NCBI RefSeq assembly: GCF_026672425.1
Contig: NZ_JAPPRC010000003.1
Location: 1,408,501-1,472,500 of the forward strand
Direction: 5' to 3'
From: Pannonibacter sp. SL95
GTDB lineage: Bacteria > Pseudomonadota > Alphaproteobacteria > Rhizobiales > Stappiaceae
DNA: 64,000 bases
Positions 1 through 64,000 of the stretch are shown piece by piece (the stretch's first letter is position 1; each line of letters opens with the position of its first letter). The notes under the pieces were generated by a model. It saw only the letters and a list, made by a program, of their open reading frames with translations, had not been told where the DNA came from and ran no database searches. The position numbers and the translations under genes are program-made.

Positions 1-1075
1 CCTGCGCAAGGAGTTCGGCGCCTTTACCGCCGTCCGCTCCTCCAGCTTCACCATCGAGGACGGCGAGTTCTTCATGCTGCTGGGGCCGTCCGGCTGCGGC
101 AAGACCACGACCCTGCGCATGATGGCCGGTCTCGAACTGCCGACCAGCGGCCACATCTACATAGACGGCGAGGAGGTCAGCCAGAAGCGGGCGAGCCAGC
201 GCGACATTGCCTTCGTGTTCCAGATGTTCGCGCTCTACCCGCACATGAACGTGCGCAAGAACATCAGCTATCCGCTGGTCAGCCAGGGCATGTCCCGGGC
301 CGATGTCCGGCGCAAGGTTGCGGAAGTGGCGAAGATCCTGCGCATCGAGGACATTCTCGAACGGCCCGTGGGCGGCCTGTCCGGTGGTGACCGCCAGCGC
401 GTCGCGCTGGGCCGGGCCATCGTGCGCGAGCCCAAGGCCTTCTTCATGGACGAACCGCTCGGCGCGCTGGATGCGGAGTTCCGCGAGCACATGGCCGAGG
501 AGCTGCGCGCGCTGCACGACCGGATGGGGGCGACAACCGTCTATGTCACCCATGATCAGCTCGAAGCGATGCAGATGGGGGACAAGATCGTCGTCATGAA
601 CCACGGTGTCGTCGAGCAGTTCGGCGTGCCGCAGCAAATCTACGACTGGCCGGCAACGAAATACGTGGCCGAGTTCATCGGCACTCCGCCGATGAACTTC
701 CTCGACTTCGAAGGGACAGTTCCGAACGGCGCGACACAGGTCGCGCTGGGCGAGGCCGTCTTCGCTGTCCCGGAACAGCTGACGGGTGCGCAAGGGGCTC
801 TCACTCTCGGCGTGCGTCCGGAACACGTGACCCTGTCGGATGCCGCGCCTTACCGGGCTGAGGTTCTGGCCCAGGAATATCTTGGCACGACCCAGATCAT
901 CACGCTGCGCACCAGGCATGGCCTGCTCAAGGCACGGATCGCGTCGGACCTGCCGGTCCGGCTGGGGGAAGTGACCGGTGTCCTGCTGGATGCCCGCAAG
1001 CTCACCGTTTTCGACGCGACAACCGGCCGGGCGCTGGTGTCGAAAGGCAATCAGGAGGCGCTGCGTCATGGCTGA
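1..1075 (+). CDS. ABC transporter ATP-binding protein, CUT1 (glycerol/sugar) type, 5'-truncated by window edge
   Basis: ATPase subunit of a carbohydrate-type importer. The reading frame is open from base 2, so the gene starts before the window; the ATG at 74 is internal because it lies in the strand leading to Walker A. Visible motifs: Walker A GPSGCGKT, Q-loop VFQMFALYPHM, signature LSGGDRQRV (family norm LSGGQ), Walker B FFMDEPLGALD and H-loop YVTHDQ. A C-terminal TOBE/OB-like regulatory region follows (GVRPEHV). The next ATPase overlaps its stop (ATGGCTGA). Two ATPases in tandem recall the rhizobial glycerol importer GlpST; with a triose kinase next door, a polyol or triose substrate is inferred, not proven. 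Confidence 0.9.
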   Translation, partial: LRKEFGAFTAVRSSSFTIEDGEFFMLLGPSGCGKTTTLRMMAGLELPTSGHIYIDGEEVSQKRASQRDIAFVFQMFALYPHMNVRKNISYPLVSQGMSRADVRRKVAEVAKILRIEDILERPVGGLSGGDRQRVALGRAIVREPKAFFMDEPLGALDAEFREHMAEELRALHDRMGATTVYVTHDQLEAMQMGDKIVVMNHGVVEQFGVPQQIYDWPATKYVAEFIGTPPMNFLDFEGTVPNGATQVALGEAVFAVPEQLTGAQGALTLGVRPEHVTLSDAAPYRAEVLAQEYLGTTQIITLRTRHGLLKARIASDLPVRLGEVTGVLLDARKLTVFDATTGRALVSKGNQEALRHG

Positions 1076-2063
1076 AGTCAGTCTTCATGGCATTTCCAGA
1101 CGTTTCGGCACCACGCTGGCCCTTGATGATGTCAGCATGACCGTGCCCGACGGCTCCTTTGTCGTGCTGCTCGGCCCCACCGGCGCCGGCAAGACGACGA
1201 TCCTGCGCATGGTCGCCGGGCTCGATGCCCCGGATGCGGGCGAGGTTCTGATCGGTGGCAAGTCCATGGCAGGCCTCACCCCGGCGCAGCGCAACGTTGC
1301 CATGGTGTTCCAGCAATACTCGCTCTATCCGCATCTCAACGTGCGCGAAAACCTCGCCTTTCCGCTGAAATCGCCGATGCTGCGCACGCCGCAGGCGGAG
1401 ATTGACCGCAAGGTGAAGGAAGTGGCGGAAATCCTGCGCATCTCGCACAAGCTCGACAACAAGGCGACTGCCTTGTCGGGTGGCGAGATGCAGCGGGTGT
1501 CCATCGGCCGGGCCTTGGTGCGCAATCCGGCGGTCTATCTGATGGACGAGCCGCTTTCCTCGCTGGATGCCAAGCTTCGCGCCGATCTGCGTGTGGAGCT
1601 GAAGAACATCCAGGCCAACTCCGGTGCGACGCTGCTCTATGTCACCCATGACCAGATCGAGGCGATGACCATGGCCACCCATGTCGGTGTGCTCGATCAG
1701 GGCCGCCTGGTGCAGTTCGGCTCACCGCGGCAGATCTATGAGGATCCGGTCAGCGTCTATGCGGCCAGCCGCCTTGGCCAGCCGCGCATCAACGTGCTGC
1801 CGGCCGATCTCTTCGCCGGCGCGCCGCACGGTGCCGCGTCGATTGGCCTGCGTCCCGAACATATCGCGCAAGGGGAAGGGGAGGAGAGCTTTGTCAGCCG
1901 CGTCGAGCATCTCGGCGACCAGACCCGGCTGCATCTCACTCTGCGCAACCATGCCATTGTCACCGTCACTGATGCCCATACGACGCTGAAGCGTGGTGAT
2001 GCGGTGCGAATCCGTCCACGCAATCCGCTGTATTTCGACGCCACCGGCGCAAGACTGATCTGA
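1068..2063 (+). CDS. ABC transporter ATP-binding protein, CUT1 type (second ATPase)
   Basis: A 331-residue ATPase that probably pairs with the upstream one in a heterodimeric importer engine. Start chosen at ATG 1068 (MAEVSLHG) because AGGAGG at 1053-1058 is well spaced and the ATG overlaps the previous stop; the longer frame from 978 runs through the upstream gene. Motifs: Walker A GPTGAGKTT, Q-loop VFQQYSLYPHL, signature LSGGEMQRV, Walker B VYLMDEPLSSLD, H-loop YVTHDQIEAM, then a MalK/UgpC-like C-terminal regulatory domain with GLRPEHI. No permease or binding protein is in the window, so they must lie upstream. Confidence 0.9.
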   Translation: MAEVSLHGISRRFGTTLALDDVSMTVPDGSFVVLLGPTGAGKTTILRMVAGLDAPDAGEVLIGGKSMAGLTPAQRNVAMVFQQYSLYPHLNVRENLAFPLKSPMLRTPQAEIDRKVKEVAEILRISHKLDNKATALSGGEMQRVSIGRALVRNPAVYLMDEPLSSLDAKLRADLRVELKNIQANSGATLLYVTHDQIEAMTMATHVGVLDQGRLVQFGSPRQIYEDPVSVYAASRLGQPRINVLPADLFAGAPHGAASIGLRPEHIAQGEGEESFVSRVEHLGDQTRLHLTLRNHAIVTVTDAHTTLKRGDAVRIRPRNPLYFDATGARLI

Positions 2064-2076
2064 GGGAGGAAGCCCG

Positions 2077-3699
2077 ATGACCCATTTCATGAACAGGAAG
2101 GAAGACCTCGTCACCGAAGCGATCGACGGGGCGCTCATTGCAGCCGGGGGCACGCTGGCGCGTCTGGATGGCTATCCGCACATCCGCGTTGTGGTGCGCA
2201 GTGACTGGACCAAGACACGAGTGGCGCTGGTCTCCGGTGGTGGTTCGGGGCATGAGCCGGCGCATGTCGGCTTTGTTGGCAAGGGCATGCTGACGGCAGC
2301 GGTCTGCGGCGATGTCTTTGCCTCGCCGTCGGTCGATGCCGTCCTCGCTGCCATTCTTGCCGTGACCGGTCCGGCCGGCTGCCTGCTCATCGTCAAGAAC
2401 TACACCGGCGATCGTCTCAACTTCGGCCTTGCCGCCGAACGTGCCCGTGCCTTTGGCCACAAGGTCGAGATGGTGGTGGTCGACGATGATGTCGCCCTGC
2501 CGGATCTGCCGCAGGCGCGCGGTGTCGCTGGAACACTCTTCGTGCACAAGATCGCCGGCGCCCTCGCCGAAGCCGGGCGCGATCTGGACAGCATTGCGGC
2601 AACGGCCCGCCGGGTCATTGCCACCAGCCACAGCATCGGCATGTCGCTGGACACCTGCACTGTGCCCGGCTCGCCGAAGGAACATCGCATCCCGGCCGGC
2701 AAGGTCGAGCTTGGCCTTGGCATTCATGGCGAGGCCGGTTTCGAGCAGATCGACTATGTCGATGCACGCCAGGCCATGGTCGCGGTCGTCGACAAGCTGC
2801 GCGGCTGCATGTCGGACAAGCCGCATGTTGCCCTCCTGAACAATCTGGGCGCGGCCTCGGTGCTCGAGATGTCGGTTCTGGCGCATGAGCTGATCCGCTC
2901 CTCCATCGGCGAGCGCATCACCTGGCTGATCGGTCCGGCCGCGATGATGACCTCGCTCGACATGCACGGGTTCTCCGTCTCGGTGCTGGAACTGGACGAG
3001 GGCGATGCGGCCCTGCTGGCAGCACCGACGCCTGTGGCTGGCTGGCCCGGCTGCACCGAACTGCGGCCAAGCCGCATCCTGCCGCTGCCGGATGGCCTGT
3101 CGCCGATCAAGGCCATGCCTTCGCCCCATGCGCCTACCCGTGCGTTCCTGCTGTCCTGCTGCGAGGTGCTGATCGGTGCCGAGGCGGCGCTCAACGCCCT
3201 CGACGCCAAGTCCGGCGATGGCGACACGGGCTCGACCCTTGCCAACGCCTCCCGCGCCCTGATTTCGGCGCTGGATGCCCTGCCGCTGGCCGATCCGACC
3301 CAGCTCTACCGCGCCATCGGTCAGGAACTCAGCCAGACCATGGGTGGATCGTCCGGGGTGCTGCTGGCGATCTTCTTCGCCGCTGCCGGCGACGCATCAT
3401 CCTCCGGTCTGCCCATGCGCGAGGCGCTGAAAGCGGGGCTGGAACGGATGCAGCAGATTGGCGGCGCCATGCCCGGTGACCGGACCATGATCGACGCCCT
3501 GCAGCCTGCCCTGGAGGCACTGGACGAGAGCCTTGCCGCGGCGGCTGCGGCGGCGCGCAAGGGGGCGAACCACACCGCCACCCTGACCCGCGCCAAGGCC
3601 GGCCGCTCGTCCTACCTCAATGCCGACCAGCTCGTCGGCCACAACGACCCGGGGGCCGAAGCGGTGGCGATTCTGTTCGAACATCTGGCGCGGCTCTGA
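2077..3699 (+). CDS. single-chain dihydroxyacetone (triose/tetrose) kinase, DhaK-DhaL fusion
   Basis: ATP-dependent kinase of 540 residues that phosphorylates dihydroxyacetone or a related ketose. The N-terminal DhaK domain (about 1-330) has the substrate loop GGGSGHEP at 54-61 and the covalent-substrate His in GLGIHGEAG (His217). The C-terminal DhaL domain (about 350-540) has the Mg-ATP aspartates in GDGDTG (380-385) and MGGSSG (422-427). ATG 2077 follows GAGGGAGG closely. It lies 13 bp after the ABC ATPase, so it is in the same operon, which suggests that the imported compound is phosphorylated here. L-erythrulose or other ketose specificity cannot be excluded. Confidence 0.92.
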   Translation: MTHFMNRKEDLVTEAIDGALIAAGGTLARLDGYPHIRVVVRSDWTKTRVALVSGGGSGHEPAHVGFVGKGMLTAAVCGDVFASPSVDAVLAAILAVTGPAGCLLIVKNYTGDRLNFGLAAERARAFGHKVEMVVVDDDVALPDLPQARGVAGTLFVHKIAGALAEAGRDLDSIAATARRVIATSHSIGMSLDTCTVPGSPKEHRIPAGKVELGLGIHGEAGFEQIDYVDARQAMVAVVDKLRGCMSDKPHVALLNNLGAASVLEMSVLAHELIRSSIGERITWLIGPAAMMTSLDMHGFSVSVLELDEGDAALLAAPTPVAGWPGCTELRPSRILPLPDGLSPIKAMPSPHAPTRAFLLSCCEVLIGAEAALNALDAKSGDGDTGSTLANASRALISALDALPLADPTQLYRAIGQELSQTMGGSSGVLLAIFFAAAGDASSSGLPMREALKAGLERMQQIGGAMPGDRTMIDALQPALEALDESLAAAAAAARKGANHTATLTRAKAGRSSYLNADQLVGHNDPGAEAVAILFEHLARL

Positions 3700-3841
3700 A
3701 GCGAGCCCCCAGAGGCTAGCCACACACAGGGTCTGCCCTGCAATCGTGGGCTCGACAGGCGCGGTCAGTCGGGGCAATGTCGCCGCGCAGGGACAGTTTG
3801 CCTGATGGCGACCCGCGCCCGCCGGGAAGGATTGCGCCGAC

Positions 3842-5287
3842 GTGATTGCATTGCGCCCCATACTCTATGTTCTGGGCATTTTATACGTGGGCCTCGCCAC
3901 CGTGATGCTTGTGCCGGCGATGGTGGATGTGGCCACCAAGAACGCGGACTGGCAAGCCTTTGTCTTTTCAGCCTTTCTCACCGGCCTGGTCGGCATGTTG
4001 CTGGCCATTGCCGTCGACGGATCGCTGAAGAAGGGCCTGTCGATGCGCCAGACCTTCCTGCTGACGGTGCTGGCCTGGATCACCATTCCGGGCTTTGGCG
4101 CGCTGCCATTCTTCTGGCTCGGCCTCGGGCCGGCCGATGCGGTGTTCGAATCAGTCTCGGGCTTCACCACCACGGGGGGCACCGTGCTGACGGGCCTTGA
4201 TTCCCTGCCACCCGGCATCCTGGTCTGGCGTTCGATGATGCAGTGGACCGGCGGTATCGGCATCGCCGTCATGGGCATCTTCCTGCTGCCGTTCCTGCGT
4301 GTCGGCGGCATGCAGCTGTTCCAGAGCGAGAGCGGGGAAGGGGGCGACAAGATCGTCAGCCGTTCCGTCGAGCTGATCCGGCTCATGTGGGTGGTCTACG
4401 GCGGCCTCACCCTTGCCTGTGCGGCCGGCTATCTGGCCACGGGCATGGATGCCTTCGATGCGGTCAACCACGCCATGGCAACTCTCTCCACGGGCGGCTT
4501 TTCCACCCATGACGAGAGTTTCGGCGCCTTTACGGCCAAGGGGCCGGCCTGGGTCGCGATCCTGTTCATGCTAGCCGGCGCGCTGCCCTTCGTGCTTGTC
4601 ATCCAGGCGGTGCGCGGGGCTCCGTTCCAGCTCTGGCAGGATCCGCAGGTGCGGGCGCTGTTCGCCATCATCGGCTTCATCACCTTCTGCCTGACCGTCT
4701 ATCTTGGCGCGACACAGGATCTCGGCTTCTTCGACGCCCTTCGCCTTGCGGCCTTCACTGTGGTCTCGCTGATCACGACCACCGGCTTCTACATGGTCGA
4801 CTACACGGTGTGGGGCACGGTCGTGGTCGGCATGGTGCTGATGCTGGCCTTTGTCGGCGGTTGCACCGGCTCCACCTCCGGCGGGGTGAAGATCTTCCGC
4901 TATCTCGTGCTTTTGGCTGCGGTGCGCTCGCATCTGCGGCGGATGGTGCGGCCCAACCGCGTCACCTCCGAGACCTTTGGCAAGGCGCGACTGACACCCG
5001 ATCTCTCTTCCGCTGTTCTGGTCTACCTGGTGCTCTACATCGGCTCGGTTGCGATGGTGAGCATTGGCCTTGCAGCCTTCGACATCGACTTCATCACCTG
5101 TCTTTCGGCAGCGGCGAGCGCCATCGGCAACATCGGCACGGCGCTCGGGCCGCTTGTCGGGCCGGATGGCACCTTCGGCGCCCTGCCGGATGGGGCCAAG
5201 TGGCTGCTGGCTGCGGCAATGCTGCTCGGACGGCTGGAGCTGATCGTGGTTCTGGTCATGATCGACCCGGATTTCTGGTCCAACTGA
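3842..5287 (+). CDS. trkH: TrkH/KtrB family potassium uptake protein
   Basis: Inner-membrane K+ translocating subunit, 481 residues, strongly hydrophobic throughout. All four pseudo-repeats of the selectivity filter are visible: SGFTTTGGT, LSTGGFSTHD, LITTTGFYM and SAIGNIGTALG. GTG start at 3842, preceded by GGAAGG at 3825-3830. The C-terminal end carries the LGRLELI motif common in TrkH. Its regulatory partner TrkA is not in the window. An inverted repeat (GAGCCC 3703-3708, GGGCTC 3747-3752) in the preceding spacer may help end the kinase operon. Confidence 0.93.
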   Translation: MIALRPILYVLGILYVGLATVMLVPAMVDVATKNADWQAFVFSAFLTGLVGMLLAIAVDGSLKKGLSMRQTFLLTVLAWITIPGFGALPFFWLGLGPADAVFESVSGFTTTGGTVLTGLDSLPPGILVWRSMMQWTGGIGIAVMGIFLLPFLRVGGMQLFQSESGEGGDKIVSRSVELIRLMWVVYGGLTLACAAGYLATGMDAFDAVNHAMATLSTGGFSTHDESFGAFTAKGPAWVAILFMLAGALPFVLVIQAVRGAPFQLWQDPQVRALFAIIGFITFCLTVYLGATQDLGFFDALRLAAFTVVSLITTTGFYMVDYTVWGTVVVGMVLMLAFVGGCTGSTSGGVKIFRYLVLLAAVRSHLRRMVRPNRVTSETFGKARLTPDLSSAVLVYLVLYIGSVAMVSIGLAAFDIDFITCLSAAASAIGNIGTALGPLVGPDGTFGALPDGAKWLLAAAMLLGRLELIVVLVMIDPDFWSN

Positions 5288-5296
5288 GGCTCACCC

Positions 5297-5998
5297 ATGG
5301 ACTTCATGCAAACCCTGATCAGCGGCCGTCTGGTGCGCCGCTACAAGAGGTTTCTGGCCGATGTGATCCTTGACGACGATGGCAGCGAGATCACCGCCCA
5401 TTGCGCCAATCCGGGGTCGATGCTCGGCCTCAATGCGCCCGGATCGCGCGTTTACCTGTCCCGCTCGGACAATCCGGCGCGCAAGCTGCCGCTAAGCTGG
5501 GAACTCATCGAGGCCGATGGTGTTCTGGTCGGCATCAGCACGGCCCATCCCAACCGGCTGGTCGAAGAAGCGATCCTGGCAGGTTCCGTGCCTGGCCTGT
5601 CAGGCTATCCGCAGCTGCGCCGCGAGGTGAAATACGGGGTGAATTCCCGCATCGATATCCTGCTCGAGGCGCCGGACCGGCCGCGCTGCTACGTCGAGGT
5701 GAAGAACGTCCACCTGATGCGCCAGCCGGGTCTTGCCGAGTTTCCTGACAGCGTGACGGCGCGCGGCGCGAAGCACCTGCGCGAACTGTCCGACATGGTG
5801 CGTGAGGGCCATCGGGCCGTCATGGTTTATCTGGTGCAGCGGCCGGACTGCGACCGCCTGGCCATGGCCAGCGACATCGATCCTGCCTATGCCGAGGCGC
5901 TTGTCGAGGCCCGCGCTGCGGGTGTCGAGGTCATCGCCATCGGCTGCTCCGTCACGCCTGAAGCGATCCGGGTCAACCGGGTTGTTGAGGTGGTTTGA
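5297..5998 (+). CDS. sfsA: DNA/RNA nuclease SfsA
   Basis: SfsA family protein of 233 residues, first described as a sugar-fermentation stimulation factor and now treated as a nuclease fold protein. Diagnostic stretches: RYKRFLADV near the N-terminus, [17 protein letters not shown] and CYVEVKNV (acidic-Lys nuclease-like motif), then [15 protein letters not shown] at 5297 begins [10 protein letters not shown], the usual N-terminus. It starts 9 bp after trkH and probably shares its transcript. Length is typical of the family. Confidence 0.93.
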
Positions 5999-6027
5999 GA
6001 CGGGCAGACGCCTGCGCCATCAACTTC

Positions 6028-6178
6028 GTCGCTCCTGCGCAGGCAGCAGCCAAGTAACCCCGGTCCCAGTTGTTGAGATCAGCGGTTGTGCCAGCCCCCA
6101 AGACGGAATGGGTTGCCGCTTGTGTGCCGTATCCGGCCGCCTCGTTTACTGGGCTCCTGCCTTCGCAGGAGCGACGAG
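6028..6178. repeat. pair of inverted REP-like elements (family E, CTCCTGC core)
   Basis: Two copies of a short palindromic element face each other downstream of sfsA: CGCTCCTGCGCAGGCAG near 6028 with AGTAACC after it, and the reverse form GGGCTCCTGCCTTCGCAGGAG near 6150. A third copy with the same AGTAACC tail is at about 31499-31533. The arrangement resembles a bacterial interspersed mosaic element between convergent genes. Confidence 0.6.
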
Positions 6179-6232
6179 GGGAGGCGCCGCTCGGCAGCGG
6201 CAGCCCTTGTCTCGTTCCGCAATCCGGCCTGA

Positions 6233-6925
6233 TCAGGCTTGCGGTCCCTGGATCACGACGATGCGGGTGCCGTTGGGCACGCGGTTGTAGAGATCGATCA
6301 CGTCCTGGTTGATCAGCCGGACGCAGCCCGACGATACGGCGGTGCCGATGGTCCAGTATTCGGCCGAACCGTGGATCCGGTAGATCGTGTCGCGATTGCC
6401 CTCGAAAATGTAGAGCGCACGCGCGCCCAGCGGGTTGGTCAGGCCCGGGGGCATGCCATTGCGGAAGGGTTCCAGTTCCGGCTGACGGGCGATCATCTCC
6501 GCCGGCGGCGTCCAGACCGGCCATTCGCGCTTGTAGGCAATCCGGGCCGTGCCGCCCCAGGAGAAGCCGGCGCGGCCGATGCCGACGCCGTAGCGCATGG
6601 CCTGTCCGCCTTCCATGGTGAGGTACAGGAAGCGGTTGGGCGTGTCGACGATGATCGTGCCGATCGGCTCGTTCGAGGCGTAGGGCACGACCTGACGATA
6701 GTAGATCGGGTTGACCTTGCGCAGGTCGACAGCCGGCACGGGGAACTGTTCGTTCGGCATGGCGGCATACATGCGCAGGTATTCTTCAGGAATGCGCGGA
6801 CCCGACGGCTGATACGGCTCGTAGGGCATTCCGGGGGACGGGATCGGCTGGGTGTAGCGCGTGGTGCATCCGGCGAGCAGGGTCGCAGAAGCTGCGGCCA
6901 GGAGCTGGCGGCGGGAAAGCAACAT
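6233..6925 (-). CDS. L,D-transpeptidase (YkuD domain) lipoprotein
   Basis: Periplasmic peptidoglycan cross-linking enzyme or lipoprotein-anchoring transpeptidase. ATG 6925 is chosen because it gives a 230-residue protein starting MLLSRRQLLAAASATLLAGC, a lipoprotein signal with lipobox Cys, and GAGG lies 7 bases upstream; the longer frame to 7030 has no signal. The YkuD catalytic motif is at the C-terminus: an IHGSAEYWTIG His, then SSGCVRLIN with the nucleophile Cys, followed by NGTRIVV. It stands alone on the minus strand, convergent with sfsA. Confidence 0.9.
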   Translation of the reverse strand: MLLSRRQLLAAASATLLAGCTTRYTQPIPSPGMPYEPYQPSGPRIPEEYLRMYAAMPNEQFPVPAVDLRKVNPIYYRQVVPYASNEPIGTIIVDTPNRFLYLTMEGGQAMRYGVGIGRAGFSWGGTARIAYKREWPVWTPPAEMIARQPELEPFRNGMPPGLTNPLGARALYIFEGNRDTIYRIHGSAEYWTIGTAVSSGCVRLINQDVIDLYNRVPNGTRIVVIQGPQA

Positions 6926-7026
6926 GAAACAACCTCGATGTTGGGCGCGGGTCCGGCGGGAGGAGGGCCGAACCTGTTGTCCTTGTGTCTCAGATTCAAC
7001 TTGCCGGGAGCTTAAGGGCCCGGCCG

Positions 7027-7419
7027 TCATGCGAAATTCTCTTGGACCCCGGCCCGTTTTGGCGGCGGAACATCCGTCTCCCGGGGCGCATTCGCATGGG
7101 CAGTGATCTGGAACGGCGGTCGCGGGTGAACGCGCCAGCCGGACGCATGTTCCATCGTAAGCGTCGGTTCAGGCCGGAAGTCCGGGCATTTGGCCTGCAG
7201 GCAGCGTTTCAGTCCGCCAAGGTCCGCGCGCTGCCGGTCATCCTTGAGCACAACGAGCCGTACGACCTCGGCCCGCCACCCATGCACAGACAAGTTGCCG
7301 GGCGCAGGCGCCGTGACCGGGCGCACCACGATCAGCACAAGCGCCATCAGGGCGAGAAAATGTCCCCCCCAGAGCAGCAGCCTTCTTGGCCAAGGATCTG
7401 TGCCGTTAAAAAAACTCAT
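7027..7419 (-). CDS. hypothetical protein with one N-terminal membrane segment
   Basis: Frame of 130 residues, not recognised. The N-terminus (MSFFNGTDPWPRRLLLWG) leads into one hydrophobic segment LALMALVLIVV at about residues 22-33, followed by a soluble, Pro/Arg-rich tail with two Cys (KRCLQAKCPDF). It ends 101 bp before the L,D-transpeptidase start on the same strand, and GGGG precedes the ATG. A competing frame lies on the plus strand (6985-7479) but lacks domain-like features. Moderate to low certainty that this is translated. Confidence 0.4.
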   Translation of the reverse strand: MSFFNGTDPWPRRLLLWGGHFLALMALVLIVVRPVTAPAPGNLSVHGWRAEVVRLVVLKDDRQRADLGGLKRCLQAKCPDFRPEPTLTMEHASGWRVHPRPPFQITAHANAPRETDVPPPKRAGVQENFA

Positions 7420-7814
7420 GTCCCCGCATCGCGGCAGAATGTGGCGCGGATTGGGACAGACGGCGTCAAATGGCCGTGAGGGCAGTGTGAACGGTCAATT
7501 TCAGTCCGGTGTGACTTTTTCGCCTCGGTGCGTTGCGCCCGAGGCAGACGTGCTCAAGCGGTGTCATGACACTTGCGCCAGCCCGCAGGAGCCTCGCAGC
7601 CTGTCCCTCCCTGTTGGGGAGTTCCGTGGCGAGGCCGCTGTTCTTGCCAAGGCACGGGTCTTAATTTTTCGTCATGGTCGGGCTTGTCCCGACCATCTGC
7701 TGGTCTTTGACTTGCGCAGATCCTCGGCACAAGGCCGAGGATGACGAAGGAGAGGTTTCCGGTTTGCTGGCAGTCTGCGGGCGTCTGTCCAGCTGCCTTC
7801 CAACCGCCGGTCTC
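7420..7814. repeat. intergenic region with a family B REP-like composite element
   Basis: No gene is supported here. Bases 7670-7753 hold two hairpins: GGTCGGGCTTGTCCCGACC and CCTCGGCACAAGGCCGAGG, each flanked by the GTCAT-type ends. The same composite in the opposite orientation recurs twice at about 55008-55084 and 55279-55356. The remaining bases (7420-7669) show no clear structure apart from upstream sequence of the 7027-7419 frame. Confidence 0.65.
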
Positions 7815-8324
7815 TCAGCCGGCCGTGTTCTTGTTCAGCGGCGGCTGGAACTGCCAGCCCATGTCCCAGGGGAAATAGATCCAGGTGTCCTGCGACACTT
7901 CGGTCACGAAGGTATCAACCAGCGGCCGGCCCATCGGCTTGGCATAGACGGTGGCAAAATGCGCCTTCGGCAGCATTTCGCGCACGACTCGGGCGGTCTT
8001 GCCGGTGTCGACCAGATCGTCGATGACCAGCACGCCATTGCCGTCGCCGCCTTCAAGGCCGATGACCTTCGGATCGATCGGCTTGATCACATGCAGCGAG
8101 CCCTGGTTCTCGTAGTTGTGGTACGAGGCAATGCACACCGTCTCGATCATGCGGATGCCGAGTTCACGTGCGACGATGGCCGCCGGGACCAGACCGCCAC
8201 GGGTGATGCAGACGATGGCCTGCCATTCGCCCTGGCCGGAGAGGCGCCAGGCAAGCGCGCGGGCATCGCGGTGGAACTGGTCCCAGGAAACGGGAAAGGC
8301 CTTGTTCTGCTCGGGGTTTTCCAT
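7815..8324 (-). CDS. gpt: xanthine-guanine phosphoribosyltransferase
   Basis: Purine salvage enzyme that transfers phosphoribose from PRPP to guanine or xanthine. Length 169 residues, close to the Gpt family. It has the first-loop region [10 protein letters not shown] and the PRPP-binding motif [14 protein letters not shown], plus PWDMGWQF near the C-terminus, typical of XGPRT. The minus-strand ATG at 8324 is followed by [14 protein letters not shown]. It is 60 bp downstream of the CinA-like gene on the same strand and may be co-transcribed with it. Confidence 0.93.
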
Positions 8325-8384
8325 CTTTCAGTGTCCTTGCGGCCGTAGCCGATTGCGTTGAGCCCTGTGCGGGGCCGTCCTGTG

Positions 8385-9146
8385 TCAGGTTCCCTTCGCC
8401 GCCTGGGCGGCTATGGCCGCAGCGACGGCGGCCTCGACCGCGGCCGCGACGGGGCCAAGCCGCTCGGCATCGCGGGCGCGCAGCACCACCTGGGTGCTGA
8501 ACCGGCCGTCGATGCTGCGGGGATAGGAGCCGATGATGACATCCGGGTTCTCGCCCTGGATGGTTCGAAGCGCATCCGCGATGCGGCTTTCGGGAAGATC
8601 CGCGTCGACGGTTTGCGAGATGATCTTGCGGCCGCTGCGCAGGGTCGGGGCGATGGCATCCAGCATCGCCTGCATGATCGAGGGGACACCGGCCATCACA
8701 TGCACGTTGCCAATCCGGAAGCCCGGTGCCTTCGACACCTTGTTCTCGATCAGGTCCGCGCCCGCCGGAATGCGGGCCATGCGCTGACGTGCGGGCGTGA
8801 ATTCGCCGGGGGGATAGTGCGCGGACAGGATCGCCATGGCGCGCGGATCGTGGTCGATCGACACGCCAAAGGCCTTGGCAATGCTGTCGGCGGTAATGTC
8901 GTCGTGGGTCGGGCCGATGCCGCCCGAGGTGAAGACATAGTCATACTGGCCGCGCAGCGCATTCACGGCCTCGACGATACGCGCCTCGATATCAGGGACA
9001 ACGCGCACTTCCATCAGGTCGATGCCGGCCATGGCCAGGAAGTCGGCGACATAGCCGATGTTCTTGTCCTTGGTGCGTCCGGACAGGATCTCGTCTCCGA
9101 TGACGAGAAAGGCGGCCGTCACGATCCCTTGCGATGCGTCGTCCAT
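8385..9146 (-). CDS. CinA-type molybdopterin-binding domain protein
   Basis: Stand-alone MoCF/CinA N-terminal domain protein of 253 residues, lacking the C-terminal nicotinamide-nucleotide amidase domain found in full-length CinA. Conserved stretches: VIGDEILSGRTKDKN at the N-terminus and FTSGGIGPTHDDITADS, the hallmark of the family, then PGFRIGNVHVMAGVP. Such proteins are annotated as competence/damage-inducible A-like or FAD-pyrophosphatase-like; the exact reaction is not settled. It shares strand and spacing with gpt. Confidence 0.9.
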   Translation of the reverse strand: MDDASQGIVTAAFLVIGDEILSGRTKDKNIGYVADFLAMAGIDLMEVRVVPDIEARIVEAVNALRGQYDYVFTSGGIGPTHDDITADSIAKAFGVSIDHDPRAMAILSAHYPPGEFTPARQRMARIPAGADLIENKVSKAPGFRIGNVHVMAGVPSIMQAMLDAIAPTLRSGRKIISQTVDADLPESRIADALRTIQGENPDVIIGSYPRSIDGRFSTQVVLRARDAERLGPVAAAVEAAVAAAIAAQAAKGT

Positions 9147-9258
9147 GCAGTCCTCTTCAGCGACCGGTTTGCCCGGCCTCCTGAAAGCCCGCCGGGCGTC
9201 CGTCCTGCCGCGTCAGGCGCAGGCCGGTTTCTGCCTTTATCGCAAGCGCGGGTTTCGC

Positions 9259-10458
9259 TCAAGCGGTGCTGCTGTCGCGCCAGCCGTAGATCCAGTCCAT
9301 CCGCTTCAAAAGCCGCTCTGGCGAGCTTGCCTTCAGCACCGCGTCACGCGCGAGGCAGGCGGGCCAGGACATATGGTAGATGGTGGCGTTGGCGCTGGCG
9401 GCTTCCTGCACATGGGCCGCGCGCGGCTGGCGCTGACGCTGGTAAGCGGCAAGCGCGGCCGGAACATCCTTCGCGCCCTGCATCAGCCGGCCCAACACGG
9501 CGGCATCCTCGATCGCCATCGCAGCGCCTTGCGCGGCAAACGGCAACATCGCGTGGGCGGCATCTCCCAGCAAGGCGATACGTCCCTTTGCCCAGGGCGT
9601 GCCGGCGTCGACGGCGCACAGCGCCCACCGCAGCCAGAGGTCAGGGATGTCCATCACGGCGCGGATCTCGGCCGGCCAGTCGGCAAAGCGGCTCAGCAGC
9701 GCGTCCCTGTCGGCCGGTTCCGACCAGCCATCCGCATCCCAGTTCTCCTCGACGAGGGCCACGAGGTTGAACTCGCGGCCGGAGCGGACCGGATAGTGGA
9801 CAAGATGGGCCTTCGGACCAAGCCAAAGCCCGGTTTCCGTCATCAGCACGTCGGGGACGGCGCTTGCCGGCAGGGTGGCGCGATAGGCGGTACGGCCAGA
9901 GAACCGTGCCTCCGGCCCTTTCATGACACGCTGGCGGACTTCGGAGCGCACGCCATCGGCGCCGATCAGGGCGCAGGCGCTGATGCGGCGCGCGCCACTG
10001 GCCGTAGTAATCCCGGCCTCGATGCCGGTGCCTGTGTCCGTCACCTCGCCAAGACTTGCACCGAGGGTCAGCGTGATCGCCGGTGTGTTGCTGACAGCAT
10101 CGAGCAGCACTTTTTGCAGATCCGCCCGGTGCAGCACCAGATAGGGCAGGCCATAGCGCTCACGGGCGACAGGACCAAGCGGCACCCGCGCAAGATCGCG
10201 GCCATTGCGGGCGCTGCGGATGCGCACGGTCGCCGGCTCTGCCGCCTTGGCTTCAAGTTCGGGCAGCAGGCCAAGGCCAGCCAGGACGCGCAGGGCATTG
10301 GGCGACAGCTGCAGTCCGGCACCTACTTCCGCCAGCCGCTCGGTGCGCTCGATCAGCTCGACGCGGTACCCGGCCCGCGCCAGGCAAAGCGCAGCCGTGA
10401 GACCGCCAATGCCGGCACCGACAACGGCAACTGGCTGGGCGGGAAGAGAGTGTGTCAT
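9259..10458 (-). CDS. FAD-dependent monooxygenase, salicylate/3-hydroxybenzoate hydroxylase-like
   Basis: Class A flavoprotein hydroxylase of 399 residues. Rossmann dinucleotide motif VAVVGAGIGGLTAA at the N-terminus, ATG/DG motif CALIGADGVRSEVRQ in the middle, and the FAD ribityl-binding GD motif ALLGDAAHAMLPFAAQG at about 290-306. Substrate is likely aromatic, by family, but no ring-cleavage genes adjoin it, so no pathway can be assigned. The long plus-strand frame opposite (9058-10737) is a GC-rich antisense shadow. Confidence 0.88.
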   Translation of the reverse strand: MTHSLPAQPVAVVGAGIGGLTAALCLARAGYRVELIERTERLAEVGAGLQLSPNALRVLAGLGLLPELEAKAAEPATVRIRSARNGRDLARVPLGPVARERYGLPYLVLHRADLQKVLLDAVSNTPAITLTLGASLGEVTDTGTGIEAGITTASGARRISACALIGADGVRSEVRQRVMKGPEARFSGRTAYRATLPASAVPDVLMTETGLWLGPKAHLVHYPVRSGREFNLVALVEENWDADGWSEPADRDALLSRFADWPAEIRAVMDIPDLWLRWALCAVDAGTPWAKGRIALLGDAAHAMLPFAAQGAAMAIEDAAVLGRLMQGAKDVPAALAAYQRQRQPRAAHVQEAASANATIYHMSWPACLARDAVLKASSPERLLKRMDWIYGWRDSSTA

Positions 10459-10646
10459 GGGAGGGCCCGCAAACGTTCGGGACTAAGGTCTGGACGAAAG
10501 TCAGGGCAGGCAGCTGACCCGGGCGACGTCATCAAGGATCAGATGATCCATGGATCGGATGATGCGCCGGATCAGCAGGGTCAAAGTCCTGCCCCGTCTC
10601 CTTGCTCGGCCAGAAACCGGCCCGGGAGCGGGGCAGGTGATCTTGA

Positions 10647-10892
10647 TCAGGCTGCCGCCGGCACCCAGACGCTGTCAGCCGGTTCCGCCTGGCCAGCCTT
10701 CAGCGACGGATTGTACTTGTACAGCGTCGAGCAGTAGGGGCAGACGATCTGGTCCTCGTGGCCGAGATCGAGGAACACATGCGGATGGTCAAAGGGCGGA
10801 TTTGCCCCGATGCACATGAACTCGCGCGCGCCGATCTCGATGCAGTCGTGGCCGCTGGTATTCTGGAAATGCGGGACAACATGATCCGCCAT
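10647..10892 (-). CDS. zinc-finger (zf-CHCC type) domain protein
   Basis: Small 81-residue protein with a GHEDQIVCPYCSTLYKY centre. The His and the CPYC pair form the CHCC-type zinc site, related to the small accessory/NDUFS6-like subunit of complex I; in alphaproteobacteria such proteins are usually stand-alone. Preceded by an acidic FDHPHVFLDLG segment typical of the family. The promoter region to 11117 is shared divergently with the hydrolase pair. Confidence 0.85.
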   Translation of the reverse strand: MADHVVPHFQNTSGHDCIEIGAREFMCIGANPPFDHPHVFLDLGHEDQIVCPYCSTLYKYNPSLKAGQAEPADSVWVPAAA

Positions 10893-11117
10893 GGCACCTG
10901 TCCAAATGTCTCACTTACCGAAGATGGTGGCCGAACATACTGTCTTGTTGCGGCAAAGGGTAGGGCTTTTGCGGCGATACACACATTCGCCGCAGGCTGC
11001 TTGCGTCCAACATCTTCCTGCGAACCGCAGGATCGATTTCCGGCCTTTGCGCACCGGCGCCGAATGCGTAAGGTACAGACCAGACGATATTCCTTTAACG
11101 TAAGCGTCAAGGTGACC

Positions 11118-11870
11118 ATGCTGAAGTTTTCCGGCGACGGAGTAGACATCGCCTATCTGGACGAGGGCGAGGGGGAGCCGATCCTTCTCATTCACGGTTT
11201 TGCCTCCAACAAGACCGTCAACTGGGCCTATCCGGGCTGGGTGGACCTGTTGCGCAAGGATGGCCGCCGGGTGATTGCCCTCGACAATCGCGGTCATGGC
11301 GACAGCAGCAAGTTCTACGATCCGGCCGACTATGGTGCGCCGATCATGGCCGAGGATGCCCGCCGCCTTCTCGATCACCTCGGCCTCGATCAGGTCGACG
11401 TCATGGGCTATTCCATGGGCGCGCGCATCTCCGCCTTCCTCACCCTCAACCACCCGCAGCGTGTCCGCCGCGCCATTTTCGGCGGCCTCGGCTATGGCAT
11501 GGTGAATGGCGTCGGCGATCCGGAGCCGATTGCGCGTGGTCTGGAGGCCGACAGTCTTGCCGATGTGCCCGACCGCACCGGCCGCGCTTTCCGCGCCTTC
11601 GCCGAGCAGACCAAGTCGGACCGCAAGGCGCTGGCGGCCTGCATCCGCTCGTCGCGCCAGAAGATCACCGAGGAAGACGTCGCCCGCATCCGCCGCCCGG
11701 TTCTGGTGGCGGTCGGGACCAAGGATGACATCGCCGGCTCGCCCGAAGATCTGGCGGCTCTCATCCCCGGCGCGCGCGTGCTCGACATCCCCGGCCGCGA
11801 CCATATGGTCGCCGTGGGCGACAAGGTGTTCAAGCAAGGTGTTCTCGACTTCCTTGCGGAGACAGACTGA
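11118..11870 (+). CDS. alpha/beta hydrolase (first of a coupled pair)
   Basis: Alpha/beta-hydrolase fold enzyme of 250 residues. ATG 11118 (MLKFSGDGVDIAYL) is chosen because the protein aligns from there with the usual N-terminal beta strands; the open frame further upstream to 10758 overlaps the divergent zinc-finger gene. Oxyanion-hole HGFASNK, nucleophile elbow GYSMGARIS, and the catalytic His in GRDHMVAVGD are visible. The stop overlaps the next ATG by one base, so translation is likely coupled. Substrate unknown. Confidence 0.87.
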   Translation: MLKFSGDGVDIAYLDEGEGEPILLIHGFASNKTVNWAYPGWVDLLRKDGRRVIALDNRGHGDSSKFYDPADYGAPIMAEDARRLLDHLGLDQVDVMGYSMGARISAFLTLNHPQRVRRAIFGGLGYGMVNGVGDPEPIARGLEADSLADVPDRTGRAFRAFAEQTKSDRKALAACIRSSRQKITEEDVARIRRPVLVAVGTKDDIAGSPEDLAALIPGARVLDIPGRDHMVAVGDKVFKQGVLDFLAETD

Positions 11871-12751
11871 TGGTCAAGGCGCTCTCCTTTACCGGAGCGG
11901 AAGGCAACAGGCTCGTCGCTGACCGGTTCGGCGAGGAGGGCGCGCCGGTCCTGCTGCTGCATGGCGGCGGTCAGACCCGCCATGCCTGGGCCGGGACAGG
12001 GGAGCGTCTGGCCCGCGCAGGCTTCAGCGCGGTCTGCCTCGACCAGCGCGGCCATGGCGAGAGCGACTGGGTTCCCTCCGGCAACTACACGTTCCTCGAT
12101 TTCGGCCGCGACCTCGTGCGCGTTGCCTCGACACTCACAGCCGAACAGGGCCGGCGTCCGGTGCTGATCGGCGCGTCCCTTGGCGGCCTCGCCGGCATTC
12201 TCGCCGAGGGGCATCTTGCTCCCGGCAGCCTGTCCGCCCTGGTGCTGGTCGACATCACGCCACGGGTCGATCTTGGCGGGGCGTCGAAGATCGTTGAGTT
12301 CATGTCCGCCAACATGACCGACGGCTTTGCCAGCGTCGAGGACGCGGCAGACGCCATTGCCGCCTATCTGCCGCATCGCCCCCGGCCAGCCTCGCTTGAG
12401 GGACTTGCCAAGAACCTGCGCCCGACTGCGGACGGCCGCCTGCGCTGGCACTGGGATCCGCGCTTCATCTCCGCCCGTCATTCGGATGGCGATGTTGCCC
12501 GGGCCATGGCCGAGGACGAACTGATCGCCGCCGCCCGCCACCTGGCCTTGCCGGTGTTGCTGGTGCGTGGCGGACGCTCGGAGCTGGTGTCAGAGGCCCA
12601 TGTCGAGGAATTCCAGTCCCTCGTGCCCCATGCCCGTTTCGTTGACGTCGAGGCTGCCGGCCACATGGTCGCCGGCGACCGCAATGACGTCTTCACCGAT
12701 GCGCTGGTCGATTTTCTCGAGACCCTTGAGGCCCCTGCCGCACCGGTGTGA
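11870..12751 (+). CDS. alpha/beta hydrolase (second of a coupled pair)
   Basis: Alpha/beta-hydrolase of 293 residues. Oxyanion strand LLLHGGGQTRHAW, nucleophile elbow IGASLGGLAG, acid region after LLVRGGRSELVS and catalytic His in EAAGHMVAGDR. It starts in the TGATG overlap with the preceding hydrolase. The two proteins are only distantly similar, so this is a functional pair or an old duplication rather than a recent one. Family members include esterases, epoxide hydrolases and peroxidases; nothing here discriminates among them. Confidence 0.88.
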   Translation: MVKALSFTGAEGNRLVADRFGEEGAPVLLLHGGGQTRHAWAGTGERLARAGFSAVCLDQRGHGESDWVPSGNYTFLDFGRDLVRVASTLTAEQGRRPVLIGASLGGLAGILAEGHLAPGSLSALVLVDITPRVDLGGASKIVEFMSANMTDGFASVEDAADAIAAYLPHRPRPASLEGLAKNLRPTADGRLRWHWDPRFISARHSDGDVARAMAEDELIAAARHLALPVLLVRGGRSELVSEAHVEEFQSLVPHARFVDVEAAGHMVAGDRNDVFTDALVDFLETLEAPAAPV

Positions 12752-13382
12752 CCTGGCCGGGCTTTCGTGAATCGCCCCAACAGCTTGCCTGCATCGGCTC
12801 ATCCCGTCGTCGGTGATGCCCTGAGAGGGTGATTCAAGCGCTTGCTGCTCTGATTCAGATTCAAGTGATATTGTTTCGCAGGATCAGTCAGTTACACCCG
12901 TTTCCTTGCGTGTGTTATTTTGTCCGGACCTCCACGTTTCGTCATGCCATGGCTCGACCATGGCATCCATGCCGTGACTTCTCATCCCGCTATGGCGTCT
13001 GCATGTTGTGCCGTTCCGATCTCGCAGCCTGAACTCGCCGAGAGGTATCGGCATGGATGCCATGATCAAGTCATGGCATGACGACCGGGGGAACGTGGTT
13101 CCAATTCGGGGTCGGAACATAGGCCTCTGCAGCAGCATCACCGCCAGTCGCGCGGCCTCAAGTCCTTCGTCATGCCATGGCTAGACCATGGCATCCATGC
13201 CGTGACTTCTCATCCCGGCACGGCGTTTGCAATCTGGACTATCCCCATCTCGCAGCCTGAACTCGCCGACAGGCATCGGCATGGATGCCATGATCAAGTC
13301 ATGGCATGACGACCGGGGGAAAGTGGTTCCAGTTCAAGGCAGGGACATCAGCCCCTGTTACAGCGCCGCTGCCAATCAGGTC
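12752..13382. repeat. tandemly duplicated REP composite (family A), about 228-bp period
   Basis: No gene. From about 12941 a unit begins with GTCATGCCATGGCTCGACC, runs through a spacer with CTCGCAGCCTGAACTCGCCGA and ends in the inverted form GATCAAGTCATGGCATGACGA. The whole unit repeats from 13169 with scattered differences, giving two tandem copies to about 13396. Each unit holds a forward and an inverted palindrome (12941/13050 and 13169/13277). The second copy reaches the end of the enoyl-CoA hydratase-like gene. Confidence 0.75.
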
Positions 13383-14171
13383 CTACTCCCCCCGAAACAC
13401 CGGGCTGCGCTTCTCCAGGAACGCCGTCCGCCCCTCGGCGAAGTCGGCGCTGTCAAAGCAGCGCTCGGCCGCCGCATGGGCACCGGACAGGTCGCCGCTG
13501 GAGAGAGAGGTCAGTGCGGCCTTGGTGGCGGTGATGGTCAAGGGGGCGTTGTCGGCCAGCGTTGCCGCGAGCGCGCGTGTTTCTTTTTCCAGCTCGTCCG
13601 CGTCGACCAGCCGGTCGATCAGCCCGATCCGCTCCGCCTCGGCAGCGTCAATGCGGCGGGCGGTGAAGACAAGGTCCTTGGCCCTGGCCGCTCCGGTCAA
13701 CGCTACAATGTCAGCGAGGGCTGTCGGCGGATAGGCTATGCCCAGCCGGGCAGCTGGAATTCCGAAGCTGGAGCCCCTGGCTGCGATCCGCAGATCACAG
13801 GCCGCTGCCAGACCCACGCCGCCGCCCAGGCAATGGCCGCGGATCATGGCGATGGTCGGCTTCGGGCTGGCGCGCAGCGCATCGAACGCGGCGACATTGA
13901 TCGCCTCATAGGCCTTGGCATCCTTGGCGTTGCCGCGCAGCGCCGCGAATTCCGAAATGTCCGCCCCGGCGACGAATGTTTCCTCCCCGGCGCCCCGGAC
14001 GATGATCACCCGGACCTGCGGGGCGGCGACAGCCTTGTCCACCGCCTCCGGCATCGCCTGCCACATTGCCAGTGTCAGGGCATTGCGGCGCTCCGCATTG
14101 TCGATGGTGATGAAGGCCAGCGCTCCCTCGATCGTGACTGTGATGCAGCCGTGGCGTGCGGGCAGGTTCAT
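13383..14171 (-). CDS. crotonase-fold protein (enoyl-CoA hydratase/isomerase family) lacking both catalytic glutamates
   Basis: CoA-thioester superfamily protein of 262 residues. The oxyanion-hole segments are conserved (FVAGADISEF and GHCLGGGVGLAAACD). Aligned by eye with rat crotonase, the first catalytic Glu (QPEILLG) is replaced by Ala (IPAARLG), and the second (LAMEMVLTG) by Asp (RAKDLVFTA). Classical enoyl-CoA hydration is therefore unlikely; another crotonase-type reaction or a non-hydratase role is more plausible. It is transcribed away from cysE with about 250 bp between them. Confidence 0.85.
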   Translation of the reverse strand: MNLPARHGCITVTIEGALAFITIDNAERRNALTLAMWQAMPEAVDKAVAAPQVRVIIVRGAGEETFVAGADISEFAALRGNAKDAKAYEAINVAAFDALRASPKPTIAMIRGHCLGGGVGLAAACDLRIAARGSSFGIPAARLGIAYPPTALADIVALTGAARAKDLVFTARRIDAAEAERIGLIDRLVDADELEKETRALAATLADNAPLTITATKAALTSLSSGDLSGAHAAAERCFDSADFAEGRTAFLEKRSPVFRGE

Positions 14172-14422
14172 GGTCAGATGGTCCTTGCGATGCTAGCGTC
14201 TGGCGCTGTACGAGATGCGGACGATTGCTGCGGGCGGGCTGGCGCGATCAAACACGGACCAGACCTTGCGAAGCGCTTGGGCGCTCCTAACTGTGTGTGA
14301 ACCGTGTTCGCGTACAAGCCAGCCAATGGTATGGCCGGCATGGTCCTTGTGGTAACATGTCCCAAACGGTTTCGGCTTGAGACGGTGCGCGTCGCGCGAC
14401 CGGCCTTTGAAGGAGACAAGCC

Positions 14423-15256
14423 ATGGTGAATTCCAATCTCCGGCCGGCGGCTGGCTCGATTGCGCTGCATGATCCTGCTTGGCGGCAGATGCGCGAGGAA
14501 GCGGAGCGGATGGTCGTGGACGAGCCGGCGCTGTCCTCCTTCGTCTATGAGACCGTGCTCAATCACCAGCGTCTGGAAGACGCGGTGATCCATCGCCTCG
14601 GTGACCGGCTCGGCCGCGACGTCGTCTCGGCCTCTCTGATCCGCCAGACCTATCAGGAGGCACTGATCAGCGAGCCGGATCTCGGCGAGATCTTCCGCGT
14701 CGACATGATGGCCGTGTTCGATCGCGACCCGGCCTGCAATCGCCTGCTGGAGCCGGTGCTCTATTTCAAGGGCTTCCATGCGCTGCAGACCCACCGCCTT
14801 GCCAACTGGCTGTGGCGCCAGGGCCGCAAGGACTTTGCCCTCTATCTGCAGAGCCGGTCCTCGGAAGTGTTCCAGGTCGACATCCATCCGGCGGTGCCGG
14901 TCGGACGTGGCATCTTCATCGACCATGCCACCGGCCTCGTTGTCGGCTCGACGGCGGTCATCGAGGACGACGTCTCGATCCTGCAGGGCGTGACGCTGGG
15001 CGGTACCGGCAAGGAGCAGGGCGACCGTCATCCGAAGATCCGCAAGGGTGTCCTCATCGGTGCAGGCGCGAATGTTCTCGGCAACATCGAGATCGGGCGC
15101 TGCTCACGCGTTGCCGCAGGCTCGGTCGTGCTGCAGGACGTTCCGTGCAACACCACGGTCGCCGGCGTGCCGGCGCGGGTTGTCGGCAAGGCCGGCTGCG
15201 CCGAACCGGCGCGCTCGATGGACCAGCTGCTGGCCGACAAGGGTCTGACTGAATAA
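14423..15256 (+). CDS. cysE: serine O-acetyltransferase
   Basis: First committed step of cysteine synthesis: acetyl-CoA plus L-serine to O-acetylserine. Length 277 residues, as usual for CysE. N-terminal helical domain (1-150), then the left-handed beta-helix of hexapeptide repeats with the catalytic HPAVPVGRGIFIDHATG region, GVTLGGTGK and RHPKIRKGVLIGAGA, followed by the acetyl-CoA loop. ATG 14423 has AAGGAGA at 14410. DUF3126 follows downstream, a frequent neighbour in Rhizobiales. Confidence 0.95.
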   Translation: MVNSNLRPAAGSIALHDPAWRQMREEAERMVVDEPALSSFVYETVLNHQRLEDAVIHRLGDRLGRDVVSASLIRQTYQEALISEPDLGEIFRVDMMAVFDRDPACNRLLEPVLYFKGFHALQTHRLANWLWRQGRKDFALYLQSRSSEVFQVDIHPAVPVGRGIFIDHATGLVVGSTAVIEDDVSILQGVTLGGTGKEQGDRHPKIRKGVLIGAGANVLGNIEIGRCSRVAAGSVVLQDVPCNTTVAGVPARVVGKAGCAEPARSMDQLLADKGLTE

Positions 15257-15449
15257 TCCGGTTTGTTTACGCCCGCAAAGGATCACGGGGATAGCCGAAC
15301 TGTGCGGTTGGCTCCCCGTTCCGATCGTGTAGGGTCGCCACCGGTTTGACATTGATGGCTTCACCTGCCAAACGGACCCGCCTCGGGCTCCGGACAGGAG
15401 CCATCTTCCGGCATAGCCGGTCCCGACCCGGACAAGGAGCGACACGACG

Positions 15450-15671
15450 ATGAAATCCGATGAAATCAAGAAGATCGAGGCGTACCTGCGCCGCAAGTTC
15501 AACCTGCCGGCGATCAAGCTGCAGGCCCGCCCGCGCAAGGACGACTCGGCTGAGGTTTACATCGGCGACGAATTCATCGGTGTCGTGTTCCGTGACGACG
15601 AGGACGATGAGCTGAGCTGGAGCTTCCAGATGGCCATCCTCGAGATGGACCTGGAAGAAGACGCAGACTGA
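15450..15671 (+). CDS. DUF3126 family protein
   Basis: Small acidic cytoplasmic protein of 73 residues (MKSDEIKKIEAYLRRKF at the N-terminus, DDEDDELSWSF in the middle, ending EEDAD). It matches my recollection of the alphaproteobacterial DUF3126 family, whose function is unknown. It follows cysE by about 190 bp and is closed by a strong hairpin at 15701-15726. AAGGAG precedes the ATG. Confidence 0.88.
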   Translation: MKSDEIKKIEAYLRRKFNLPAIKLQARPRKDDSAEVYIGDEFIGVVFRDDEDDELSWSFQMAILEMDLEEDAD

Positions 15672-15700
15672 TCTGCGATCCTCGCCTGAAGCCTCTGCTG

Positions 15701-15726
15701 CCCCGGCCCTGTGCCGGGGTTTTGCG
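15701..15726 (+). terminator. intrinsic terminator after DUF3126 gene
   Basis: CCCCGGC, loop CCTGT, GCCGGGG then TTTTGCG: a seven-pair GC stem followed by a short T run, 30 bp after the stop. Confidence 0.8.
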
Positions 15727-15779
15727 TTTCAGAGGATTGCCGCCACCGCTTCGGCCAGTATCTGCCGGCGGCTGCCGCT

Positions 15780-16463
15780 TCAGTTCAGACGCATCCCGTC
15801 GATCCTGTCGAGGATCCGGCGGTCCATCCGGCCCCAGTTGGCCAGCGCGCTGCGCTGGAAGCGGTAGCTGACGACGAGATCGTCAGCCAGCCGGAGGTCG
15901 CGGAAGCAGCGCGCAGGTCCGTCAGCCGGTGTCTGGCAGCGGGCGATGAAGCCGTTGGGCTGACCGGCCTCGAACACAATCACATCGTCGCCGCTGCCGG
16001 CCTTGCCGGACATGTCCAGCAGCGCGAGCCCGGCCGGGCCCTGTGTGTCGTGACTGGTTGCAAGGCGCCGGTAGACGCTGTCGAGCCGCTCGGACAGGGT
16101 GGCAACCGAGCGCGTGGCGATCAGGTCGACAGAAATCCAGACCTCCGCCGCTTGAGTGTCTCCGGAGAAACCCTCCAGTTGCGGCCAGGACATTTCCAGT
16201 GCGAGCCGTTCGCTTCTCTGGCCCTGAATGCGCTGCTCCGGGCGCGGAATCATGTTCGCAGGAATGAGGAGCTCGTGCCGCCCGGCGCTCACCTGGACAG
16301 GCCGGCGATCCGTCGTGCGTGGATCTGCCGAGGCGGCCACATTGGCCCAGCTCATTGCGAGATTGCCGAGATAGGCCAGGGACAACAGGACGAGCAGTGC
16401 CGTCATCGCCGTAAAATGCAGCGGATTGCAGCCGGTTGGGCGGGGCAGGGTCGAGGGCCGCAT
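15780..16463 (-). CDS. hypothetical membrane-anchored protein
   Basis: Not recognised. With the ATG at 16463 (GGGAGAG upstream) it is 227 residues; an upstream TTG at 16502 would add 13. One membrane segment near the N-terminus (FTAMTALLVLLSLAYLGNLAM) precedes a soluble domain, probably periplasmic, with a pair of Cys in ARCQTPADGPARCF that could form a disulfide. It faces the DUF3126 terminator convergently. Conserved-looking composition and a clear start support a real gene. Confidence 0.65.
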   Translation of the reverse strand: MRPSTLPRPTGCNPLHFTAMTALLVLLSLAYLGNLAMSWANVAASADPRTTDRRPVQVSAGRHELLIPANMIPRPEQRIQGQRSERLALEMSWPQLEGFSGDTQAAEVWISVDLIATRSVATLSERLDSVYRRLATSHDTQGPAGLALLDMSGKAGSGDDVIVFEAGQPNGFIARCQTPADGPARCFRDLRLADDLVVSYRFQRSALANWGRMDRRILDRIDGMRLN

Positions 16464-16664
16464 CAGCGCATCGCTCTCCCGGTCAGGTCTGCTGTGCCGC
16501 AATGGACGTGCCAGAGCGAAACACGCGTTTCATTGCAGGACGTCCAGGTGGGGCGAATATTAAACATTCGTTAGGGTTTCTGTTTCGTTAAGGCTGCCGC
16601 GAGAATCGGCACGATCATTGCACTTGACCCTTCGAACTCATTCGGGCAGCTTCTGCCGCAATAG

Positions 16665-16680
16665 TTAACAGAGGGTTAAC
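16665..16680 (+). promoter_or_regulatory. CtrA-type site (TTAA-N7-TTAAC)
   Basis: TTAA at 16665, seven bases, then TTAAC at 16676-16680: an exact match to the consensus of the alphaproteobacterial cell-cycle regulator CtrA, directly before the 16683 gene. Confidence 0.5.
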
Positions 16681-16682
16681 AC

Positions 16683-17009
16683 GTGTATTTCGAGCTTATC
16701 CTCGCCGTGTATATGGGCTGTGCCGGATTTGTAGCTGCCGGGCTCCTTGGCAGTTTCTACCAGCTGGTCACCAACTCGCCGCCGCGCTTCCATGTGCGTC
16801 TGGAAACCCTCATCGGCACGGTCTCGTCCTGCCTGATGTGCGCCTTTGCCGGCCCCTTCATCATCATGCGCAATGCCATTCGCGGCCGGCGCATCGAGAA
16901 CCGGCCAATCGCCTGGCTCGTCGCATCCTCGACCATTGCCTGCATGTGGAGCGTCTGCTCCGGGCTTGTGATGATGCGTTTCGTTGTCGGGATCGCGCAG
17001 AGCCTTTGA
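16683..17009 (+). CDS. small integral membrane protein (DUF6949-like)
   Basis: Protein of 108 residues with three hydrophobic segments: about 5-28 (LILAVYMGCAGFVAAGLLGSF), 43-62 (LIGTVSSCLMCAFAGPFIIM) and 77-101 (AWLVASSTIACMWSVCSGLVMM). It resembles Rhizobiales membrane proteins I remember under DUF6949; function unknown. The GTG at 16683 sits only three bases after a CtrA-type box, so the true start could be ATG 16713. It is followed closely by the carbonic anhydrase gene. Confidence 0.7.
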   Translation: MYFELILAVYMGCAGFVAAGLLGSFYQLVTNSPPRFHVRLETLIGTVSSCLMCAFAGPFIIMRNAIRGRRIENRPIAWLVASSTIACMWSVCSGLVMMRFVVGIAQSL

Positions 17010-17036
17010 CAGGTTGCGCCTGCGGGGAGAAACGCC

Positions 17037-17564
17037 ATGCCGGTTTATGCGCTTGACGGTGTGTCGCCCGAGTTGCCCGCACCTGGTACGTTCTGGGTTG
17101 CCCCGGATGCACAGCTTGTTGGCCGCATTCGTCTGGAGACGGATGCCAGCGTCTGGTTCGGCGCGGTGCTGCGCGGAGACAACGAGCTGATCCATGTGGG
17201 GCTGCGCTCCAACGTGCAGGATGGCTGCGTCCTGCATACGGACATGGGCTTTCCGCTGACCATCGGCGCGGACTGCACGATCGGTCACAAGGCGATCCTG
17301 CATGGCTGCAGCATCGGCGAAAATTCGCTCGTCGGCATGGGCGCAACGATCCTGAACGGGGCGAGGGTCGGCCGCAACTGCATCATCGGGGCCAATGCCC
17401 TGATTGCCGAAGGCAAGGAGATCCCGGACAATTCACTCGTGGTGGGAATGCCGGGACGCATAATCCGGGTGCTGGACGAAGACGCCGCCGCGCGCAACAG
17501 GCGCTCTGCGGAAGGCTATGTACGCAACTGGCGCCGCTTTGCTGCCGGGCTTGTTGCGCTGTAG
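17037..17564 (+). CDS. gamma-class carbonic anhydrase family protein
   Basis: Left-handed beta-helix protein of 175 residues, PaaY/YrdA/CaiE-like. The hexapeptide repeats run through the whole protein. The predicted zinc ligands are His in VLHTDMG and the two in [27 protein letters not shown] and [10 protein letters not shown] near the end are diagnostic of the family. It follows the small membrane protein by 28 bp and is probably in its operon. Activity could be carbonic anhydrase or a related metal-dependent hydrolase. Confidence 0.9.
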
Positions 17565-17639
17565 GCGCGGCTCGCCCAGAAGACATCCCTGCGGCGCGGG
17601 ACAAGACGTGCGCCGCCCGTTCCGCCGCCTGAAAAAGGC

Positions 17640-17671
17640 GGGAGCCGACTTGCGGGGGCAAGCCGGCTCCC
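17640..17671. terminator. bidirectional hairpin between convergent genes
   Basis: GGGAGCCG at 17640-17647 pairs with CGGCTCCC at 17664-17671 between the carbonic anhydrase (+) and the peptidase (-) genes; an AAAAAGG run precedes it, giving a U tract on the minus transcript. Confidence 0.6.
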
Positions 17672-17746
17672 ACGACCCGGTCGTGGTAGGGATGGGGAGG
17701 GTGGGGACGCGACCGGGCCGGATTGCGTCAGGAACTCCCTGATGGT

Positions 17747-18364
17747 CTAGTTTCCAATACTCGCCACTGTGGTGACGCGGGTATCGGAAATGGCCGTCCA
17801 CTGGGACGGATTGGTGGTCGACTGCCGCTTCACATAGCGATAGGGCGTCGAGTACCAGGGCAGGACAACCTCGATCTGGTTGTCCAGGACGACATCACCC
17901 TGGTCGGTCCGCACGGTCAGCACCGCATGGCCTTCGTTCTTGAGGTCCTTGACCACCGTGATCAGCAGGGCGCTTGCCGGCCATCCGGCCTTGACGAGCT
18001 GCCTTTGCTTCTCGAGCACATATTCCTCGCAGTCGCCGGCACCATTGGTCGGATAGGTCCAGTACTCGACGGTCCCGAACAGATCCTTGTCGGTCACCGG
18101 CCGGATTGCCTTGTTGACCTTTTTGTTGATGGCGATCAGCTCGGACCAGCGCTGCTCCGACAGCTTCACCACCACTGGCTTGGCGGTGCCGCCAGTGCAG
18201 GCAGCGGGGTTTTCCTGGCAGAAGGTCTGGTGACCGACTGGCGCAGTCGCCGTACCAGTCATGGCCATGAACCGACCAGGATTTGCATGTGCTGCCGTGA
18301 TCATGGCCATTGCCGAGATGCAGCTTGCAGCGAGTGTAAGTTTGACTTGCGTCTTTGATCTCAT
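17747..18364 (-). CDS. transglutaminase-like cysteine peptidase (BTLCP family), secreted
   Basis: Periplasmic protein of 205 residues of the bacterial transglutaminase-like cysteine protease family. N-terminal signal peptide with AASCISAMAMITAAHA then mature protein. Catalytic triad by family: Cys in AGDCEEYV, His in NEGHAVLTV and Asp in VVLDNQ. Partners of this family are often LapD/LapG-like or ATP-grasp genes; none adjoin here. The upstream 18365-18545 stretch is AT-rich and likely holds its promoter. Confidence 0.9.
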   Translation of the reverse strand: MRSKTQVKLTLAASCISAMAMITAAHANPGRFMAMTGTATAPVGHQTFCQENPAACTGGTAKPVVVKLSEQRWSELIAINKKVNKAIRPVTDKDLFGTVEYWTYPTNGAGDCEEYVLEKQRQLVKAGWPASALLITVVKDLKNEGHAVLTVRTDQGDVVLDNQIEVVLPWYSTPYRYVKRQSTTNPSQWTAISDTRVTTVASIGN

Positions 18365-18783
18365 GTTGTCGCCCTCCCCAAGGCTGAGGACAACATGACA
18401 TTTGCAATTTTACTTCGGCATAAGCCGCGACGTTGCCTTTTTCTAAAACGAATACAAAGATTTACGATAGTTTTATTTTGATTTTACTAAAGATCATCTC
18501 AACCTTGAGCTGTCTTTGAATCAAGTTTTATCGAAATCCCCTAAGTGACTGGAGAAAAATGGGAAAAGCCGCTTCAGATGCAGCGCCAGCACACCGCTCA
18601 ACGGTCACGTCTGGGTGCAATTTGGCGCGCGTGTGCCGTCAGAAACACGTTAGGAGAGTGGAAACCATGCCGAGAACTCGGGGAATTTCTTGTGCGGCGT
18701 AACGTTTCGCAGGCCCCAAACGCCAACGGCCGCCCTTGTGGGGCGGCCGTTCTGCAGAATGATTGATCTCGGAAGGGGGCGGA
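18365..18783. other. intergenic region: AT-rich promoter stretch and a GC-rich hairpin
   Basis: 18407-18545 is unusually AT-rich for this window and lies upstream of the BTLCP gene. Near 18650 there is AGGAGAG followed by an 11-codon frame starting ATG 18667 (MPRTRGISCAA). AACGGCCGCCC at 18725-18735 pairs with GGGCGGCCGTT at 18741-18751, a perfect 11-bp hairpin 33 bp beyond the PilZ gene stop, which could terminate that gene. No larger gene is supported. Confidence 0.5.
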
Positions 18784-19428
18784 TCAGCCCGCCGGCGTGG
18801 TGCTGTCACCTGAAATCTGCTGCTCCAGCAGCGCCTGGTTCTGGATGACGGCGAACTCGACCGCCAGCCCGTCCTCGAGATGACGCACCACACGGCCGCG
18901 CATCTTGCCAAGGCCCAGTTCCGTTCCGATCGGCGGACGGGCCGGGCAGGACAGGGCGGCGCCCGACAGCGAGATGTCGAGGATGCGGCACATGTAGGCC
19001 GTTCCATCCGGCAGCACGATGCGTGTCACCGGGTTCTTCGGAATGAAACGTTCGTGGCGGCGGTCTTCCGGCAGGTTCAGTTCATGCCGGTTCGCCAGCC
19101 AGGTCAGCACGGAGGCAAGCTTGTCGCGCCTGCGGGGCGTCGTGTTGAGCGCAACAGCAAAGCCGCCCTCGATCTCGCGGGCAATCGTGCCTTCGACGCG
19201 GCCGATGTGGTCGAGATAGGCCACGACCTTCTCGCCGATACGGCCGGCGACCGGCGTGATCATGGCAAGACCGCCGGGCGACATGTTGATCACCTGACAG
19301 GGATACTCCTGACGATTCTCAAGCATGAAGCGGCCAAGGATGTTCACCCGCACGCGCTGGTGACGGCGTCGGTCAGTGCCTTTTACGGCAATGTTGATCG
19401 ACATTTTCGCGGCCTGCGCGGTCGCCAT
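18784..19428 (-). CDS. tandem PilZ-domain protein (probable c-di-GMP effector)
   Basis: Cytosolic protein of 214 residues with two PilZ-like domains. The first opens with DRRRHQRVRVN (RxxxR) and MSPGGLAM (the D/NxSxxG equivalent); the second opens with RRHERF and has DISLSGAAL, a clean DxSxxG motif. Only the second keeps the canonical c-di-GMP motif pair. ATG 19428 (AGGGAAG upstream) is preferred over the longer frame to 19503. The PAS_5 gene lies just upstream on the same strand, so the pair is likely one signalling unit. Confidence 0.87.
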   Translation of the reverse strand: MATAQAAKMSINIAVKGTDRRRHQRVRVNILGRFMLENRQEYPCQVINMSPGGLAMITPVAGRIGEKVVAYLDHIGRVEGTIAREIEGGFAVALNTTPRRRDKLASVLTWLANRHELNLPEDRRHERFIPKNPVTRIVLPDGTAYMCRILDISLSGAALSCPARPPIGTELGLGKMRGRVVRHLEDGLAVEFAVIQNQALLEQQISGDSTTPAG

Positions 19429-19525
19429 GGCTTCCCTGGTCCTTGTTCCGGCGGCAGATGGATCTGGTGCCGCAGGGAAAGGGTATGCAGGGAGGGTTAA
19501 CATCCCGTGATTGTTGCGGACGAGC

Positions 19526-20212
19526 TCAGGCCTTGCCGCCGTCGATCACTGTCAGGTGACGCACCTGCCGCGCCGCGCTCATCAGGGCTGGTGGTACGAT
19601 TGTGCCTTCAAAGCTGCCGGCCATGTGTCCGGAGATGTGTCCGGTCATCGGATTGGTCCGCGGCATCATCGGCACCGGGCTGCGGCTTTCATTGCTGCTG
19701 GCGATGAAATGCGGCCGCTCATCCGGCCAGATCAGGCGCAGGCTGGAGATCGACTGGTTCAGGATCGGATGCAGCCCCAGCCAGTAGGGCCGTTCGAAAT
19801 AGGCGCAGGCGCCGAGAATGCGGCTGCGTCCCTCGCCGGGCACCTGAAGCGGCAGCAGCAGCATTTCCATCTTCAGCACATGGTTGCGCTCGGTGTGCCC
19901 GTCGATGCCGAGAACGGCCGCTGCACCGTCCTCGGTGATGGCCGCCAGCATCGTTGCCATGGCCTCGCGGTCCTGATCGCCCCAGCCGCGCAGGAAATTG
20001 CGGCTCTTCAGTTCGCGGCAATGGGTCGAGCAGAGCCGCGTCCCGGCGAGGCGATAGCGGTACGTGTCCTTGTCGATCGCTTCCAGGATGAATGTGTCGC
20101 CCAGCAGTGTGCGGATGCGGCCGGGATCGATTTCGGAGCGGTTCGGAGCAATGCGGCTGCCGCGCAGTTCGTCCCAGTACTGGTACAAGGTGCGGTTGAT
20201 GGTGTGCTTCAT
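19526..20212 (-). CDS. PAS_5-type PAS domain protein
   Basis: Alphaproteobacterial PAS_5 (DUF1491-unrelated) family protein of 228 residues. N-terminal PAS region: MKHTINRTLYQYWDELRGSR, then IDPGRIRTLLGDTFILE and YRYRLAGTRLC, the family signature. The C-terminal tail (about 180-228) is low-complexity and probably unstructured. Transcribed towards the tandem PilZ gene, 97 bp apart. A CtrA-like half-pair lies at 20291-20305. A role in c-di-GMP or cell-cycle linked sensing is inferred. Confidence 0.82.
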   Translation of the reverse strand: MKHTINRTLYQYWDELRGSRIAPNRSEIDPGRIRTLLGDTFILEAIDKDTYRYRLAGTRLCSTHCRELKSRNFLRGWGDQDREAMATMLAAITEDGAAAVLGIDGHTERNHVLKMEMLLLPLQVPGEGRSRILGACAYFERPYWLGLHPILNQSISSLRLIWPDERPHFIASSNESRSPVPMMPRTNPMTGHISGHMAGSFEGTIVPPALMSAARQVRHLTVIDGGKA

Positions 20213-20691
20213 GGTGCCCCTGGCCCTTCCCGGCGATCAGATCAGCGGTCATTCCCGTCCCGGAGCGGGACAGCCATGGCCGCGAAAACGTTAACTGCCG
20301 TTTACCAAGCACGTGCCGTGCCAGCCTGCCGGACTGGTGCTGCGCGGAGGATGGAAAGGATTTGGTAAGGTTAACGGGACCTTTCGCTTGCCGTTACGTT
20401 TGCTTGTGCCAAGCTCTGGCTCACAGCGACCCGAGATCTGGAACAACAGACCGGTCATGCGGCGGCAGCCCTCAGGGCATCTGGAATTATCGGACTACAA
20501 GGGGAGCGCGGAGACGCGACAGGAGCAGCGCCTGCTGCCGGGGCACCGGCGGCGGGCGCGCTTCGTTTTGGGGCAGGGGAACGTAGAAGGTGCTGTCCCG
20601 GTTTCATTCCGGGCCAATGGACAGGCGTCTGGATATCGGACAGCGCCGCGCTTAAGTCTCGCACAAGACTTCAGAAGGATAACCGGCGACC
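20213..20691. other. intergenic region, divergent promoters; no gene seen
   Basis: Between the PAS gene (-) and the rhomboid gene (+). TTAA-N7-TTAC at 20291-20305 reads on the minus strand as GTAA-N7-TTAAC, one mismatch from a CtrA box. A second GTTAAC is near 20370. The frames across 20313-20699 lack domain features and are not called. Confidence 0.45.
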
Positions 20692-21444
20692 ATGAGTGAT
20701 CCCCAACCCTGGACCCCGCCCGTCCCGCAGCAGACGCGGCCGCCTGCCGTCCCGATGTTCAACCTGCCGCCGGTGATCGTGGCCTTCGCGGCGATCCTGA
20801 CCGGCATCCATGTGCTGCGCCAGTTCGTGTCGCAGGATGTCGACTTCGAAATCATCCTGCAGTTTGCCTTTTGGCCGCTGCGCTATTCCGATGCGCCGCT
20901 GGCCGCCGAATTGCCCCAGGGTGGCGCGGATGTCTGGTCCTTTGCCAGCTATGCCTTCCTGCATGGCGGCTGGGAACATCTCATCTTCAACCTCGCCTGG
21001 ATGGTGGCCTTCGGCAGCGCGATTGCGCAGCGCTTTGGCGCCTTCAGCTTCACAGTCTTCTTCGCGGTGACAGCAGCTGGCGGCGCCTTGCTGCATCTGG
21101 CCCTGCATCCGGGACAGGATATTCCCGTGATTGGCGCATCGGCCGCCGTATCCGGCCTGACCTCAGGTGCGCTGATGTTCGTCTTCCAGCGCGGCGGACC
21201 ACTCGGCGGCGGACACCGCAGCAACCCGGCCTCCTATCTTGTGCCGTCCATGACCCTGGCCGAGCTTCTCAGCAATGCGCGGGTCCGCATGTTCTTCCTG
21301 ATGTGGATGGGCCTCAATCTGGTCTTTGGCCTCTGGGCCGGGCCGGTCTTTGGCGGTGACATTGCCTGGGAGGCGCATGTCGGTGGCTTTGTCACCGGGC
21401 TTATCGCCTTTCCGCTGATGGATCCGGTTCGCCGCCGCGCCTGA
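20692..21444 (+). CDS. rhomboid family intramembrane serine protease
   Basis: Polytopic membrane protease of 250 residues that cleaves transmembrane substrates. Catalytic Ser in VIGASAAVSG (GxSx) and catalytic His in AWEAHVGGFVTG; the upstream HGGWEHLIFNLAWM matches the conserved HxxxxHxxxN loop. Six membrane segments can be traced. AGAAGGATA precedes ATG 20692. The N-terminus is Pro-rich and cytosolic. Substrate unknown. Confidence 0.92.
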   Translation: MSDPQPWTPPVPQQTRPPAVPMFNLPPVIVAFAAILTGIHVLRQFVSQDVDFEIILQFAFWPLRYSDAPLAAELPQGGADVWSFASYAFLHGGWEHLIFNLAWMVAFGSAIAQRFGAFSFTVFFAVTAAGGALLHLALHPGQDIPVIGASAAVSGLTSGALMFVFQRGGPLGGGHRSNPASYLVPSMTLAELLSNARVRMFFLMWMGLNLVFGLWAGPVFGGDIAWEAHVGGFVTGLIAFPLMDPVRRRA

Positions 21445-21562
21445 CAGGGGACCGCCTTACGCAGGGTTTGCGCCCGGCAGTCTTTTTCTGTCATCATCAC
21501 CTGACACCGGTTTGCGGGGAGGAACGCAAGGCGGGACGAAGACAGAAAGAGGGAGCGCGCGC

Positions 21563-21994
21563 ATGACTGTTGCCATGATCCTGAATGAGAAGGGGCGCGA
21601 TGTCGTCACGGCGAAAGCCACCGACACGGTCGGCGATATCTGCAAGACCCTGTCGGAGAAGCGCATCGGTGCCATCCTGGTCACGAATGCGGCGGGTCAG
21701 ATCGAAGGGATCGTTTCGGAACGTGACGTCGTCCGTGTCATCGGCAAGGACGGCCCTTCGGCGCTGGAACAGTCCGTTGACAGCGTCATGACCCACGCGG
21801 TGGTCACTTGCGCCGATACGGATACCGTCAACTCCGTCATGGCCCGGATGAGTGCGGGCCGCTTCCGTCACATGCCGGTCGTGTCCGGCGGCAAGCTGGT
21901 CGGGCTGGTTTCGATCGGCGACATCGTCAAGCACCGCATCGCCCAGATCGAGCGGGAAGCCGCGCAGATGCGCGATTACATTGCGATGGCATGA
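21563..21994 (+). CDS. CBS-domain pair protein
   Basis: Protein of 143 residues made of two CBS motifs: VAMILNEKGRDVVTAKATDTV...RIGAILVTNAAGQIEGIVSERDVVR region (CBS1) and DSVMTHAVVTCADTDTVNSVM...FRHMPVVSGGKLVGLVSIGDIVKH region (CBS2). ATG 21563 is chosen because GAGGGAG is just upstream; the frame from 21512 starts in the spacer. Such stand-alone CBS pairs bind adenine nucleotides and act as energy sensors; target unknown. Confidence 0.9.
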   Translation: MTVAMILNEKGRDVVTAKATDTVGDICKTLSEKRIGAILVTNAAGQIEGIVSERDVVRVIGKDGPSALEQSVDSVMTHAVVTCADTDTVNSVMARMSAGRFRHMPVVSGGKLVGLVSIGDIVKHRIAQIEREAAQMRDYIAMA

Positions 21995-22049
21995 TCAGAA
22001 CTTTGCCGCGCCCGACACAGGGCGCGGCTTTCCGGCGTGCGGCCAGCAT

Positions 22050-22511
22050 TTATTCGTGGCTGTGGCCGTAGACCTCGGCCGGGTCGTAGACCTTATGGTC
22101 CTCCACCAGCCTCAGGCCGACGCGGCCGTCGTCATGGGCAACGAGGGCCCGGTGGAAGCAGGAGCGGTAGCCGGTGTGGCAGGTGGCGCCGTTGCCGCCC
22201 ACATCCACCTTCAGCCACAGGGCGTCCTGGTCGCAGTCAGTGAGAATTTCGCGCACGCTCTGCACCTGGCCGGAGGTGCCGCCCTTCTTCCAGTACTCCT
22301 GCCGCGAGCGGCTCCAGTACCAGGCCTCGCCGGTCTCGATGGTCTTGCGCAGGCTTTCGGCGTTCATGTAGCCGACCATAAGCAAATCGCCGCTCGTGGC
22401 GTCACACACCACGGCGGCGATCAGGCCGTTTTCATCGAATTTGGGCTGGAAGGCGAGGCCGTTCTCGACCTCGCTGCGCGAGCCGCGTGGCTCGAATTCC
22501 TGGATGGACAC
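22050..22511 (-). CDS. hisI: phosphoribosyl-AMP cyclohydrolase
   Basis: Third step of histidine biosynthesis: opening of the PR-AMP purine ring. Stand-alone HisI of 153 residues without the HisE domain. Metal site DCDQDALWLKV and catalytic CHTGYRSCF are both present, with SRSRQEYWKKG upstream of them. The start is GTG at 22511. It follows folE on the same strand by 29 bp, with a hairpin in the gap. Confidence 0.94.
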   Translation of the reverse strand: MSIQEFEPRGSRSEVENGLAFQPKFDENGLIAAVVCDATSGDLLMVGYMNAESLRKTIETGEAWYWSRSRQEYWKKGGTSGQVQSVREILTDCDQDALWLKVDVGGNGATCHTGYRSCFHRALVAHDDGRVGLRLVEDHKVYDPAEVYGHSHE

Positions 22512-22519
22512 GTCAAATC

Positions 22520-22539
22520 CCCGTCGCTGGTGCGACGGG
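22520..22539 (-). promoter_or_regulatory. intercistronic hairpin between folE stop and hisI start
   Basis: CCCGTCGC-TGGT-GCGACGGG, a perfect 8-bp stem with a 4-base loop, begins one base after the folE stop and abuts the hisI ribosome site. It could attenuate hisI or modulate its translation. Confidence 0.45.
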
Positions 22540-22540
22540 C

Positions 22541-23176
22541 TTAACGGGACCCGCCGCGGATCAAAGTCAGGAAGCGGGCCTGTTCGGCCGGGTCATCCCG
22601 GAACAGGCCGGTAAACTGCGTCGTGATGGTCGACACGCCCGCCTTCTGGACGCCGCGCATGGTCATGCACTGATGCTCTGCCTCGAGCATCACCGCGAGA
22701 CCGCGCGGCTGAAGATGCTCGTCAATGGCCGACACCACCTGCGACGTCAAGTTTTCCTGCGTCTGCAGGCGGTTTGCATAAATGTCGACCACGCGTGCCA
22801 GCTTGGACAGGCCAACCACGCCGCCATTCGGGTAATAGGCGATGTGGGCCGTGCCGATGAACGGCAGCATGTGGTGCTCGCAGTGCGAATGGAACGGAAT
22901 GCCGCGCACCAGGATCATGTCCTCGAAGCCGCCGACGTCCTCGAAGGTCCGCTCCAGATGTTCGGCCGGGTCCTCGAAATAGCCGCCATACAGTTCGGCA
23001 AAGGACTTCACGACGCGCTTCGGCGTGTCAAGCAGGCCCTCGCGTTCCGGATCATCGCCGAGATACGCCAGGAGGGTGCGAACGGCAGCTTCTGCCTGCT
23101 CGCGGCTCGGGCGCGCGATTTCATGCGGCGCCCTGCGCACAGCAGTCTTGTCAGCCGGCTTCACGATGGCATCCAT
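22541..23176 (-). CDS. folE: GTP cyclohydrolase I
   Basis: Converts GTP to dihydroneopterin triphosphate for folate synthesis. Length 211 residues. Zinc/active-site motifs: [43 protein letters not shown] and [12 protein letters not shown] are all intact, so this is the classic zinc type IA enzyme. The N-terminal 30 residues are a variable tail. Start ATG 23176. Confidence 0.96.
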
Positions 23177-23448
23177 GGTCAGTCCTCATAAGCTCGCTTC
23201 ATCATGGGTCAGTACGGACCTGCCTGCAATCCGGATCACGTTGCAATGCGAACGGAGCGATGACGAAACGCGCGATCGGTGAATTTCCCGTCACCAGACC
23301 AGACGGATCTTTGGCCGTTCTGATGACAATCGGGAGGCTGCACCAACGCGTGGAACGCTCTATATAGGAAGAAACTGTGGCCGGCAAAGCGTCTGGCCGT
23401 GTTAGCGCGCCTGCCTGCTGTGTCTCGCGGGCGCTCGGATGGATGGCC

Positions 23449-23889
23449 ATGCTCGACGACATCTACAACGCCCGCATCCTCGAACTTGCCGGAAACATCC
23501 CCCGTCTCGGCCGCCTTCCTGCGCCTGATGCCTCCGCCAAAGCCCATTCCAAGCTGTGCGGGTCGACCGTCCTTGTCGACCTCAAGGTCGAAGACGGCAT
23601 CGTCACGGACTTTGCCCATGACGTGAAGGCCTGTGCCCTCGGGCAGGCTGCCTCCTCGATCATGGCCCGCAGCATCATTGGCGCCAGCGCCAGCGAACTG
23701 CGGGACCTGAAGCGGATAGCCACGGCCATGCTGAAGGAAAACGGCCCGCCACCCGAGGGCCGCTTTGCCGATTTCCGCTTTCTCGAGCCGGTGCGCGACT
23801 ACAAGGCCCGCCACGCCTCAACCCTTTTGACCTTCGACGCCGTTGTCGATGCGCTCGACCAGATCGAGGCGAAGACCGCGGCGGGCTGA
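23449..23889 (+). CDS. NifU/IscU-like iron-sulfur cluster scaffold-type protein
   Basis: Alphaproteobacterial NifU N-terminal-like protein of 146 residues. MLDDIYNARILELAGN matches the family N-terminus, so ATG 23449 is preferred over 23377 or 23443. Cluster-ligand candidates: Cys in KLCGSTV with the following Asp, and Cys in KACALGQAASS. The third scaffold Cys position is RHASTLL here rather than the usual K-C-x pattern. Divergent from folE, next to yidD. Confidence 0.85.
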   Translation: MLDDIYNARILELAGNIPRLGRLPAPDASAKAHSKLCGSTVLVDLKVEDGIVTDFAHDVKACALGQAASSIMARSIIGASASELRDLKRIATAMLKENGPPPEGRFADFRFLEPVRDYKARHASTLLTFDAVVDALDQIEAKTAAG

Positions 23890-23950
23890 ACGCCGGTCTT
23901 CCATCTCGCCGCTGGCGAGATCTGGACACAGGTAGGGCAGGAGACAGGGA

Positions 23951-24367
23951 ATGTGCGGGAATTGCCCGGACCACGGCAAACCGGCTGACGAGACCCGCGC
24001 GTTCTGTGACGAAAGATCCGTGTCCGAACCGTCGTCATCCCGCCGGTCGCTGTCCAGCCTGTCTCCGGCTGCCTGGCTCGCCCTTGGCCTCATCTGGCTT
24101 TACAGGCATTCGCTGTCGCTGGTCATGGGACGCGGCTGCCGCTATGCGCCCACCTGTTCCGACTACACCAGCCAGGCGATCATCCGCTTCGGCTTCTGGG
24201 CCGGCGGCTGGCTCGGCCTGTCGCGCATCCTGCGTTGCAATCCCTATGGCGCGTCCGGCTATGACCCGTTGCCCGACACGCTTGATCCGTCTGCGCGCTG
24301 GTATCTCCCCTGGCGCTATGGCCGCTGGACCGGTGCCCACATTCCGCCCGAACAGCGCTGGCAATAA
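23951..24367 (+). CDS. yidD: membrane protein insertion efficiency factor
   Basis: YidD family protein of 138 residues with the diagnostic RGCRYAPTCSDYTSQAI, then GLSRILRCNPYGASGYDP. It assists YidC-dependent insertion, probably as a peripheral membrane protein. The first 40 residues are an extra tail holding CGNC; AGGAGAC before ATG 23951 supports this start. In Rhizobiales the gene is often here next to thrS rather than by rnpA. Confidence 0.9.
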   Translation: MCGNCPDHGKPADETRAFCDERSVSEPSSSRRSLSSLSPAAWLALGLIWLYRHSLSLVMGRGCRYAPTCSDYTSQAIIRFGFWAGGWLGLSRILRCNPYGASGYDPLPDTLDPSARWYLPWRYGRWTGAHIPPEQRWQ

Positions 24368-24566
24368 CGGCTGCTAGCTGGATGTCTGTCGCCAAACTGT
24401 TGCACGAACGGTCTATTTTCGTTGCCTTGTCGCATCAATCCGGTGCGGAGCTGAAGCGCGGTGGCCGCCTGTGGTTGCTGGTTTGGGCAAAATCCCGTAT
24501 GGAAACGCCGTCCTTTGACCCCCAACGCTTACCTGCCTCGTCTGCAGGAGTGAGCAGGAGACAACG

Positions 24567-26549
24567 ATGATCCATCTGACGTTCCCCGACAATTCCGTAC
24601 GCTCTTATGAGGCTGGCACCACCGGAGCGGCCGTCGCCGAGGGCATTTCCAAGTCGCTGGCCAAGAAGGCCGTTGCGATGACCCTTGATGGCGAGCTGCG
24701 CGACCTGTCCGATCCGATCTCTGCCGATGCCCGCATCGAGATCGTGACCCGCGAGGACCCGCGCGCCCTTGAGCTGATCCGCCACGACGCGGCCCATGTG
24801 ATGGCCGAAGCGGTGCAGGAACTGTGGCCGGGGACCCAGGTCACCATTGGACCTGTGATCGAGAACGGCTTCTACTACGACTTCAAGCGCGTCCATCCGG
24901 ACACCCGTGAGGACTGGCCCTTCACGCCCGAAGACCTGCCGGTCATCGAGAAGAAGATGCGCGAGATCATCGCGCGCGGTGCAGCCTTCACCAAGGAAGT
25001 CTGGAGCCGCGAGGAGGCCAAGCGCTTCTTCGCTGCCAAAGGCGAGACCTACAAGGTCGAACTGATCGACGCCATTCCTGAAGGCCAGGATCTGAAGATC
25101 TACCGCCAGGGCCAGTGGCTTGACCTCTGCCGTGGGCCGCACATGGCCTCGACGCGCCAGATCGGCGATGCCTTCAAGCTGATGAAGGTCGCCGGCGCGT
25201 ACTGGCGCGGTGACAGCAACAACGAGATGCTGACCCGCATCTACGCGACCGCCTGGGCCAACGAGGCGGATCTCAAGGCCTATATCCACATGCTGGAAGA
25301 GGCCGAGAAGCGCGATCACCGCAAGCTTGGCCGCGAGATGGACCTGTTCCACTTCCAGGAAGAAGGTCCGGGCGTCGTGTTCTGGCATGCCAAGGGCTGG
25401 AGCGTGTTCCAGAGCCTTGTCGCCTACATGCGCCGCCGCCTCGCCAACACCTATGACGAAGTGAATGCGCCGCAGGTGCTCGACACCTCGCTGTGGGAGA
25501 CCTCCGGTCACTGGGGCTGGTACAAGGAGAACATGTTCTCCGTGCAGTGTGCTGACCCGGAAGCGGAGGACGAACGCATCTTCGCGCTGAAGCCGATGAA
25601 CTGCCCGGGTCACGTGCAGATCTTCAAGCACGGCCTGAAGAGCTACCGCGACCTGCCGATGCGTCTCGCCGAATTCGGCGTGGTGCACCGCTACGAGCCG
25701 TCCGGCGCGCTGCATGGCCTCATGCGCGTGCGCGGCTTCACCCAGGACGACGCCCATGTCTTCTGCACGGAAGAGCAGATGGCGGCCGAGTGCCTGCGCA
25801 TCAACGACCTCATCCTGTCGGTCTACAAGGACTTCGGCTTCGACGAGGTCGTGGTCAAGCTGTCGACCCGTCCGGAAAAGCGCGTTGGTTCAGACGAGCT
25901 GTGGGATCACGCCGAAGAGGTGATGACCCGCGTCCTGAAGCAGATCGAGGATCAGTCGGGCGGGCGCATCAAGACCGGCATCCTGCCGGGCGAGGGCGCT
26001 TTCTACGGGCCGAAGTTCGAATACACCCTGCGCGATGCCATCGGCCGTGACTGGCAGTGCGGCACCACCCAGGTGGACTTCAACCTGCCGGAACGCTTCG
26101 GGGCCTTCTTCGTCGACAAGGACGGTGAGAAGAAGACGCCGGTGATGATCCACCGCGCCATCTGCGGCTCGATGGAACGCTTCCTCGGCATTCTCATCGA
26201 GAACTTCGCCGGTCACTTCCCGCTCTGGCTGGCGCCGAAGCAGGTGGTCGTGGCCACCATCACCTCCGAGGCTGATGACTACGCCCGGGATGTGCATGCG
26301 GCCATGCGCAAGGCGGGCCTGCGTGTCGACCTTGATCTTCGCAACGAGAAGATCAACTACAAGGTCCGCGAGCACTCGCTGGCCAAGGTGCCGGTCATTG
26401 TCGTCTGCGGCAAGCGCGAGGCGGAGGAACGCACGGTCAACGTGCGCCGTCTGGGTGCCACAGACCAGACATCGATGAGCCTTGACGATGCGATTGCAGC
26501 GTTTGTCGAGGAAGCGGTCGCGCCGGACCTGAAGCGCGCGCGCGACTGA
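24567..26549 (+). CDS. thrS: threonyl-tRNA synthetase
   Basis: Class II synthetase of 660 residues charging tRNA-Thr. TGS domain about 1-62, editing (SAD) domain with RHDAAHVM (His73, His77), catalytic core with motif 1-3, and an anticodon-binding domain from about 550. Zinc ligand Cys346 in MNCPGH and His397 in DDAHVFC; the third His lies in [17 protein letters not shown] precedes ATG 24567. No T-box is seen in the 200-bp leader, as expected for this lineage. Confidence 0.97.
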
Positions 26550-26703
26550 GCCGCAGCAGACGGCTTGTCGCTAACAGAAAACTTGCCGTAGCGGGAGATT
26601 GTCCTGCTGCGGCACTTGCCAGACCGGTGCGGGTGGGCTCACCCTTGCCATTGAGACGAGGTCAAAGGCTGGTCCCGGTCGCCGGGGCGGCTGAAGCTGA
26701 TGG

Positions 26704-27594
26704 ATGCCAGCGGTGGAACACGCGGAGTTCAGCTATGCCAATCCAGATCACCCCCCGCTGAAACGCTGGGTGATCCGAGGCGTTGAGGGCCTGTCCGGCC
26801 GTCGCCGGCTGTTGTCCATCTATGAACAGTGGAAGGCAGCGGCCGTCGGTGTCTCGCCGCAGATCTGGACCGAGCTGCTGCGCCTCATCGACCTGCGCGT
26901 CTGGTTCGCCTCGGGTGAATGGCCGCCCAAGCTTCCCGAAGGCCCGCTCGTCATCATCGCCAACCACCCCTATGGCATCGGTGATGGCCTTGCGATCCTG
27001 TCGCTGGCCGAGCAGCTGGGCCGCCCGTTCAAGATCCTCATCAACAACGAGCTGCTGAAGGTGCCGGAAGTGCGGCCCTATTCGCTGCCGGTCGATTTCG
27101 AGGAGACGGAAGAGGCGTTGCGCACCAACATGCACACGCGCCGCGAGGCGCTGCGCCTGCTGCAGGAAGGCGTCACCGTCATCGTGTTCCCCGGCGGCGG
27201 CGTTGCCACGGCCAAGAAGCCGTTCGGCCGGGCCGAAGAGCTGCCCTGGAAGAACTTCACTGCCAAGATGATCCGGTCTTCCAAGGCGACCGTGCTGCCG
27301 ATCTATTTCGAGGGCCAGAACTCGCCGCTGTTCCATTTCGTCAGCGGCTTCTCGCTGACCCTGCGGCTCGCCCTCCTGGTGCGTGAATTCCGCCGCATCC
27401 TCGGCTCGGCCATCGTCGTGCGCGTCGGTCAGCCCATCCCTTACGACGATGTTGCCGGCTTCAAGGACCAGAACGGCGTCATGGCGTACCTGCAGCAGCG
27501 GGTGCTGGATCTTGCCCAGTCTCCGGCGCCACGCCCGCCGCGCAACTGGTTCGAGCGCCGCATCACCGGCCCGCTCAAGGCCAAGCTGGGCTGA
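26704..27594 (+). CDS. lysophospholipid acyltransferase family protein (PlsC-like)
   Basis: Membrane-associated acyltransferase of 296 residues. The catalytic block is IIANHPYGIGDG, the H-x5-D variant seen in the lyso-ornithine-lipid/1-acyl-glycerol subgroup, followed by FPGGGVATAKKPFG as the acyl-acceptor motif. Product may be phosphatidic acid or an aminolipid; OlsB partner is absent. It follows thrS by about 155 bp. The start is weakly supported by upstream sequence. Confidence 0.82.
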   Translation: MPAVEHAEFSYANPDHPPLKRWVIRGVEGLSGRRRLLSIYEQWKAAAVGVSPQIWTELLRLIDLRVWFASGEWPPKLPEGPLVIIANHPYGIGDGLAILSLAEQLGRPFKILINNELLKVPEVRPYSLPVDFEETEEALRTNMHTRREALRLLQEGVTVIVFPGGGVATAKKPFGRAEELPWKNFTAKMIRSSKATVLPIYFEGQNSPLFHFVSGFSLTLRLALLVREFRRILGSAIVVRVGQPIPYDDVAGFKDQNGVMAYLQQRVLDLAQSPAPRPPRNWFERRITGPLKAKLG

Positions 27595-27621
27595 CGTATC
27601 GGCTGGGTCTGTCCCCCAGAC

Positions 27622-28851
27622 TCAGTTTGATGTCCCTTGCGTCCGTGCCAGCACCTCGACCTCGCGGTTCTCGCCGGAGACGACCGTGAAGTTGCGGCTG
27701 TAGTTGACGCCGTTGTTGCGGGCGATGACCTCATATTCGCCGGCGGCCAGCACGAAGTTGGGAAACGCGCCGGTCTCTTCCACGACGATATCACCACCGG
27801 GCGTCAGCACGGTCCAACCCGTGTTGGCAATGGCCTCGCCACCGGTATCATTGACCAGCTTTAGCGTCACTTCCGCCGCTTCATGGAACAGGGTCACCGA
27901 GGTCAGTTTGCCCGGGTCCACCGTGATATCCGCGCGGACCACGGCATTCACCGCACCATAACGGCTCGCCACGTGATAGGTGCCGGACCCCAGCCGGATG
28001 ATGGTGTCCGGTTTGACCCCGCCGACAATCAGCACGCGCTCGCCTTCGGCATTGTAGTCCATGCCATAGATGTCGAAGCGGAGATCTTCCGGCGGCAGCG
28101 GATCGTCGGCGCTGAGACCTGCGTCCAGCTTGACCCCGCCGGCATTCAGCACCACGGCCTTGGAATAAACCCCGCGCCCGACGACCAGCCGGTTCGTGAC
28201 ACCGGCATGGCCATAGGCTGTGTTGATGAGATAGGCGCCCGGATCCAGCCGGAACTCGGCATCCCCGCCCATGGCGGTTGCGACCAGTTCCAGATGCCCG
28301 TCTTCCTTCGGTGTTTCCGAATAGACGCGCCAGACCAGACCGTCGTTGATTTGCGTGCCGCCGTCAGTCAGGCGCGCCACCAGATAAACCGCGCCCTTGT
28401 TCATGTCGTCCGGCTCGCCGCGTGTGCCGGGCAGGCTGGAGGGGGCATAAGGCACCAGTGTGTCGTTGAAACCAGAACTGGGGGCCTGCGTGCTGGCTGC
28501 GCCAGTGGTCATCGCCGGAAGCGGTGCCTCGACAAATCCGGTGCTGGCCGGCTCATCCAGTGGATTGGGCAATCCGCTGACTTCCGGCGCCTGTGGATCC
28601 GGCTTGGCGGCTGGAACGGTGACCAAAGTCTCCGCAGCCGTCTGGGCAATCACCTGTCCTGTCAGTGGCAGCAGCGCGAGTGTCGCAAGGAGAGCCGTCG
28701 CGAAGACGGACGAAACAGCTTTAGACAGGCAACGTGCTCGCTGTCGTTCGTGCGTGCGTGCACTGTCCCGCCACGCGCGGCCGCCTGTTCGCGTCTGCAA
28801 TGCAAGACGCGAGACCGATGCCACCTGATTGAATGCGCTGGCTTTTGTCAC
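27622..28851 (-). CDS. secreted repeat protein, unknown function
   Basis: Not recognised by name. Start is uncertain: GTG 28851 (GGGGAAA upstream) gives 409 residues with a 40-residue basic head before a signal-like segment (AVSSVFATALLATLALL). The mature part has an N-terminal Pro/Thr-rich linker and then three to four beta-rich modules sharing a pattern of G-x-Y-x-(I/V)-x-(T/A)-x-(Y/N)G followed by a V-x-G stretch (AYLINTAYGHAG, TYHVASRYGAV, EYEVIARNNGV). Probably periplasmic or outer-envelope, adhesive or structural. Confidence 0.65.
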   Translation of the reverse strand: MTKASAFNQVASVSRLALQTRTGGRAWRDSARTHERQRARCLSKAVSSVFATALLATLALLPLTGQVIAQTAAETLVTVPAAKPDPQAPEVSGLPNPLDEPASTGFVEAPLPAMTTGAASTQAPSSGFNDTLVPYAPSSLPGTRGEPDDMNKGAVYLVARLTDGGTQINDGLVWRVYSETPKEDGHLELVATAMGGDAEFRLDPGAYLINTAYGHAGVTNRLVVGRGVYSKAVVLNAGGVKLDAGLSADDPLPPEDLRFDIYGMDYNAEGERVLIVGGVKPDTIIRLGSGTYHVASRYGAVNAVVRADITVDPGKLTSVTLFHEAAEVTLKLVNDTGGEAIANTGWTVLTPGGDIVVEETGAFPNFVLAAGEYEVIARNNGVNYSRNFTVVSGENREVEVLARTQGTSN

Positions 28852-28934
28852 GCAGCCGTTTTCCCCGTTGCGCCGCCCGGGCTGGATCAGCGGCGGTGTG
28901 TGATGAAGTCCGGAAAATCGGGCGTTTTCAAGTC

Positions 28935-28996
28935 CGATGCAAGCCCGCATCGCTGCCCCGGTTGACAAGGGCAGGGGAAAGCCTGCCAGATGCGGC
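28935..28996 (+). promoter_or_regulatory. structured leader upstream of nitroreductase gene
   Basis: CGATGC-AAGCCC-GCATCG forms a hairpin at 28935-28952. CTGCCC (28953) can pair with GGGCAG (28969), while the same GGCAGG can instead pair with CCTGCC (28982); the CCGCATC strand can also pair with GATGCGG at 28990. Mutually exclusive stems suggest an RNA switch or attenuator, but no known class fits cleanly. Confidence 0.35.
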
Positions 28997-29027
28997 CACT
29001 TTCGACCTGTTTCAAAAAGAGCCGCCG

Positions 29028-29621
29028 ATGTCTTCCCACACTCCCGCGCGTCCCGAGGTGCTCGATTTCCTGCTGAGCCGCCGGTCCCACCCCGCCGTCA
29101 GCCTCGGTGAGCCGGGCCCGGACGGCGAAACCTTGCAAAAGATCCTGACGGCCGCCGCGCGCGTGCCGGACCACGGCAAGCTCGCGCCCTGGCGCTTCGT
29201 GCTGTACGAGGGCGATGCCCGCAACCGAATCGGCACGCATCTCGCAGCTCTCGCCGAGACCCGCTTCGGCCCGCTGGACGAGGCCCGCCGGCAGCAGGAA
29301 CTCACCCGCTTCACCCGCGCGCCGCTCGTCGTCGGCGTGTTCAGCCGTGCCGCCGTGCATCCCAAGATCCCGGTCTGGGAACAGGAACTCTCCGCCGGTG
29401 CCGTCTGCATGACGCTGGTCACCGCCGCCACCGCTGCCGGTTTCGGCGTGCAATGGGTCAGTGAATGGATCGCCTTTGATGCGGAAGCCATCGCCTATCT
29501 CGGCGGCCAGCCCGACGAGAAGGTCGCCGGCTTCATCCACATCGGCACCGCAATGCAGCCGCCGTTCGAACGTCCCCGGCCGGATCTTGCCGAGATCGTC
29601 ACGACCTGGACCGGTGCCTGA
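29028..29621 (+). CDS. nitroreductase family protein (YdjA-like)
   Basis: FMN-dependent nitroreductase-fold protein of 197 residues. ATG 29028 is chosen (MSSHTPARPEVLDFL) because the frame before it is the structured leader. SRRSHPAVSL opens the fold, ARVPDHGKLAPWRFV carries the flavin-phosphate site, and the C-terminal GFIHIGT is conserved. It is 3 bp before the flavin reductase start, so the two enzymes share an operon and probably a flavin-linked task. Confidence 0.88.
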   Translation: MSSHTPARPEVLDFLLSRRSHPAVSLGEPGPDGETLQKILTAAARVPDHGKLAPWRFVLYEGDARNRIGTHLAALAETRFGPLDEARRQQELTRFTRAPLVVGVFSRAAVHPKIPVWEQELSAGAVCMTLVTAATAAGFGVQWVSEWIAFDAEAIAYLGGQPDEKVAGFIHIGTAMQPPFERPRPDLAEIVTTWTGA

Positions 29622-29624
29622 GCC

Positions 29625-30236
29625 ATGTTCTTTGAAACCGCCGGTGGGCAGGCGCACAAGGCCGAAGGGCTGGCGCACAATCCGTTCAAGGCTCTCGTCG
29701 CCCCGCGGCCCATTGGCTGGATCTCCAGTCTGGATGCCGAGGGCAGGGCGAACCTTGCCCCTTACAGCTTCTTCAACGCGGTCGATGACGATCCGCCGAT
29801 CGTGATGTTTTCCTCCAGCGGCTGGAAGCATACGGTCGCGAATGTGGAGGCGACGGGCGAGTTCGTCTGCAACCTGGCGAGCGCGCATCTGCAGTCCGAG
29901 ATGAACATCAGCTCCGCTCAGGTGCCTACCGGCGTTGATGAATTCGAGTTGGCCGGGCTGGAGAAAGCCCCGAGCCGCCTTGTCCGCGTGCCCCGGGTCG
30001 CCGCAGCCCGCGCCGCGCTCGAATGCCGGCTGCTGCGCATCGTCGAGCTGACGGACCTTGCCGGTCAGGCCTGTGACGCGCGTGTCGTCTTCGGTCAGGT
30101 CGTCGGCATTCACATCGATGATGCGATGGTGTCCAATGGCCGGGTCGACATGTCCCGCCTGCAGCTGCTCGCGCGCCTCGGCTACAAGGATTATTCGGTA
30201 ACGTCCGAGGTGTTCGAGATGGACCGGCCGGGCTGA
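29625..30236 (+). CDS. flavin reductase family protein
   Basis: FMN-binding split-barrel protein (DIM6/NTAB-like), 203 residues. FKALVAPRPIGWISSLD is the N-terminal FMN-binding signature, followed by FFNAVDDDPPIVMFS and LASAHLQSEMNISS. It supplies or handles reduced flavin. It directly follows the nitroreductase gene and may be its partner. ATG 29625 begins MFFETAGGQ. Confidence 0.9.
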   Translation: MFFETAGGQAHKAEGLAHNPFKALVAPRPIGWISSLDAEGRANLAPYSFFNAVDDDPPIVMFSSSGWKHTVANVEATGEFVCNLASAHLQSEMNISSAQVPTGVDEFELAGLEKAPSRLVRVPRVAAARAALECRLLRIVELTDLAGQACDARVVFGQVVGIHIDDAMVSNGRVDMSRLQLLARLGYKDYSVTSEVFEMDRPG

Positions 30237-30347
30237 CCCCGGCCTGCCCCACAGCAGCACAGCATCCGCCTCCTGTCAGATCTGACAGATCAATCAGGCG
30301 GTGAAGCAGTTGAAAACACGGTCGAAAATCCTTCACTCGAGGGCTCG

Positions 30348-30393
30348 TTAACCATTTGTTAACCAGTGTGACGCGATCTTAACATTAGTTAAC
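30348..30393 (+). promoter_or_regulatory. two CtrA-type sites upstream of SLT-domain gene
   Basis: TTAA-N7-TTAAC at 30348-30363 matches the CtrA consensus exactly; TTAA-N6-TTAAC at 30379-30393 is one base short in the spacer. Both lie within 64 bp of the start codon at 30412. Confidence 0.55.
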
Positions 30394-30411
30394 ACATCGA
30401 GGAGTCGGCCC

Positions 30412-31437
30412 ATGCGTGTCGCAGACAGCACCTCGATCGCGTCCCGGATCGAGCAGGCATTCCAGACAGCCAGTACCAGCACGGGGACGTCGTTCGACTA
30501 CCTGGTGAAGACGGCTGCCCGCGAATCCTCGTTCCAGCCGGCCGCCGAAGCCAAGACCTCGACGGCCACCGGCCTGTTCCAGTTCGTCGAGCAGACCTGG
30601 CTGGAGACCATCAAGGAAGCCGGCGCCCAGCATGGGCTTGAGGCCTATGCCAGCCAGATCGAGCGCACCGCCGGTGGCAAGTACCGGGTGTCTGATCCTG
30701 CGCTGCGCAAGGAAATCCTCGATCTGCGCAAGAACCCGGAAGTCTCGTCGCTGATGGCGGGTGCGCTGACCCAGAAAAACGCCGCCTACCTGCAGCAGAA
30801 GCTTGGCCGTGCCGCCACCGAGGGCGAGCTGTATGTCGCGCATTTTCTCGGAGCCCAGGGGGCCACGCGGCTGATCACCGGGGCAGGGGCCTCGCCCGAG
30901 GCACGCGCCGACAGCGTTTTCCCGGCGCAGGCCAAGGCCAACCGGTCCATCTTCTATGATGCCAAGGGCAGCGCCCGCACGCTGGCGGAGGTTTACGATA
31001 ACCTCATCAGCAAGCATGAGAATTTCACCATGGTGGCAGGCCTGACCGGGGCAGGCGGCTCGCGTGCCCAGGGCACTGGCGGGAGCCAGCCGGTAAGCTC
31101 CGCGCCGACGGCCGTTCTCGCCTTTACCGACGAGGCCTCGCAGCGCGTGGACAACGCCTTCCGCGCCACGGACACGTCCGCCCCCTTCGAAGCCCTGTTC
31201 CGCACCGAAGGCACCGAACAGGCGGCCGGTCTCGATGCGTCCTTCCTGTCGTCCTTCGCCAGTGTTCCGGAGGATCGCCCCTTCGACCGCGCTGTCGGCG
31301 GCTCGCGCATGGTCGCCCAGATGACGGCCAGCACCCTAGCGGAAACCCTGTTCCAGGACGCCGGCCCCCTCGACCTCACCGGCTTCCTCAACTACCGCGA
31401 ACGCGACAAGACCAAGGACTTGATGCCACCGGTGTGA
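30412..31437 (+). CDS. SLT-domain (lytic transglycosylase-like) protein
   Basis: Protein of 341 residues with an N-terminal SLT/lysozyme-like domain. The predicted catalytic Glu38 is in the AARESS stretch, and GLFQFVEQTW follows. No signal peptide is visible, so export through a flagellar, pilus or other route, or a cytosolic job, must be considered. GAGGAG precedes ATG 30412. The upstream CtrA sites suggest cell-cycle-timed expression, as for other polar envelope hydrolases in this class. The C-terminal 140 residues are Ala/Ser-rich and low in homology. Confidence 0.82.
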   Translation: MRVADSTSIASRIEQAFQTASTSTGTSFDYLVKTAARESSFQPAAEAKTSTATGLFQFVEQTWLETIKEAGAQHGLEAYASQIERTAGGKYRVSDPALRKEILDLRKNPEVSSLMAGALTQKNAAYLQQKLGRAATEGELYVAHFLGAQGATRLITGAGASPEARADSVFPAQAKANRSIFYDAKGSARTLAEVYDNLISKHENFTMVAGLTGAGGSRAQGTGGSQPVSSAPTAVLAFTDEASQRVDNAFRATDTSAPFEALFRTEGTEQAAGLDASFLSSFASVPEDRPFDRAVGGSRMVAQMTASTLAETLFQDAGPLDLTGFLNYRERDKTKDLMPPV

Positions 31438-32154
31438 CCGGGAGGGGCTCGGCCCTTCCACCGGAAGGACCGGAGGCTATACCCGGGCCCCCGTCTTTCG
31501 CCGCTCCTGCGCAGGCAGGAGCCCAGTAACCGGCTGGATCAGTTGAGTTTCTACTGGCGAAGCGAAAAGCCTCGGTCCTGCATTGCCAAGCCTTCAACCC
31601 ATTCGTCATGCCATGGCTTGACCATGGCATCCATCCCGTTGCCTCGCCCAGCGTTGACTGAGGCAGCGTCAGGCCCCTGAACAATAAACGGCAGCTCCCG
31701 AATGGATGGCTCACGGCGTGGATGCCATGGTCAAGCCATGGCATGACGAATGTTGGGTAGGGGCCAACCCGCGTTCACCGATGCGCGCTTCTGCGGCGCG
31801 CAACTGTTCAGCAGTCACGCTTTCCTGCTTCGATCCCGTCCCACTGAAGGTGCCAGTCCGCCTGAGGCCCCCCACCCACCGGCGTCATCCCCGCCCCCGG
31901 GCGGGGATCCACATGACGCTTGCCTGAACCGCAGTCCCGCACTTCCCGCCGTGCCTCCGGCGAGATCCCCGCAAGGGGGCGGGGATGACGTCCAAAAAAC
32001 AGGAGCCATCGGGGCCCGCCCCGACGACAAACCCGGCCGGGCCAACCCGCGTCCGCCACCTGCCAAATCAACGTGGAAAAACCGGCCCAAAAGGGGTGCA
32101 ACCCGCCCCCCTTTCTGCTAAAAGCCCTTCCATTCGGCCACATTGCGCCAGAAA
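31438..32154. repeat. intergenic region with REP-like elements of three families
   Basis: Contains a family E palindrome at about 31499-31533 (CTCCTGC core with AGTAACC), a facing pair of family A palindromes at 31606-31632 and 31715-31748, and family D hairpins at about 31884-31911 (CCCCGCCCCCGGGCGGGG) and 31963-31991. It ends at the tRNA-Thr. No gene is supported. Confidence 0.65.
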
Positions 32155-32230
<76 letters not shown>

Positions 32231-32911
32231 ATAAAATCAATCACTTAGCTCTATTCCGGCTTACATCCCGATAGCCCGTATAAGCAGTATATAAACACTG
32301 CGCCGCCTTCCCCTCTGCCTTCACGCTGATTCTCTCCTTTCTCTATTTCATTAAAGAAGGGTCGTCATCGTCGTCATGGTCGTCATTTCCGTTTGATTTC
32401 AAACGCTTAGGAAGTGACAGGGGTTGTCATCGGTCGTCATTCGGTCGTCATCGCGCCGCGCACAAGTCAGCCCAGCGCCTCGCCCATGGGTTGCATGTTT
32501 AGGCGAGGCTCCGGCTCAAGCCTCTGATTTGTTTAGTTGTTTTGGCTTTCACGTCCTAGACAGACTGCCGGAATTCGGCAGGTCATCGCCCCCGCTAGGG
32601 GCAAGGTCTTTGTACGGTCCCTAAGGCCGGGGGGTATCCGTGCGCCTCGACGCGTGTACCCGTGCAAGCGTGTATCACTTGCACAGCGCTCCACTGGTGA
32701 AATGCCGGGCCCTTTCGGCCCGTGAGGTATCGCGGGAAGCCGTACGGTCCCTTACCGGCCCCATCCTATTGCAGACAGCTGCGGCAGCTTGCCGGGCTCG
32801 GGAAGTAGGGGGCGCGGGAGAAGGGGAAGCCTCAGGCCAATTGCGCCGCCGTTTGACAAGTAAACGGCAATGCCTGTTTAATTTCACTGTAAAGAACGTT
32901 GGGGGGGCGGC
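32231..32911. other. left-end non-coding region of the element with GTCGTCAT repeats
   Basis: No gene is called. GTCGTCAT occurs at 32361, 32370 and 32379 (9-bp period), then GTTGTCAT at 32423 and GTCGTCAT at 32433 and 32444. A GTATAAGCA motif at 32278 also occurs near the right end. Remaining sequence to 32911 holds no supported frame. Confidence 0.6.
32361..32451 (+). repeat. left GTCGTCAT repeat cluster (six copies)
   Basis: Five GTCGTCAT and one GTTGTCAT. The first three are in register at 9 bp. The reverse complement cluster lies at 44650-44738, so the two clusters face each other near the two ends of the element. Confidence 0.7.
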
Positions 32912-33208
32912 ATGAGAAAGGAAATTGCTTGTGATGCACTAATACAGGGTAAGCGCTTAAAGCTGAGCTACGATGGACTTGAACGCATTGTTGAAGTCCA
33001 TGCGGTAGGGCTCAACAAGCAAAGACAAGAGGTCATGTTTGTCTGGCAGGTCCGGGGCGGCAGCGAGAGCGGCGAACAGACAGGCTGGAAACTGCTGATG
33101 CTCGATAAAGTATCGCTAATGCAAGTGACAGATGAGAAGTCAACCGCAGTGCGCGGTGCGAAAAATACGTCAATCAGCACAATGACCCATGTTTATTGTG
33201 AGATATGA
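32912..33208 (+). CDS. small WYL-like domain protein
   Basis: Protein of 98 residues, GGGGGG ribosome site before ATG 32912. ALIQGKRLKLSYDGLERIVEVHAVGLNK and then TGWKLLMLDKVSLM resemble the beta-strand pattern of WYL ligand-binding domains found as short stand-alone proteins near defence and mobile genes. No DNA-binding domain is attached. Function is inferred weakly; a regulator or a ligand sensor of the element is possible. Confidence 0.6.
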   Translation: MRKEIACDALIQGKRLKLSYDGLERIVEVHAVGLNKQRQEVMFVWQVRGGSESGEQTGWKLLMLDKVSLMQVTDEKSTAVRGAKNTSISTMTHVYCEI

Positions 33209-33268
33209 GTAGATCAAGAAAGAATTATTGATTTTCAGTTTTGTAATATTAATTGAACTCAATCAATT

Positions 33269-33898
33269 TTAGGCGCTTGCATCTTCTTTCATCTTCTTTG
33301 CGAGCTTCGCAATCGTACCCTTAGCAGCTCCCGTTGCTGCCATGATCATTGACCAGCTGTCGCCACGTTCCAGCATCCGCGCAATGGCGGCGTTCCGCGC
33401 CTCATTTGCCGGACGCCCGGTGTACCGCCCGTCCGCCTTGGCCTTCGCGATACCTTCAGCTTGCCGCCGCCGCCGGTCCGCATAATCCTTCCGGGCAATC
33501 GCTGCCAGCATGTCGAGCATCATGCCGTTGATCGCCTCAGCCATGCGGCTGGAAAATTCGTCGGTTGCCGTGGGGCTGGCAAGCGTCCAGCTCGTCGGCA
33601 AGTCCAGAGCAACGACCTTCACACCTCTGGCGGAAATCTCAGCCTTGAGCCGGTTCCAGTCATCACCGGACAGTCGGGACAGGCGGTCAACTTGTTCGAT
33701 CAAAAGAATGTCGCCAGGCTCGCAATCGGCCAGAAGGCGGAACAGTTCCGGGCGGTCGAGGCTGGCCCCGCTTTCGTTCTCGATGTAGCGCGCTGCGATC
33801 TTCAGGCCGCGCTCTTTGGCGAAGGCGTCGAGGGCAGCGCGGGCGCGGGTTGCGTCCTGCTCCTTGGTGGATGCACGAAGATAAGCCCGAACCAGCAT
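33269..33898 (-). CDS. serine recombinase (resolvase/invertase family)
   Basis: Protein of 209 residues using ATG 33898 (GGGGG 5 bp upstream). Resolvase catalytic domain: MLVRAYLRAS with nucleophile Ser10, EQVDRLSRLSGDDW, then long helix and a C-terminal helix-turn-helix (RGDSWSMIMAATGAAKGTIAKL). It is a small-recombinase type, so it may resolve or invert DNA rather than integrate the element. Two direct repeats in front of it may be its sites. Confidence 0.9.
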   Translation of the reverse strand: MLVRAYLRASTKEQDATRARAALDAFAKERGLKIAARYIENESGASLDRPELFRLLADCEPGDILLIEQVDRLSRLSGDDWNRLKAEISARGVKVVALDLPTSWTLASPTATDEFSSRMAEAINGMMLDMLAAIARKDYADRRRRQAEGIAKAKADGRYTGRPANEARNAAIARMLERGDSWSMIMAATGAAKGTIAKLAKKMKEDASA

Positions 33899-33908
33899 CA
33901 AAACCCCC

Positions 33909-33951
33909 ATCGGTCTATTTTGTGTGGTTCAATATGTATCGGTCTAATTTG
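33909..33951. promoter_or_regulatory. direct repeats ATCGGTCTAWTTTG before recombinase gene
   Basis: ATCGGTCTATTTTG at 33909-33922 and ATCGGTCTAATTTG at 33938-33951, 29 bp apart centre to centre. Possible recombinase subsites or operator. Confidence 0.45.
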
Positions 33952-34355
33952 GGTTATGCAAGTGGCTTTTTGCACCAGCGCTTTGCGTGGTGCAAAAATA
34001 GTATACGCTATTAGGACCACGAACGCCAAAGGCGGACACCCGAGGTAGGTACGAGGAAGGCGGATCGTGTAAGAGCCATTGAGCGTCAACAGCGCCCGTT
34101 TGCGGTCAGAGGATCTCCGGGCGCGGTTCATCCCGCTTTGCAGGGCTACTGCCAGCAAAGAACAAGTCTATTTTCCATTCAAGCTCAAGGCACGACAACA
34201 CGGAACTTCTCGACACGAAGTCTATTGATCGCGCTTTCTTGCCCAATCCTTTGTGGGGCTGACACGGCCTTCCCGAAAATGCTCTTCATCCTCTCGTCTG
34301 CGGCATTAGGTAGCAAACGCACCAAAGGAAATGGTTATGAAATCAAACAAACTCG

Positions 34356-34574
34356 CTAATGTTGGGACGATCCACCTTCAGCCTCGCGAGCCTTACGAAT
34401 TAACAGATCGCCAAGCGCACGAGCTTCGTGGGGAGAAAGCTCTACCGCGAAAAATATGTCCTGACCAAAGCCAAGGCTTTCATGCGGAGGCCCCAAGCTA
34501 ATCCCAACATTCCCGTTTTCAAGCAGCGATACAGCTAGGTCTTTAGGTGCGATAAAGAACGGGCGCTTTGTCAT
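34356..34574 (-). CDS. small hypothetical protein
   Basis: Frame of 72 residues from ATG 34574, which has GGAGG six bases upstream (the longer frame from 34586 includes that site). Sequence MTKRPFFIAPKDLAVSLLE then IFFAVELSPHEARALGDLLIRKA. No domain recognised. It is divergent from the 34601 gene and sits between the recombinase and the broken gene. Confidence 0.5.
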   Translation of the reverse strand: MTKRPFFIAPKDLAVSLLENGNVGISLGPPHESLGFGQDIFFAVELSPHEARALGDLLIRKAREAEGGSSQH

Positions 34575-34600
34575 GACATCCTCCATTTGGAAGCATGACT

Positions 34601-35018
34601 ATGAACCAATTAAAGCCCGCCCGTACAGTCACCTATGAACATGCAATTCGCGGATTGCTGGCAAAGCGTGTCGTGCTCTGTCATGAGGCGCCACACCTAA
34701 GCACCAGGTTGACGACGGTCGGCAACGATATCACGGCACTGGACCGTGCTTTGCGTCTCTTGGGCTTCGAAGCCGACTATGACGTTCTTATGCCTGCCAG
34801 CGTAGTACCAGCGCGGAGATATCAGTCGGCACGTATCAACGATCCTGAGAACGGCAACGGAACCGCTCACAAGCCGTCAAATCGCGCTTGAGATCGCAAA
34901 GCTACGCGGAGAGAACCCGCACGACCATAAGCACATTGTCAGGCTAACGAACAACGTTTCGCGCGTGTTGGGGAACTTTCGGGCGCAAGGGCGAGCAGAT
35001 TCCGAGGGAAATGGGTAG
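34601..35018 (+). pseudogene. frameshifted helix-turn-helix-type small protein gene
   Basis: The frame from ATG 34601 (GGAAG upstream) reads MNQLKPARTVTYEHAIRGLL... and stops at 34891. In the +1 frame the text continues without a break as YQRGDISRHVSTILRTATEPL, TSRQIALEIAKLRG and VSRVLGNFRAQGR to a stop at 35016-35018; the second half looks like a winged-helix C-terminus. One indel near 34800-34815 therefore splits the gene. Either a pseudogene, a sequencing error or a programmed shift. Confidence 0.55.
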
Positions 35019-35066
35019 GGTTTGCAGTTGTGGCGGCTGGCGCAATAACCAGCCGCCACAACCTGA

Positions 35067-35870
35067 TTAACCCGCCCGACGACTGGGGCCTGTAACGCGC
35101 CGGGTCATGCCAGCCTTAGGCTTGTCTGGTGAAGGCAGGAGCTTCGGAAGATACGGAAGCGCACCAGCATCGCGGGTCCGGAAGTAATCTGCCGCATGTT
35201 CCGGAATCCATACTTCATCAAGATATTCACGGAAAAGCGGAAGCACCGCAAAAGGGTATTGCCGCGCCTCACCTTCCCATTCGGGCGTCTTGTGAATGTA
35301 GTAGGAAAAGGCGGTTGAGACCGTTGGGTGTTTCTTCGCCAGCCAATCCGCAAACCGGCGACCAACGCTGCTGTCCGGGCGGATTTCCGTCCCGTTCGGA
35401 GCACGATCCTTGATGATATAACCGGCGTGCTCGAAGCGCCCCCAAAGGTGTACAACAAGTTCGTTGATGACCGAAAAGTGACCCTGCTCCACCCGGTCCC
35501 AATTGTCGTTGTAGCGACGAATGAATGCCGGAACCTTGCCACTGTATCCGCCCGTTTTCCGAATGGACGGAAGAACTTCCGAGGTGATCCATTTTTTGAA
35601 GCGCTTTGCTTCAGGTTTGTTCGACCGAAGGATGACGGAATAAAGTCCGGACTCATTAATGATTGTCGTGCGCTGGCGGCGACCGATGGCATCGGTAATT
35701 CCGAGGGCATCTTTTTCATCATCATCAAGACGAGAGGCCGCATCGCTCGGATTAGCGATTTCCAGCTTCTTGCAAACCTCAGTCAGAACGAACCAAGGTT
35801 CGCCATCCCGGTCGACTACTCGGAACTCTTCGTTTTCGTCATTTTCAAAAACCTGCATCGTGTACTGCAT
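35067..35870 (-). CDS. BRO-family N-terminal protein (phage antirepressor type)
   Basis: Protein of 267 residues. The N-terminal BRO domain includes FRVVDRDGEPWFVLTEVCKKLEI, LDDDEKDALGI and NESGLYSVILRSNKPEAKRFKKWITSEVLPSIRKTGGY, the classical signature. The C-terminal part (about 130-267) is not a known domain. GAAAGG lies upstream of ATG 35870. In prophages and satellites, BRO proteins are antirepressors or regulators; this one may end the replication operon. Confidence 0.85.
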   Translation of the reverse strand: MQYTMQVFENDENEEFRVVDRDGEPWFVLTEVCKKLEIANPSDAASRLDDDEKDALGITDAIGRRQRTTIINESGLYSVILRSNKPEAKRFKKWITSEVLPSIRKTGGYSGKVPAFIRRYNDNWDRVEQGHFSVINELVVHLWGRFEHAGYIIKDRAPNGTEIRPDSSVGRRFADWLAKKHPTVSTAFSYYIHKTPEWEGEARQYPFAVLPLFREYLDEVWIPEHAADYFRTRDAGALPYLPKLLPSPDKPKAGMTRRVTGPSRRAG

Positions 35871-36217
35871 ATGACATAAACCTTTCGTTATGTCTTTATG
35901 CGGCGGCCCGGATTAAATGTTGACAAAACGCATGATACGTACAATATGTCCCAGTGATCCCAGACCAACCGCAAGGTTGTTCAAAATTGGCCCGGTAGGT
36001 GTTGGCGCACCGCCGGGCCGCTGCTTTTGTCACGTTATTCATGCGCGACCTTGGGATTCTGGTGATTTGATCGCTGGATTTCAAGAGGCGATGGCAAAAA
36101 TTCCCTTAGTTCACAGAACGCTGCCAGTACCCCTTCCACTCCCTGCTAACCGGATGAGCCATCGCCAGACCAAGCGCGCGACCTGCCAGCGCGCCGTTGC
36201 TTTCGCGGTGATGGTCC
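35871..36217. other. spacer in element with one possible micro-protein
   Basis: Only a low-confidence small frame (35896-36042) is seen on the minus strand. TTGACA at 35920-35925 might be a promoter element, but no convincing -10 follows at the usual spacing. Confidence 0.35.
35896..36042 (-). CDS. possible Cys/His-rich micro-protein, unknown
   Basis: 48-residue frame from ATG 36042 (AAGG 8 bases upstream) reading MNNVTKAAARRC...PCGWSGITGTYC...FCQHLIRAAA. It ends 25 bp before the BRO gene on the same strand. Four Cys and two His are notable for its length. No family recognised; existence is uncertain. Confidence 0.3.
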   Translation of the reverse strand: MNNVTKAAARRCANTYRANFEQPCGWSGITGTYCTYHAFCQHLIRAAA

Positions 36218-36523
36218 TCAAGCCAAGCGGCATGGTTCGCCTACTGGTGCAGGTAGCGCGCACTGGGCTGCCTCGACATTGGCAAACCATCCAGACGGCT
36301 TAGGGAGCCCGGCAAGCCATGTCCGCAAGGCGTCCGGGCTGGCCTTTGCTTGGTCCGGCACCACGGCCAGGCGCATGACCGCAGCGAACAACGCGGCGTC
36401 GTCTGGTTCTTCGAGAATGGCCGGGATGGCGTCGGGTGTGATGATGATTGCGACGGGCAAGGGCGGCTCCAATTCAAAATGCAATTTACAAGAACACCCT
36501 ATTCCGCCCGCCACGACGATCAA
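36218..36523 (-). CDS. small hypothetical protein of replication operon
   Basis: 101-residue frame whose TTG start overlaps the stop of the primase-helicase (TTGA at 36520-36523), suggesting coupled translation. Middle part PDAIPAILEEPDDAALFAAVMRLAVVPDQAKASPDALRTWLAG looks helical. No domain recognised. A later TTG could be the real start. Confidence 0.5.
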   Translation of the reverse strand: MIVVAGGIGCSCKLHFELEPPLPVAIIITPDAIPAILEEPDDAALFAAVMRLAVVPDQAKASPDALRTWLAGLPKPSGWFANVEAAQCALPAPVGEPCRLA

Positions 36524-38769
36524 AGCCAGTGAATGAGGATCGTCCGGCTGCCAGCCGCTCGACGCTTCTCGACCGCTATGCCCTTTGCCCGCAGGAGCGG
36601 GGCGGCGCGGGCCACGGCATCGCCCAGCGTGTTAGGCTTTAGCGGCAGGAACTTGCCTCCCGTGGCATCTTCCGCGCCAAGCCGGGTCAGAGCAGCAAGC
36701 AGCGCCGTGGCCGTCCCTTCCCATCTTCCGGTAGGGTGTTCTTCTCTCATAAGGCGTTCAATCGCTACGGCCACAGGATCGCCCTCGAACACGGCTTCCG
36801 CCGTCTCGCGCCGATTGGCTTCGTATGCGGCCATAAACTCCCCAGCCGTCCAGCCCAAGCCTGCTTCAGCTGCCGCCATCAGGCGGGCGAAATCGGCCAT
36901 GCGCGGGGCCCGCTGAAGCTTTGTGCTGTCATAGCGCCGGACAGCCGCCGCAACCGCGTCGAGCAACGCGCCGATGATCCCCGGACGAACAGCCTCCCAC
37001 GCCGCCCAGAAATCGTCCTCAGATTGCCGGGCTGTCTCGTCGATGCGAAGCAGGCGCACGGTTAGCGACCGGTCCGCCATGTCCGCCCGCCCCGTCAAGG
37101 ACGGTATGCCGTTGACCAGCACTGGGCGCGATCCGGCAAACCAGAACGGTTCAGCATCGGAGTGAAGCTTTCGGGTCAAAAAGCCACTGCCGGTCGAAAG
37201 GCGACAGACGGAATCGCTGAACCAGTTTTCCACTTTCGACAGATTGTCGAATGACAGGACATGCGACGATATCGCCATCGTGAAGAGATCGCGCTCGTCT
37301 TTCGGCTGTGCCAGCCCGGAGACTGCCGAAGGGTCTACCAAGCCCCGCAGCAGACGCGCCATTGTCGATTTGCCGGAACCCTGTTCACCACCCAGGGCAA
37401 GCACCGGAAACGCACTGCCGCGCCCCCAGAGGGCCGCGACGAGCCAGGCAACGATTAGCCTGAAGTCACCGTCGTCAGCGTTGATGAAACCACGCAGTTC
37501 CTCAATTAAATGCCCGGCTTCCGGCTCCGGCAGGGCGTGCATGGTTTCGCCCCGCAGGAACTTGACCGAAGGACGGGCGACGACTTCCCAGCCGTTGCCA
37601 GTGATCCGGACCGCCCGCCAGGCGTCGTCGCAAAGGTCGAGCCAGCACGCCTCACCGTCCCATGCCGTGCGCAAAAACGTCTTGTGACAAGGGCCTTCCT
37701 CAATTGCCCGCACCTGAAGCACCCGCAACGCATCGGCCAGCATCTGCCCTGCCGGAGCATTCCCGGTCGCGCGGTAGAACTGGCCAGCGGCCCAGCGCGC
37801 AAAGGCGGCGCTGTCGAGCCGCCAATGTTCCAAATGCCCGTTCACTGGCACTGTCGCGAAACCGACTTTTTCCGGCGAATGCCACAGGTCCGCCGCATCC
37901 AGTGACGCAAGGAAGGCATCCCGCTTCGGCGGGTTCTTCCGCTCCCGGCGCTTGCCGCGCCCCCCTGCTTTCGCCGTGTCGGCAAGGCTGTCAGGGGCCG
38001 TCGCGGGAGCCGGTTCCGGCGCTGGGCGCATAGCCGCATCAACTGGCGCAAAATCATTCCCCAGTGGCGCGGGGGCGACTTCTTTAGCGGCGCGGAACAG
38101 GTCGAGAACTTTAGCCGTGTGCCAGCCTTCTTGAGCGGCGTCCGCAGCGTCCCAGCCCTTTGCCACGCCTTGCGGCGGCTCGATCACACGAACGGACACA
38201 GCCCCCGCCGCCAGGGCGAGCCGGGCGACCTCGTCGGCATATGCCCGGCCCGGCGCGTCGGCATCGGGCCAGATGACCACAGCCCGCCCAGCCAAGGGCG
38301 ACCAGTCAGACTTCGCTGCCGCCTTGCCGCCACCGCTTGACGTAGTAGCGACGTGATCCGGCAACAGCGCCGCCGCAGCGTCTGCCGCCTTTTCGCCTTC
38401 AGTTATGATGACGGGCGCGTCCGGGCGCTGGGCGAGCCGGTCGAGGGCGTACAGGGGCCGGTGCTCGGCAATGGCTGTCCATCGCCACCCTTCGCGCCCG
38501 GCGGCATTCCGGCACCAGGTCAAAGGCATGACATCCTTGCCGCCGTCCGGCTTATCGAACCGCGCGACGAGGGCGAGAACCGCGCCCGCAGCATCCCGGT
38601 AAGTCCACCAGGCTGAAGCCTTACCTTTGGTCGGATGCTCCTTCGGCGGCTTCGGTGCGCTGGGCGGCACAGGCAGCACCGGCAGCCAGGCAGGCACCGC
38701 CGCCGGGGCGGCAGGGGGCTGGGCCGGGCTGGCGCTGCCGGAGATCGGGGCAAAAGGGTCAATCGTCAT
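36520..38769 (-). CDS. primase-helicase-like replication protein (Toprim plus ATPase)
   Basis: Replication protein of 749 residues. N-terminal Pro-rich head, then a Toprim-like region (PVIITEGEKAADAAAALL, then VVIWPDADAPGRAYADE), and a C-terminal ATPase with Walker A GGEQGSGKST, SFDNLSKVENWFSDS and NGIPSLTGRADMADRSLTV, typical of phage/satellite primase-helicases. Together with the 38759 gene it forms the primase. It is the core of the element's replication operon and overlaps both neighbours. No origin-binding domain is obvious. Confidence 0.85.
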   Translation of the reverse strand: MTIDPFAPISGSASPAQPPAAPAAVPAWLPVLPVPPSAPKPPKEHPTKGKASAWWTYRDAAGAVLALVARFDKPDGGKDVMPLTWCRNAAGREGWRWTAIAEHRPLYALDRLAQRPDAPVIITEGEKAADAAAALLPDHVATTSSGGGKAAAKSDWSPLAGRAVVIWPDADAPGRAYADEVARLALAAGAVSVRVIEPPQGVAKGWDAADAAQEGWHTAKVLDLFRAAKEVAPAPLGNDFAPVDAAMRPAPEPAPATAPDSLADTAKAGGRGKRRERKNPPKRDAFLASLDAADLWHSPEKVGFATVPVNGHLEHWRLDSAAFARWAAGQFYRATGNAPAGQMLADALRVLQVRAIEEGPCHKTFLRTAWDGEACWLDLCDDAWRAVRITGNGWEVVARPSVKFLRGETMHALPEPEAGHLIEELRGFINADDGDFRLIVAWLVAALWGRGSAFPVLALGGEQGSGKSTMARLLRGLVDPSAVSGLAQPKDERDLFTMAISSHVLSFDNLSKVENWFSDSVCRLSTGSGFLTRKLHSDAEPFWFAGSRPVLVNGIPSLTGRADMADRSLTVRLLRIDETARQSEDDFWAAWEAVRPGIIGALLDAVAAAVRRYDSTKLQRAPRMADFARLMAAAEAGLGWTAGEFMAAYEANRRETAEAVFEGDPVAVAIERLMREEHPTGRWEGTATALLAALTRLGAEDATGGKFLPLKPNTLGDAVARAAPLLRAKGIAVEKRRAAGSRTILIHWL

Positions 38770-39070
38770 ACGCCATAACCCCCAGCATACCGGCCACCTT
38801 TTCCGCCGCCTCGGGCTGCGTCATGTCGAATAAGAACGCCGCCAGCGCGACGAGATCGCGCCCGCCATCCCCCGTGGCGAAGTCCGCCCACTTGCCCGTG
38901 TAGAGGTTTACCTTGAGCGAACCGTGGCGCTTGTCGCCCCGTTTTGGGTTCCGGGCTACCCACTCGACCCCTTCGCGCCGCCCGTCCGGAAGCCAGCGGC
39001 TCACGATCCCCGGCGCGGCCGCCAGCGCCGCGCTTGCCACGCGGTCGAAGTTGATGCGCCGGCGCTTCAT
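38759..39070 (-). CDS. stand-alone primase N-terminal-like protein
   Basis: 103 residues: SRWLPDGRREGVEWVARNPKRGDKRHGSLKVNLYTGKWADFATGDGGRDLVALAAFL, the segment that normally precedes the Toprim domain in phage-type primases. The usual zinc Cys/His ligands are absent. It overlaps the primase-helicase start by 11 bases and the preceding gene by 4 bases. Probably a split-off N-terminal subunit of the same primase. Confidence 0.75.
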   Translation of the reverse strand: MKRRRINFDRVASAALAAAPGIVSRWLPDGRREGVEWVARNPKRGDKRHGSLKVNLYTGKWADFATGDGGRDLVALAAFLFDMTQPEAAEKVAGMLGVMAYDD

Positions 39071-40131
39071 TTTGCGTCCCCCTCGAAAGAGAGAACGGCA
39101 GTGGACATGGCTTCACCCACGCCTTGCGCAAGGCGTCCGCGTTCGTCGCCGGGAAGATCAAGGCCCAGTGCAGTGGTAAGGATGCGCTCCGCCCAGAATC
39201 CTGCTTCGATACCGCTGAGCAAGGTCAGCAACGAAATGACATCGCGACCATGTGCCCGAATTTGGGCTTCCTGCTGCCGGAACCGGCCAACCCAACGGCC
39301 ACCCCTGAGAACTGTGAACCGCACCCCGGCCCGCGCATTTTCATAGAAGAATGCGCTCTCCGAGGCAGCGCCACGCGGGAAGAGGCCAGTCAGCAGAGAC
39401 AACATAAGAGGATGCAGAGAGGCAACCTTGAGGCTCGCCGAGATCGCCCATAGCGTTTCCGGGCGCGAACCGGCAAGAAGCCGCGAATGGCTGCCGTCGA
39501 ACCGGTCGAAGAAATCCCTCAGGGCCGCTCTGCTCAGTCCGGATACTCGGAAGCCAGTAAATGCTTCCAGAGTTTCCGCTGCATAGAGTCCAGCAGACGC
39601 GCCCGACAATGCTGCAAGCAGGCTCAGAAGGTTGCCGCCATGACAAAGTGGTTCGTCCCGGCCCGCCTCAGGCACCCACAGCCATCCGCCGCGTGTCGAA
39701 ACCTCCAACCGGCCCAACCCATCCAGAGGCATCTCGATATGTGCAACGCGCCAGGGCGATGGACTGCGCCGAGCACCCCGCAAGGCCACGTTCAACAGTG
39801 ACCGCATCGCAAGCGGGAATTGCCTTTCAGCAGGGTGTAGCCGCGCCAGCAGGTTCACCGCCGATAGGGGCGCAAAGCTGCGTTGGGCTGCCTTCACAGT
39901 GGCAAACTCTACACCTCGGCGCGGCATCAACCTGTACTGACATGGGCCCATCCTGATTGCATAGGAGCTGCCGCAGTGCGCCTCACGCCAGCCCTCACCA
40001 GCTCCGTGCCGATGGCTGCTGCCACACCAGGGACAAGGGGCAGTCACCTGCCCTTTGCCAACCATGACGGCCTCAAGCTCGACGCCCGAGAAGCCCCCAA
40101 ACCGGGCAAAATCCTCATACTCCGCACTCAT
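39067..40131 (-). CDS. unknown Zn-finger protein with internal repeat, replication operon
   Basis: 354 residues, no family recognised. A zinc-knuckle-like N-terminus (APCPWCGSSHRHG then AHCGSS) at about 31-56. Two copies of one module follow: about 140-192 (RGGWLWVPEAGR...HGGNLLSLLAALSGASAG) and about 272-323 (RGGRWVGRFRQQ...HGRDVISLLTLLSGIEAG). It overlaps AlpA-like and primase genes by 4 bases on each side (ATGA), so it belongs to the replication operon. Perhaps a primase partner or DNA-binding protein. Confidence 0.7.
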   Translation of the reverse strand: MSAEYEDFARFGGFSGVELEAVMVGKGQVTAPCPWCGSSHRHGAGEGWREAHCGSSYAIRMGPCQYRLMPRRGVEFATVKAAQRSFAPLSAVNLLARLHPAERQFPLAMRSLLNVALRGARRSPSPWRVAHIEMPLDGLGRLEVSTRGGWLWVPEAGRDEPLCHGGNLLSLLAALSGASAGLYAAETLEAFTGFRVSGLSRAALRDFFDRFDGSHSRLLAGSRPETLWAISASLKVASLHPLMLSLLTGLFPRGAASESAFFYENARAGVRFTVLRGGRWVGRFRQQEAQIRAHGRDVISLLTLLSGIEAGFWAERILTTALGLDLPGDERGRLAQGVGEAMSTAVLSFEGDAK

Positions 40132-40361
40132 GCCCGCACCTCAAGGCGCTGGGCGTCTGCGGCTGTCGTCGATGCAAAAGTCTGAGATGCAGTGAAATCA
40201 AGCAGAGCCGCCCGGCGATACCGGACCAGCCGCCCGACCTTGACGAAGGCCGGGCCAGCACCACGCACGCGCCAAGCCTGCAATGCACGATGACTGATCT
40301 TGAGAAAATCTGCCGCCTCGCGTTCGGTCAGCAAGGCCTCAGGGTCAAATCGCTGTTCCAT
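40128..40361 (-). CDS. AlpA-like helix-turn-helix regulator
   Basis: 77 residues: LLTEREAADFLKISHRALQAWRVRGAGPAFVKVGRLVRYRRAALLDF, a MerR/excisionase-type winged helix of the AlpA/DUF family used as directionality or transcription factor in satellites. First gene of the minus-strand replication operon; its stop overlaps the next ATG. Confidence 0.88.
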   Translation of the reverse strand: MEQRFDPEALLTEREAADFLKISHRALQAWRVRGAGPAFVKVGRLVRYRRAALLDFTASQTFASTTAADAQRLEVRA

Positions 40362-40490
40362 GGAACCTTCATCCGTATCCAGCGACAGCCGCCCAATTGC
40401 GACCGCGCACGATGAAGGTGGAGGCCCCGCACCATCAGGGCACCCTCTTTAGTGCCGGAAGTCTGACCTCACTTTACCGGGTGCGTGCGC

Positions 40491-41612
40491 CTAAAGATCG
40501 GGAAGCAGTTCGTCTCTCAGGGCATCATGCAGCCAGGCCAAAACGCCATTCTCATAGACGCTACATGTATCTCCAGGTTCGAAGTAGCCTATTCCTCTCA
40601 ATATATCTGGCGCATCCTTGAACATACTTGCCACAAAATTCATTAAATGCTTCACGTCCGAATTATCGTTTGACGTATTGGCTCTTTGTCTTTCAGGAAA
40701 CTCAAGCGAGTGGCCCCAATTCGACCAAAAAACACTTTCCGCTAAAGACATAAAGTCATGGAAGCCGCCGCCATCCGTTTCGGTCGGGCGCGTTTCAGTC
40801 AAGACATAGTAGATTGAGCCCGCATAAACGGCGAAGGCTTTGCGCCTGACTGCTGACGGTCGCCCTTTTGGATTGATGAGCGACCGCCACTCCGACGCGG
40901 ATAGCAATAGAACACTCATAAATCTCCTAACTTCACTAATTTTACTTAAATCAAATGCTCCATATATCCCGCCCTCCACAATTCCATGCATAAATTTATT
41001 TGATCCTTCCGCGTACATATGCCTTTGCGAATGCGCTAAAACGGAAATATTACTTTCTGAGAAAATTCTATATAGAGCGCTCAAGCTTTCAAGCGAACTA
41101 TCCGCGTGCGCAATGATGCCATCGAGATTTTGGGCAAGTAACTTTAGATCCGACAATCTGTAATCCATATAAACCGCGTCAACAAATCGTTGCGAAACAA
41201 ATATGGCCCAGCGCATCCACCAGTATGCACAATCAACACCGAGGGCAATCAGTCGCTCACGTAAGCTTTTCCCACCCTCAGCAAGCCGTTGCTCTAACCA
41301 GTCATCCAGTTCAATTCGCGGAATAGGCGCGGAAGGCTTCACGTAGGGCTTCCAGGTATTCGGCTTCGGGAAGTAGTAATAGTGCTCATTACCGGGGCCA
41401 TTGAAGAATATAGCATCCCCATATAACCGCTTCCATAGATGGAGCGATCTGAACTCTTCGGAGTACTGAAGCTCAGGTGTTCTTCCGGATTCTGAGCAAG
41501 CAAGATAGACGTCTTGCCGCCCTGCCTTCCATGCTTCCAGCCTTTCTTTTGTCGCCTCTTCACATGTGGGATCGCTGAAGTCTCGTCTTAGATCCTGAAA
41601 TGACGCAGCCAT
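40491..41612 (-). CDS. unknown 373-residue cargo gene of the element
   Basis: No family recognised. ATG 41612 (MAASFQDLRRDF; GAAAGGG upstream) is preferred over 41654. Rich in Trp/Tyr/Phe (DCAYWWMRWAIFVSQ), with an alpha-helical C-terminal half; no signal peptide, no clear catalytic triad. The gene is visibly less GC-rich than neighbours, a sign of recent transfer. It sits alone between the AlpA-like and XRE genes, where phage satellites often carry variable anti-phage cargo; that role is only a hypothesis. Confidence 0.6.
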   Translation of the reverse strand: MAASFQDLRRDFSDPTCEEATKERLEAWKAGRQDVYLACSESGRTPELQYSEEFRSLHLWKRLYGDAIFFNGPGNEHYYYFPKPNTWKPYVKPSAPIPRIELDDWLEQRLAEGGKSLRERLIALGVDCAYWWMRWAIFVSQRFVDAVYMDYRLSDLKLLAQNLDGIIAHADSSLESLSALYRIFSESNISVLAHSQRHMYAEGSNKFMHGIVEGGIYGAFDLSKISEVRRFMSVLLLSASEWRSLINPKGRPSAVRRKAFAVYAGSIYYVLTETRPTETDGGGFHDFMSLAESVFWSNWGHSLEFPERQRANTSNDNSDVKHLMNFVASMFKDAPDILRGIGYFEPGDTCSVYENGVLAWLHDALRDELLPDL

Positions 41613-41665
41613 ATTGCGACCCTTTCGCATATCAACCATGTGGAACAGCGCCACAGCCGCACCAG

Positions 41666-41719
41666 GTCAACCCCGTCAACCGTCAACCGGTGGCGTCAAC
41701 CCCGTCAACCGCGTCAACC
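41666..41719. repeat. GTCAACC iteron-like cluster (six copies)
   Basis: GTCAACC at 41666, 41675, 41682, 41695, 41704 and 41713, spaced 7-13 bp, in one orientation, between the unknown cargo gene and the XRE gene. Iteron-like; possible origin or regulator site of the element. Confidence 0.6.
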
Positions 41720-41832
41720 CAACATTTTAGGCGGGGTGTCTGGCCCTTTTTCGGGGTCTTTCCGCCCGTGGCGCGGGTTTGCGGCCAAACGGTCCCTAAA
41801 GGTGGGGGGGGTGGCGTCGGCAGGGCAGCCCA

Positions 41833-42081
41833 TCACCCCTCGACCGCATCCCGCCGCAGGCGCACCCCAACACCGCCGGAGGCGTCGGCGGCCAGGAACT
41901 CGACGCCTGCGGCTTCGAAGGCCCGTTTCACGGCCTCGACGTTTGCCGCCGTACTCCGGTCAATACCAAGCGTTTCCATCCGCTTGATCGTCGGAAGGGA
42001 AAGCGCCGTGCGCGCGGCGAGGTCACCTTGTGATAGCCCAAGCAGGGCGCGGGCGGCTCGCATCTGTGCTTCGTTAAACAT
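41833..42081 (-). CDS. XRE-family helix-turn-helix regulator
   Basis: 82 residues from ATG 42081 (AAGGATC upstream). ALLGLSQGDLAARTALSLPTIKRMETL is the HTH, and AVKRAFEAAGVEFL the family's C-terminal helix. Divergent from the 42176 gene, so it probably controls both, like a lysogeny switch. Confidence 0.9.
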   Translation of the reverse strand: MFNEAQMRAARALLGLSQGDLAARTALSLPTIKRMETLGIDRSTAANVEAVKRAFEAAGVEFLAADASGGVGVRLRRDAVEG

Positions 42082-42097
42082 TTTTGATCCTTTATGT

Positions 42098-42107
42098 ATC
42101 ATATGAT
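42098..42107. promoter_or_regulatory. palindromic operator candidate between XRE gene and 42176 gene
   Basis: ATCATATGAT, a perfect 10-bp palindrome in the 94-bp divergent space, with a related half-site ATGATAC further right. Likely regulator binding site. Confidence 0.45.
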
Positions 42108-42175
42108 CCTAAATGATTGACACCATCAGGGACAAATGATACCAAAAGGATAACAAAACTAGCGAGGCCGTCGAT

Positions 42176-42523
42176 ATGAATTTCAACCGCTCCACCATCT
42201 TCCGCCAAGCATGGGCCAACGCTCGGACCATCCATGCGAACTTCCGCCGCAACGAGCGCCTGTTCGGCCCCGCGCCGTCCTTGCGGTCCTGTTTCAGCAA
42301 GGCGCTGCGGGAAGCATGGGCAACGGCCAAGGCCGAAGCTGCCGCCGCGCAGGCCACACAGGCAGCCCGCACCGCCGCCGCAGCCCTGCCGCCGGTCGAG
42401 CGCACGCGCCTTGCCGCCGCCGCACAGGACGCCTTGGCCCGTCTCGTTTTTTCAGACGCGCCCATGGCAGCGATCGCCAGCCGCCGGGATGCCCTCAACG
42501 CCCAGCTTGCAGCCTTCAGCTGA
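42176..42523 (+). CDS. small hypothetical protein
   Basis: 115 residues: MNFNRSTIFRQAWANARTIHANFRRN then an Ala-rich helical tail (EAAAAQATQAARTAAAALPP). No family recognised; similar short genes are common in Rhizobiales islands. First of three plus-strand small genes divergent from XRE. Confidence 0.6.
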   Translation: MNFNRSTIFRQAWANARTIHANFRRNERLFGPAPSLRSCFSKALREAWATAKAEAAAAQATQAARTAAAALPPVERTRLAAAAQDALARLVFSDAPMAAIASRRDALNAQLAAFS

Positions 42524-42538
42524 CCGGAGATCGAACCC

Positions 42539-42976
42539 ATGCAGATGCAAAACACTTGCCCCGTGACGGTCCTTGGCATTGAAGCTGGCACACTCAGCGC
42601 TCTTTACGATCAACTCGACGAGGCCGGACGGCTCGCCCAGCCCAAAGCCCGCGACGGTGCCGCCGGGCTGATTGATGCGATTGCCGCAATCGAACACCTC
42701 GCCTCCCATCGCATTCCTGAAAGCTTTTCCGGGGCTTATTTCAAAGTCTTATTGATCGTCACGGACCTGAACGACTTGACGAATTGGGCAGACAGGACAG
42801 GCCCGGTGCGGGCGGACCTTGAGCGCCGCCTGAAGCGCAACATCCGCCACTTGCTCGACTTCCTCAGGCCCCATGCCGGGCCCGAGGTTGCCCTGTTCGA
42901 CCGCGACGAAGAGCACATCCAGCGCCATGCGCAGAGCCCGGACGAAATGCGCAAGCTGCTGGTAACGGCCAAATGA
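42539..42976 (+). CDS. small hypothetical protein
   Basis: 145 residues, no domain recognised. Start ATG 42539 (CCGGAGATC upstream). Mostly helical by composition, with IAAIEHLASHRIPESFSGAYFKVLLIVTDLNDL. It lies 15 bp after the preceding gene, and its stop overlaps the next frame. Confidence 0.6.
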   Translation: MQMQNTCPVTVLGIEAGTLSALYDQLDEAGRLAQPKARDGAAGLIDAIAAIEHLASHRIPESFSGAYFKVLLIVTDLNDLTNWADRTGPVRADLERRLKRNIRHLLDFLRPHAGPEVALFDRDEEHIQRHAQSPDEMRKLLVTAK

Positions 42977-42987
42977 AGGATCGCGCG

Positions 42988-43287
42988 ATGACACAGCCCA
43001 GCCTCTCGGAGATGATCGCGGCTTATCGTGCCGGTGCAGAGGCTTTCCAAAACCTCCCGCCGCACGCAATTGACGAAGCGGAAAACCCGGAAGCGCTGAT
43101 TGCTTCCACATATGGCAAACCATACGAAGTTCTCGAAAACTGGACCGCCGCCGCCGCAACACCACGCGAAGCCGTCGAAGCCCTGCGGCTGGCGCTGGAA
43201 TTTGCACAGGCGGACGGCTGCGGCCCCGCGCCGTTAGCGCTCATGGCGGCAGCACTGGGCTTCCTTGAGAGAACCTGCGCGCCTTGA
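42988..43287 (+). CDS. small hypothetical protein
   Basis: 99 residues from ATG 42988, which has AAGGA at 42976-42980; ATG 42973 would overlap the previous stop as ATGA. Sequence MTQPSLSEMIAAYRAGAEAFQN, helical and acidic. No family recognised. Last gene before the integrase, which is convergent. Confidence 0.6.
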   Translation: MTQPSLSEMIAAYRAGAEAFQNLPPHAIDEAENPEALIASTYGKPYEVLENWTAAAATPREAVEALRLALEFAQADGCGPAPLALMAAALGFLERTCAP

Positions 43288-43308
43288 GCCGTCCCACCTG
43301 AAGCCCTG

Positions 43309-44625
43309 CTATCCCTGTTCCGGCTCCCGTCGCGGGGGCCGGTTCCTTTTTGCGGCAGCCAGGTCAATCACCTCTGCAGGCGCTTTCTCCCCTTTCAATC
43401 CCGCCTCAATCCGCGCGCCGACAGCATCCGACAGCACCCGGATAGGGTCCGCATCGGGGCTGACGTATCGATTTGTCATCGTCAGATTAGAGTGTCGCAA
43501 AAGGTGCGATATAAGGAAGGCATTGCTCCCCGCCTGTCCGGCGAAGGTTCCGACCGTATGTCGCAAATCGTGCAGGCGCACGTCATCGAGCCCCGCATGG
43601 GCGCGGATGCGCTGCCAGGCATTTTCAACCACCTCTTTGGACACGTGCCGCTTGGTGTCCGCATCACGGGGCAGCACCCAAGGCCCGCGCCGGGGCAACG
43701 CAGCCAGAACAGCCAGCGCGCCCGCACCAACCGGATGCGCCCGCCGCCCGCCGCCTTTTCGCGCCGGGAAAGCCACCGTCCCGGCTTCCGCATCCACATG
43801 TACCCATTTCAATTCCAGCACTTCTGAAAGCCTTGCGCCCGTCAGCAGCAGCAACCGGACAGCCGCGATAGCGGGAGCGCTTACGGCCGCACGCCGGGCT
43901 TCGGTGTCCTTGGCAAGGTGCTTCAGCGCATCGCCTTCCGCCTTGACCTTCCAGGGCAAACCCTTAGCTTCCGCCTCGTCCAGCGCCGCCCCAAGCCGGG
44001 CCAGCTCGTCCATATTGAGGAAGCGCTCACGTTCGGTTTCAGCGTAGCGCTTGACCAGCCGTGTCGGGTTAGAGTTTTCGGGACGGATGCCCCAGGTTTC
44101 CGCCAAATTGAATGCCTTTGACAGGATCGCAAGGGCGAGGTTCGCCTGTCGCGGCGTGTCCGCCAAGGCTTTGTGCAGCTTGACCACATCCGCGCGGGCG
44201 AAGCTCGCCAGCTTGCTCTTGCCGATGCGCGGCTTCAGAACCTTCTCCACCACCCGTGTTGCATGAACGAGCGTGGTAGCGGCGTTATGCACCTCGACGT
44301 GCTCGGCAAGGTACTTGTCCAGCAAGTCGGCAACGGTTTCCGCCGCCCGCAGCGCCTGCCGTTCTGCCGCCGGATCACGGCCCATTCGCACCTCGACCAG
44401 CTTTGCAGCAGCCAGTTTGCGCGCCTGATCCGGCGCAAGCTCACCGTGGCGGCCAATTACCATCCGCCGCGTCCGTCCCGCCTCTGTCCGATAGGCGAGA
44501 ACATAGCTCTTCACCCCCGCCGGAGTGATCTGCAAGCCAAAGCCTTTCAGGGCATCATCCCACAAAAAGCTAAGCTTTTCCTGAGGCTTGGCGGCATCGA
44601 CAACCCTTTTGGTCAGGTTGGGCAT
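43309..44625 (-). CDS. tyrosine-type site-specific integrase
   Basis: 438 residues, P4/DUF4102-type N-terminal arm-binding domain (LSFLWDDALKGFGLQITPAG), SAM-like core-binding middle and C-terminal catalytic domain: Arg in LTGARLSEVLELKW, His/Arg in LHDLRHTVGTFAG, the second His in LLRHSNLTMTNRY and the nucleophile Tyr just after. Its start faces the right-hand repeat cluster at 44650-44738. Target is the 3' end of tRNA-Thr. Confidence 0.95.
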   Translation of the reverse strand: MPNLTKRVVDAAKPQEKLSFLWDDALKGFGLQITPAGVKSYVLAYRTEAGRTRRMVIGRHGELAPDQARKLAAAKLVEVRMGRDPAAERQALRAAETVADLLDKYLAEHVEVHNAATTLVHATRVVEKVLKPRIGKSKLASFARADVVKLHKALADTPRQANLALAILSKAFNLAETWGIRPENSNPTRLVKRYAETERERFLNMDELARLGAALDEAEAKGLPWKVKAEGDALKHLAKDTEARRAAVSAPAIAAVRLLLLTGARLSEVLELKWVHVDAEAGTVAFPARKGGGRRAHPVGAGALAVLAALPRRGPWVLPRDADTKRHVSKEVVENAWQRIRAHAGLDDVRLHDLRHTVGTFAGQAGSNAFLISHLLRHSNLTMTNRYVSPDADPIRVLSDAVGARIEAGLKGEKAPAEVIDLAAAKRNRPPRREPEQG

Positions 44626-44649
44626 CGCAGTTCCGGGCCTTTCTGTCCG

Positions 44650-44738
44650 ATGACGACCATGACAACCCCTGCCAAAACAGTGACGACCTTAAATCATTGT
44701 AAAACAACAATAATGACGACCATGACGGCAATGACAGC
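44650..44738 (-). repeat. right ATGACGAC repeat cluster (mirror of the left cluster)
   Basis: ATGACGAC at 44650 and 44713, with ATGACAAC 44659, GTGACGAC 44680, ATGACGGC 44722 and ATGACAGC 44731; the first pair and last three are in 9-bp register. These are reverse complements of the left-cluster GTCGTCAT motif. Confidence 0.7.
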
Positions 44739-44951
44739 CTTCGCCATATACTACATACACGTAAGCTCGCACGTTGCACCCGGCCACGCCGCCAGGTCGA
44801 ACCACCCACCCTCTGCGAGCTTTCCATATAAGCACCGTATAAGCAGAAAGTGTCAAATTGCATCGCAGGCCATCGCAAACCCTTCATACTAACTATTTGA
44901 TTTTGCGTAATTCATAGTAGCCAATCGTATCGGGTGATACATATGAAATGA

Positions 44952-44998
44952 GATTTGTAATCAGGGGGTCACGGGTTCGAATCCTGTCGCCGGCACCA
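44952..44998 (+). repeat. attR: right direct repeat of the integrated element
   Basis: GATTTGTAATC...CGGCACCA, 46/47 identical to the tRNA-Thr 3' half at 32184-32230. It is only the partial tRNA, not a second gene. The single difference is C for T before GCCGGC. Confidence 0.9.
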
Positions 44999-45282
44999 TT
45001 TTCCGGGCGACCTTTTTGTCACCTTCTACCTGCTAGTCGGCAGATGCATTGAATCGGCTTTTCGCTCTTCTCGCTGGTTGAGACCGCCTTTTACCCCAGC
45101 ATCCACCCTTGACCACCCGCGTGTGAAAATGTCAGGGGGAAGGCTGGTGGCCGGGCTGGCTTGTGGCTCGGCTTTGGACAGAGACTGAACCGGTCTGGCG
45201 CGCCAGCCTGCGGCAGGCGGCGATCCTCGGGTCGCAAGCCTTGCGCGCCTTGCTTCAAGCGCCGGCAACAAAGGATGCATGG

Positions 45283-46698
45283 ATGGCCAGCACGCTTGCT
45301 GAGATCGGCCTCATTGGCCTTGGCACCATGGGTGCCGCCCTTGCCCTCAACATCGCCGAAAAGGGCTTCCCCATCGCGGTGTTCAACCGCACGACGGAGG
45401 TCAACCGCCGCTTCCACGCCGAAGCCGGCGCGCTGGCGGCCAATGTCATCCCGACCGAGAGCCTCGCCGATCTGGTCGCAAGCCTGAAGCAGCCGCGTGC
45501 GATCATCCTGATGGTTCCCGCCGGTCAGGCCGTGGATGACCAGATCGCCGCGCTGGCCCCCCTCCTCGACAAGGACGATCTCGTCATTGACGCAGGCAAC
45601 GCCAATTTCCACGACACCAACCGCCGCGCGGCAGCCGGCCTGCCGATGCGCTTTCTCGGCCTCGGCGTGTCGGGCGGCGAGGAAGGCGCGCGCCATGGTC
45701 CCTCGATCATGGGCGGCGGCCTGAAGGCAGACTGGGACCGGGTCTCCCATATCCTGGAAGCGATTTCCGCACGGTATCAGGACATTCCCTGCGCCACCTG
45801 GATGGGCGAGGCCGGGGCTGGCCATTTCGTCAAGGCGGTGCATAACGGGATCGAATATGCCGACATGCAGATGATCGCCGAGATCTACGGCATCCTGCGA
45901 GACGGGCTGGGCCACTCGGCTGGCGACATCGGTGCGCTGTTTGCCGCCTGGAACGAGGGCGTGCTGCGGTCCTATCTCGTTGAAATTTCAGCAGCCGTTT
46001 CCAAGGCCACCGATCCTGCGACCGGCCAGCCGATGCTGGACGTGATCCTCGACAGCGCCGGCCAGAAGGGAACCGGCCGCTGGACTGCCATCGAGGCGCA
46101 GCATCTGGCAACTCCCGTGCCGGTGATCGAGGCGGCCGTGATGGCGCGCAACGTCTCTGCCCGGCTGGATGAGCGCAAGGCTGGCGAGGCCCGCTTCGGC
46201 GCGGCGCCCAAGCGTCTCGGCGGAACGGACGCACCGTCCGCTGCCACGCTGGAACAGGCGATGATCGCCGGCAAGATCCTCTGCTACGCGCAGGGTTTCG
46301 CCATGATTTCAGCAGCTTCCGACAGTTTCGGCTGGTCGCTGCCGCTGCCGGAGATCGCCCGTGTCTGGCGCGCCGGCTGCATCATTCGCTCGGACATGCT
46401 GAACGACATGGCCTCGGCCCTCACCGAAAATCCGGGCCGCAACCTGATCCTGGCGCCTGATTTTGCTGCCCGGCTCGAGGCGACCATTCCGGCCCTGCGC
46501 CAGGTGGTGGCGCTCGGCGCGCTGAACGGCCTGCCGGTGCCCGCCCTTGCGTCGGGTCTGGCGTGGTTTGACCTGATGCGGACCGCGCGCGGCACGGCCA
46601 ACATGATCCAGGCGCAGCGCGATTTCTTTGGCGCACATGGCTTCGACCGGCTCGATGGCCGCGACATCCACCATGGTCCGTGGGGCGCGGGGGCCTGA
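45283..46698 (+). CDS. gnd: 6-phosphogluconate dehydrogenase, decarboxylating
   Basis: Pentose-phosphate pathway enzyme (6-phosphogluconate to ribulose-5-phosphate plus CO2), 471 residues with ATG 45283 (MASTLAEIGLIG). Nucleotide-binding GLGTMGAALALNIAEKGF, VFNRT(T) next, catalytic Lys in AGHFVKAVHNGIEYADMQ and C-terminal HGFDRLDG typical of the family. The frame from 45163 has 40 additional non-homologous residues. Confidence 0.96.
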   Translation: MASTLAEIGLIGLGTMGAALALNIAEKGFPIAVFNRTTEVNRRFHAEAGALAANVIPTESLADLVASLKQPRAIILMVPAGQAVDDQIAALAPLLDKDDLVIDAGNANFHDTNRRAAAGLPMRFLGLGVSGGEEGARHGPSIMGGGLKADWDRVSHILEAISARYQDIPCATWMGEAGAGHFVKAVHNGIEYADMQMIAEIYGILRDGLGHSAGDIGALFAAWNEGVLRSYLVEISAAVSKATDPATGQPMLDVILDSAGQKGTGRWTAIEAQHLATPVPVIEAAVMARNVSARLDERKAGEARFGAAPKRLGGTDAPSAATLEQAMIAGKILCYAQGFAMISAASDSFGWSLPLPEIARVWRAGCIIRSDMLNDMASALTENPGRNLILAPDFAARLEATIPALRQVVALGALNGLPVPALASGLAWFDLMRTARGTANMIQAQRDFFGAHGFDRLDGRDIHHGPWGAGA

Positions 46699-46732
46699 GT
46701 CAGGCCTCTGATTTCGTTAGATTTTTCCTCCG

Positions 46733-46854
46733 TCATCCCGGCCAAGCGAAGCGTCGAGCCGGGACCGGAGAGCCGAAGTCTCGATTTTTGGGGAGTTGGG
46801 AACCGATGGGCCTTGGCTCTCCGGTCCCGGGTCTTCGCTTCGCTGCGCCCGGGA
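46733..46854. repeat. REP-like pair (family C) at IS110 insertion site
   Basis: TCATCCCGGCCAAGCGAAGC at 46733 and the inverted copy GGTCCCGGGTCTTCGCTTCG at 46822, forming a facing pair. The second palindrome is interrupted at its right end by the IS110 element (CCGGGAT then IS). Confidence 0.7.
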
Positions 46855-46886
46855 TTGTTTGTTGTCCGAGGTGCTAGGGTAAAGGG

Positions 46887-47044
46887 GAAGCTGCGACCCT
46901 TAACCCGCAGCTTCAGCGTCAGGCGACCGTCCCGGGGTCGGGTTTTCACCCGCTGTCATCATGGCTCCCTGACGCTTCCCTTTTCCCGCTTGGAGAGTTG
47001 ATTGGGCCTCTGGTTGACACCCACGCCCGCAAACAATCCGAAGC
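46887..47044 (+). ncRNA. candidate IS110 bridge RNA (copy 1)
   Basis: 5' hairpin 46887-46895/46906-46914. A second stem 46915-46923/46968-46976 (9 pairs) encloses an internal loop with CCCGGGGT at 46931-46938 and GTCATC at 46955-46960. A third bulged stem (GCTTGG 46989-46994 / CCGAAGC 47038-47044) encloses AGAGTTGATT 46994-47003 and CAAACAATCC 47030-47039. Loop 1 matches the REP target either side of the insertion, loop 2 matches the element's right end (AGAGTTGAT) and left end (GGATTGTTTG). Layout follows known IS110/IS621 bridge RNAs (inference). Confidence 0.7.
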
Positions 47045-47064
47045 ACGTCAAGGATAGCACGGCC

Positions 47065-48024
47065 ATGCCCGCCCTGCAGCAGCCTCCCGCCCATGTCTGC
47101 GGCTTCGATGTCGCCAAGGACAGCATCACCGCCTTCGACACCGCCACCGGCCGTGTCACGACCTTCCCCAACCGCTCCGCCAGCATCCGCAAGGCGCTGA
47201 CAGGCCTGTCGGCCGACTGCCTGTGCGTGTTGGAGCCGACCGGCGGCCACGAGCGCCTGCTGGTGGGCGAACTGACGGCAGCAGGCCTTGCCTGCCACCG
47301 GGCCGATACCGTTAAGGTCAAGGCATTCAGCCGGTCCTTCGGCCGTCTTGCCAAGACAGACGCCATCGATGCCCAGGCTCTGGCCCGCTATGGCGAGGAG
47401 CGCTGGAAGACACTCGCCCTGTTCACGCCGGCCGATGAGACCCAGAGCACACTCGCCAGCCTCAATGCCCGCCGTCAGGAGCTTCTCGCCCTCAAGGTGG
47501 CCGAGCAGAACCGCTCAAAGATCCCCGGAGAGGGACCTGGCATCGCGATCATCCGCCGCTCCTGCCAGGTCATCCTGCGGGCGATCCTGCACGAGATCGA
47601 GGCCATCGACGCCGCCATCGAGGCGCTCGTCGACGCCTCGCCGCAGCTCGCCCGCCGGATCGAGGTCTGCTGCTCCCTGCCGGGCGTGGGCAAGCGCACC
47701 GCCATCACCCTCGCCGCAACCATGCCGGAACTGGGAACGATGGACCGGCGCCAGGCCGCAAGCCTCGCCGGGGTCGCCCCTCATCCGAAGGACAGCGGAA
47801 CCCTCAAGGGATATCGCCGGATGCACGGCGGACGCTCCACCGTCAAGCCGGCCCTCTTCATGGCCGCCTTGTCCGCAAGCCGCGCAAACGGGCCATTAAA
47901 GGAGGTCTATCAAAGGCTTATCAACAACGGGAAGAAGCCAATCCTCGCAATCGCCGCCCTCATGCGAAAGATCATCGTCATCCTGAACGCAAGGATCAGG
48001 CAAAACGCACAACAACAGAGTTGA
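47065..48024 (+). CDS. IS110-family transposase (copy 1)
   Basis: 319-residue DEDD recombinase. N-terminal RuvC-like Asp in GFDVAKDSI, Glu in LEPTGGHERL, Asp-Asp in KTDAIDAQAL; C-terminal Transposase_20 with PGVGKRTAITLAA and the serine-nucleophile region HGGRSTVKPALFMAAL. ATG 47065 is used because the frame from 47002 (TTG) would run through the bridge-RNA region. Confidence 0.92.
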   Translation: MPALQQPPAHVCGFDVAKDSITAFDTATGRVTTFPNRSASIRKALTGLSADCLCVLEPTGGHERLLVGELTAAGLACHRADTVKVKAFSRSFGRLAKTDAIDAQALARYGEERWKTLALFTPADETQSTLASLNARRQELLALKVAEQNRSKIPGEGPGIAIIRRSCQVILRAILHEIEAIDAAIEALVDASPQLARRIEVCCSLPGVGKRTAITLAATMPELGTMDRRQAASLAGVAPHPKDSGTLKGYRRMHGGRSTVKPALFMAALSASRANGPLKEVYQRLINNGKKPILAIAALMRKIIVILNARIRQNAQQQS

Positions 48025-48041
48025 TGACGATCAATGACTGG

Positions 48042-48069
48042 GAACGGGCGGCCAGATGGCTGCCCGTTC
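48042..48069. terminator. hairpin immediately right of the IS110 copy 1
   Basis: GAACGGGC 48042-48049 pairs with GCCCGTTC 48062-48069, followed by TTGC. Possibly the original gnd-side terminator. Confidence 0.45.
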
Positions 48070-48183
48070 TTGCATTGTGGTGCAAGCCGGTGCTTTGACC
48101 TTGGCCTTCGCCCCGGGATGCTGTTTAGTGGTCGTCCCTGCGGCAAAGACCTGCAGGACCAAGGGGATGCGCCGGGAAACGCC

Positions 48184-48969
48184 ATGACGACGAGACCACA
48201 GATCCGCTCTGGCCGCATTGCGCTTGTGGGCAGCGACACCGAGGAATCACGCCTGGCGCTGGACAATCTGGCTGAGCGCTACGGCAATGCCCCACCCGAG
48301 GAAGCCGACGTGATTGTTGCTCTCGGCGGTGACGGCTTGATGCTGCAGACGCTGCATCGCTTCATGAATTCCGGTCTGCCGATCTATGGCATGAATCGGG
48401 GGTCGGTCGGCTTTTTGATGAATGAATACAAGGAGGAAGACCTCCTGGCCCGGCTTGGTGCGGCCGATGTGACGACGATCCATCCCCTGTTCCTGCAGGC
48501 GGTCGACCAGTCCGGCGGCCATCACACGGCGAGGGCGATCAATGAGGTCTCGCTGCTCAGGCAGACGTACCAAGCGGCAAAGCTGCGCATTTCGGTCGAT
48601 GGACGGCAGCGGCTTGAGGAACTGATCTGCGACGGCTGCCTGATCGCGACACCGGCGGGAAGTACGGCCTACAACCTCTCGGCGCATGGGCCGATCTTGC
48701 CGATTTCCGCGCCTTTACTTGCACTTACGCCAATCAGCGCCTTCCGCCCGCGGCGCTGGCGCGGGGCGCTTCTGCCCAACCGGGCCACGGTCGACATCGA
48801 GGTTCTTGAACCCGGAAAGCGCCCGGTGAGTGCGGCGGCGGACCATACCGAGATCCGTAATGTTGCCAAGGTCAGCGTGCGCGAGGACACCGGATCGTCC
48901 TGCATCATGATGTTTGACCAGGAACATGGCTGGGACGAAAGAATTCTGAGCGAGATGTTTCGATATTGA
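48184..48969 (+). CDS. nadK: NAD kinase
   Basis: ATP-dependent phosphorylation of NAD to NADP, 261 residues. [11 protein letters not shown] (GGDG) and the NE/D motif INEVSL, then [19 protein letters not shown] 48184 begins [13 protein letters not shown]; the upstream open frame to 48034 is in the spacer next to the IS. The IS end is 155 bp upstream, so the native promoter may have been displaced by the insertion. Confidence 0.95.
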
Positions 48970-49062
48970 ATCGCAACGCTTTTTTAGCCTGATCAGAGCA
49001 AGCTTGCGCGGAACTGGAAACGGCCGGCCGAGGCGGGGCTCGCGGCGGAGAGGGTTGAAGCG

Positions 49063-49602
49063 ATGTCTGGTACGGACCAGCCTTTTGGTGAGGACGATTT
49101 CGACGGCGAAGTCGAATTTCTCACGCCCCCCAAGGACTTGCGCAAGAAAGTTCGGATCATGAGTCCGCGCGAGGCCGCCAAGTTCGACCCTGTTAAGGCC
49201 GCTGAAGCGGCGCTGCAGAAACTGTCCGGGCACTTTGATGGCTGGATGGGCAGCGAGGCAGAGGCGCTCGCCTCCGCGTGGCAGGACATCGACGAAAACG
49301 GCCTGTCATCTCAGACACTTGAGCCGCTTTACCAGGCCGCCCACAACATCAAGGGGCAGTCGGCGACGCTGGGATTTCCGCTGGTCGGGCAGGTCGCGGG
49401 CAATCTGTGCCATCTGATCGAGACTGTTGATGCGGCCGAGGCCATTCCGGCGGTGCTGCTGCGCCAGCATGTGGAGGCCATTCGCGCGATGATCAGCGAA
49501 AAGGCCAAGGATGACAGCAACTTGACCGGTGTCACCCTGCTGCGCAAGCTGACCGATGTGACCAACGATTTTCTTGCACGGCGACCCGGCCGCGACGGTT
49601 GA
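49063..49602 (+). CDS. Hpt-domain phosphotransfer protein
   Basis: 179 residues. The C-terminal histidine-phosphotransfer domain has YQAAHNIKGQSATLGF, with the phosphoryl His in AHNIKG and the following helical bundle. N-terminal 60 residues are acidic and unstructured. It may relay phosphate between a histidine kinase and a response regulator in a phosphorelay (none adjoin). ATG 49063. Confidence 0.88.
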   Translation: MSGTDQPFGEDDFDGEVEFLTPPKDLRKKVRIMSPREAAKFDPVKAAEAALQKLSGHFDGWMGSEAEALASAWQDIDENGLSSQTLEPLYQAAHNIKGQSATLGFPLVGQVAGNLCHLIETVDAAEAIPAVLLRQHVEAIRAMISEKAKDDSNLTGVTLLRKLTDVTNDFLARRPGRDG

Positions 49603-49682
49603 GGCCCTGTTGACCGGACCTGGACATTTGCGCGTCGCTGCGCGACAAAGTCACGCCAAAACGATCCCAAAGCCGGACAAAT

Positions 49683-50834
49683 TCACGCCGCAGCGCGCAT
49701 GTCCTCGATAAAGGCCCGTGCTTCGCTGCGTGCAGCCTCAAGCGCAAGTGTGCGGATGAGCTGCACGATGTCCTCACCGGCCGTCTGGCCGGCGCTGGCA
49801 TCGGCCTCCAGCCGGGCAGCAACCGCCTCCAGCACCTGCCGCACGATTACCGGACTGGCATCGGCGCGGAAGTCTTCTTCCGCCTGACGGTAGGCGAGGA
49901 CCGCGATGGCCAGCACGCTCTGGCAGCGGACCGGCAGGCCGGCAGCGCCAAGCAGGGCCTTCAAGGCGGTGTCCCGCCCGGTCGCCAGAACATGGGCAAC
50001 CTTCTCCCGGTCTTGCCCGGTGAGCAGGGCGAGGCCAAAGCCGAAGAGGCGCAGGTTGCCCTGGCCCAGAGCCCGGATCAGCAGCCGGGCCGTCAACTGG
50101 CCGCTCGCCCGCAGATGCTCGATAAAGGCCGGAATGGCCGCATCTTCAGCTTGGGCGCAGAGCACCAGTGTTGCCCGCTCGCGGGCTTCTTCCAGATAGA
50201 CGGCCGTTTCGTCCGGATCCGACCCCACCAGCACGACCGCCCGCTCGCGCAGGCCATCGGTGAGCGCGGTGAGCAGGCGGTGGCGGACCGCCAGCGGCAG
50301 ATTGGGGCGGGCCAGCAGCCGGTTGCGAAGCTCGGCTTCGCCGGCAAAGCGCTCGGCTAGCCGCGACAGGCTGAAGACGAGAAGCGGCGCGTGTTCGTTG
50401 TCGAGCAGCTCGGCGCAGACCGCAGCCGGTGCCACTTCGGCCAAGGCGGCGGCGACCGGGGCCGACAGCAGGGTGCGGCGGGCAATGGCGCGCTGGATGA
50501 GGACATCGCCCTCGGCGGCCAGATCGATCAGGTCCGCATCGGGAATGAGCGGTGACTGCGCCAGCACCAGCGCGGCGATTTCGCTGCGGTCGCGCATCAA
50601 CGCCAGAACGAGATGGCGCGGTGCATCTGCGCGGCGGGCAAACACATCGGCGAGGGCAAACCGCACTTCGGGCGCAGGGTCATCAAGCAGCCAGGTCAGC
50701 GCCGACAGCGCGGCGGCCCGGTCTTCCTCGGACAAAGGCGAATGCAGATAGGCCCGCGCAAGCGCCCCCGTCGCCTCCGCCCGCGCGCCAACCGGCGCTG
50801 TATCGATCCACTGAAGAAACTGACGAATGATCAT
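49683..50834 (-). CDS. DUF2336 family protein (HEAT-like repeats)
   Basis: 383 residues, all-helical, with repeated helix pairs typical of DUF2336: WLLDDPAPEVRFALADVFARRADAPRHLVLALMRDRSEIAALVLAQSP and LARPNLPLAVRHRLLTAL. Function unknown, common in alphaproteobacteria. It converges with the Hpt gene. Start ATG 50834 lacks a strong ribosome site. Confidence 0.88.
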   Translation of the reverse strand: MIIRQFLQWIDTAPVGARAEATGALARAYLHSPLSEEDRAAALSALTWLLDDPAPEVRFALADVFARRADAPRHLVLALMRDRSEIAALVLAQSPLIPDADLIDLAAEGDVLIQRAIARRTLLSAPVAAALAEVAPAAVCAELLDNEHAPLLVFSLSRLAERFAGEAELRNRLLARPNLPLAVRHRLLTALTDGLRERAVVLVGSDPDETAVYLEEARERATLVLCAQAEDAAIPAFIEHLRASGQLTARLLIRALGQGNLRLFGFGLALLTGQDREKVAHVLATGRDTALKALLGAAGLPVRCQSVLAIAVLAYRQAEEDFRADASPVIVRQVLEAVAARLEADASAGQTAGEDIVQLIRTLALEAARSEARAFIEDMRAAA

Positions 50835-51296
50835 GGCTAGACCGGACTACTCACCTTGCAACGGCGCTTCCATGACAGAAACCTTGCCACGCAAAGGCTT
50901 AACGTTCGGTTCACCATAAAAATGAGGGGGCTCACTGCGCTTGATATGCGACCTCAGTCGGGTATCTCGCGGAGAATCACCCCACTCAGACGTCGTCCCC
51001 GCCTCCGTGCGGGGATCGCGCTACTGGCGGGGCCGCTGTTGGGCTTTGGCTCGGGGAAAGGCCGGTGGATCCCCGCACAAGGCGGGGATGACGGCGGAGA
51101 TCGATAGGGAGGCTGAAGGCCCGGAGGCGCTGTAGCTGTGTCGGGCGGGGAAACGCGGTATGGATCCCCGCACAAGTCTGAACAACGGGGGCGGGGATGA
51201 CGCCGCGGGGCGCGGCGGATGTCGAGGGTGTGTGGCCAGTGGTCGTCGTCATGCCATGGCTTGCCCACGGCATGACGAGGGACGGGGCATTGCCTG
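50835..51296. repeat. intergenic REP-like elements (families D and A)
   Basis: Family D: CGTCCCCGCCTCCGTGCGGGG about 50991-51018, inverted forms CCCCGCACAAGGCGGGGATG about 51067-51093 and 51162-51200, and a compact family A hairpin TCATGCCATGGCTTGCCCAC about 51249-51277. No gene is supported. Confidence 0.6.
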
Positions 51297-52502
51297 TCAG
51301 GCGGCGGACTTGGTCCAGAGGGGGAAGGGGTCGGTCATGTGGCGCCAGGCGGCCGGGGTGAAGCCTTTGGCGGGCACGAGGCATTCGGCCAATTCCCGGC
51401 GCAGCGCCTCTTCGTCCATCGGGTCGCATCCGATGAAGACCAGTTCCTGCCGCCGGTCGCCCCAGACCGGGTCGAGGTAGCTTTCCATCGATCGGTGCCA
51501 GTCGGGATGTTCCGGCCAGTAGGACTTCGGCACCGCCGACCACCAGAGCCCCCGCTTTTCAGTGCGCACCTGCGCGCCGGCCTGCGACAGTTCGCCGACG
51601 AAATCGGGCCGGGTGGCGAGCCAGAAGAAGCCCTTGGCGCGAACGACGCCGGGCCAGGAGCGGTTGATGAAGGCCTGCAGCTTTTCCGGGTCAAAGGGCT
51701 GGCGGGCGCGGAAGACGAAGGAGCGGATGCCGTATTCTTCCGTCTCTGGTGTGTGATCGGCGAAACCGTTCAGTTCCTTGTACCAGAGCGGATGGGTGTG
51801 GGCGCGCTCGAAGTCGAAGCGGCCGGTGCCGAGAATGTCGGAGAGGGGAACCTGACCGAAGTCGGTCTCCACCAGCCGTGCTTCCGGGTTCAGCGACCGG
51901 ATGATCTTGCGGGCAGCTTCGAGGTCTTCTCGCGTCGCGGAGGAGATCTTGTTGAGAACGATAACGTCGGCAAACTCGATCTGATCGGTCAGCAGGTCAA
52001 TGAGCGTGCGGGTGTCGTCCTCGCCCAGCGACTGGCCGATGTCAGTCAGGCTTTCGACCGATCCGAATTGCGTCAGCAGGCCGGCTGCGTCGACCACGGT
52101 GACCATGGTGTCGAGCCGGGCGATGTCCGACAGGCTCTCGTCGTTCTCGTCGCGGAACTCGAAGGTGGAGGCCACCGGCAGAGGTTCGGCAATGCCGGTG
52201 GATTCGATCAGCAGATAATCAAAGCGGCCTTCCTCGGCGAGGCGCCGGACCTCGACGAGGAGATCATCGCGCAAGGTGCAGCAGATGCAGCCATTGGTCA
52301 TCTCGACCAGCGTCTCCTCTGTGCGCGACAGGTTGGCACCGCCGTCGCGGATGAGGGCTGCGTCGATGTTCACTTCGGACATGTCATTGACGATCACGGC
52401 AACTTTCAGCCCCTCGCGATTGGCCAGGACATGATTGAGCAGCGTGGTCTTTCCGGCGCCGAGAAAGCCGGACAGGACGGTGACGGGCAGGCGTTTGGTC
52501 AT
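51297..52502 (-). CDS. CobW-type GTPase, putative zinc metallochaperone
   Basis: 401 residues with ATG 52502 (GGGAG upstream). G-domain: [15 protein letters not shown] (Walker A), metal motif [12 protein letters not shown] (CxCC), [11 protein letters not shown] and NKISS. The C-terminal CobW_C domain ends WTKSAA. Members that supply zinc under depletion (ZigA/ZagA-like) are Zur-controlled; the palindrome upstream supports this class over cobalamin or nitrile hydratase roles, by inference. Confidence 0.9.
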
Positions 52503-52526
52503 GATCTCCCTCATGAATGACGCTAA

Positions 52527-52543
52527 ATGTAATAACGTTACAT
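52527..52543. promoter_or_regulatory. Zur-box-like palindrome upstream of CobW gene
   Basis: ATGTAATAACGTTACAT, near-perfect inverted repeat (TGTAA-N5-TTACA) 25 bp before the CobW start, within an outer CGCTA/TAGCG symmetry. Confidence 0.45.
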
Positions 52544-52639
52544 GTCTATAGCGACCATGACCCTGCTTGCCAAGGCCTGCGTCAGCTTGACCACAGGCGG
52601 ACGATCGCCAAACGCTTGACGGAGCGCCTTGATAAAAAT

Positions 52640-52656
52640 ATGAGTTCGTAACTCAT
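52640..52656. promoter_or_regulatory. palindrome upstream of IsdG-like gene
   Basis: ATGAGTT-CGT-AACTCAT, perfect 7-bp arms, 56 bp upstream of the ATG at 52712. Possible TetR- or iron-type operator. Confidence 0.4.
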
Positions 52657-52711
52657 GTATTTTGGTGGCGTGTCTGATCCGGCCGCTGCCCTGTCGAGAA
52701 GGATTGCAGGG

Positions 52712-53026
52712 ATGTTCATCGCGATGAACCGCTTCAAGGTGAAGACCGACCGGCAGGTGGAGTTCGAGGCGGTCTGGAAGGGGCGGGACTCGCGTCTGGC
52801 CGAGCTGCCGGGCTTCCAGGGCTTTCACCTGTTGAAGGGGCCAATGAACGAGGAAGACGGCATCACGCTCTATGCCTCGCACACGGTCTGGGCGAGCCGG
52901 GAGGACTTCCTGGCCTGGACGAAATCCGAGCAGTTCCGCGATGCCCATCGCAACGCCGGCGGCAACAAGGACCTCTATGCCGGTCCGCCGCAGTTCGAAG
53001 GCTTTGAAGCTGTCGAGGGCGCGTGA
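52712..53026 (+). CDS. antibiotic biosynthesis monooxygenase/IsdG-like protein
   Basis: 104 residues: MFIAMNRFKVKTDRQVEFEAVW, LPGFQGFHLLKG and TLYASHTVWASREDFLAWTKSEQF...AHRNA. Asn in AMNRF, Trp and His at conserved positions make it IsdG/HmuQ-like, possibly heme-degrading. ATG 52712 chosen for its AGG-start spacing over the longer 52655 frame. It couples (TGATG) to the next gene. Confidence 0.8.
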   Translation: MFIAMNRFKVKTDRQVEFEAVWKGRDSRLAELPGFQGFHLLKGPMNEEDGITLYASHTVWASREDFLAWTKSEQFRDAHRNAGGNKDLYAGPPQFEGFEAVEGA

Positions 53027-53520
53027 TGGACAAGACCCCGAAGGACAGCGATGCTGCTGGCAAGCCGGCGTGTGGGGGAGCTGGTGACGGCGGAGACGCC
53101 ATGGTGCTGGCGCGGGACGAACAGGCGGTGCTGCAGGTGCTGCGGTTCATTTGCCTGACCTATGCCAAACCGCAGGTACACAGCTGGGAACAGGCGCTGG
53201 CAATGGCCGCCGACGCGTTCGGTCCGGCCGTTGGCGGCGAGGTTGCCGTGGCCGTGATGCAGCTGATGCGGGCGATCCGCGTGACGCGGCGCACGACGTT
53301 CCGGTTTCGGGACCCGAACTGCGCCTGCTGCCGCACGCGCCTGTCCGACGTGGAGGCGAAGGTGATCACGCTGGTTCGGGCCGCGCGCAAGGACCCCTTG
53401 CGCCCGGCCCGGGTGGATGCGCTGCTCCTGACCGAGGGCGGCCCGACCGCCGCCGTCCTGGCAGAAGCCGATAGGCTGGCCGGTGTGCTGGAACGGCGAC
53501 TGATTGCGCGCGCGGCGTGA
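53026..53520 (+). CDS. conserved-looking hypothetical protein with CACC motif
   Basis: 164 residues, no family recognised. Helical middle region (QAVLQVLRFICLTYAKPQVHSWEQALAMAADAF) and a zinc-like NCACCRTRLSDVE motif. ATG 53026 shares TGATG with the monooxygenase stop; GTG 53023 is also in frame. Probably part of the same operon. Confidence 0.6.
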   Translation: MDKTPKDSDAAGKPACGGAGDGGDAMVLARDEQAVLQVLRFICLTYAKPQVHSWEQALAMAADAFGPAVGGEVAVAVMQLMRAIRVTRRTTFRFRDPNCACCRTRLSDVEAKVITLVRAARKDPLRPARVDALLLTEGGPTAAVLAEADRLAGVLERRLIARAA

Positions 53521-53620
53521 TCCGCTTGGCGCTTTTTCAGGTGACCCTGGCGGGTTCAGGCTGGGTGAACCGGGAGCGGAGCGTCCCGGGTTCAGACGGA
53601 TAAAAAAACCCTATGTGTCA

Positions 53621-54580
53621 TCAACTCTGTTGTTGTGCGTTTTGCCTGATCCTTGCGTTCAGGATGACGATGATCTTTCGCATGAGGGCGGCGATTGCGA
53701 GGATTGGCTTCTTCCCGTTGTTGATAAGCCTTTGATAGACCTCCTTTAATGGCCCGTTTGCGCGGCTTGCGGACAAGGCGGCCATGAAGAGGGCCGGCTT
53801 GACGGTGGAGCGTCCGCCGTGCATCCGGCGATATCCCTTGAGGGTTCCGCTGTCCTTCGGATGAGGGGCGACCCCGGCGAGGCTTGCGGCCTGGCGCCGG
53901 TCCATCGTTCCCAGTTCCGGCATGGTTGCGGCGAGGGTGATGGCGGTGCGCTTGCCCACGCCCGGCAGGGAGCAGCAGACCTCGATCCGGCGGGCGAGCT
54001 GCGGCGAGGCGTCGACGAGCGCCTCGATGGCGGCGTCGATGGCCTCGATCTCGTGCAGGATCGCCCGCAGGATGACCTGGCAGGAGCGGCGGATGATCGC
54101 GATGCCAGGTCCCTCTCCGGGGATCTTTGAGCGGTTCTGCTCGGCCACCTTGAGGGCGAGAAGCTCCTGACGGCGGGCATTGAGGCTGGCGAGTGTGCTC
54201 TGGGTCTCATCGGCCGGCTTGCACAGGGCGAGTGTCTTCCAGCGCTCCTCGCCATAGCGGGCCAGAGCCTGGGCATCGATGGCGTCTGTCTTGGCAAGAC
54301 GGCCGAAGGACCGGCTGAATGCCTTGACCTTAACGGTATCGGCCCGGTGGCAGGCAAGGCCTGCTGCCGTCAGTTCGCCCACCAGCAGGCGCTCGTGGCC
54401 GCCGGTCGGCTCCAACACGCACAGGCAGTCGGCCGACAGGCCTGTCAGCGCCTTGCGGATGCTGGCGGAGCGGTTGGGGAAGGTCGTGACACGGCCGGTG
54501 GCGGTGTCGAAGGCGGTGATGCTGTCCTTGGCGACATCGAAGCCGCAGACATGGGCGGGAGGCTGCTGCAGGGCGGGCAT
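53621..54580 (-). CDS. IS110-family transposase (copy 2)
   Basis: 319 residues, identical to copy 1 except two adjacent residues (CK here, FT there, in the LALxxPADET stretch). All DEDD and Transposase_20 motifs are present. ATG 54580 corresponds to 47065 in copy 1. Encoded on the minus strand. Confidence 0.92.
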   Translation of the reverse strand: MPALQQPPAHVCGFDVAKDSITAFDTATGRVTTFPNRSASIRKALTGLSADCLCVLEPTGGHERLLVGELTAAGLACHRADTVKVKAFSRSFGRLAKTDAIDAQALARYGEERWKTLALCKPADETQSTLASLNARRQELLALKVAEQNRSKIPGEGPGIAIIRRSCQVILRAILHEIEAIDAAIEALVDASPQLARRIEVCCSLPGVGKRTAITLAATMPELGTMDRRQAASLAGVAPHPKDSGTLKGYRRMHGGRSTVKPALFMAALSASRANGPLKEVYQRLINNGKKPILAIAALMRKIIVILNARIRQNAQQQS

Positions 54581-54600
54581 GGCCGTGCTATCCTTGACGT

Positions 54601-54758
54601 GCTTCGGATTGTTTGCGGGCGTGGGTGTCAACCAGAGGCCCAATCAACTCTCCAAGCGGGAAAAGGGAAGCGTCAGGGAGCCATGATGACAGCGGGTGAA
54701 AACCCGACCCCGGGACGGTCGCCTGACGCTGAAGCTGCGGGTTAAGGGTCGCAGCTTC
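54601..54758 (-). ncRNA. candidate IS110 bridge RNA (copy 2)
   Basis: Exact reverse complement of the fold at 46887-47044. The guide strands are therefore identical in both copies. The left target next to it reads TCCGGGAT and the right side GATGACA. Confidence 0.68.
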
Positions 54759-54791
54759 CCCTTTACCCTAGCACCTCGGACAACAAACAAT

Positions 54792-55495
54792 CCCGGACGC
54801 AGCGAAGCGGAGATCCGGGACCGGGGAGCCTAGGTCTCTCCGGGCTTAACTGATCGAAATATAGAGGCTTCGACTCTCCGGTCCCGGCTCGGCGCTGCGC
54901 TTGGCCGGGATGACGGGGGAGGTCGAGGTTTGATATCACGCTCGTCCGGGATCGGAGCGTCCCGCGCTTCAAACGACTGAACAGCCCGTTACCCTTCCAT
55001 CGTCATCCTCGGCCTTGTGCCGAGGATCTATGCAAATCAATGGTCTGCAGATGGTCGGGACAGGCCCGACCATGACGAAGGAGAGGATTGTGTCCCTTGC
55101 AGTCTCTCCAGGCCCGAGCTTTTCCGGTGCACTCGACGTGTCGGACCCGGCTCTCCGGTCCCGGCTCGGCGCTGCGCTTGGCCGGGATGACGGGGGTGAA
55201 GTCGAGGTTTGTCATCAAGCTCGTCCGGGAGCGGAGCGTTCCGGGCTTCAAGTGACTGAACAGCCGTTACCTCTCCATCGTCATCCTCGGCCTTGTGCCG
55301 AGGATCTGTACAAATCAATTGCGTGCAGATGGCCGGGACAGGCCCGACCATGACGAAGGAGAGGATTGTGTCCTTTGCAGTCTCTCTACGCCCGGGCTTC
55401 TCAAGTGCGCTCGACGGAGCGGACCCGGGCTCTCCGGTCCTGGCCGCTGCGCTTGGCCGGGATGACGTGGGTGAGGTCCGGGTCAGTTGCCTGCC
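54792..55495. repeat. tandem REP region, about 277-bp period
   Basis: GTCCCGGCTCGGCGCTGCGC at 54881 recurs at 55158, and a shortened form at 55437 (277 and 279 bp apart). Between them lie family B composites at about 55008-55084 and 55279-55356, and CGTCCGGGAKCGGAGCGTYCC units near 54944 and 55226. Two full units and a partial third; it abuts the rlmB stop. No gene is supported. Confidence 0.75.
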
Positions 55496-56371
55496 TTAAA
55501 GTCCCATCTTGGAGCGGGCGAGGTAGAGCGACAGCACGGCGGCGTTTGACACGTTGAGCGAGCGGATCTCGCCGGGCATGTCGAGGCGGGCGAGGGTGTC
55601 GCAGGCCGCGCGCACACCCTGGCGCACGCCCTTGCCCTCGGAGCCCAGCACAAGCACTGTCTTGTCGCCGAATGTGGTTTCCTCGAGTGTCGCCGGTCCA
55701 TCGCTGTCGAGCGCAACGCGGAAGAAGCCTTCCTCGCCCATCTCATCGAGGAACCGGGCGAGGTTCTTGACCCGCACATGCTTGATCATGTCGAGCGCGC
55801 CGGAGGCGGATTTGGCGAGAACCGAGCCTTCTTCCGGCGCATGCCGTTCGGTTGTGACGACGGCGTCAGCGGCAAGCGCCACGGCCGAGCGCAGGATCGC
55901 GCCGACATTATGCGGATCGGTGACCTGATCGAGAACCAGCACCAGCCTTGCGCCCTTCAGTTCCTTGACGCCATAGGCCGGCAGGGGATCGGCTTCCAGG
56001 ATCATGCCCTGGTGCACGGCATCCTTGGTAACCATGCGGTCCAGCGCCCGCGGCGCGGTGATCTCGACAGGCACGTCGATCTTCACGCCGCGCTCTTCCA
56101 GACGGTTGACGGCGTTCTCCGTGGCAAAGAGCTTGATGCGCTTGCGATCGCGGTTGGCGAAGGCGGCCTCGACCGTGTGCAGGCCGTAAAGCAGCACCGG
56201 GCCTTCCGGCGGCAGGCCGGGACGGCGCGGCCCGGGTTTCACGAAGCCGCGGCCGGGCTTGTCGCGCTGCCACGGCGAGCGGTCGCCGCCAGCGCCTGTC
56301 GGGCCGGATTTGCGGAAGCCGCCAGCCCCGGCGGGGCGGGGGCGTTTGCTGGAAGATGTGTCGTCGCTCAT
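55496..56371 (-). CDS. rlmB: 23S rRNA 2'-O-methyltransferase (RlmB/TrmH, SPOUT)
   Basis: 291 residues with ATG 56371. N-terminal basic, disordered Arg/Gly/Pro head (residues 1-50), then substrate-binding LLYGLHTVEAAFAN and SPOUT catalytic domain: LVLDQVTDPHNVGAILRSA, VLGSEGKGVRQ, and IRSLNVSNAAVLSLYLA, the SAM knot. It methylates G2251 in E. coli; RlmB-type is by similarity. Confidence 0.9.
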   Translation of the reverse strand: MSDDTSSSKRPRPAGAGGFRKSGPTGAGGDRSPWQRDKPGRGFVKPGPRRPGLPPEGPVLLYGLHTVEAAFANRDRKRIKLFATENAVNRLEERGVKIDVPVEITAPRALDRMVTKDAVHQGMILEADPLPAYGVKELKGARLVLVLDQVTDPHNVGAILRSAVALAADAVVTTERHAPEEGSVLAKSASGALDMIKHVRVKNLARFLDEMGEEGFFRVALDSDGPATLEETTFGDKTVLVLGSEGKGVRQGVRAACDTLARLDMPGEIRSLNVSNAAVLSLYLARSKMGL

Positions 56372-56486
56372 GGAGCTGTCATAAAGGCAATCGCGGTCCA
56401 GTTGAACCGCGATTTTCAAGGCATTGACTGCAACAGGCAGCTTTTGTGCCCGGGCAGGGCGGTCGGCCTCATTCCGGTGCCCAGCT

Positions 56487-56993
56487 TCAGGCTGTTTGCA
56501 GCGGGAAGATCATGCAGGTGACGGTGCCATGGGCGATCAGCTTTCCCTTGGCATCGACCAGGCGGCCTTCGGCGGTGGCGAGGCGGCTGCCGCGATGGGC
56601 GACCAGTCCTTCACAGCGCACCTCGCCGGAGCCGGGCATCAGGGGGCGCACCATGTTCACGGTGAGCGAGGTGGTCGTATAGATCTCGCCGGGCTTCAGT
56701 TCCGTGTGGACGGCGCAGCTCATGGATGTGTCGAGGATCGTGGAGATCCAGCCGCCATGCACGGTGCCTTGCGGGTTCATATGTGCCTTGCCGGGATTGC
56801 CCCGAAAGACGGCACGACCGGCCTCTGCGGTCTCCAGGAAGATCTGCATCGTCACCATGATCGGCGGTGCGGGCAGCTTGCCCTCTTTCATATGCTGGAA
56901 GATCTCCAGACCGGACAGCTTGGTGATTTCGGTGAGAGGCAGGGCGCCGAGCTGCAGGGTGGCTGCTTCGGAGGGCGAAATTTCGCTCGTCAT
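56487..56993 (-). CDS. PaaI-family hotdog thioesterase
   Basis: 168 residues, hotdog fold. NPQGTVHGGWISTILDTSMSCAV is the PaaI active-site motif (His/Gly-Gly and Asp in ILDTS). Two further short helical stretches frame it. Likely hydrolyses aromatic or acyl-CoA. Same strand as the MarR gene, 43 bp upstream of which it ends; the pair may be regulated together. Confidence 0.9.
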   Translation of the reverse strand: MTSEISPSEAATLQLGALPLTEITKLSGLEIFQHMKEGKLPAPPIMVTMQIFLETAEAGRAVFRGNPGKAHMNPQGTVHGGWISTILDTSMSCAVHTELKPGEIYTTTSLTVNMVRPLMPGSGEVRCEGLVAHRGSRLATAEGRLVDAKGKLIAHGTVTCMIFPLQTA

Positions 56994-57036
56994 GGCATGT
57001 CCTTGTCGTTGGATCGAAGAAAGGGGGCTGGCGCGA

Positions 57037-57549
57037 TCACTCGGGCCGTGCGGGGGAGGCAGTCGAAAGGGCGCGCAGGGCGTCGCGCAGGCGCTTCAGC
57101 CCGACGCGGACGGCGCCGGTGTCATCGGGACCCAGCTCTGCGAGCAGGCTGCTTTGAGCGGTTTGCCAGGCGGCTGCGGCCGCAAACAGGGCCGCGCGGC
57201 CCGCATCCGTAAGGGCGGGAAGCTGACGGCGGCCGGCACCCGGCGCCATGACGATCAGCCCGGCAGCCTGCAACGGCTTCAGATTGCGGGTGAGGGTGGA
57301 GCGGTCGATGGACAGGAACGAGGCGAGATCACCCAGGGAGGCCGGATTGCGCGACGCAATGCCGGCCAGCAGCGAGAACTGGGTGACCTCAAGGCCGGCG
57401 CTGGCCAGATGCGCATTGTAGTGCCGGGTAATCAGGTTGGACGTGCGGCGCACGGACAGCCCGAGACAGGTCCGTGCCATGGCGTCGACATCCGGCAGAT
57501 CCTGCAAGGGCGTATCGTCGGCGGCAGGCATATGGTGCGGGCCGGTCAT
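57037..57549 (-). CDS. MarR-family transcriptional regulator
   Basis: 170 residues with winged-helix signature: VTQFSLLAGIASRNPASLGDLASFLSIDRSTLTRNLKPLQAAGLI and a GAGRRQLPALTDAGR wing. Start ATG 57549. Two TTG-N6-CAA palindromes lie in front, likely its own operators; the neighbouring thioesterase is the probable regulon member. Confidence 0.92.
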   Translation of the reverse strand: MTGPHHMPAADDTPLQDLPDVDAMARTCLGLSVRRTSNLITRHYNAHLASAGLEVTQFSLLAGIASRNPASLGDLASFLSIDRSTLTRNLKPLQAAGLIVMAPGAGRRQLPALTDAGRAALFAAAAAWQTAQSSLLAELGPDDTGAVRVGLKRLRDALRALSTASPARPE

Positions 57550-58067
57550 GGCGGGCTCCTGAGGCTATTGCATATACAACAACCGAAATGGGCGGGTATT
57601 GCAAGTACAAGAATCGAATCGTGGGCGGCCACCGGCGCCGAACAAGCGCACACGCAGGGACGACGTCGTCGGCAGGGAGATCAGGGCAGGAGAGGGGGGC
57701 GATAGGCGGTAAAAGCGGCAGCACAGCGGATGACGAGACAACCGGCTTTCGACCAAAAGGGGAGCCAAAGTCGCTGGATCCTGCGGGTTTGACCCAACTT
57801 CCAAGGCCTCCAGAGATCGGCGCGGCCTGGGGAAAAGCCCTGTGGAAACAAGGAAAAGCATTGATTCCGCGAGGGCATGTTGGCGCTGAGGCGGGCTCTG
57901 AAAACAGGAAAATGCAGGGGCCAATGCATTTTGTGACCTGACCCGGCAAATCGGCGTTGACAGGGCAGGACTGCATCTGCATAACACGCGCCACAGGACA
58001 CCCCGCACTTGCGGCGGGGCGGTCTGTGAAGCCATCCTGACTGCTTCGGACAGAGGCTCGACGGAAT
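57550..58067. other. intergenic region upstream of tRNA-Tyr; MarR operators at left
   Basis: 57568-57610 carries the two MarR-type palindromes. The rest (57650-58067) has no supported gene; antisense frames there have no domain. It may hold the tRNA promoter near 58000. Confidence 0.5.
57568..57610. promoter_or_regulatory. two TTG-N6-CAA palindromes (MarR operator candidates)
   Basis: TTGCATATACAA 57568-57579 and TTGCAAGTACAA 57599-57610, 31 bp apart (three helical turns), 19 bp upstream of the MarR ATG. Confidence 0.55.
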
Positions 58068-58152
58068 GGAGGAGTGCCCGAGTGGCTAAAGGGGACGGAC
58101 TGTAAATCCGTTGGCTAAGCCTACGTTGGTTCGAATCCAACCTCCTCCACCA
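58068..58152 (+). tRNA. tRNA-Tyr (anticodon GTA)
   Basis: 85 bases with encoded CCA and a class II variable arm. Acceptor GGAGGAG pairs with CTCCTCC; anticodon loop CTGTAAA gives GTA. Confidence 0.97.
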
Positions 58153-58174
58153 TCGTCTCCCGAAGTCCGGGTCA

Positions 58175-58248
58175 GCGGGTGTAGCTCAATGGTAGAGCAG
58201 CAGCCTTCCAAGCTGATGACGAGGGTTCGATTCCCTTCACCCGCTCCA
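58175..58248 (+). tRNA. tRNA-Gly (anticodon TCC)
   Basis: 74 bases with encoded CCA. Acceptor GCGGGTG pairs with CACCCGC; anticodon loop CTTCCAA gives TCC; T-loop GGTTCGATTCC. Confidence 0.97.
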
Positions 58249-58423
58249 TCACTGGGTGCCGATCAGAGTGACCGGTACGGGCAAGTTCTGTCCCGGGGTC
58301 CTGGACAGAACGGGAAGCAATTCGCTGCCTCCGGGGCGCCTGAAATGGCGACCGCAGCGGCCGGAAAGCGTCCCGCCTCGAACCTAAACGACTGAACCGC
58401 GTAACGGATAGAGAGCGACGCCG

Positions 58424-59614
<1,191 letters not shown>

Positions 59615-59623
59615 GGTGATGCT

Positions 59624-59692
59624 GGTGCCAGCTGCAGAGCTGGCACCGCCTAGCCCCTGATTTTACTTGCCAAACTGGCAAAGCAGGGGCTA
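59624..59692 (+). terminator. two hairpins between tuf and tRNA-Trp
   Basis: GGTGCCAGCT-GCAG-AGCTGGCACC (59624-59647), then TAGCCCCTG (59651) pairing with CAGGGGCTA (59684) around an inner TTGCCA-AAC-TGGCAA. Termination or processing structure. Confidence 0.55.
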
Positions 59693-59732
59693 AACACAGC
59701 GAGACAGGGCGGTGGTTCGCCATCGCCCATGC

Positions 59733-59808
<76 letters not shown>

Positions 59809-59913
59809 TTTTTGTTCTTGCAGTTTGGCCGCCGAGGCCTTAAAGAGGACCACTCGGGCGGGGCGCGCGGATGATTCTGCGCGCCCGCTCGTCGTGACAA
59901 AATCGGGACCGGA

Positions 59914-60111
59914 ATGGCCAAGACCAATCCCTTTACGTTTATCCAGCAGGTTCGCTCCGAGGCATCCAAGGTCATCTGGCCGACCCGGCGCGAGACCGCG
60001 GTCACGACCGTCATGGTGTTCCTGATGGTGCTGATCGCCTCGATTTTCTTCCTGGTGGCCGATCAGCTGATGAGCTGGGGTGTCAGTCTGTTGCTCGGCC
60101 TCGGCAACTGA
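59914..60111 (+). CDS. secE: preprotein translocase subunit SecE
   Basis: 65 residues with the conserved helix [20 protein letters not shown] followed by one membrane segment [17 protein letters not shown]. Small essential subunit of the SecYEG channel. Standard position before nusG. ATG 59914. Confidence 0.96.
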
Positions 60112-60149
60112 CGACCGGTAACCACGATACAAGATGCGGATCTGAGCTC

Positions 60150-60683
60150 ATGCCCAAGCGCTGGTACATTGTGCACGCCTATTCGAATTTCGAAAAGAAG
60201 GTGGCCGATTCCATTCGCGAAAAAGCCGCGCAGAAGGGCTTGTCCGATCTGTTCGACGAAATTCTCGTTCCGATGGAGAAGGTCGTCGAGGTGCGTCGCG
60301 GCCGCAAGGTCGACGCCGAACGCAAGTTTTTCCCGGGCTATGTCCTGGTGAAGATGGATATGACCGACGAGGCGTTCCATCTCATCAAGAACACCCCGAA
60401 GGTCACCGGTTTCCTCGGTGCCGAACAGAAGCCGATGCCGATTTCGGAAAAGGAAGCCCTGCGGATCCTGAACCAGGTTCAGGAAGGCGTGGAGCGTCCG
60501 AAGCCGTCCGTCAGCTTCGAAGTCGGCGAGCAGGTTCGCGTGTCCGATGGTCCGTTCGCCTCCTTCTCCGGCATTGTCGAGGAAGTTGATGACGAACGTG
60601 CGCGCCTCAAGGTCGCGGTGTCCATTTTCGGCCGGCCGACGCCGGTCGAACTCGAATTCGGTCAGGTCGACAAGGTCGGCTGA
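60150..60683 (+). CDS. nusG: transcription termination/antitermination protein NusG
   Basis: 177 residues: NGN domain ([19 protein letters not shown], then [25 protein letters not shown]) and KOW domain ([48 protein letters not shown]). Binds RNA polymerase and links it to Rho and ribosome. ATG 60150. Confidence 0.97.
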
Positions 60684-60711
60684 ACCGGACAGCAGTCCTT
60701 CAAGGGCTGCG

Positions 60712-60734
60712 GCAGGCGGTTTCCGCCTGCTTGT
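60712..60734 (+). terminator. hairpin between nusG and rplK
   Basis: GCAGGCGG-TTT-CCGCCTGC followed by TTGT: a partial terminator or attenuator at 60712-60730 ahead of the ribosomal protein genes. Confidence 0.5.
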
Positions 60735-60830
60735 AAAGGGTGGCAGGAAAAGCGGGCCTTCGCCGGGTCGCCAATCCATACCACCCACTCCTGAACGCCG
60801 GTCGCCCGGCATGCTTAATAGGAGAGCAGT

Positions 60831-61259
60831 ATGGCGAAGAAAATTGAAGGTTACATCAAGCTGCAGGTGGCTGCTGGCTCTGCCACGCCGTCTCCCCCGA
60901 TCGGTCCGGCGCTGGGTCAGCGCGGCCTCAACATCATGGAGTTCTGCAAGGCGTTCAACGCGCAGACCCAGGATATCGAGAAGGGCGCTCCGTGCCCGGT
61001 CGTCATCACCTATTTCTCTGACCGCTCCTTCACCTTCGAGATCAAGACGGCTCCGGTGAGCTTCTTCCTCAAGAAGGCCGCTGGCATCAAGTCCGGTTCC
61101 AAGACCCCGGGCAAGGGCACCGTCGGCAAGGTGACCAAGGCGCAGGTGCGCGACATTGCTCTGGCGAAGATGAAGCATCTGAACGCCAACGATGTTGAGG
61201 CTGCCATGCTCATGGTTGAGGGTTCCGCCCGTTCGATGGGCCTCGAGGTCGTGGAGTAA
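60831..61259 (+). CDS. rplK: 50S ribosomal protein L11
   Basis: 142 residues: [34 protein letters not shown] and the C-terminal RNA-binding [22 protein letters not shown]. Forms the GTPase-associated centre with L10-L12. ATG 60831 with GGAGAG upstream. Confidence 0.98.
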
Positions 61260-61264
61260 GAACA

Positions 61265-61960
61265 ATGGCGAAGATTGGTAAGCGCATCCGCGCAGCTCGC
61301 GAAGGCATTGACCGCAACAAGAACTACACCCTGAACGACGCCCTGGTCATGATCAAGGAGCGCGCCAAGGTGAAGTTCGACGAAACCGTCGAAATCGCCA
61401 TCAACCTCGGCGTTGACCCGCGTCACGCTGACCAGATGGTCCGTGGCGTCTGCGTGCTGCCGAACGGCACCGGCAAGACCGTCCGCGTCGCCGTGTTCGC
61501 CCGTGGCGACAAGGCCGAGGAAGCCAAGGCTGCCGGCGCTGACATCGTTGGCGCTGAAGAGCTGGTCAACGAAGTCCAGGGCGGCAAGATCGATTTCGAT
61601 CGCTGCATCGCGACCCCGGACATGATGCCGCTCGTCGGCCGTCTGGGTAAGGTGCTCGGCCCGCGCGGCCTGATGCCGAACCCGAAGGTTGGGACCGTGA
61701 CCCCGGACGTGGCTTCGGCCGTGCGTGACGCCAAGGGCGGCGCCGTGCAGTTCCGCGTCGAAAAGGCCGGCATCATCCACGCCGGTATCGGCAAGCTGTC
61801 GTTCTCCCAGGATGCCCTGGTCGAGAACATCCGCGCGCTGCTCGATGCCGTCCAGAAGGCAAAGCCGTCCGGCTCCAAGGGTCAGTACCTCAAGCGCGTC
61901 GCGCTGTCGTCGACCATGGGCCCCGGCGTCAAGGTCGAGCTGGCCTCGATCAACGGCTAA
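61265..61960 (+). CDS. rplA: 50S ribosomal protein L1
   Basis: 231 residues with [54 protein letters not shown]1-stalk protein and autoregulator of its operon by family. ATG 61265 is 5 bp after rplK. Confidence 0.98.
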
Positions 61961-62274
61961 GCCGTAACGAAGTTCCCCCGGGTTTCCCCCGGGGGTTCTG
62001 GCCCGACCGCAAGGCCGGGTCATCCCTGTCCGAGACTGCAGGTGCCGGGAAACCGGTTTAAGCCGAATGGGCCTGCATAGATAGGTAAGAACACAGGTTC
62101 ACGCACCGCAAGGTGCCAAGACCGGTTCGAACCAACTGCCTTGCCGCGCTGCCTGCGAGGCGAGGGGGACAGGAACCCTGAGCGTCGTCTCGCGTGTGGC
62201 CCGGGCAACCGGATCCTGGCGCGGAACGGCAAAGGCAAACCGGTGGCGGCAACGCCACCAATTGGAGTAGGCAA
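61961..62274 (+). promoter_or_regulatory. rplJ leader with two hairpins
   Basis: CCCCCGG 61975-61981 pairs with CCGGGGG 61989-61995 just after rplA, and a perfect GGTGGCG-GCAA-CGCCACC hairpin at 62242-62259 sits four bases before the rplJ ribosome site GGAG (62264-62267). Likely the L10 autoregulation leader, but its sequence is not matched to a named family. Confidence 0.5.
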
Positions 62275-62793
62275 GTGGAAAGAGCGGAAAAGCACGAGTT
62301 CGTGACCGCCCTGAACGAAGTGCTGTCTGGCACTACCGTTCTGGTCGTTGCGCACTATGCGGGTCTCTCGGTTGCACAGATGACCGCCCTGCGGTCGAAG
62401 GTGCGCGAATCCGGCGGGTCCGTACGAGTTGCCAAGAACCGCCTTGTGAAGCTTGCCCTTCAAGGCACTGAACTGGAGCACGTCAGTGGCCTGTTCAAGG
62501 GCCCGACCCTGATCGCTTTCTCGAGCGATCCGGTCGCAGCCCCGAAGGCTATGGTCGAATTCGCCAAGACGACGGACAAGTTCGTCATCCTCGGCGGTGC
62601 TCTGGGTAAGACCAACCTGAATGCGGAAGGCGTCAAGTCTCTCGCCACGATGCCGTCGCTCGAAGAGCTGCGCGCACGCCTGGTGGGCATGATCCAGACC
62701 CCGGCATCCCGCATTGCACAGGTTGTCAACGCTCCGGCCGGGCAGCTTGCCCGCGTTTTCGGCGCGTATGCCAAGAAGGACGAGGCCGCATAA
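62275..62793 (+). CDS. rplJ: 50S ribosomal protein L10
   Basis: 172 residues from GTG 62275 (GGAG 8 bases upstream). [48 protein letters not shown] and the C-terminal L12-binding helix. The frame from 62194 runs through the leader and is not used. Confidence 0.97.
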
Positions 62794-62856
62794 GGCGCCC
62801 CACCCCAACAACATTGTCTGTACGCAGACTATTGGTTCGAACGTAAGGTAAATAAA

Positions 62857-63228
62857 ATGGCTGATCTGAACAAGCTGGTCGAAGACCTGTCCGCACTGAC
62901 CGTTATGGAAGCTGCTGAGCTGTCCAAGATGCTCGAAGAGAAGTGGGGCGTTTCTGCCGCTGCTCCGGTTGCTGTTGCTGCCGTTGCTGCTGCTCCGGCC
63001 GCTGCTGTTGAAGAGCAGACTGAATTTGACGTTGTCCTGGCTGACGCTGGCGACAAGAAGATCAACGTCATCAAGGAAGTCCGCGCCATCACCGGTCTCG
63101 GCCTGAAGGAAGCCAAGGAACTCGTCGAGAGCGCTCCGAAGGTTGTCAAGGAGCAGGTCTCCAAGGCTGAAGCTGAAGACCTGAAGAAGAAGCTGGAAGA
63201 AGCTGGCGCCAAGGTCGAGCTGAAGTAA
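62857..63228 (+). CDS. rplL: 50S ribosomal protein L7/L12
   Basis: 123 residues: N-terminal dimerisation helix, Ala-rich hinge ([17 protein letters not shown]) and C-terminal factor-binding domain ([37 protein letters not shown]). ATG 62857. Confidence 0.98.
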
Positions 63229-63246
63229 TCGACTTCAGATGAAATC

Positions 63247-63271
63247 GCGGTCCCGGGTTTCCCGGGACCGC
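63247..63271 (+). terminator. rplL-rpoB intergenic attenuator hairpin
   Basis: GCGGTCCCGGG-TTT-CCCGGGACCGC: a perfect 11-bp stem, with no U tract, between rplL and rpoB; attenuator or RNase III type site. Confidence 0.65.
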
Positions 63272-63415
63272 ACATCCAGCCCCGGCGGGTGCCACCCGTT
63301 TCCGGGGCATTAGTCCCAGATAGGGGACGGTTATCCGAAGCGCCTGGACCCAGTGGGTCCGATTGGATAAGGGGCGTTGCGGACAGCCGTCACCCAGGCG
63401 ATGCGAGGAGCGACA

Positions 63416-64000
63416 ATGACTCTTACGTTCAACGGTCGCAAGCGTGTCCGGAAGTTTTTCGGATCGATCCGCGATGTCACGGCCATGCCCAACCTCATCG
63501 AGGTGCAGAAGGCTTCGTACGACCAGTTCCTGCAGGTCGACGAGCCCAAGGGCGGGCGTGGGGATGAAGGCCTTCAGGCGGTCTTCAGTTCCGTATTCCC
63601 GATCTCCGATTTTGCCGGCACGGCTTTGCTCGAATTCGTAAAGTACGAGTTCGACCCCCCGAAGTACGACGTTGACGAGTGCCGTCAGCGTGGCATGACC
63701 TTTGCCGCTCCGCTGAAGGTGACGCTCCGCCTCATCGTGTTCGATGTCGATGAAGACACCGGCGCCAAGTCCGTCAAGGACATCAAGGAGCAGGACGTCT
63801 ACATGGGCGACATGCCCTTCATGACGGACAACGGCACCTTCGTCGTCAACGGCACCGAACGCGTCATCGTTTCGCAGATGCACCGCTCCCCGGGCGTGTT
63901 CTTCGATCATGACAAGGGCAAGACCCATTCGTCCGGCAAGCTGCTGTTTGCTGCCCGCGTGATCCCGTACCGCGGTTCCTGGCTCGACATCGAGTTCGAC
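63416..64000 (+). CDS. rpoB: DNA-directed RNA polymerase beta subunit (5' part)
   Basis: Starts ATG 63416 (GAGGAG at 63405-63410) and runs off the window in frame (195 codons). [83 protein letters not shown] are canonical RpoB N-terminal residues. Confidence 0.97.

Follow-up and report, generated by a model that had tools for sequence, protein, structure and literature searches.

An IS110-group insertion sequence of Pannonibacter sp. SL95 with a predicted bridge RNA in its left end and insertions at REP-like sites

We analyzed a 64,000-nucleotide stretch of the Pannonibacter sp. SL95 genome (the window), in which an insertion sequence interrupts a REP-like palindrome without duplicating its target. 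The main features of the locus are as follows; a slash within a site marks the point of insertion.

46731 to 46855, + strand: left part of the REP-like palindrome (the target), ending in target positions 1–9, GCCCGGGAT (46847–46855)
46856 to 48025, + strand: IS110-group element of 1170 bp, delimited by an empty site and by boundaries common to 19 full copies
47065 to 48024, + strand: transposase/recombinase gene, 319 aa, with DEDD RuvC-like and Transposase_20 domains (PF01548, PF02371) and a conserved serine, S244
48017 to 48025, + strand: right end AGAGTTGAT, the left donor site, with stop codon TGA (48022–48024) and, once circular, a −35-like TTGAT(T)
53620 to 54789, − strand: second copy of the element with the same guides, inserted in TCCGGGAT/GAC, 2 differences in 1170 bp

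The second copy lies inverted about 5.6 kb from the first, and the pair could mediate inversion of the intervening segment. About 2.2 kb upstream of the element, a frame on the − strand (43309–44625) resembles, by eye, a tyrosine-recombinase integrase.

To define the boundaries we used the same locus in Pannonibacter carbonis (L191), which is an empty site with no element and no target duplication (one copy was tested in this way). When the window flanks were joined after T46855 and before G48026, 319 of 333 aligned positions were equal to the P. carbonis sequence, and the alignment was unbroken at the joint itself; of its two 1-base gaps, the closer one fell about 10 bases to the left. The P. 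carbonis empty site reads CGCCCGGAATGACG and differs by one base from the GGGAT of the window. Because the empty site places the exchange point after 46855, the element spans 46856–48025 and its non-coding left end (46856–47064) measures 209 bp, not the 211 bp given by an earlier reading made from the sequence alone (the sequence-only reading); GGAT at 46852–46855, which that reading took for the left end of the element, is target DNA. At the other extremity the donor site contains the stop codon, so that the right end has a single non-coding base. The long left and short right non-coding ends and the precise insertion without target duplication are features of the IS110 group. The IS1111 layout is the reverse, with a short left and a long right non-coding end and its RNA in the right (downstream) end, whereas here the predicted RNA lies in the left end; IS1111 elements are further characterized by sub-terminal inverted repeats of 7–17 bp. 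By its testable sequence features, the element is a member of the IS110 group and of the bridge-RNA kind.

The gene product scored above the cut-off of the NCBIfam model NF033542 (IS110 family RNA-guided transposase), and it combines the two Pfam domains and the conserved serine with a length in the 300–460 aa range of IS110 proteins. When the window protein was aligned with eight relatives, D15, E57, D99, D102 and S244 were invariant (9/9), and putative catalytic roles were assigned to these residues by analogy with IS621. A PDB profile search with the same nine proteins found chains of IS621 and ISCro4. The TGA stop codon lies inside GAGTTGATGAC in all 20 elements whose frame could be read to its end; in the other six of the 26 elements compared below, the frame end was not readable (L022, earlier stop; L127, frame not found; four cut records). 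With TGA inside the right end, the same nine bases hold the last codons, the donor site and part of the predicted −35 box.

The host genome (5.04 Mb, same genus as P. carbonis) contains 19 full copies of the element, which are 99–100% identical, together with one fragment and a further 74-bp match of 75%. The open frame was intact and the guides were identical in all 19 full copies, and every one of the 19 was inserted in a REP-like site. Their left flanks were GCCCGGGGT (12 copies), GCCCGGGAT (5), GTCCGGGAT (1) and GGCCGGGGT (1), with GCCCGGG(A/G)T present in 17 of the 19, and the right flank started with GATGAC in 20 of 20 copies, fragment included. The segment 46300–46855 had at least 84 matches in the same genome, with 40 of 188 candidates scored, and, among the matches listed, those to the repeat begin near 46731. 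In C3–C6 of this genome, the REP-like words CCGGGATGAC and CCGGGGTGAC occurred 144 and 67 times, versus twice for each reversed control. The fragment (L020, C6 near 1131344) is a 3′ piece without left end; its right flank is the same as that of a full copy about 5 kb away (L015, C6 near 1136658), pointing to local duplication or to recombination after insertion.

Within the left end, the following RNA features and candidate guides were located.

46875 to 46880, + strand: −10-like TAGGGT (3/6 to consensus)
46887 to 47044, + strand: predicted bridge RNA of about 160–175 nt (length approximate at the 3′ end), from the fold and from covariation over 26 left ends
46887 to 46914, + strand: 5′ stem-loop, 9 bp
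46915 to 46976, + strand: target-binding loop module, with an inner hairpin (46939–46943/46948–46952)
46931 to 46938, + strand: left target guide CCCGGGGT, target positions 2–9, base 46937 (G) facing core position 8
46955 to 46959, + strand: right target guide GTCAT, target positions 12–8
46960 to 46961, + strand: putative target-loop handshake guide CA, complementary to donor T6 G7
46988 to 47044, + strand: donor-binding loop module
46994 to 47002, + strand: left donor guide AGAGTTGAT, equal at 9/9 positions to the element right end (48017–48025)
47030 to 47037, + strand: right donor guide CAAACAAT, complementary at 8/8 positions to donor core AT plus left end TGTTTG
47038 to 47039, + strand: putative donor-loop handshake guide CC, complementary to target G6 G7 (46852–46853)

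None of 200 shuffles of 46870–47064 folded as stably as the native sequence (z −3.6). For the analysis of covariation we aligned 26 left ends, one per element, selected for more than 44% identity and presence of the left end, from P. carbonis, same-family genomes, Pseudovibrio, Stappia, Pleomorphomonas, Mesorhizobium, Phyllobacterium, Aquibium, Martelella and three MAGs; L111 and L114 (same records as L022 and L072), L117 and L140 (left end broken) and L125, L126 and L170 (extra copies of L124, scored in the 49-copy set described below) were left out. RNAalifold missed the 5′ stem-loop on this alignment, and we therefore counted changes at the stems derived from the window. Fourteen of the 31 stem pairs had changed on both sides (shuffled mean 7.4; 0/500 shuffles as high), and 88.4% of the cells were paired in the true register versus 38–52% with the partner strand slid. 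Changes on both sides affected 7 of 9 pairs in the 5′ stem-loop (75.6% of cells paired) and 6 of 9 in the outer stem of the target module (97.4%). The outer stem of the donor module, GCTT/AAGC, was unchanged in 26/26 left ends; being invariant, it is conserved, but without support from covariation. The order of a 5′ stem-loop and two loop modules is that of a bridge RNA, and both the stem-loop and the target stem covary. The sequence-only reading, which had staked its case on such covariation, placed stems 1 (46887–46895/46906–46914) and 2 (46915–46923/46968–46976) exactly, as perfect 9-bp helices; its stem 3 (46989–46994/47038–47044) was roughly right, a better pairing being GCTT 46988–46991 with AAGC 47041–47044 and an inner GGGC 47004–47007 with GCCC 47025–47028. 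Its guides, CCCGGGGT (46931–46938), GTCATC (46955–46960), AGAGTTGATT (46994–47003) and CAAACAATCC (47030–47039), were all found where it had put them. Rfam 15 returned no bridge-RNA match, either for the window at the gathering threshold or for the left end (46840–47080) with E values of up to 10 allowed; an intron match (E 1.4) on the other strand of the left end was taken as chance.

The first loop is complementary to both strands of the target, core included. The left target guide matched the left flanks of the 19 full copies at 6–8 of 8 positions. The single G-for-A difference reported between guide and flank exists at the window copy and is gone in 13 of the 19 full copies, where the flank has G. 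The right target guide does match GATGAC at the right junction, as had been proposed, but GAT belongs to the donor and only GAC and what follows to the target. Guide and flank are nearly invariant on this side, with a co-change in one relative, L127 (GCCAT with flank GATGGC). Between elements, the left target guide matched its own flank better than swapped flanks, with means of 7.15/8 versus 5.56 over the 26 elements, 7.19 versus 5.62 over the 21 distinct guides and 5.90 versus 4.54 over positions 1–7 alone of these 21, each difference being reached in 0/20,000 permutations, a test that is inflated because the elements are related and their independence is overstated. At positions 1–7, foreign flanks fitted equally well or better in 11 of 20 cases for three of the 21 guides (L051, L063 and L072, and also L127) and in 10 of 20 for the window guide; as read from these comparisons, the gain of own over swapped pairs is located in the divergent guides. 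Multi-copy families contributed one copy each to the permutation test, and all fetched copies of seven families formed a set of 49, in which 8/8 positions matched in 20 copies, 7/8 in 20, 6/8 in 7 and 5/8 in 2. Related copies thus sit mostly at sites matching their own guides (at least 7/8 in 40/49, only 5–6/8 in 9/49), another point on which the sequence-only reading had hung its proposal. In L112 guide and flank are both GCGTAGGAT and in L116 both CCCTGGGAT; L124 (5/8) and L120 and L121 (6/8 each) are poor matches. Five relatives (L118, L120, L122, L123 and L124) have no T in the target guide at core position 9.

Core position 8 allowed the guide to be compared with the supply of sites. In the lineage of the window, whose guide has G at this position, the 19 copies occupy 13 G and 6 A sites, whereas the empty CCGGG(G/A)TGAC sites of the same genome number 67 with G and 144 with A, indicating that the G-guide lineage prefers G targets (odds ratio 4.7, p 0.002). 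Conversely, in six genomes whose elements have guide A, 23 A and 5 G sites are occupied (odds ratio for A 4.5, p 0.003, stratified by genome). The odds ratio was 4.2 (p 0.006) without G014, whose guide reads GCGGGAT and to which the empty-site pattern is unsuited, and 4.0 (p 0.007) when G007 was removed too; G021 (one copy, A) and L079, a broken copy of G074, are outside this count. Wobble pairing as a full explanation of the A and G targets was dropped, as guide-A relatives occupy G targets in 5/28 copies.

These data bear on the possibility that the guide–flank matches represent a captured old target or common REP sequence with no function in pairing. Both guides and flanks consist of REP-like words rich in GC, and in one sequence taken alone the target-loop matches are weak: shuffles of 46869–47064 gave the 7/8 match of the left target guide in 119/1000, which is not significant, and the 6/6 match on the other strand in 27/1000. 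We nevertheless consider such capture practically negligible, since the average match is clearly poorer when guides are swapped among flanks of the same REP-like pool, the guide base at position 8 predicts the target base against availability, compensatory changes maintain the stems, and the guides are identical across 19 copies at different sites and so are not local copies of their flanks. All four guide matches in order were obtained in 0/20,000 shuffles.

The P. carbonis element differs from that of the window at 29/1170 bases, of which 3 fall in the 9-nt guide stretch 46930–46938 (P 0.001). Two of these changes, T at 46931 and A at 46937, agree with its flank, GTCCGGGAT, and the one at 46930 does not. 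Its recombinase is 98% identical to that of the window, yet guide and flank have both changed. This pair of elements is relevant to a second explanation, in which the REP site is recognized by the recombinase itself and the left end, as a structured RNA that is 5′ untranslated or antisense, regulates translation of the transposase. The left end does lie directly before the gene, an invariant AGG is found shortly 5′ of the start codon in the aligned left ends, and ISPpu9, which also inserts in REP sites, has such RNAs, Asr9 and Ssr9 (PMC8450116). A leader, however, does not predict the observed tracking of flank and element ends by loop bases, nor a changed guide with a changed flank beside a nearly identical recombinase, and as the sole function of the left end regulation appears very improbable. 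Regulatory and bridge-RNA roles could coexist.

The second loop is complementary to both strands of the predicted circle junction, AGAGTTGATTGTTTG, in which the right end is joined to the left end. Neither the left donor guide match nor the right one arose in 1000 shuffles (0/1000 each). Among relatives the left donor guide is nearly invariant and equals the right end at 9/9 positions in 13 of 22, position 1 differing in 6 and core positions 8–9 in 4. The right donor guide follows the left end over the 26 elements: at left-end base 14, C faces G in 8/8 and T faces A in 16/16, A being unpaired in 2/2; at base 13, C faces G in 2/2 and T faces A in 24/24; base 15 is looser (G–C in 19, mismatch in 7/26).

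In the 19 copies the left junction reads (A/G)T and the right junction AT. In IS621 both strands are cut after core position 9 (PMC11208158); accordingly, the core retained at the left junction is that of the target, and the core at the right junction is that of the donor. The AT-type core of the sequence-only reading is therefore right for the donor, whereas the target core is RT (GT in 13 and AT in 6 of the 19 copies), so that target and donor cores are unlike in 13/19. Recombination by IS621 has also been observed with GT, AT and TT cores (PMC11208158), and the GT and AT cores seen here are thus within the known range; in the excerpts of the IS621 literature covered, no discussion of recombination between unlike cores was found.

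Two further dinucleotides may correspond to the handshake guides of IS621, by analogy with PMC11208158. The sequence-only reading had ended the right donor guide with CC (47038–47039); these two bases match target G6 G7, not the element end, and occupy the IS621 handshake position. CC was present there in 25/26 elements and target GG in 25/26, and CA was present at the target-loop position in 24/26. Both dinucleotides fit in 23/26 (donor end seen in 19 and assumed in 4), with partners and guides that hardly vary and show no covariation. As G7 is common to target and donor, only position 6 separates the cognate from the handshake partner.

The predicted circle would also create a σ70-like promoter, by sequence, at its junction, where the right end provides TTGAT and the left end T. 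TAGGGT lies 18 nt from this TTGATT, and the start predicted about 7 nt downstream of TAGGGT is 46887, the first base of stem 1. TAnnnT occurred 17–18 nt after TTGATT in 25/26 left ends (right end seen in 22 elements, the common one assumed in 4), against a mean of 0.98 and a maximum of 4 in 2000 shuffles. A promoter scan of 46700–48200 in the integrated state gave no consensus promoter.

Taken together, the sequence, covariation and guide–flank tests uphold the bridge-RNA reading of the left end, and we conclude that this insertion sequence almost certainly belongs to the IS110 group, has a bridge RNA encoded in its left end and employs this RNA in the manner of IS621. The element would excise as a circle, in which the joined ends would form the promoter TTGATT-18-TAGGGT and transcribe the RNA from about 46887. 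The recombinase would bind this bridge RNA, whose first internal loop would pair with the top and bottom strands of a REP-type site, (C)CCGGG(R)T/GAC, and whose second loop would do the same at the circle junction, AGAGTTGAT/TGTTTG. Exchange would then follow after core T9 on both strands, leaving the target core (AT or GT) at the left junction and the donor core AT at the right one. What can be read from the DNA itself is the anatomy of the element, its boundaries, the lack of target duplication, the site specificity of the 19 copies and the covariation of the stems, as well as the joint changes, between relatives, in left target guide and target and in right donor guide and left end. That this bridge-RNA element is now an inactive relic is unlikely: the 20 copies include one fragment and the P. 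carbonis copy carries an in-frame stop, but the 19 full copies are 99–100% identical with 19 open frames, suggesting recent spread.

The two target guides differ in what they offer core position 8, G on the left and U on the right. Under a split core guide of this kind, A and G targets would each form one Watson–Crick and one wobble pair, and a GT target core would recombine with the unlike donor core AT, leaving unlike-core junctions. Combined with the P. carbonis and A-guide data, this would amount to natural retargeting between REP variants, readable from genomes alone, a proposal to which we give even chances.

Bridge-RNA systems are a kind of element described in 2024. The mechanism is established for IS621 (PMC11208160, PMC11208158), and the window element shares with it a left-end RNA in which a 5′ stem-loop is followed by a target and then a donor loop module. 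The likeness extends to the strand logic, the 5′ strand of each loop matching the bottom strand and the 3′ strand the top strand, to an 8-nt left and a 5-nt right guide with core, to a REP target, to a promoter-like junction, and to insertion without target duplication that leaves the target core at the left junction and the donor core at the right. The two differ in target, (C)CCGGGRTGAC here versus ATCGGGCCTAC in IS621, and in core, RT (target) and AT (donor) versus CT. Unlike IS621, the present element has G7 in common to target and donor, with position 6 alone separating cognate from handshake pairing, and a right end of one non-coding base with the stop codon inside the donor site. ISEc21, with its seekRNA, and ISMch6 resemble it in having an upstream non-coding region whose guide matches both target strands, the bottom-strand match first; ISEc21 differs in its target, which lies in IS3-family genes and not in REP, and in a 74-nt seekRNA described as the more abundant form (PMC11187229). 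For ISCro4, the structure of a related recombinase has been solved (9t56, E 8e-36), a likeness at the protein level.

The ISPpu and ISPa elements are of the IS1111 type, with the RNA on the other side. ISRm19 of Sinorhizobium meliloti (4/4 copies), ISPpu9, ISPpu10 and ISPa11 have all their copies in REP (PMC1525189) and are likened to the window element by site, not by sequence. That IS110 elements target REP sequences was published by 2006 at the latest (PMC1525189), and natural redirection has been reported for ISEc21/ISMch6 (PMC11187229). In a literature survey of partial coverage, with ISfinder outside its scope, we found no publication on the present element.

Beyond the close relatives, L127 (Allosphingosinicella MAG, 1282–1497) is a divergent one, in which the right target guide reads GCCATC and the flank GATGGC, left donor guide and right end are both TGAGTTG, and the donor-loop handshake dinucleotide is CA, fitting the donor rather than the target; no −10 was found at its junction. 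Relatives near 35% identity (G014b, G029, G015, G002 and G045) have, by eye, other flanks, and L084–L090 and L108–L109 (G029 and G045, about 35% identity) lie within another repeat, GGCCCATCCTT...CGAGAC. In G029 and G045 the left ends contain CCATCCT and CGAAG, which suggests that the same guide logic may apply. Phages searched with the whole element gave no match, and 11 pattern matches in viral contigs were rejected, none being a relative. Plasmids gave no DNA match to the left end; 11 plasmid records contain a relative of the transposase, at less than 60% identity and E up to 1e-40.

Bridge recombinases attract interest as programmable tools for inserting DNA. For IS621 the mechanism has already been published, and what appears to be new here, judged from genome comparison, is a well-populated lineage with natural retargeting by a few guide letters and with unlike cores. 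Nineteen natural insertions made with one guide, together with sister elements in which a few letters have changed, make per-base specificity, tolerance of core mismatches and retargeting readable from genomes.
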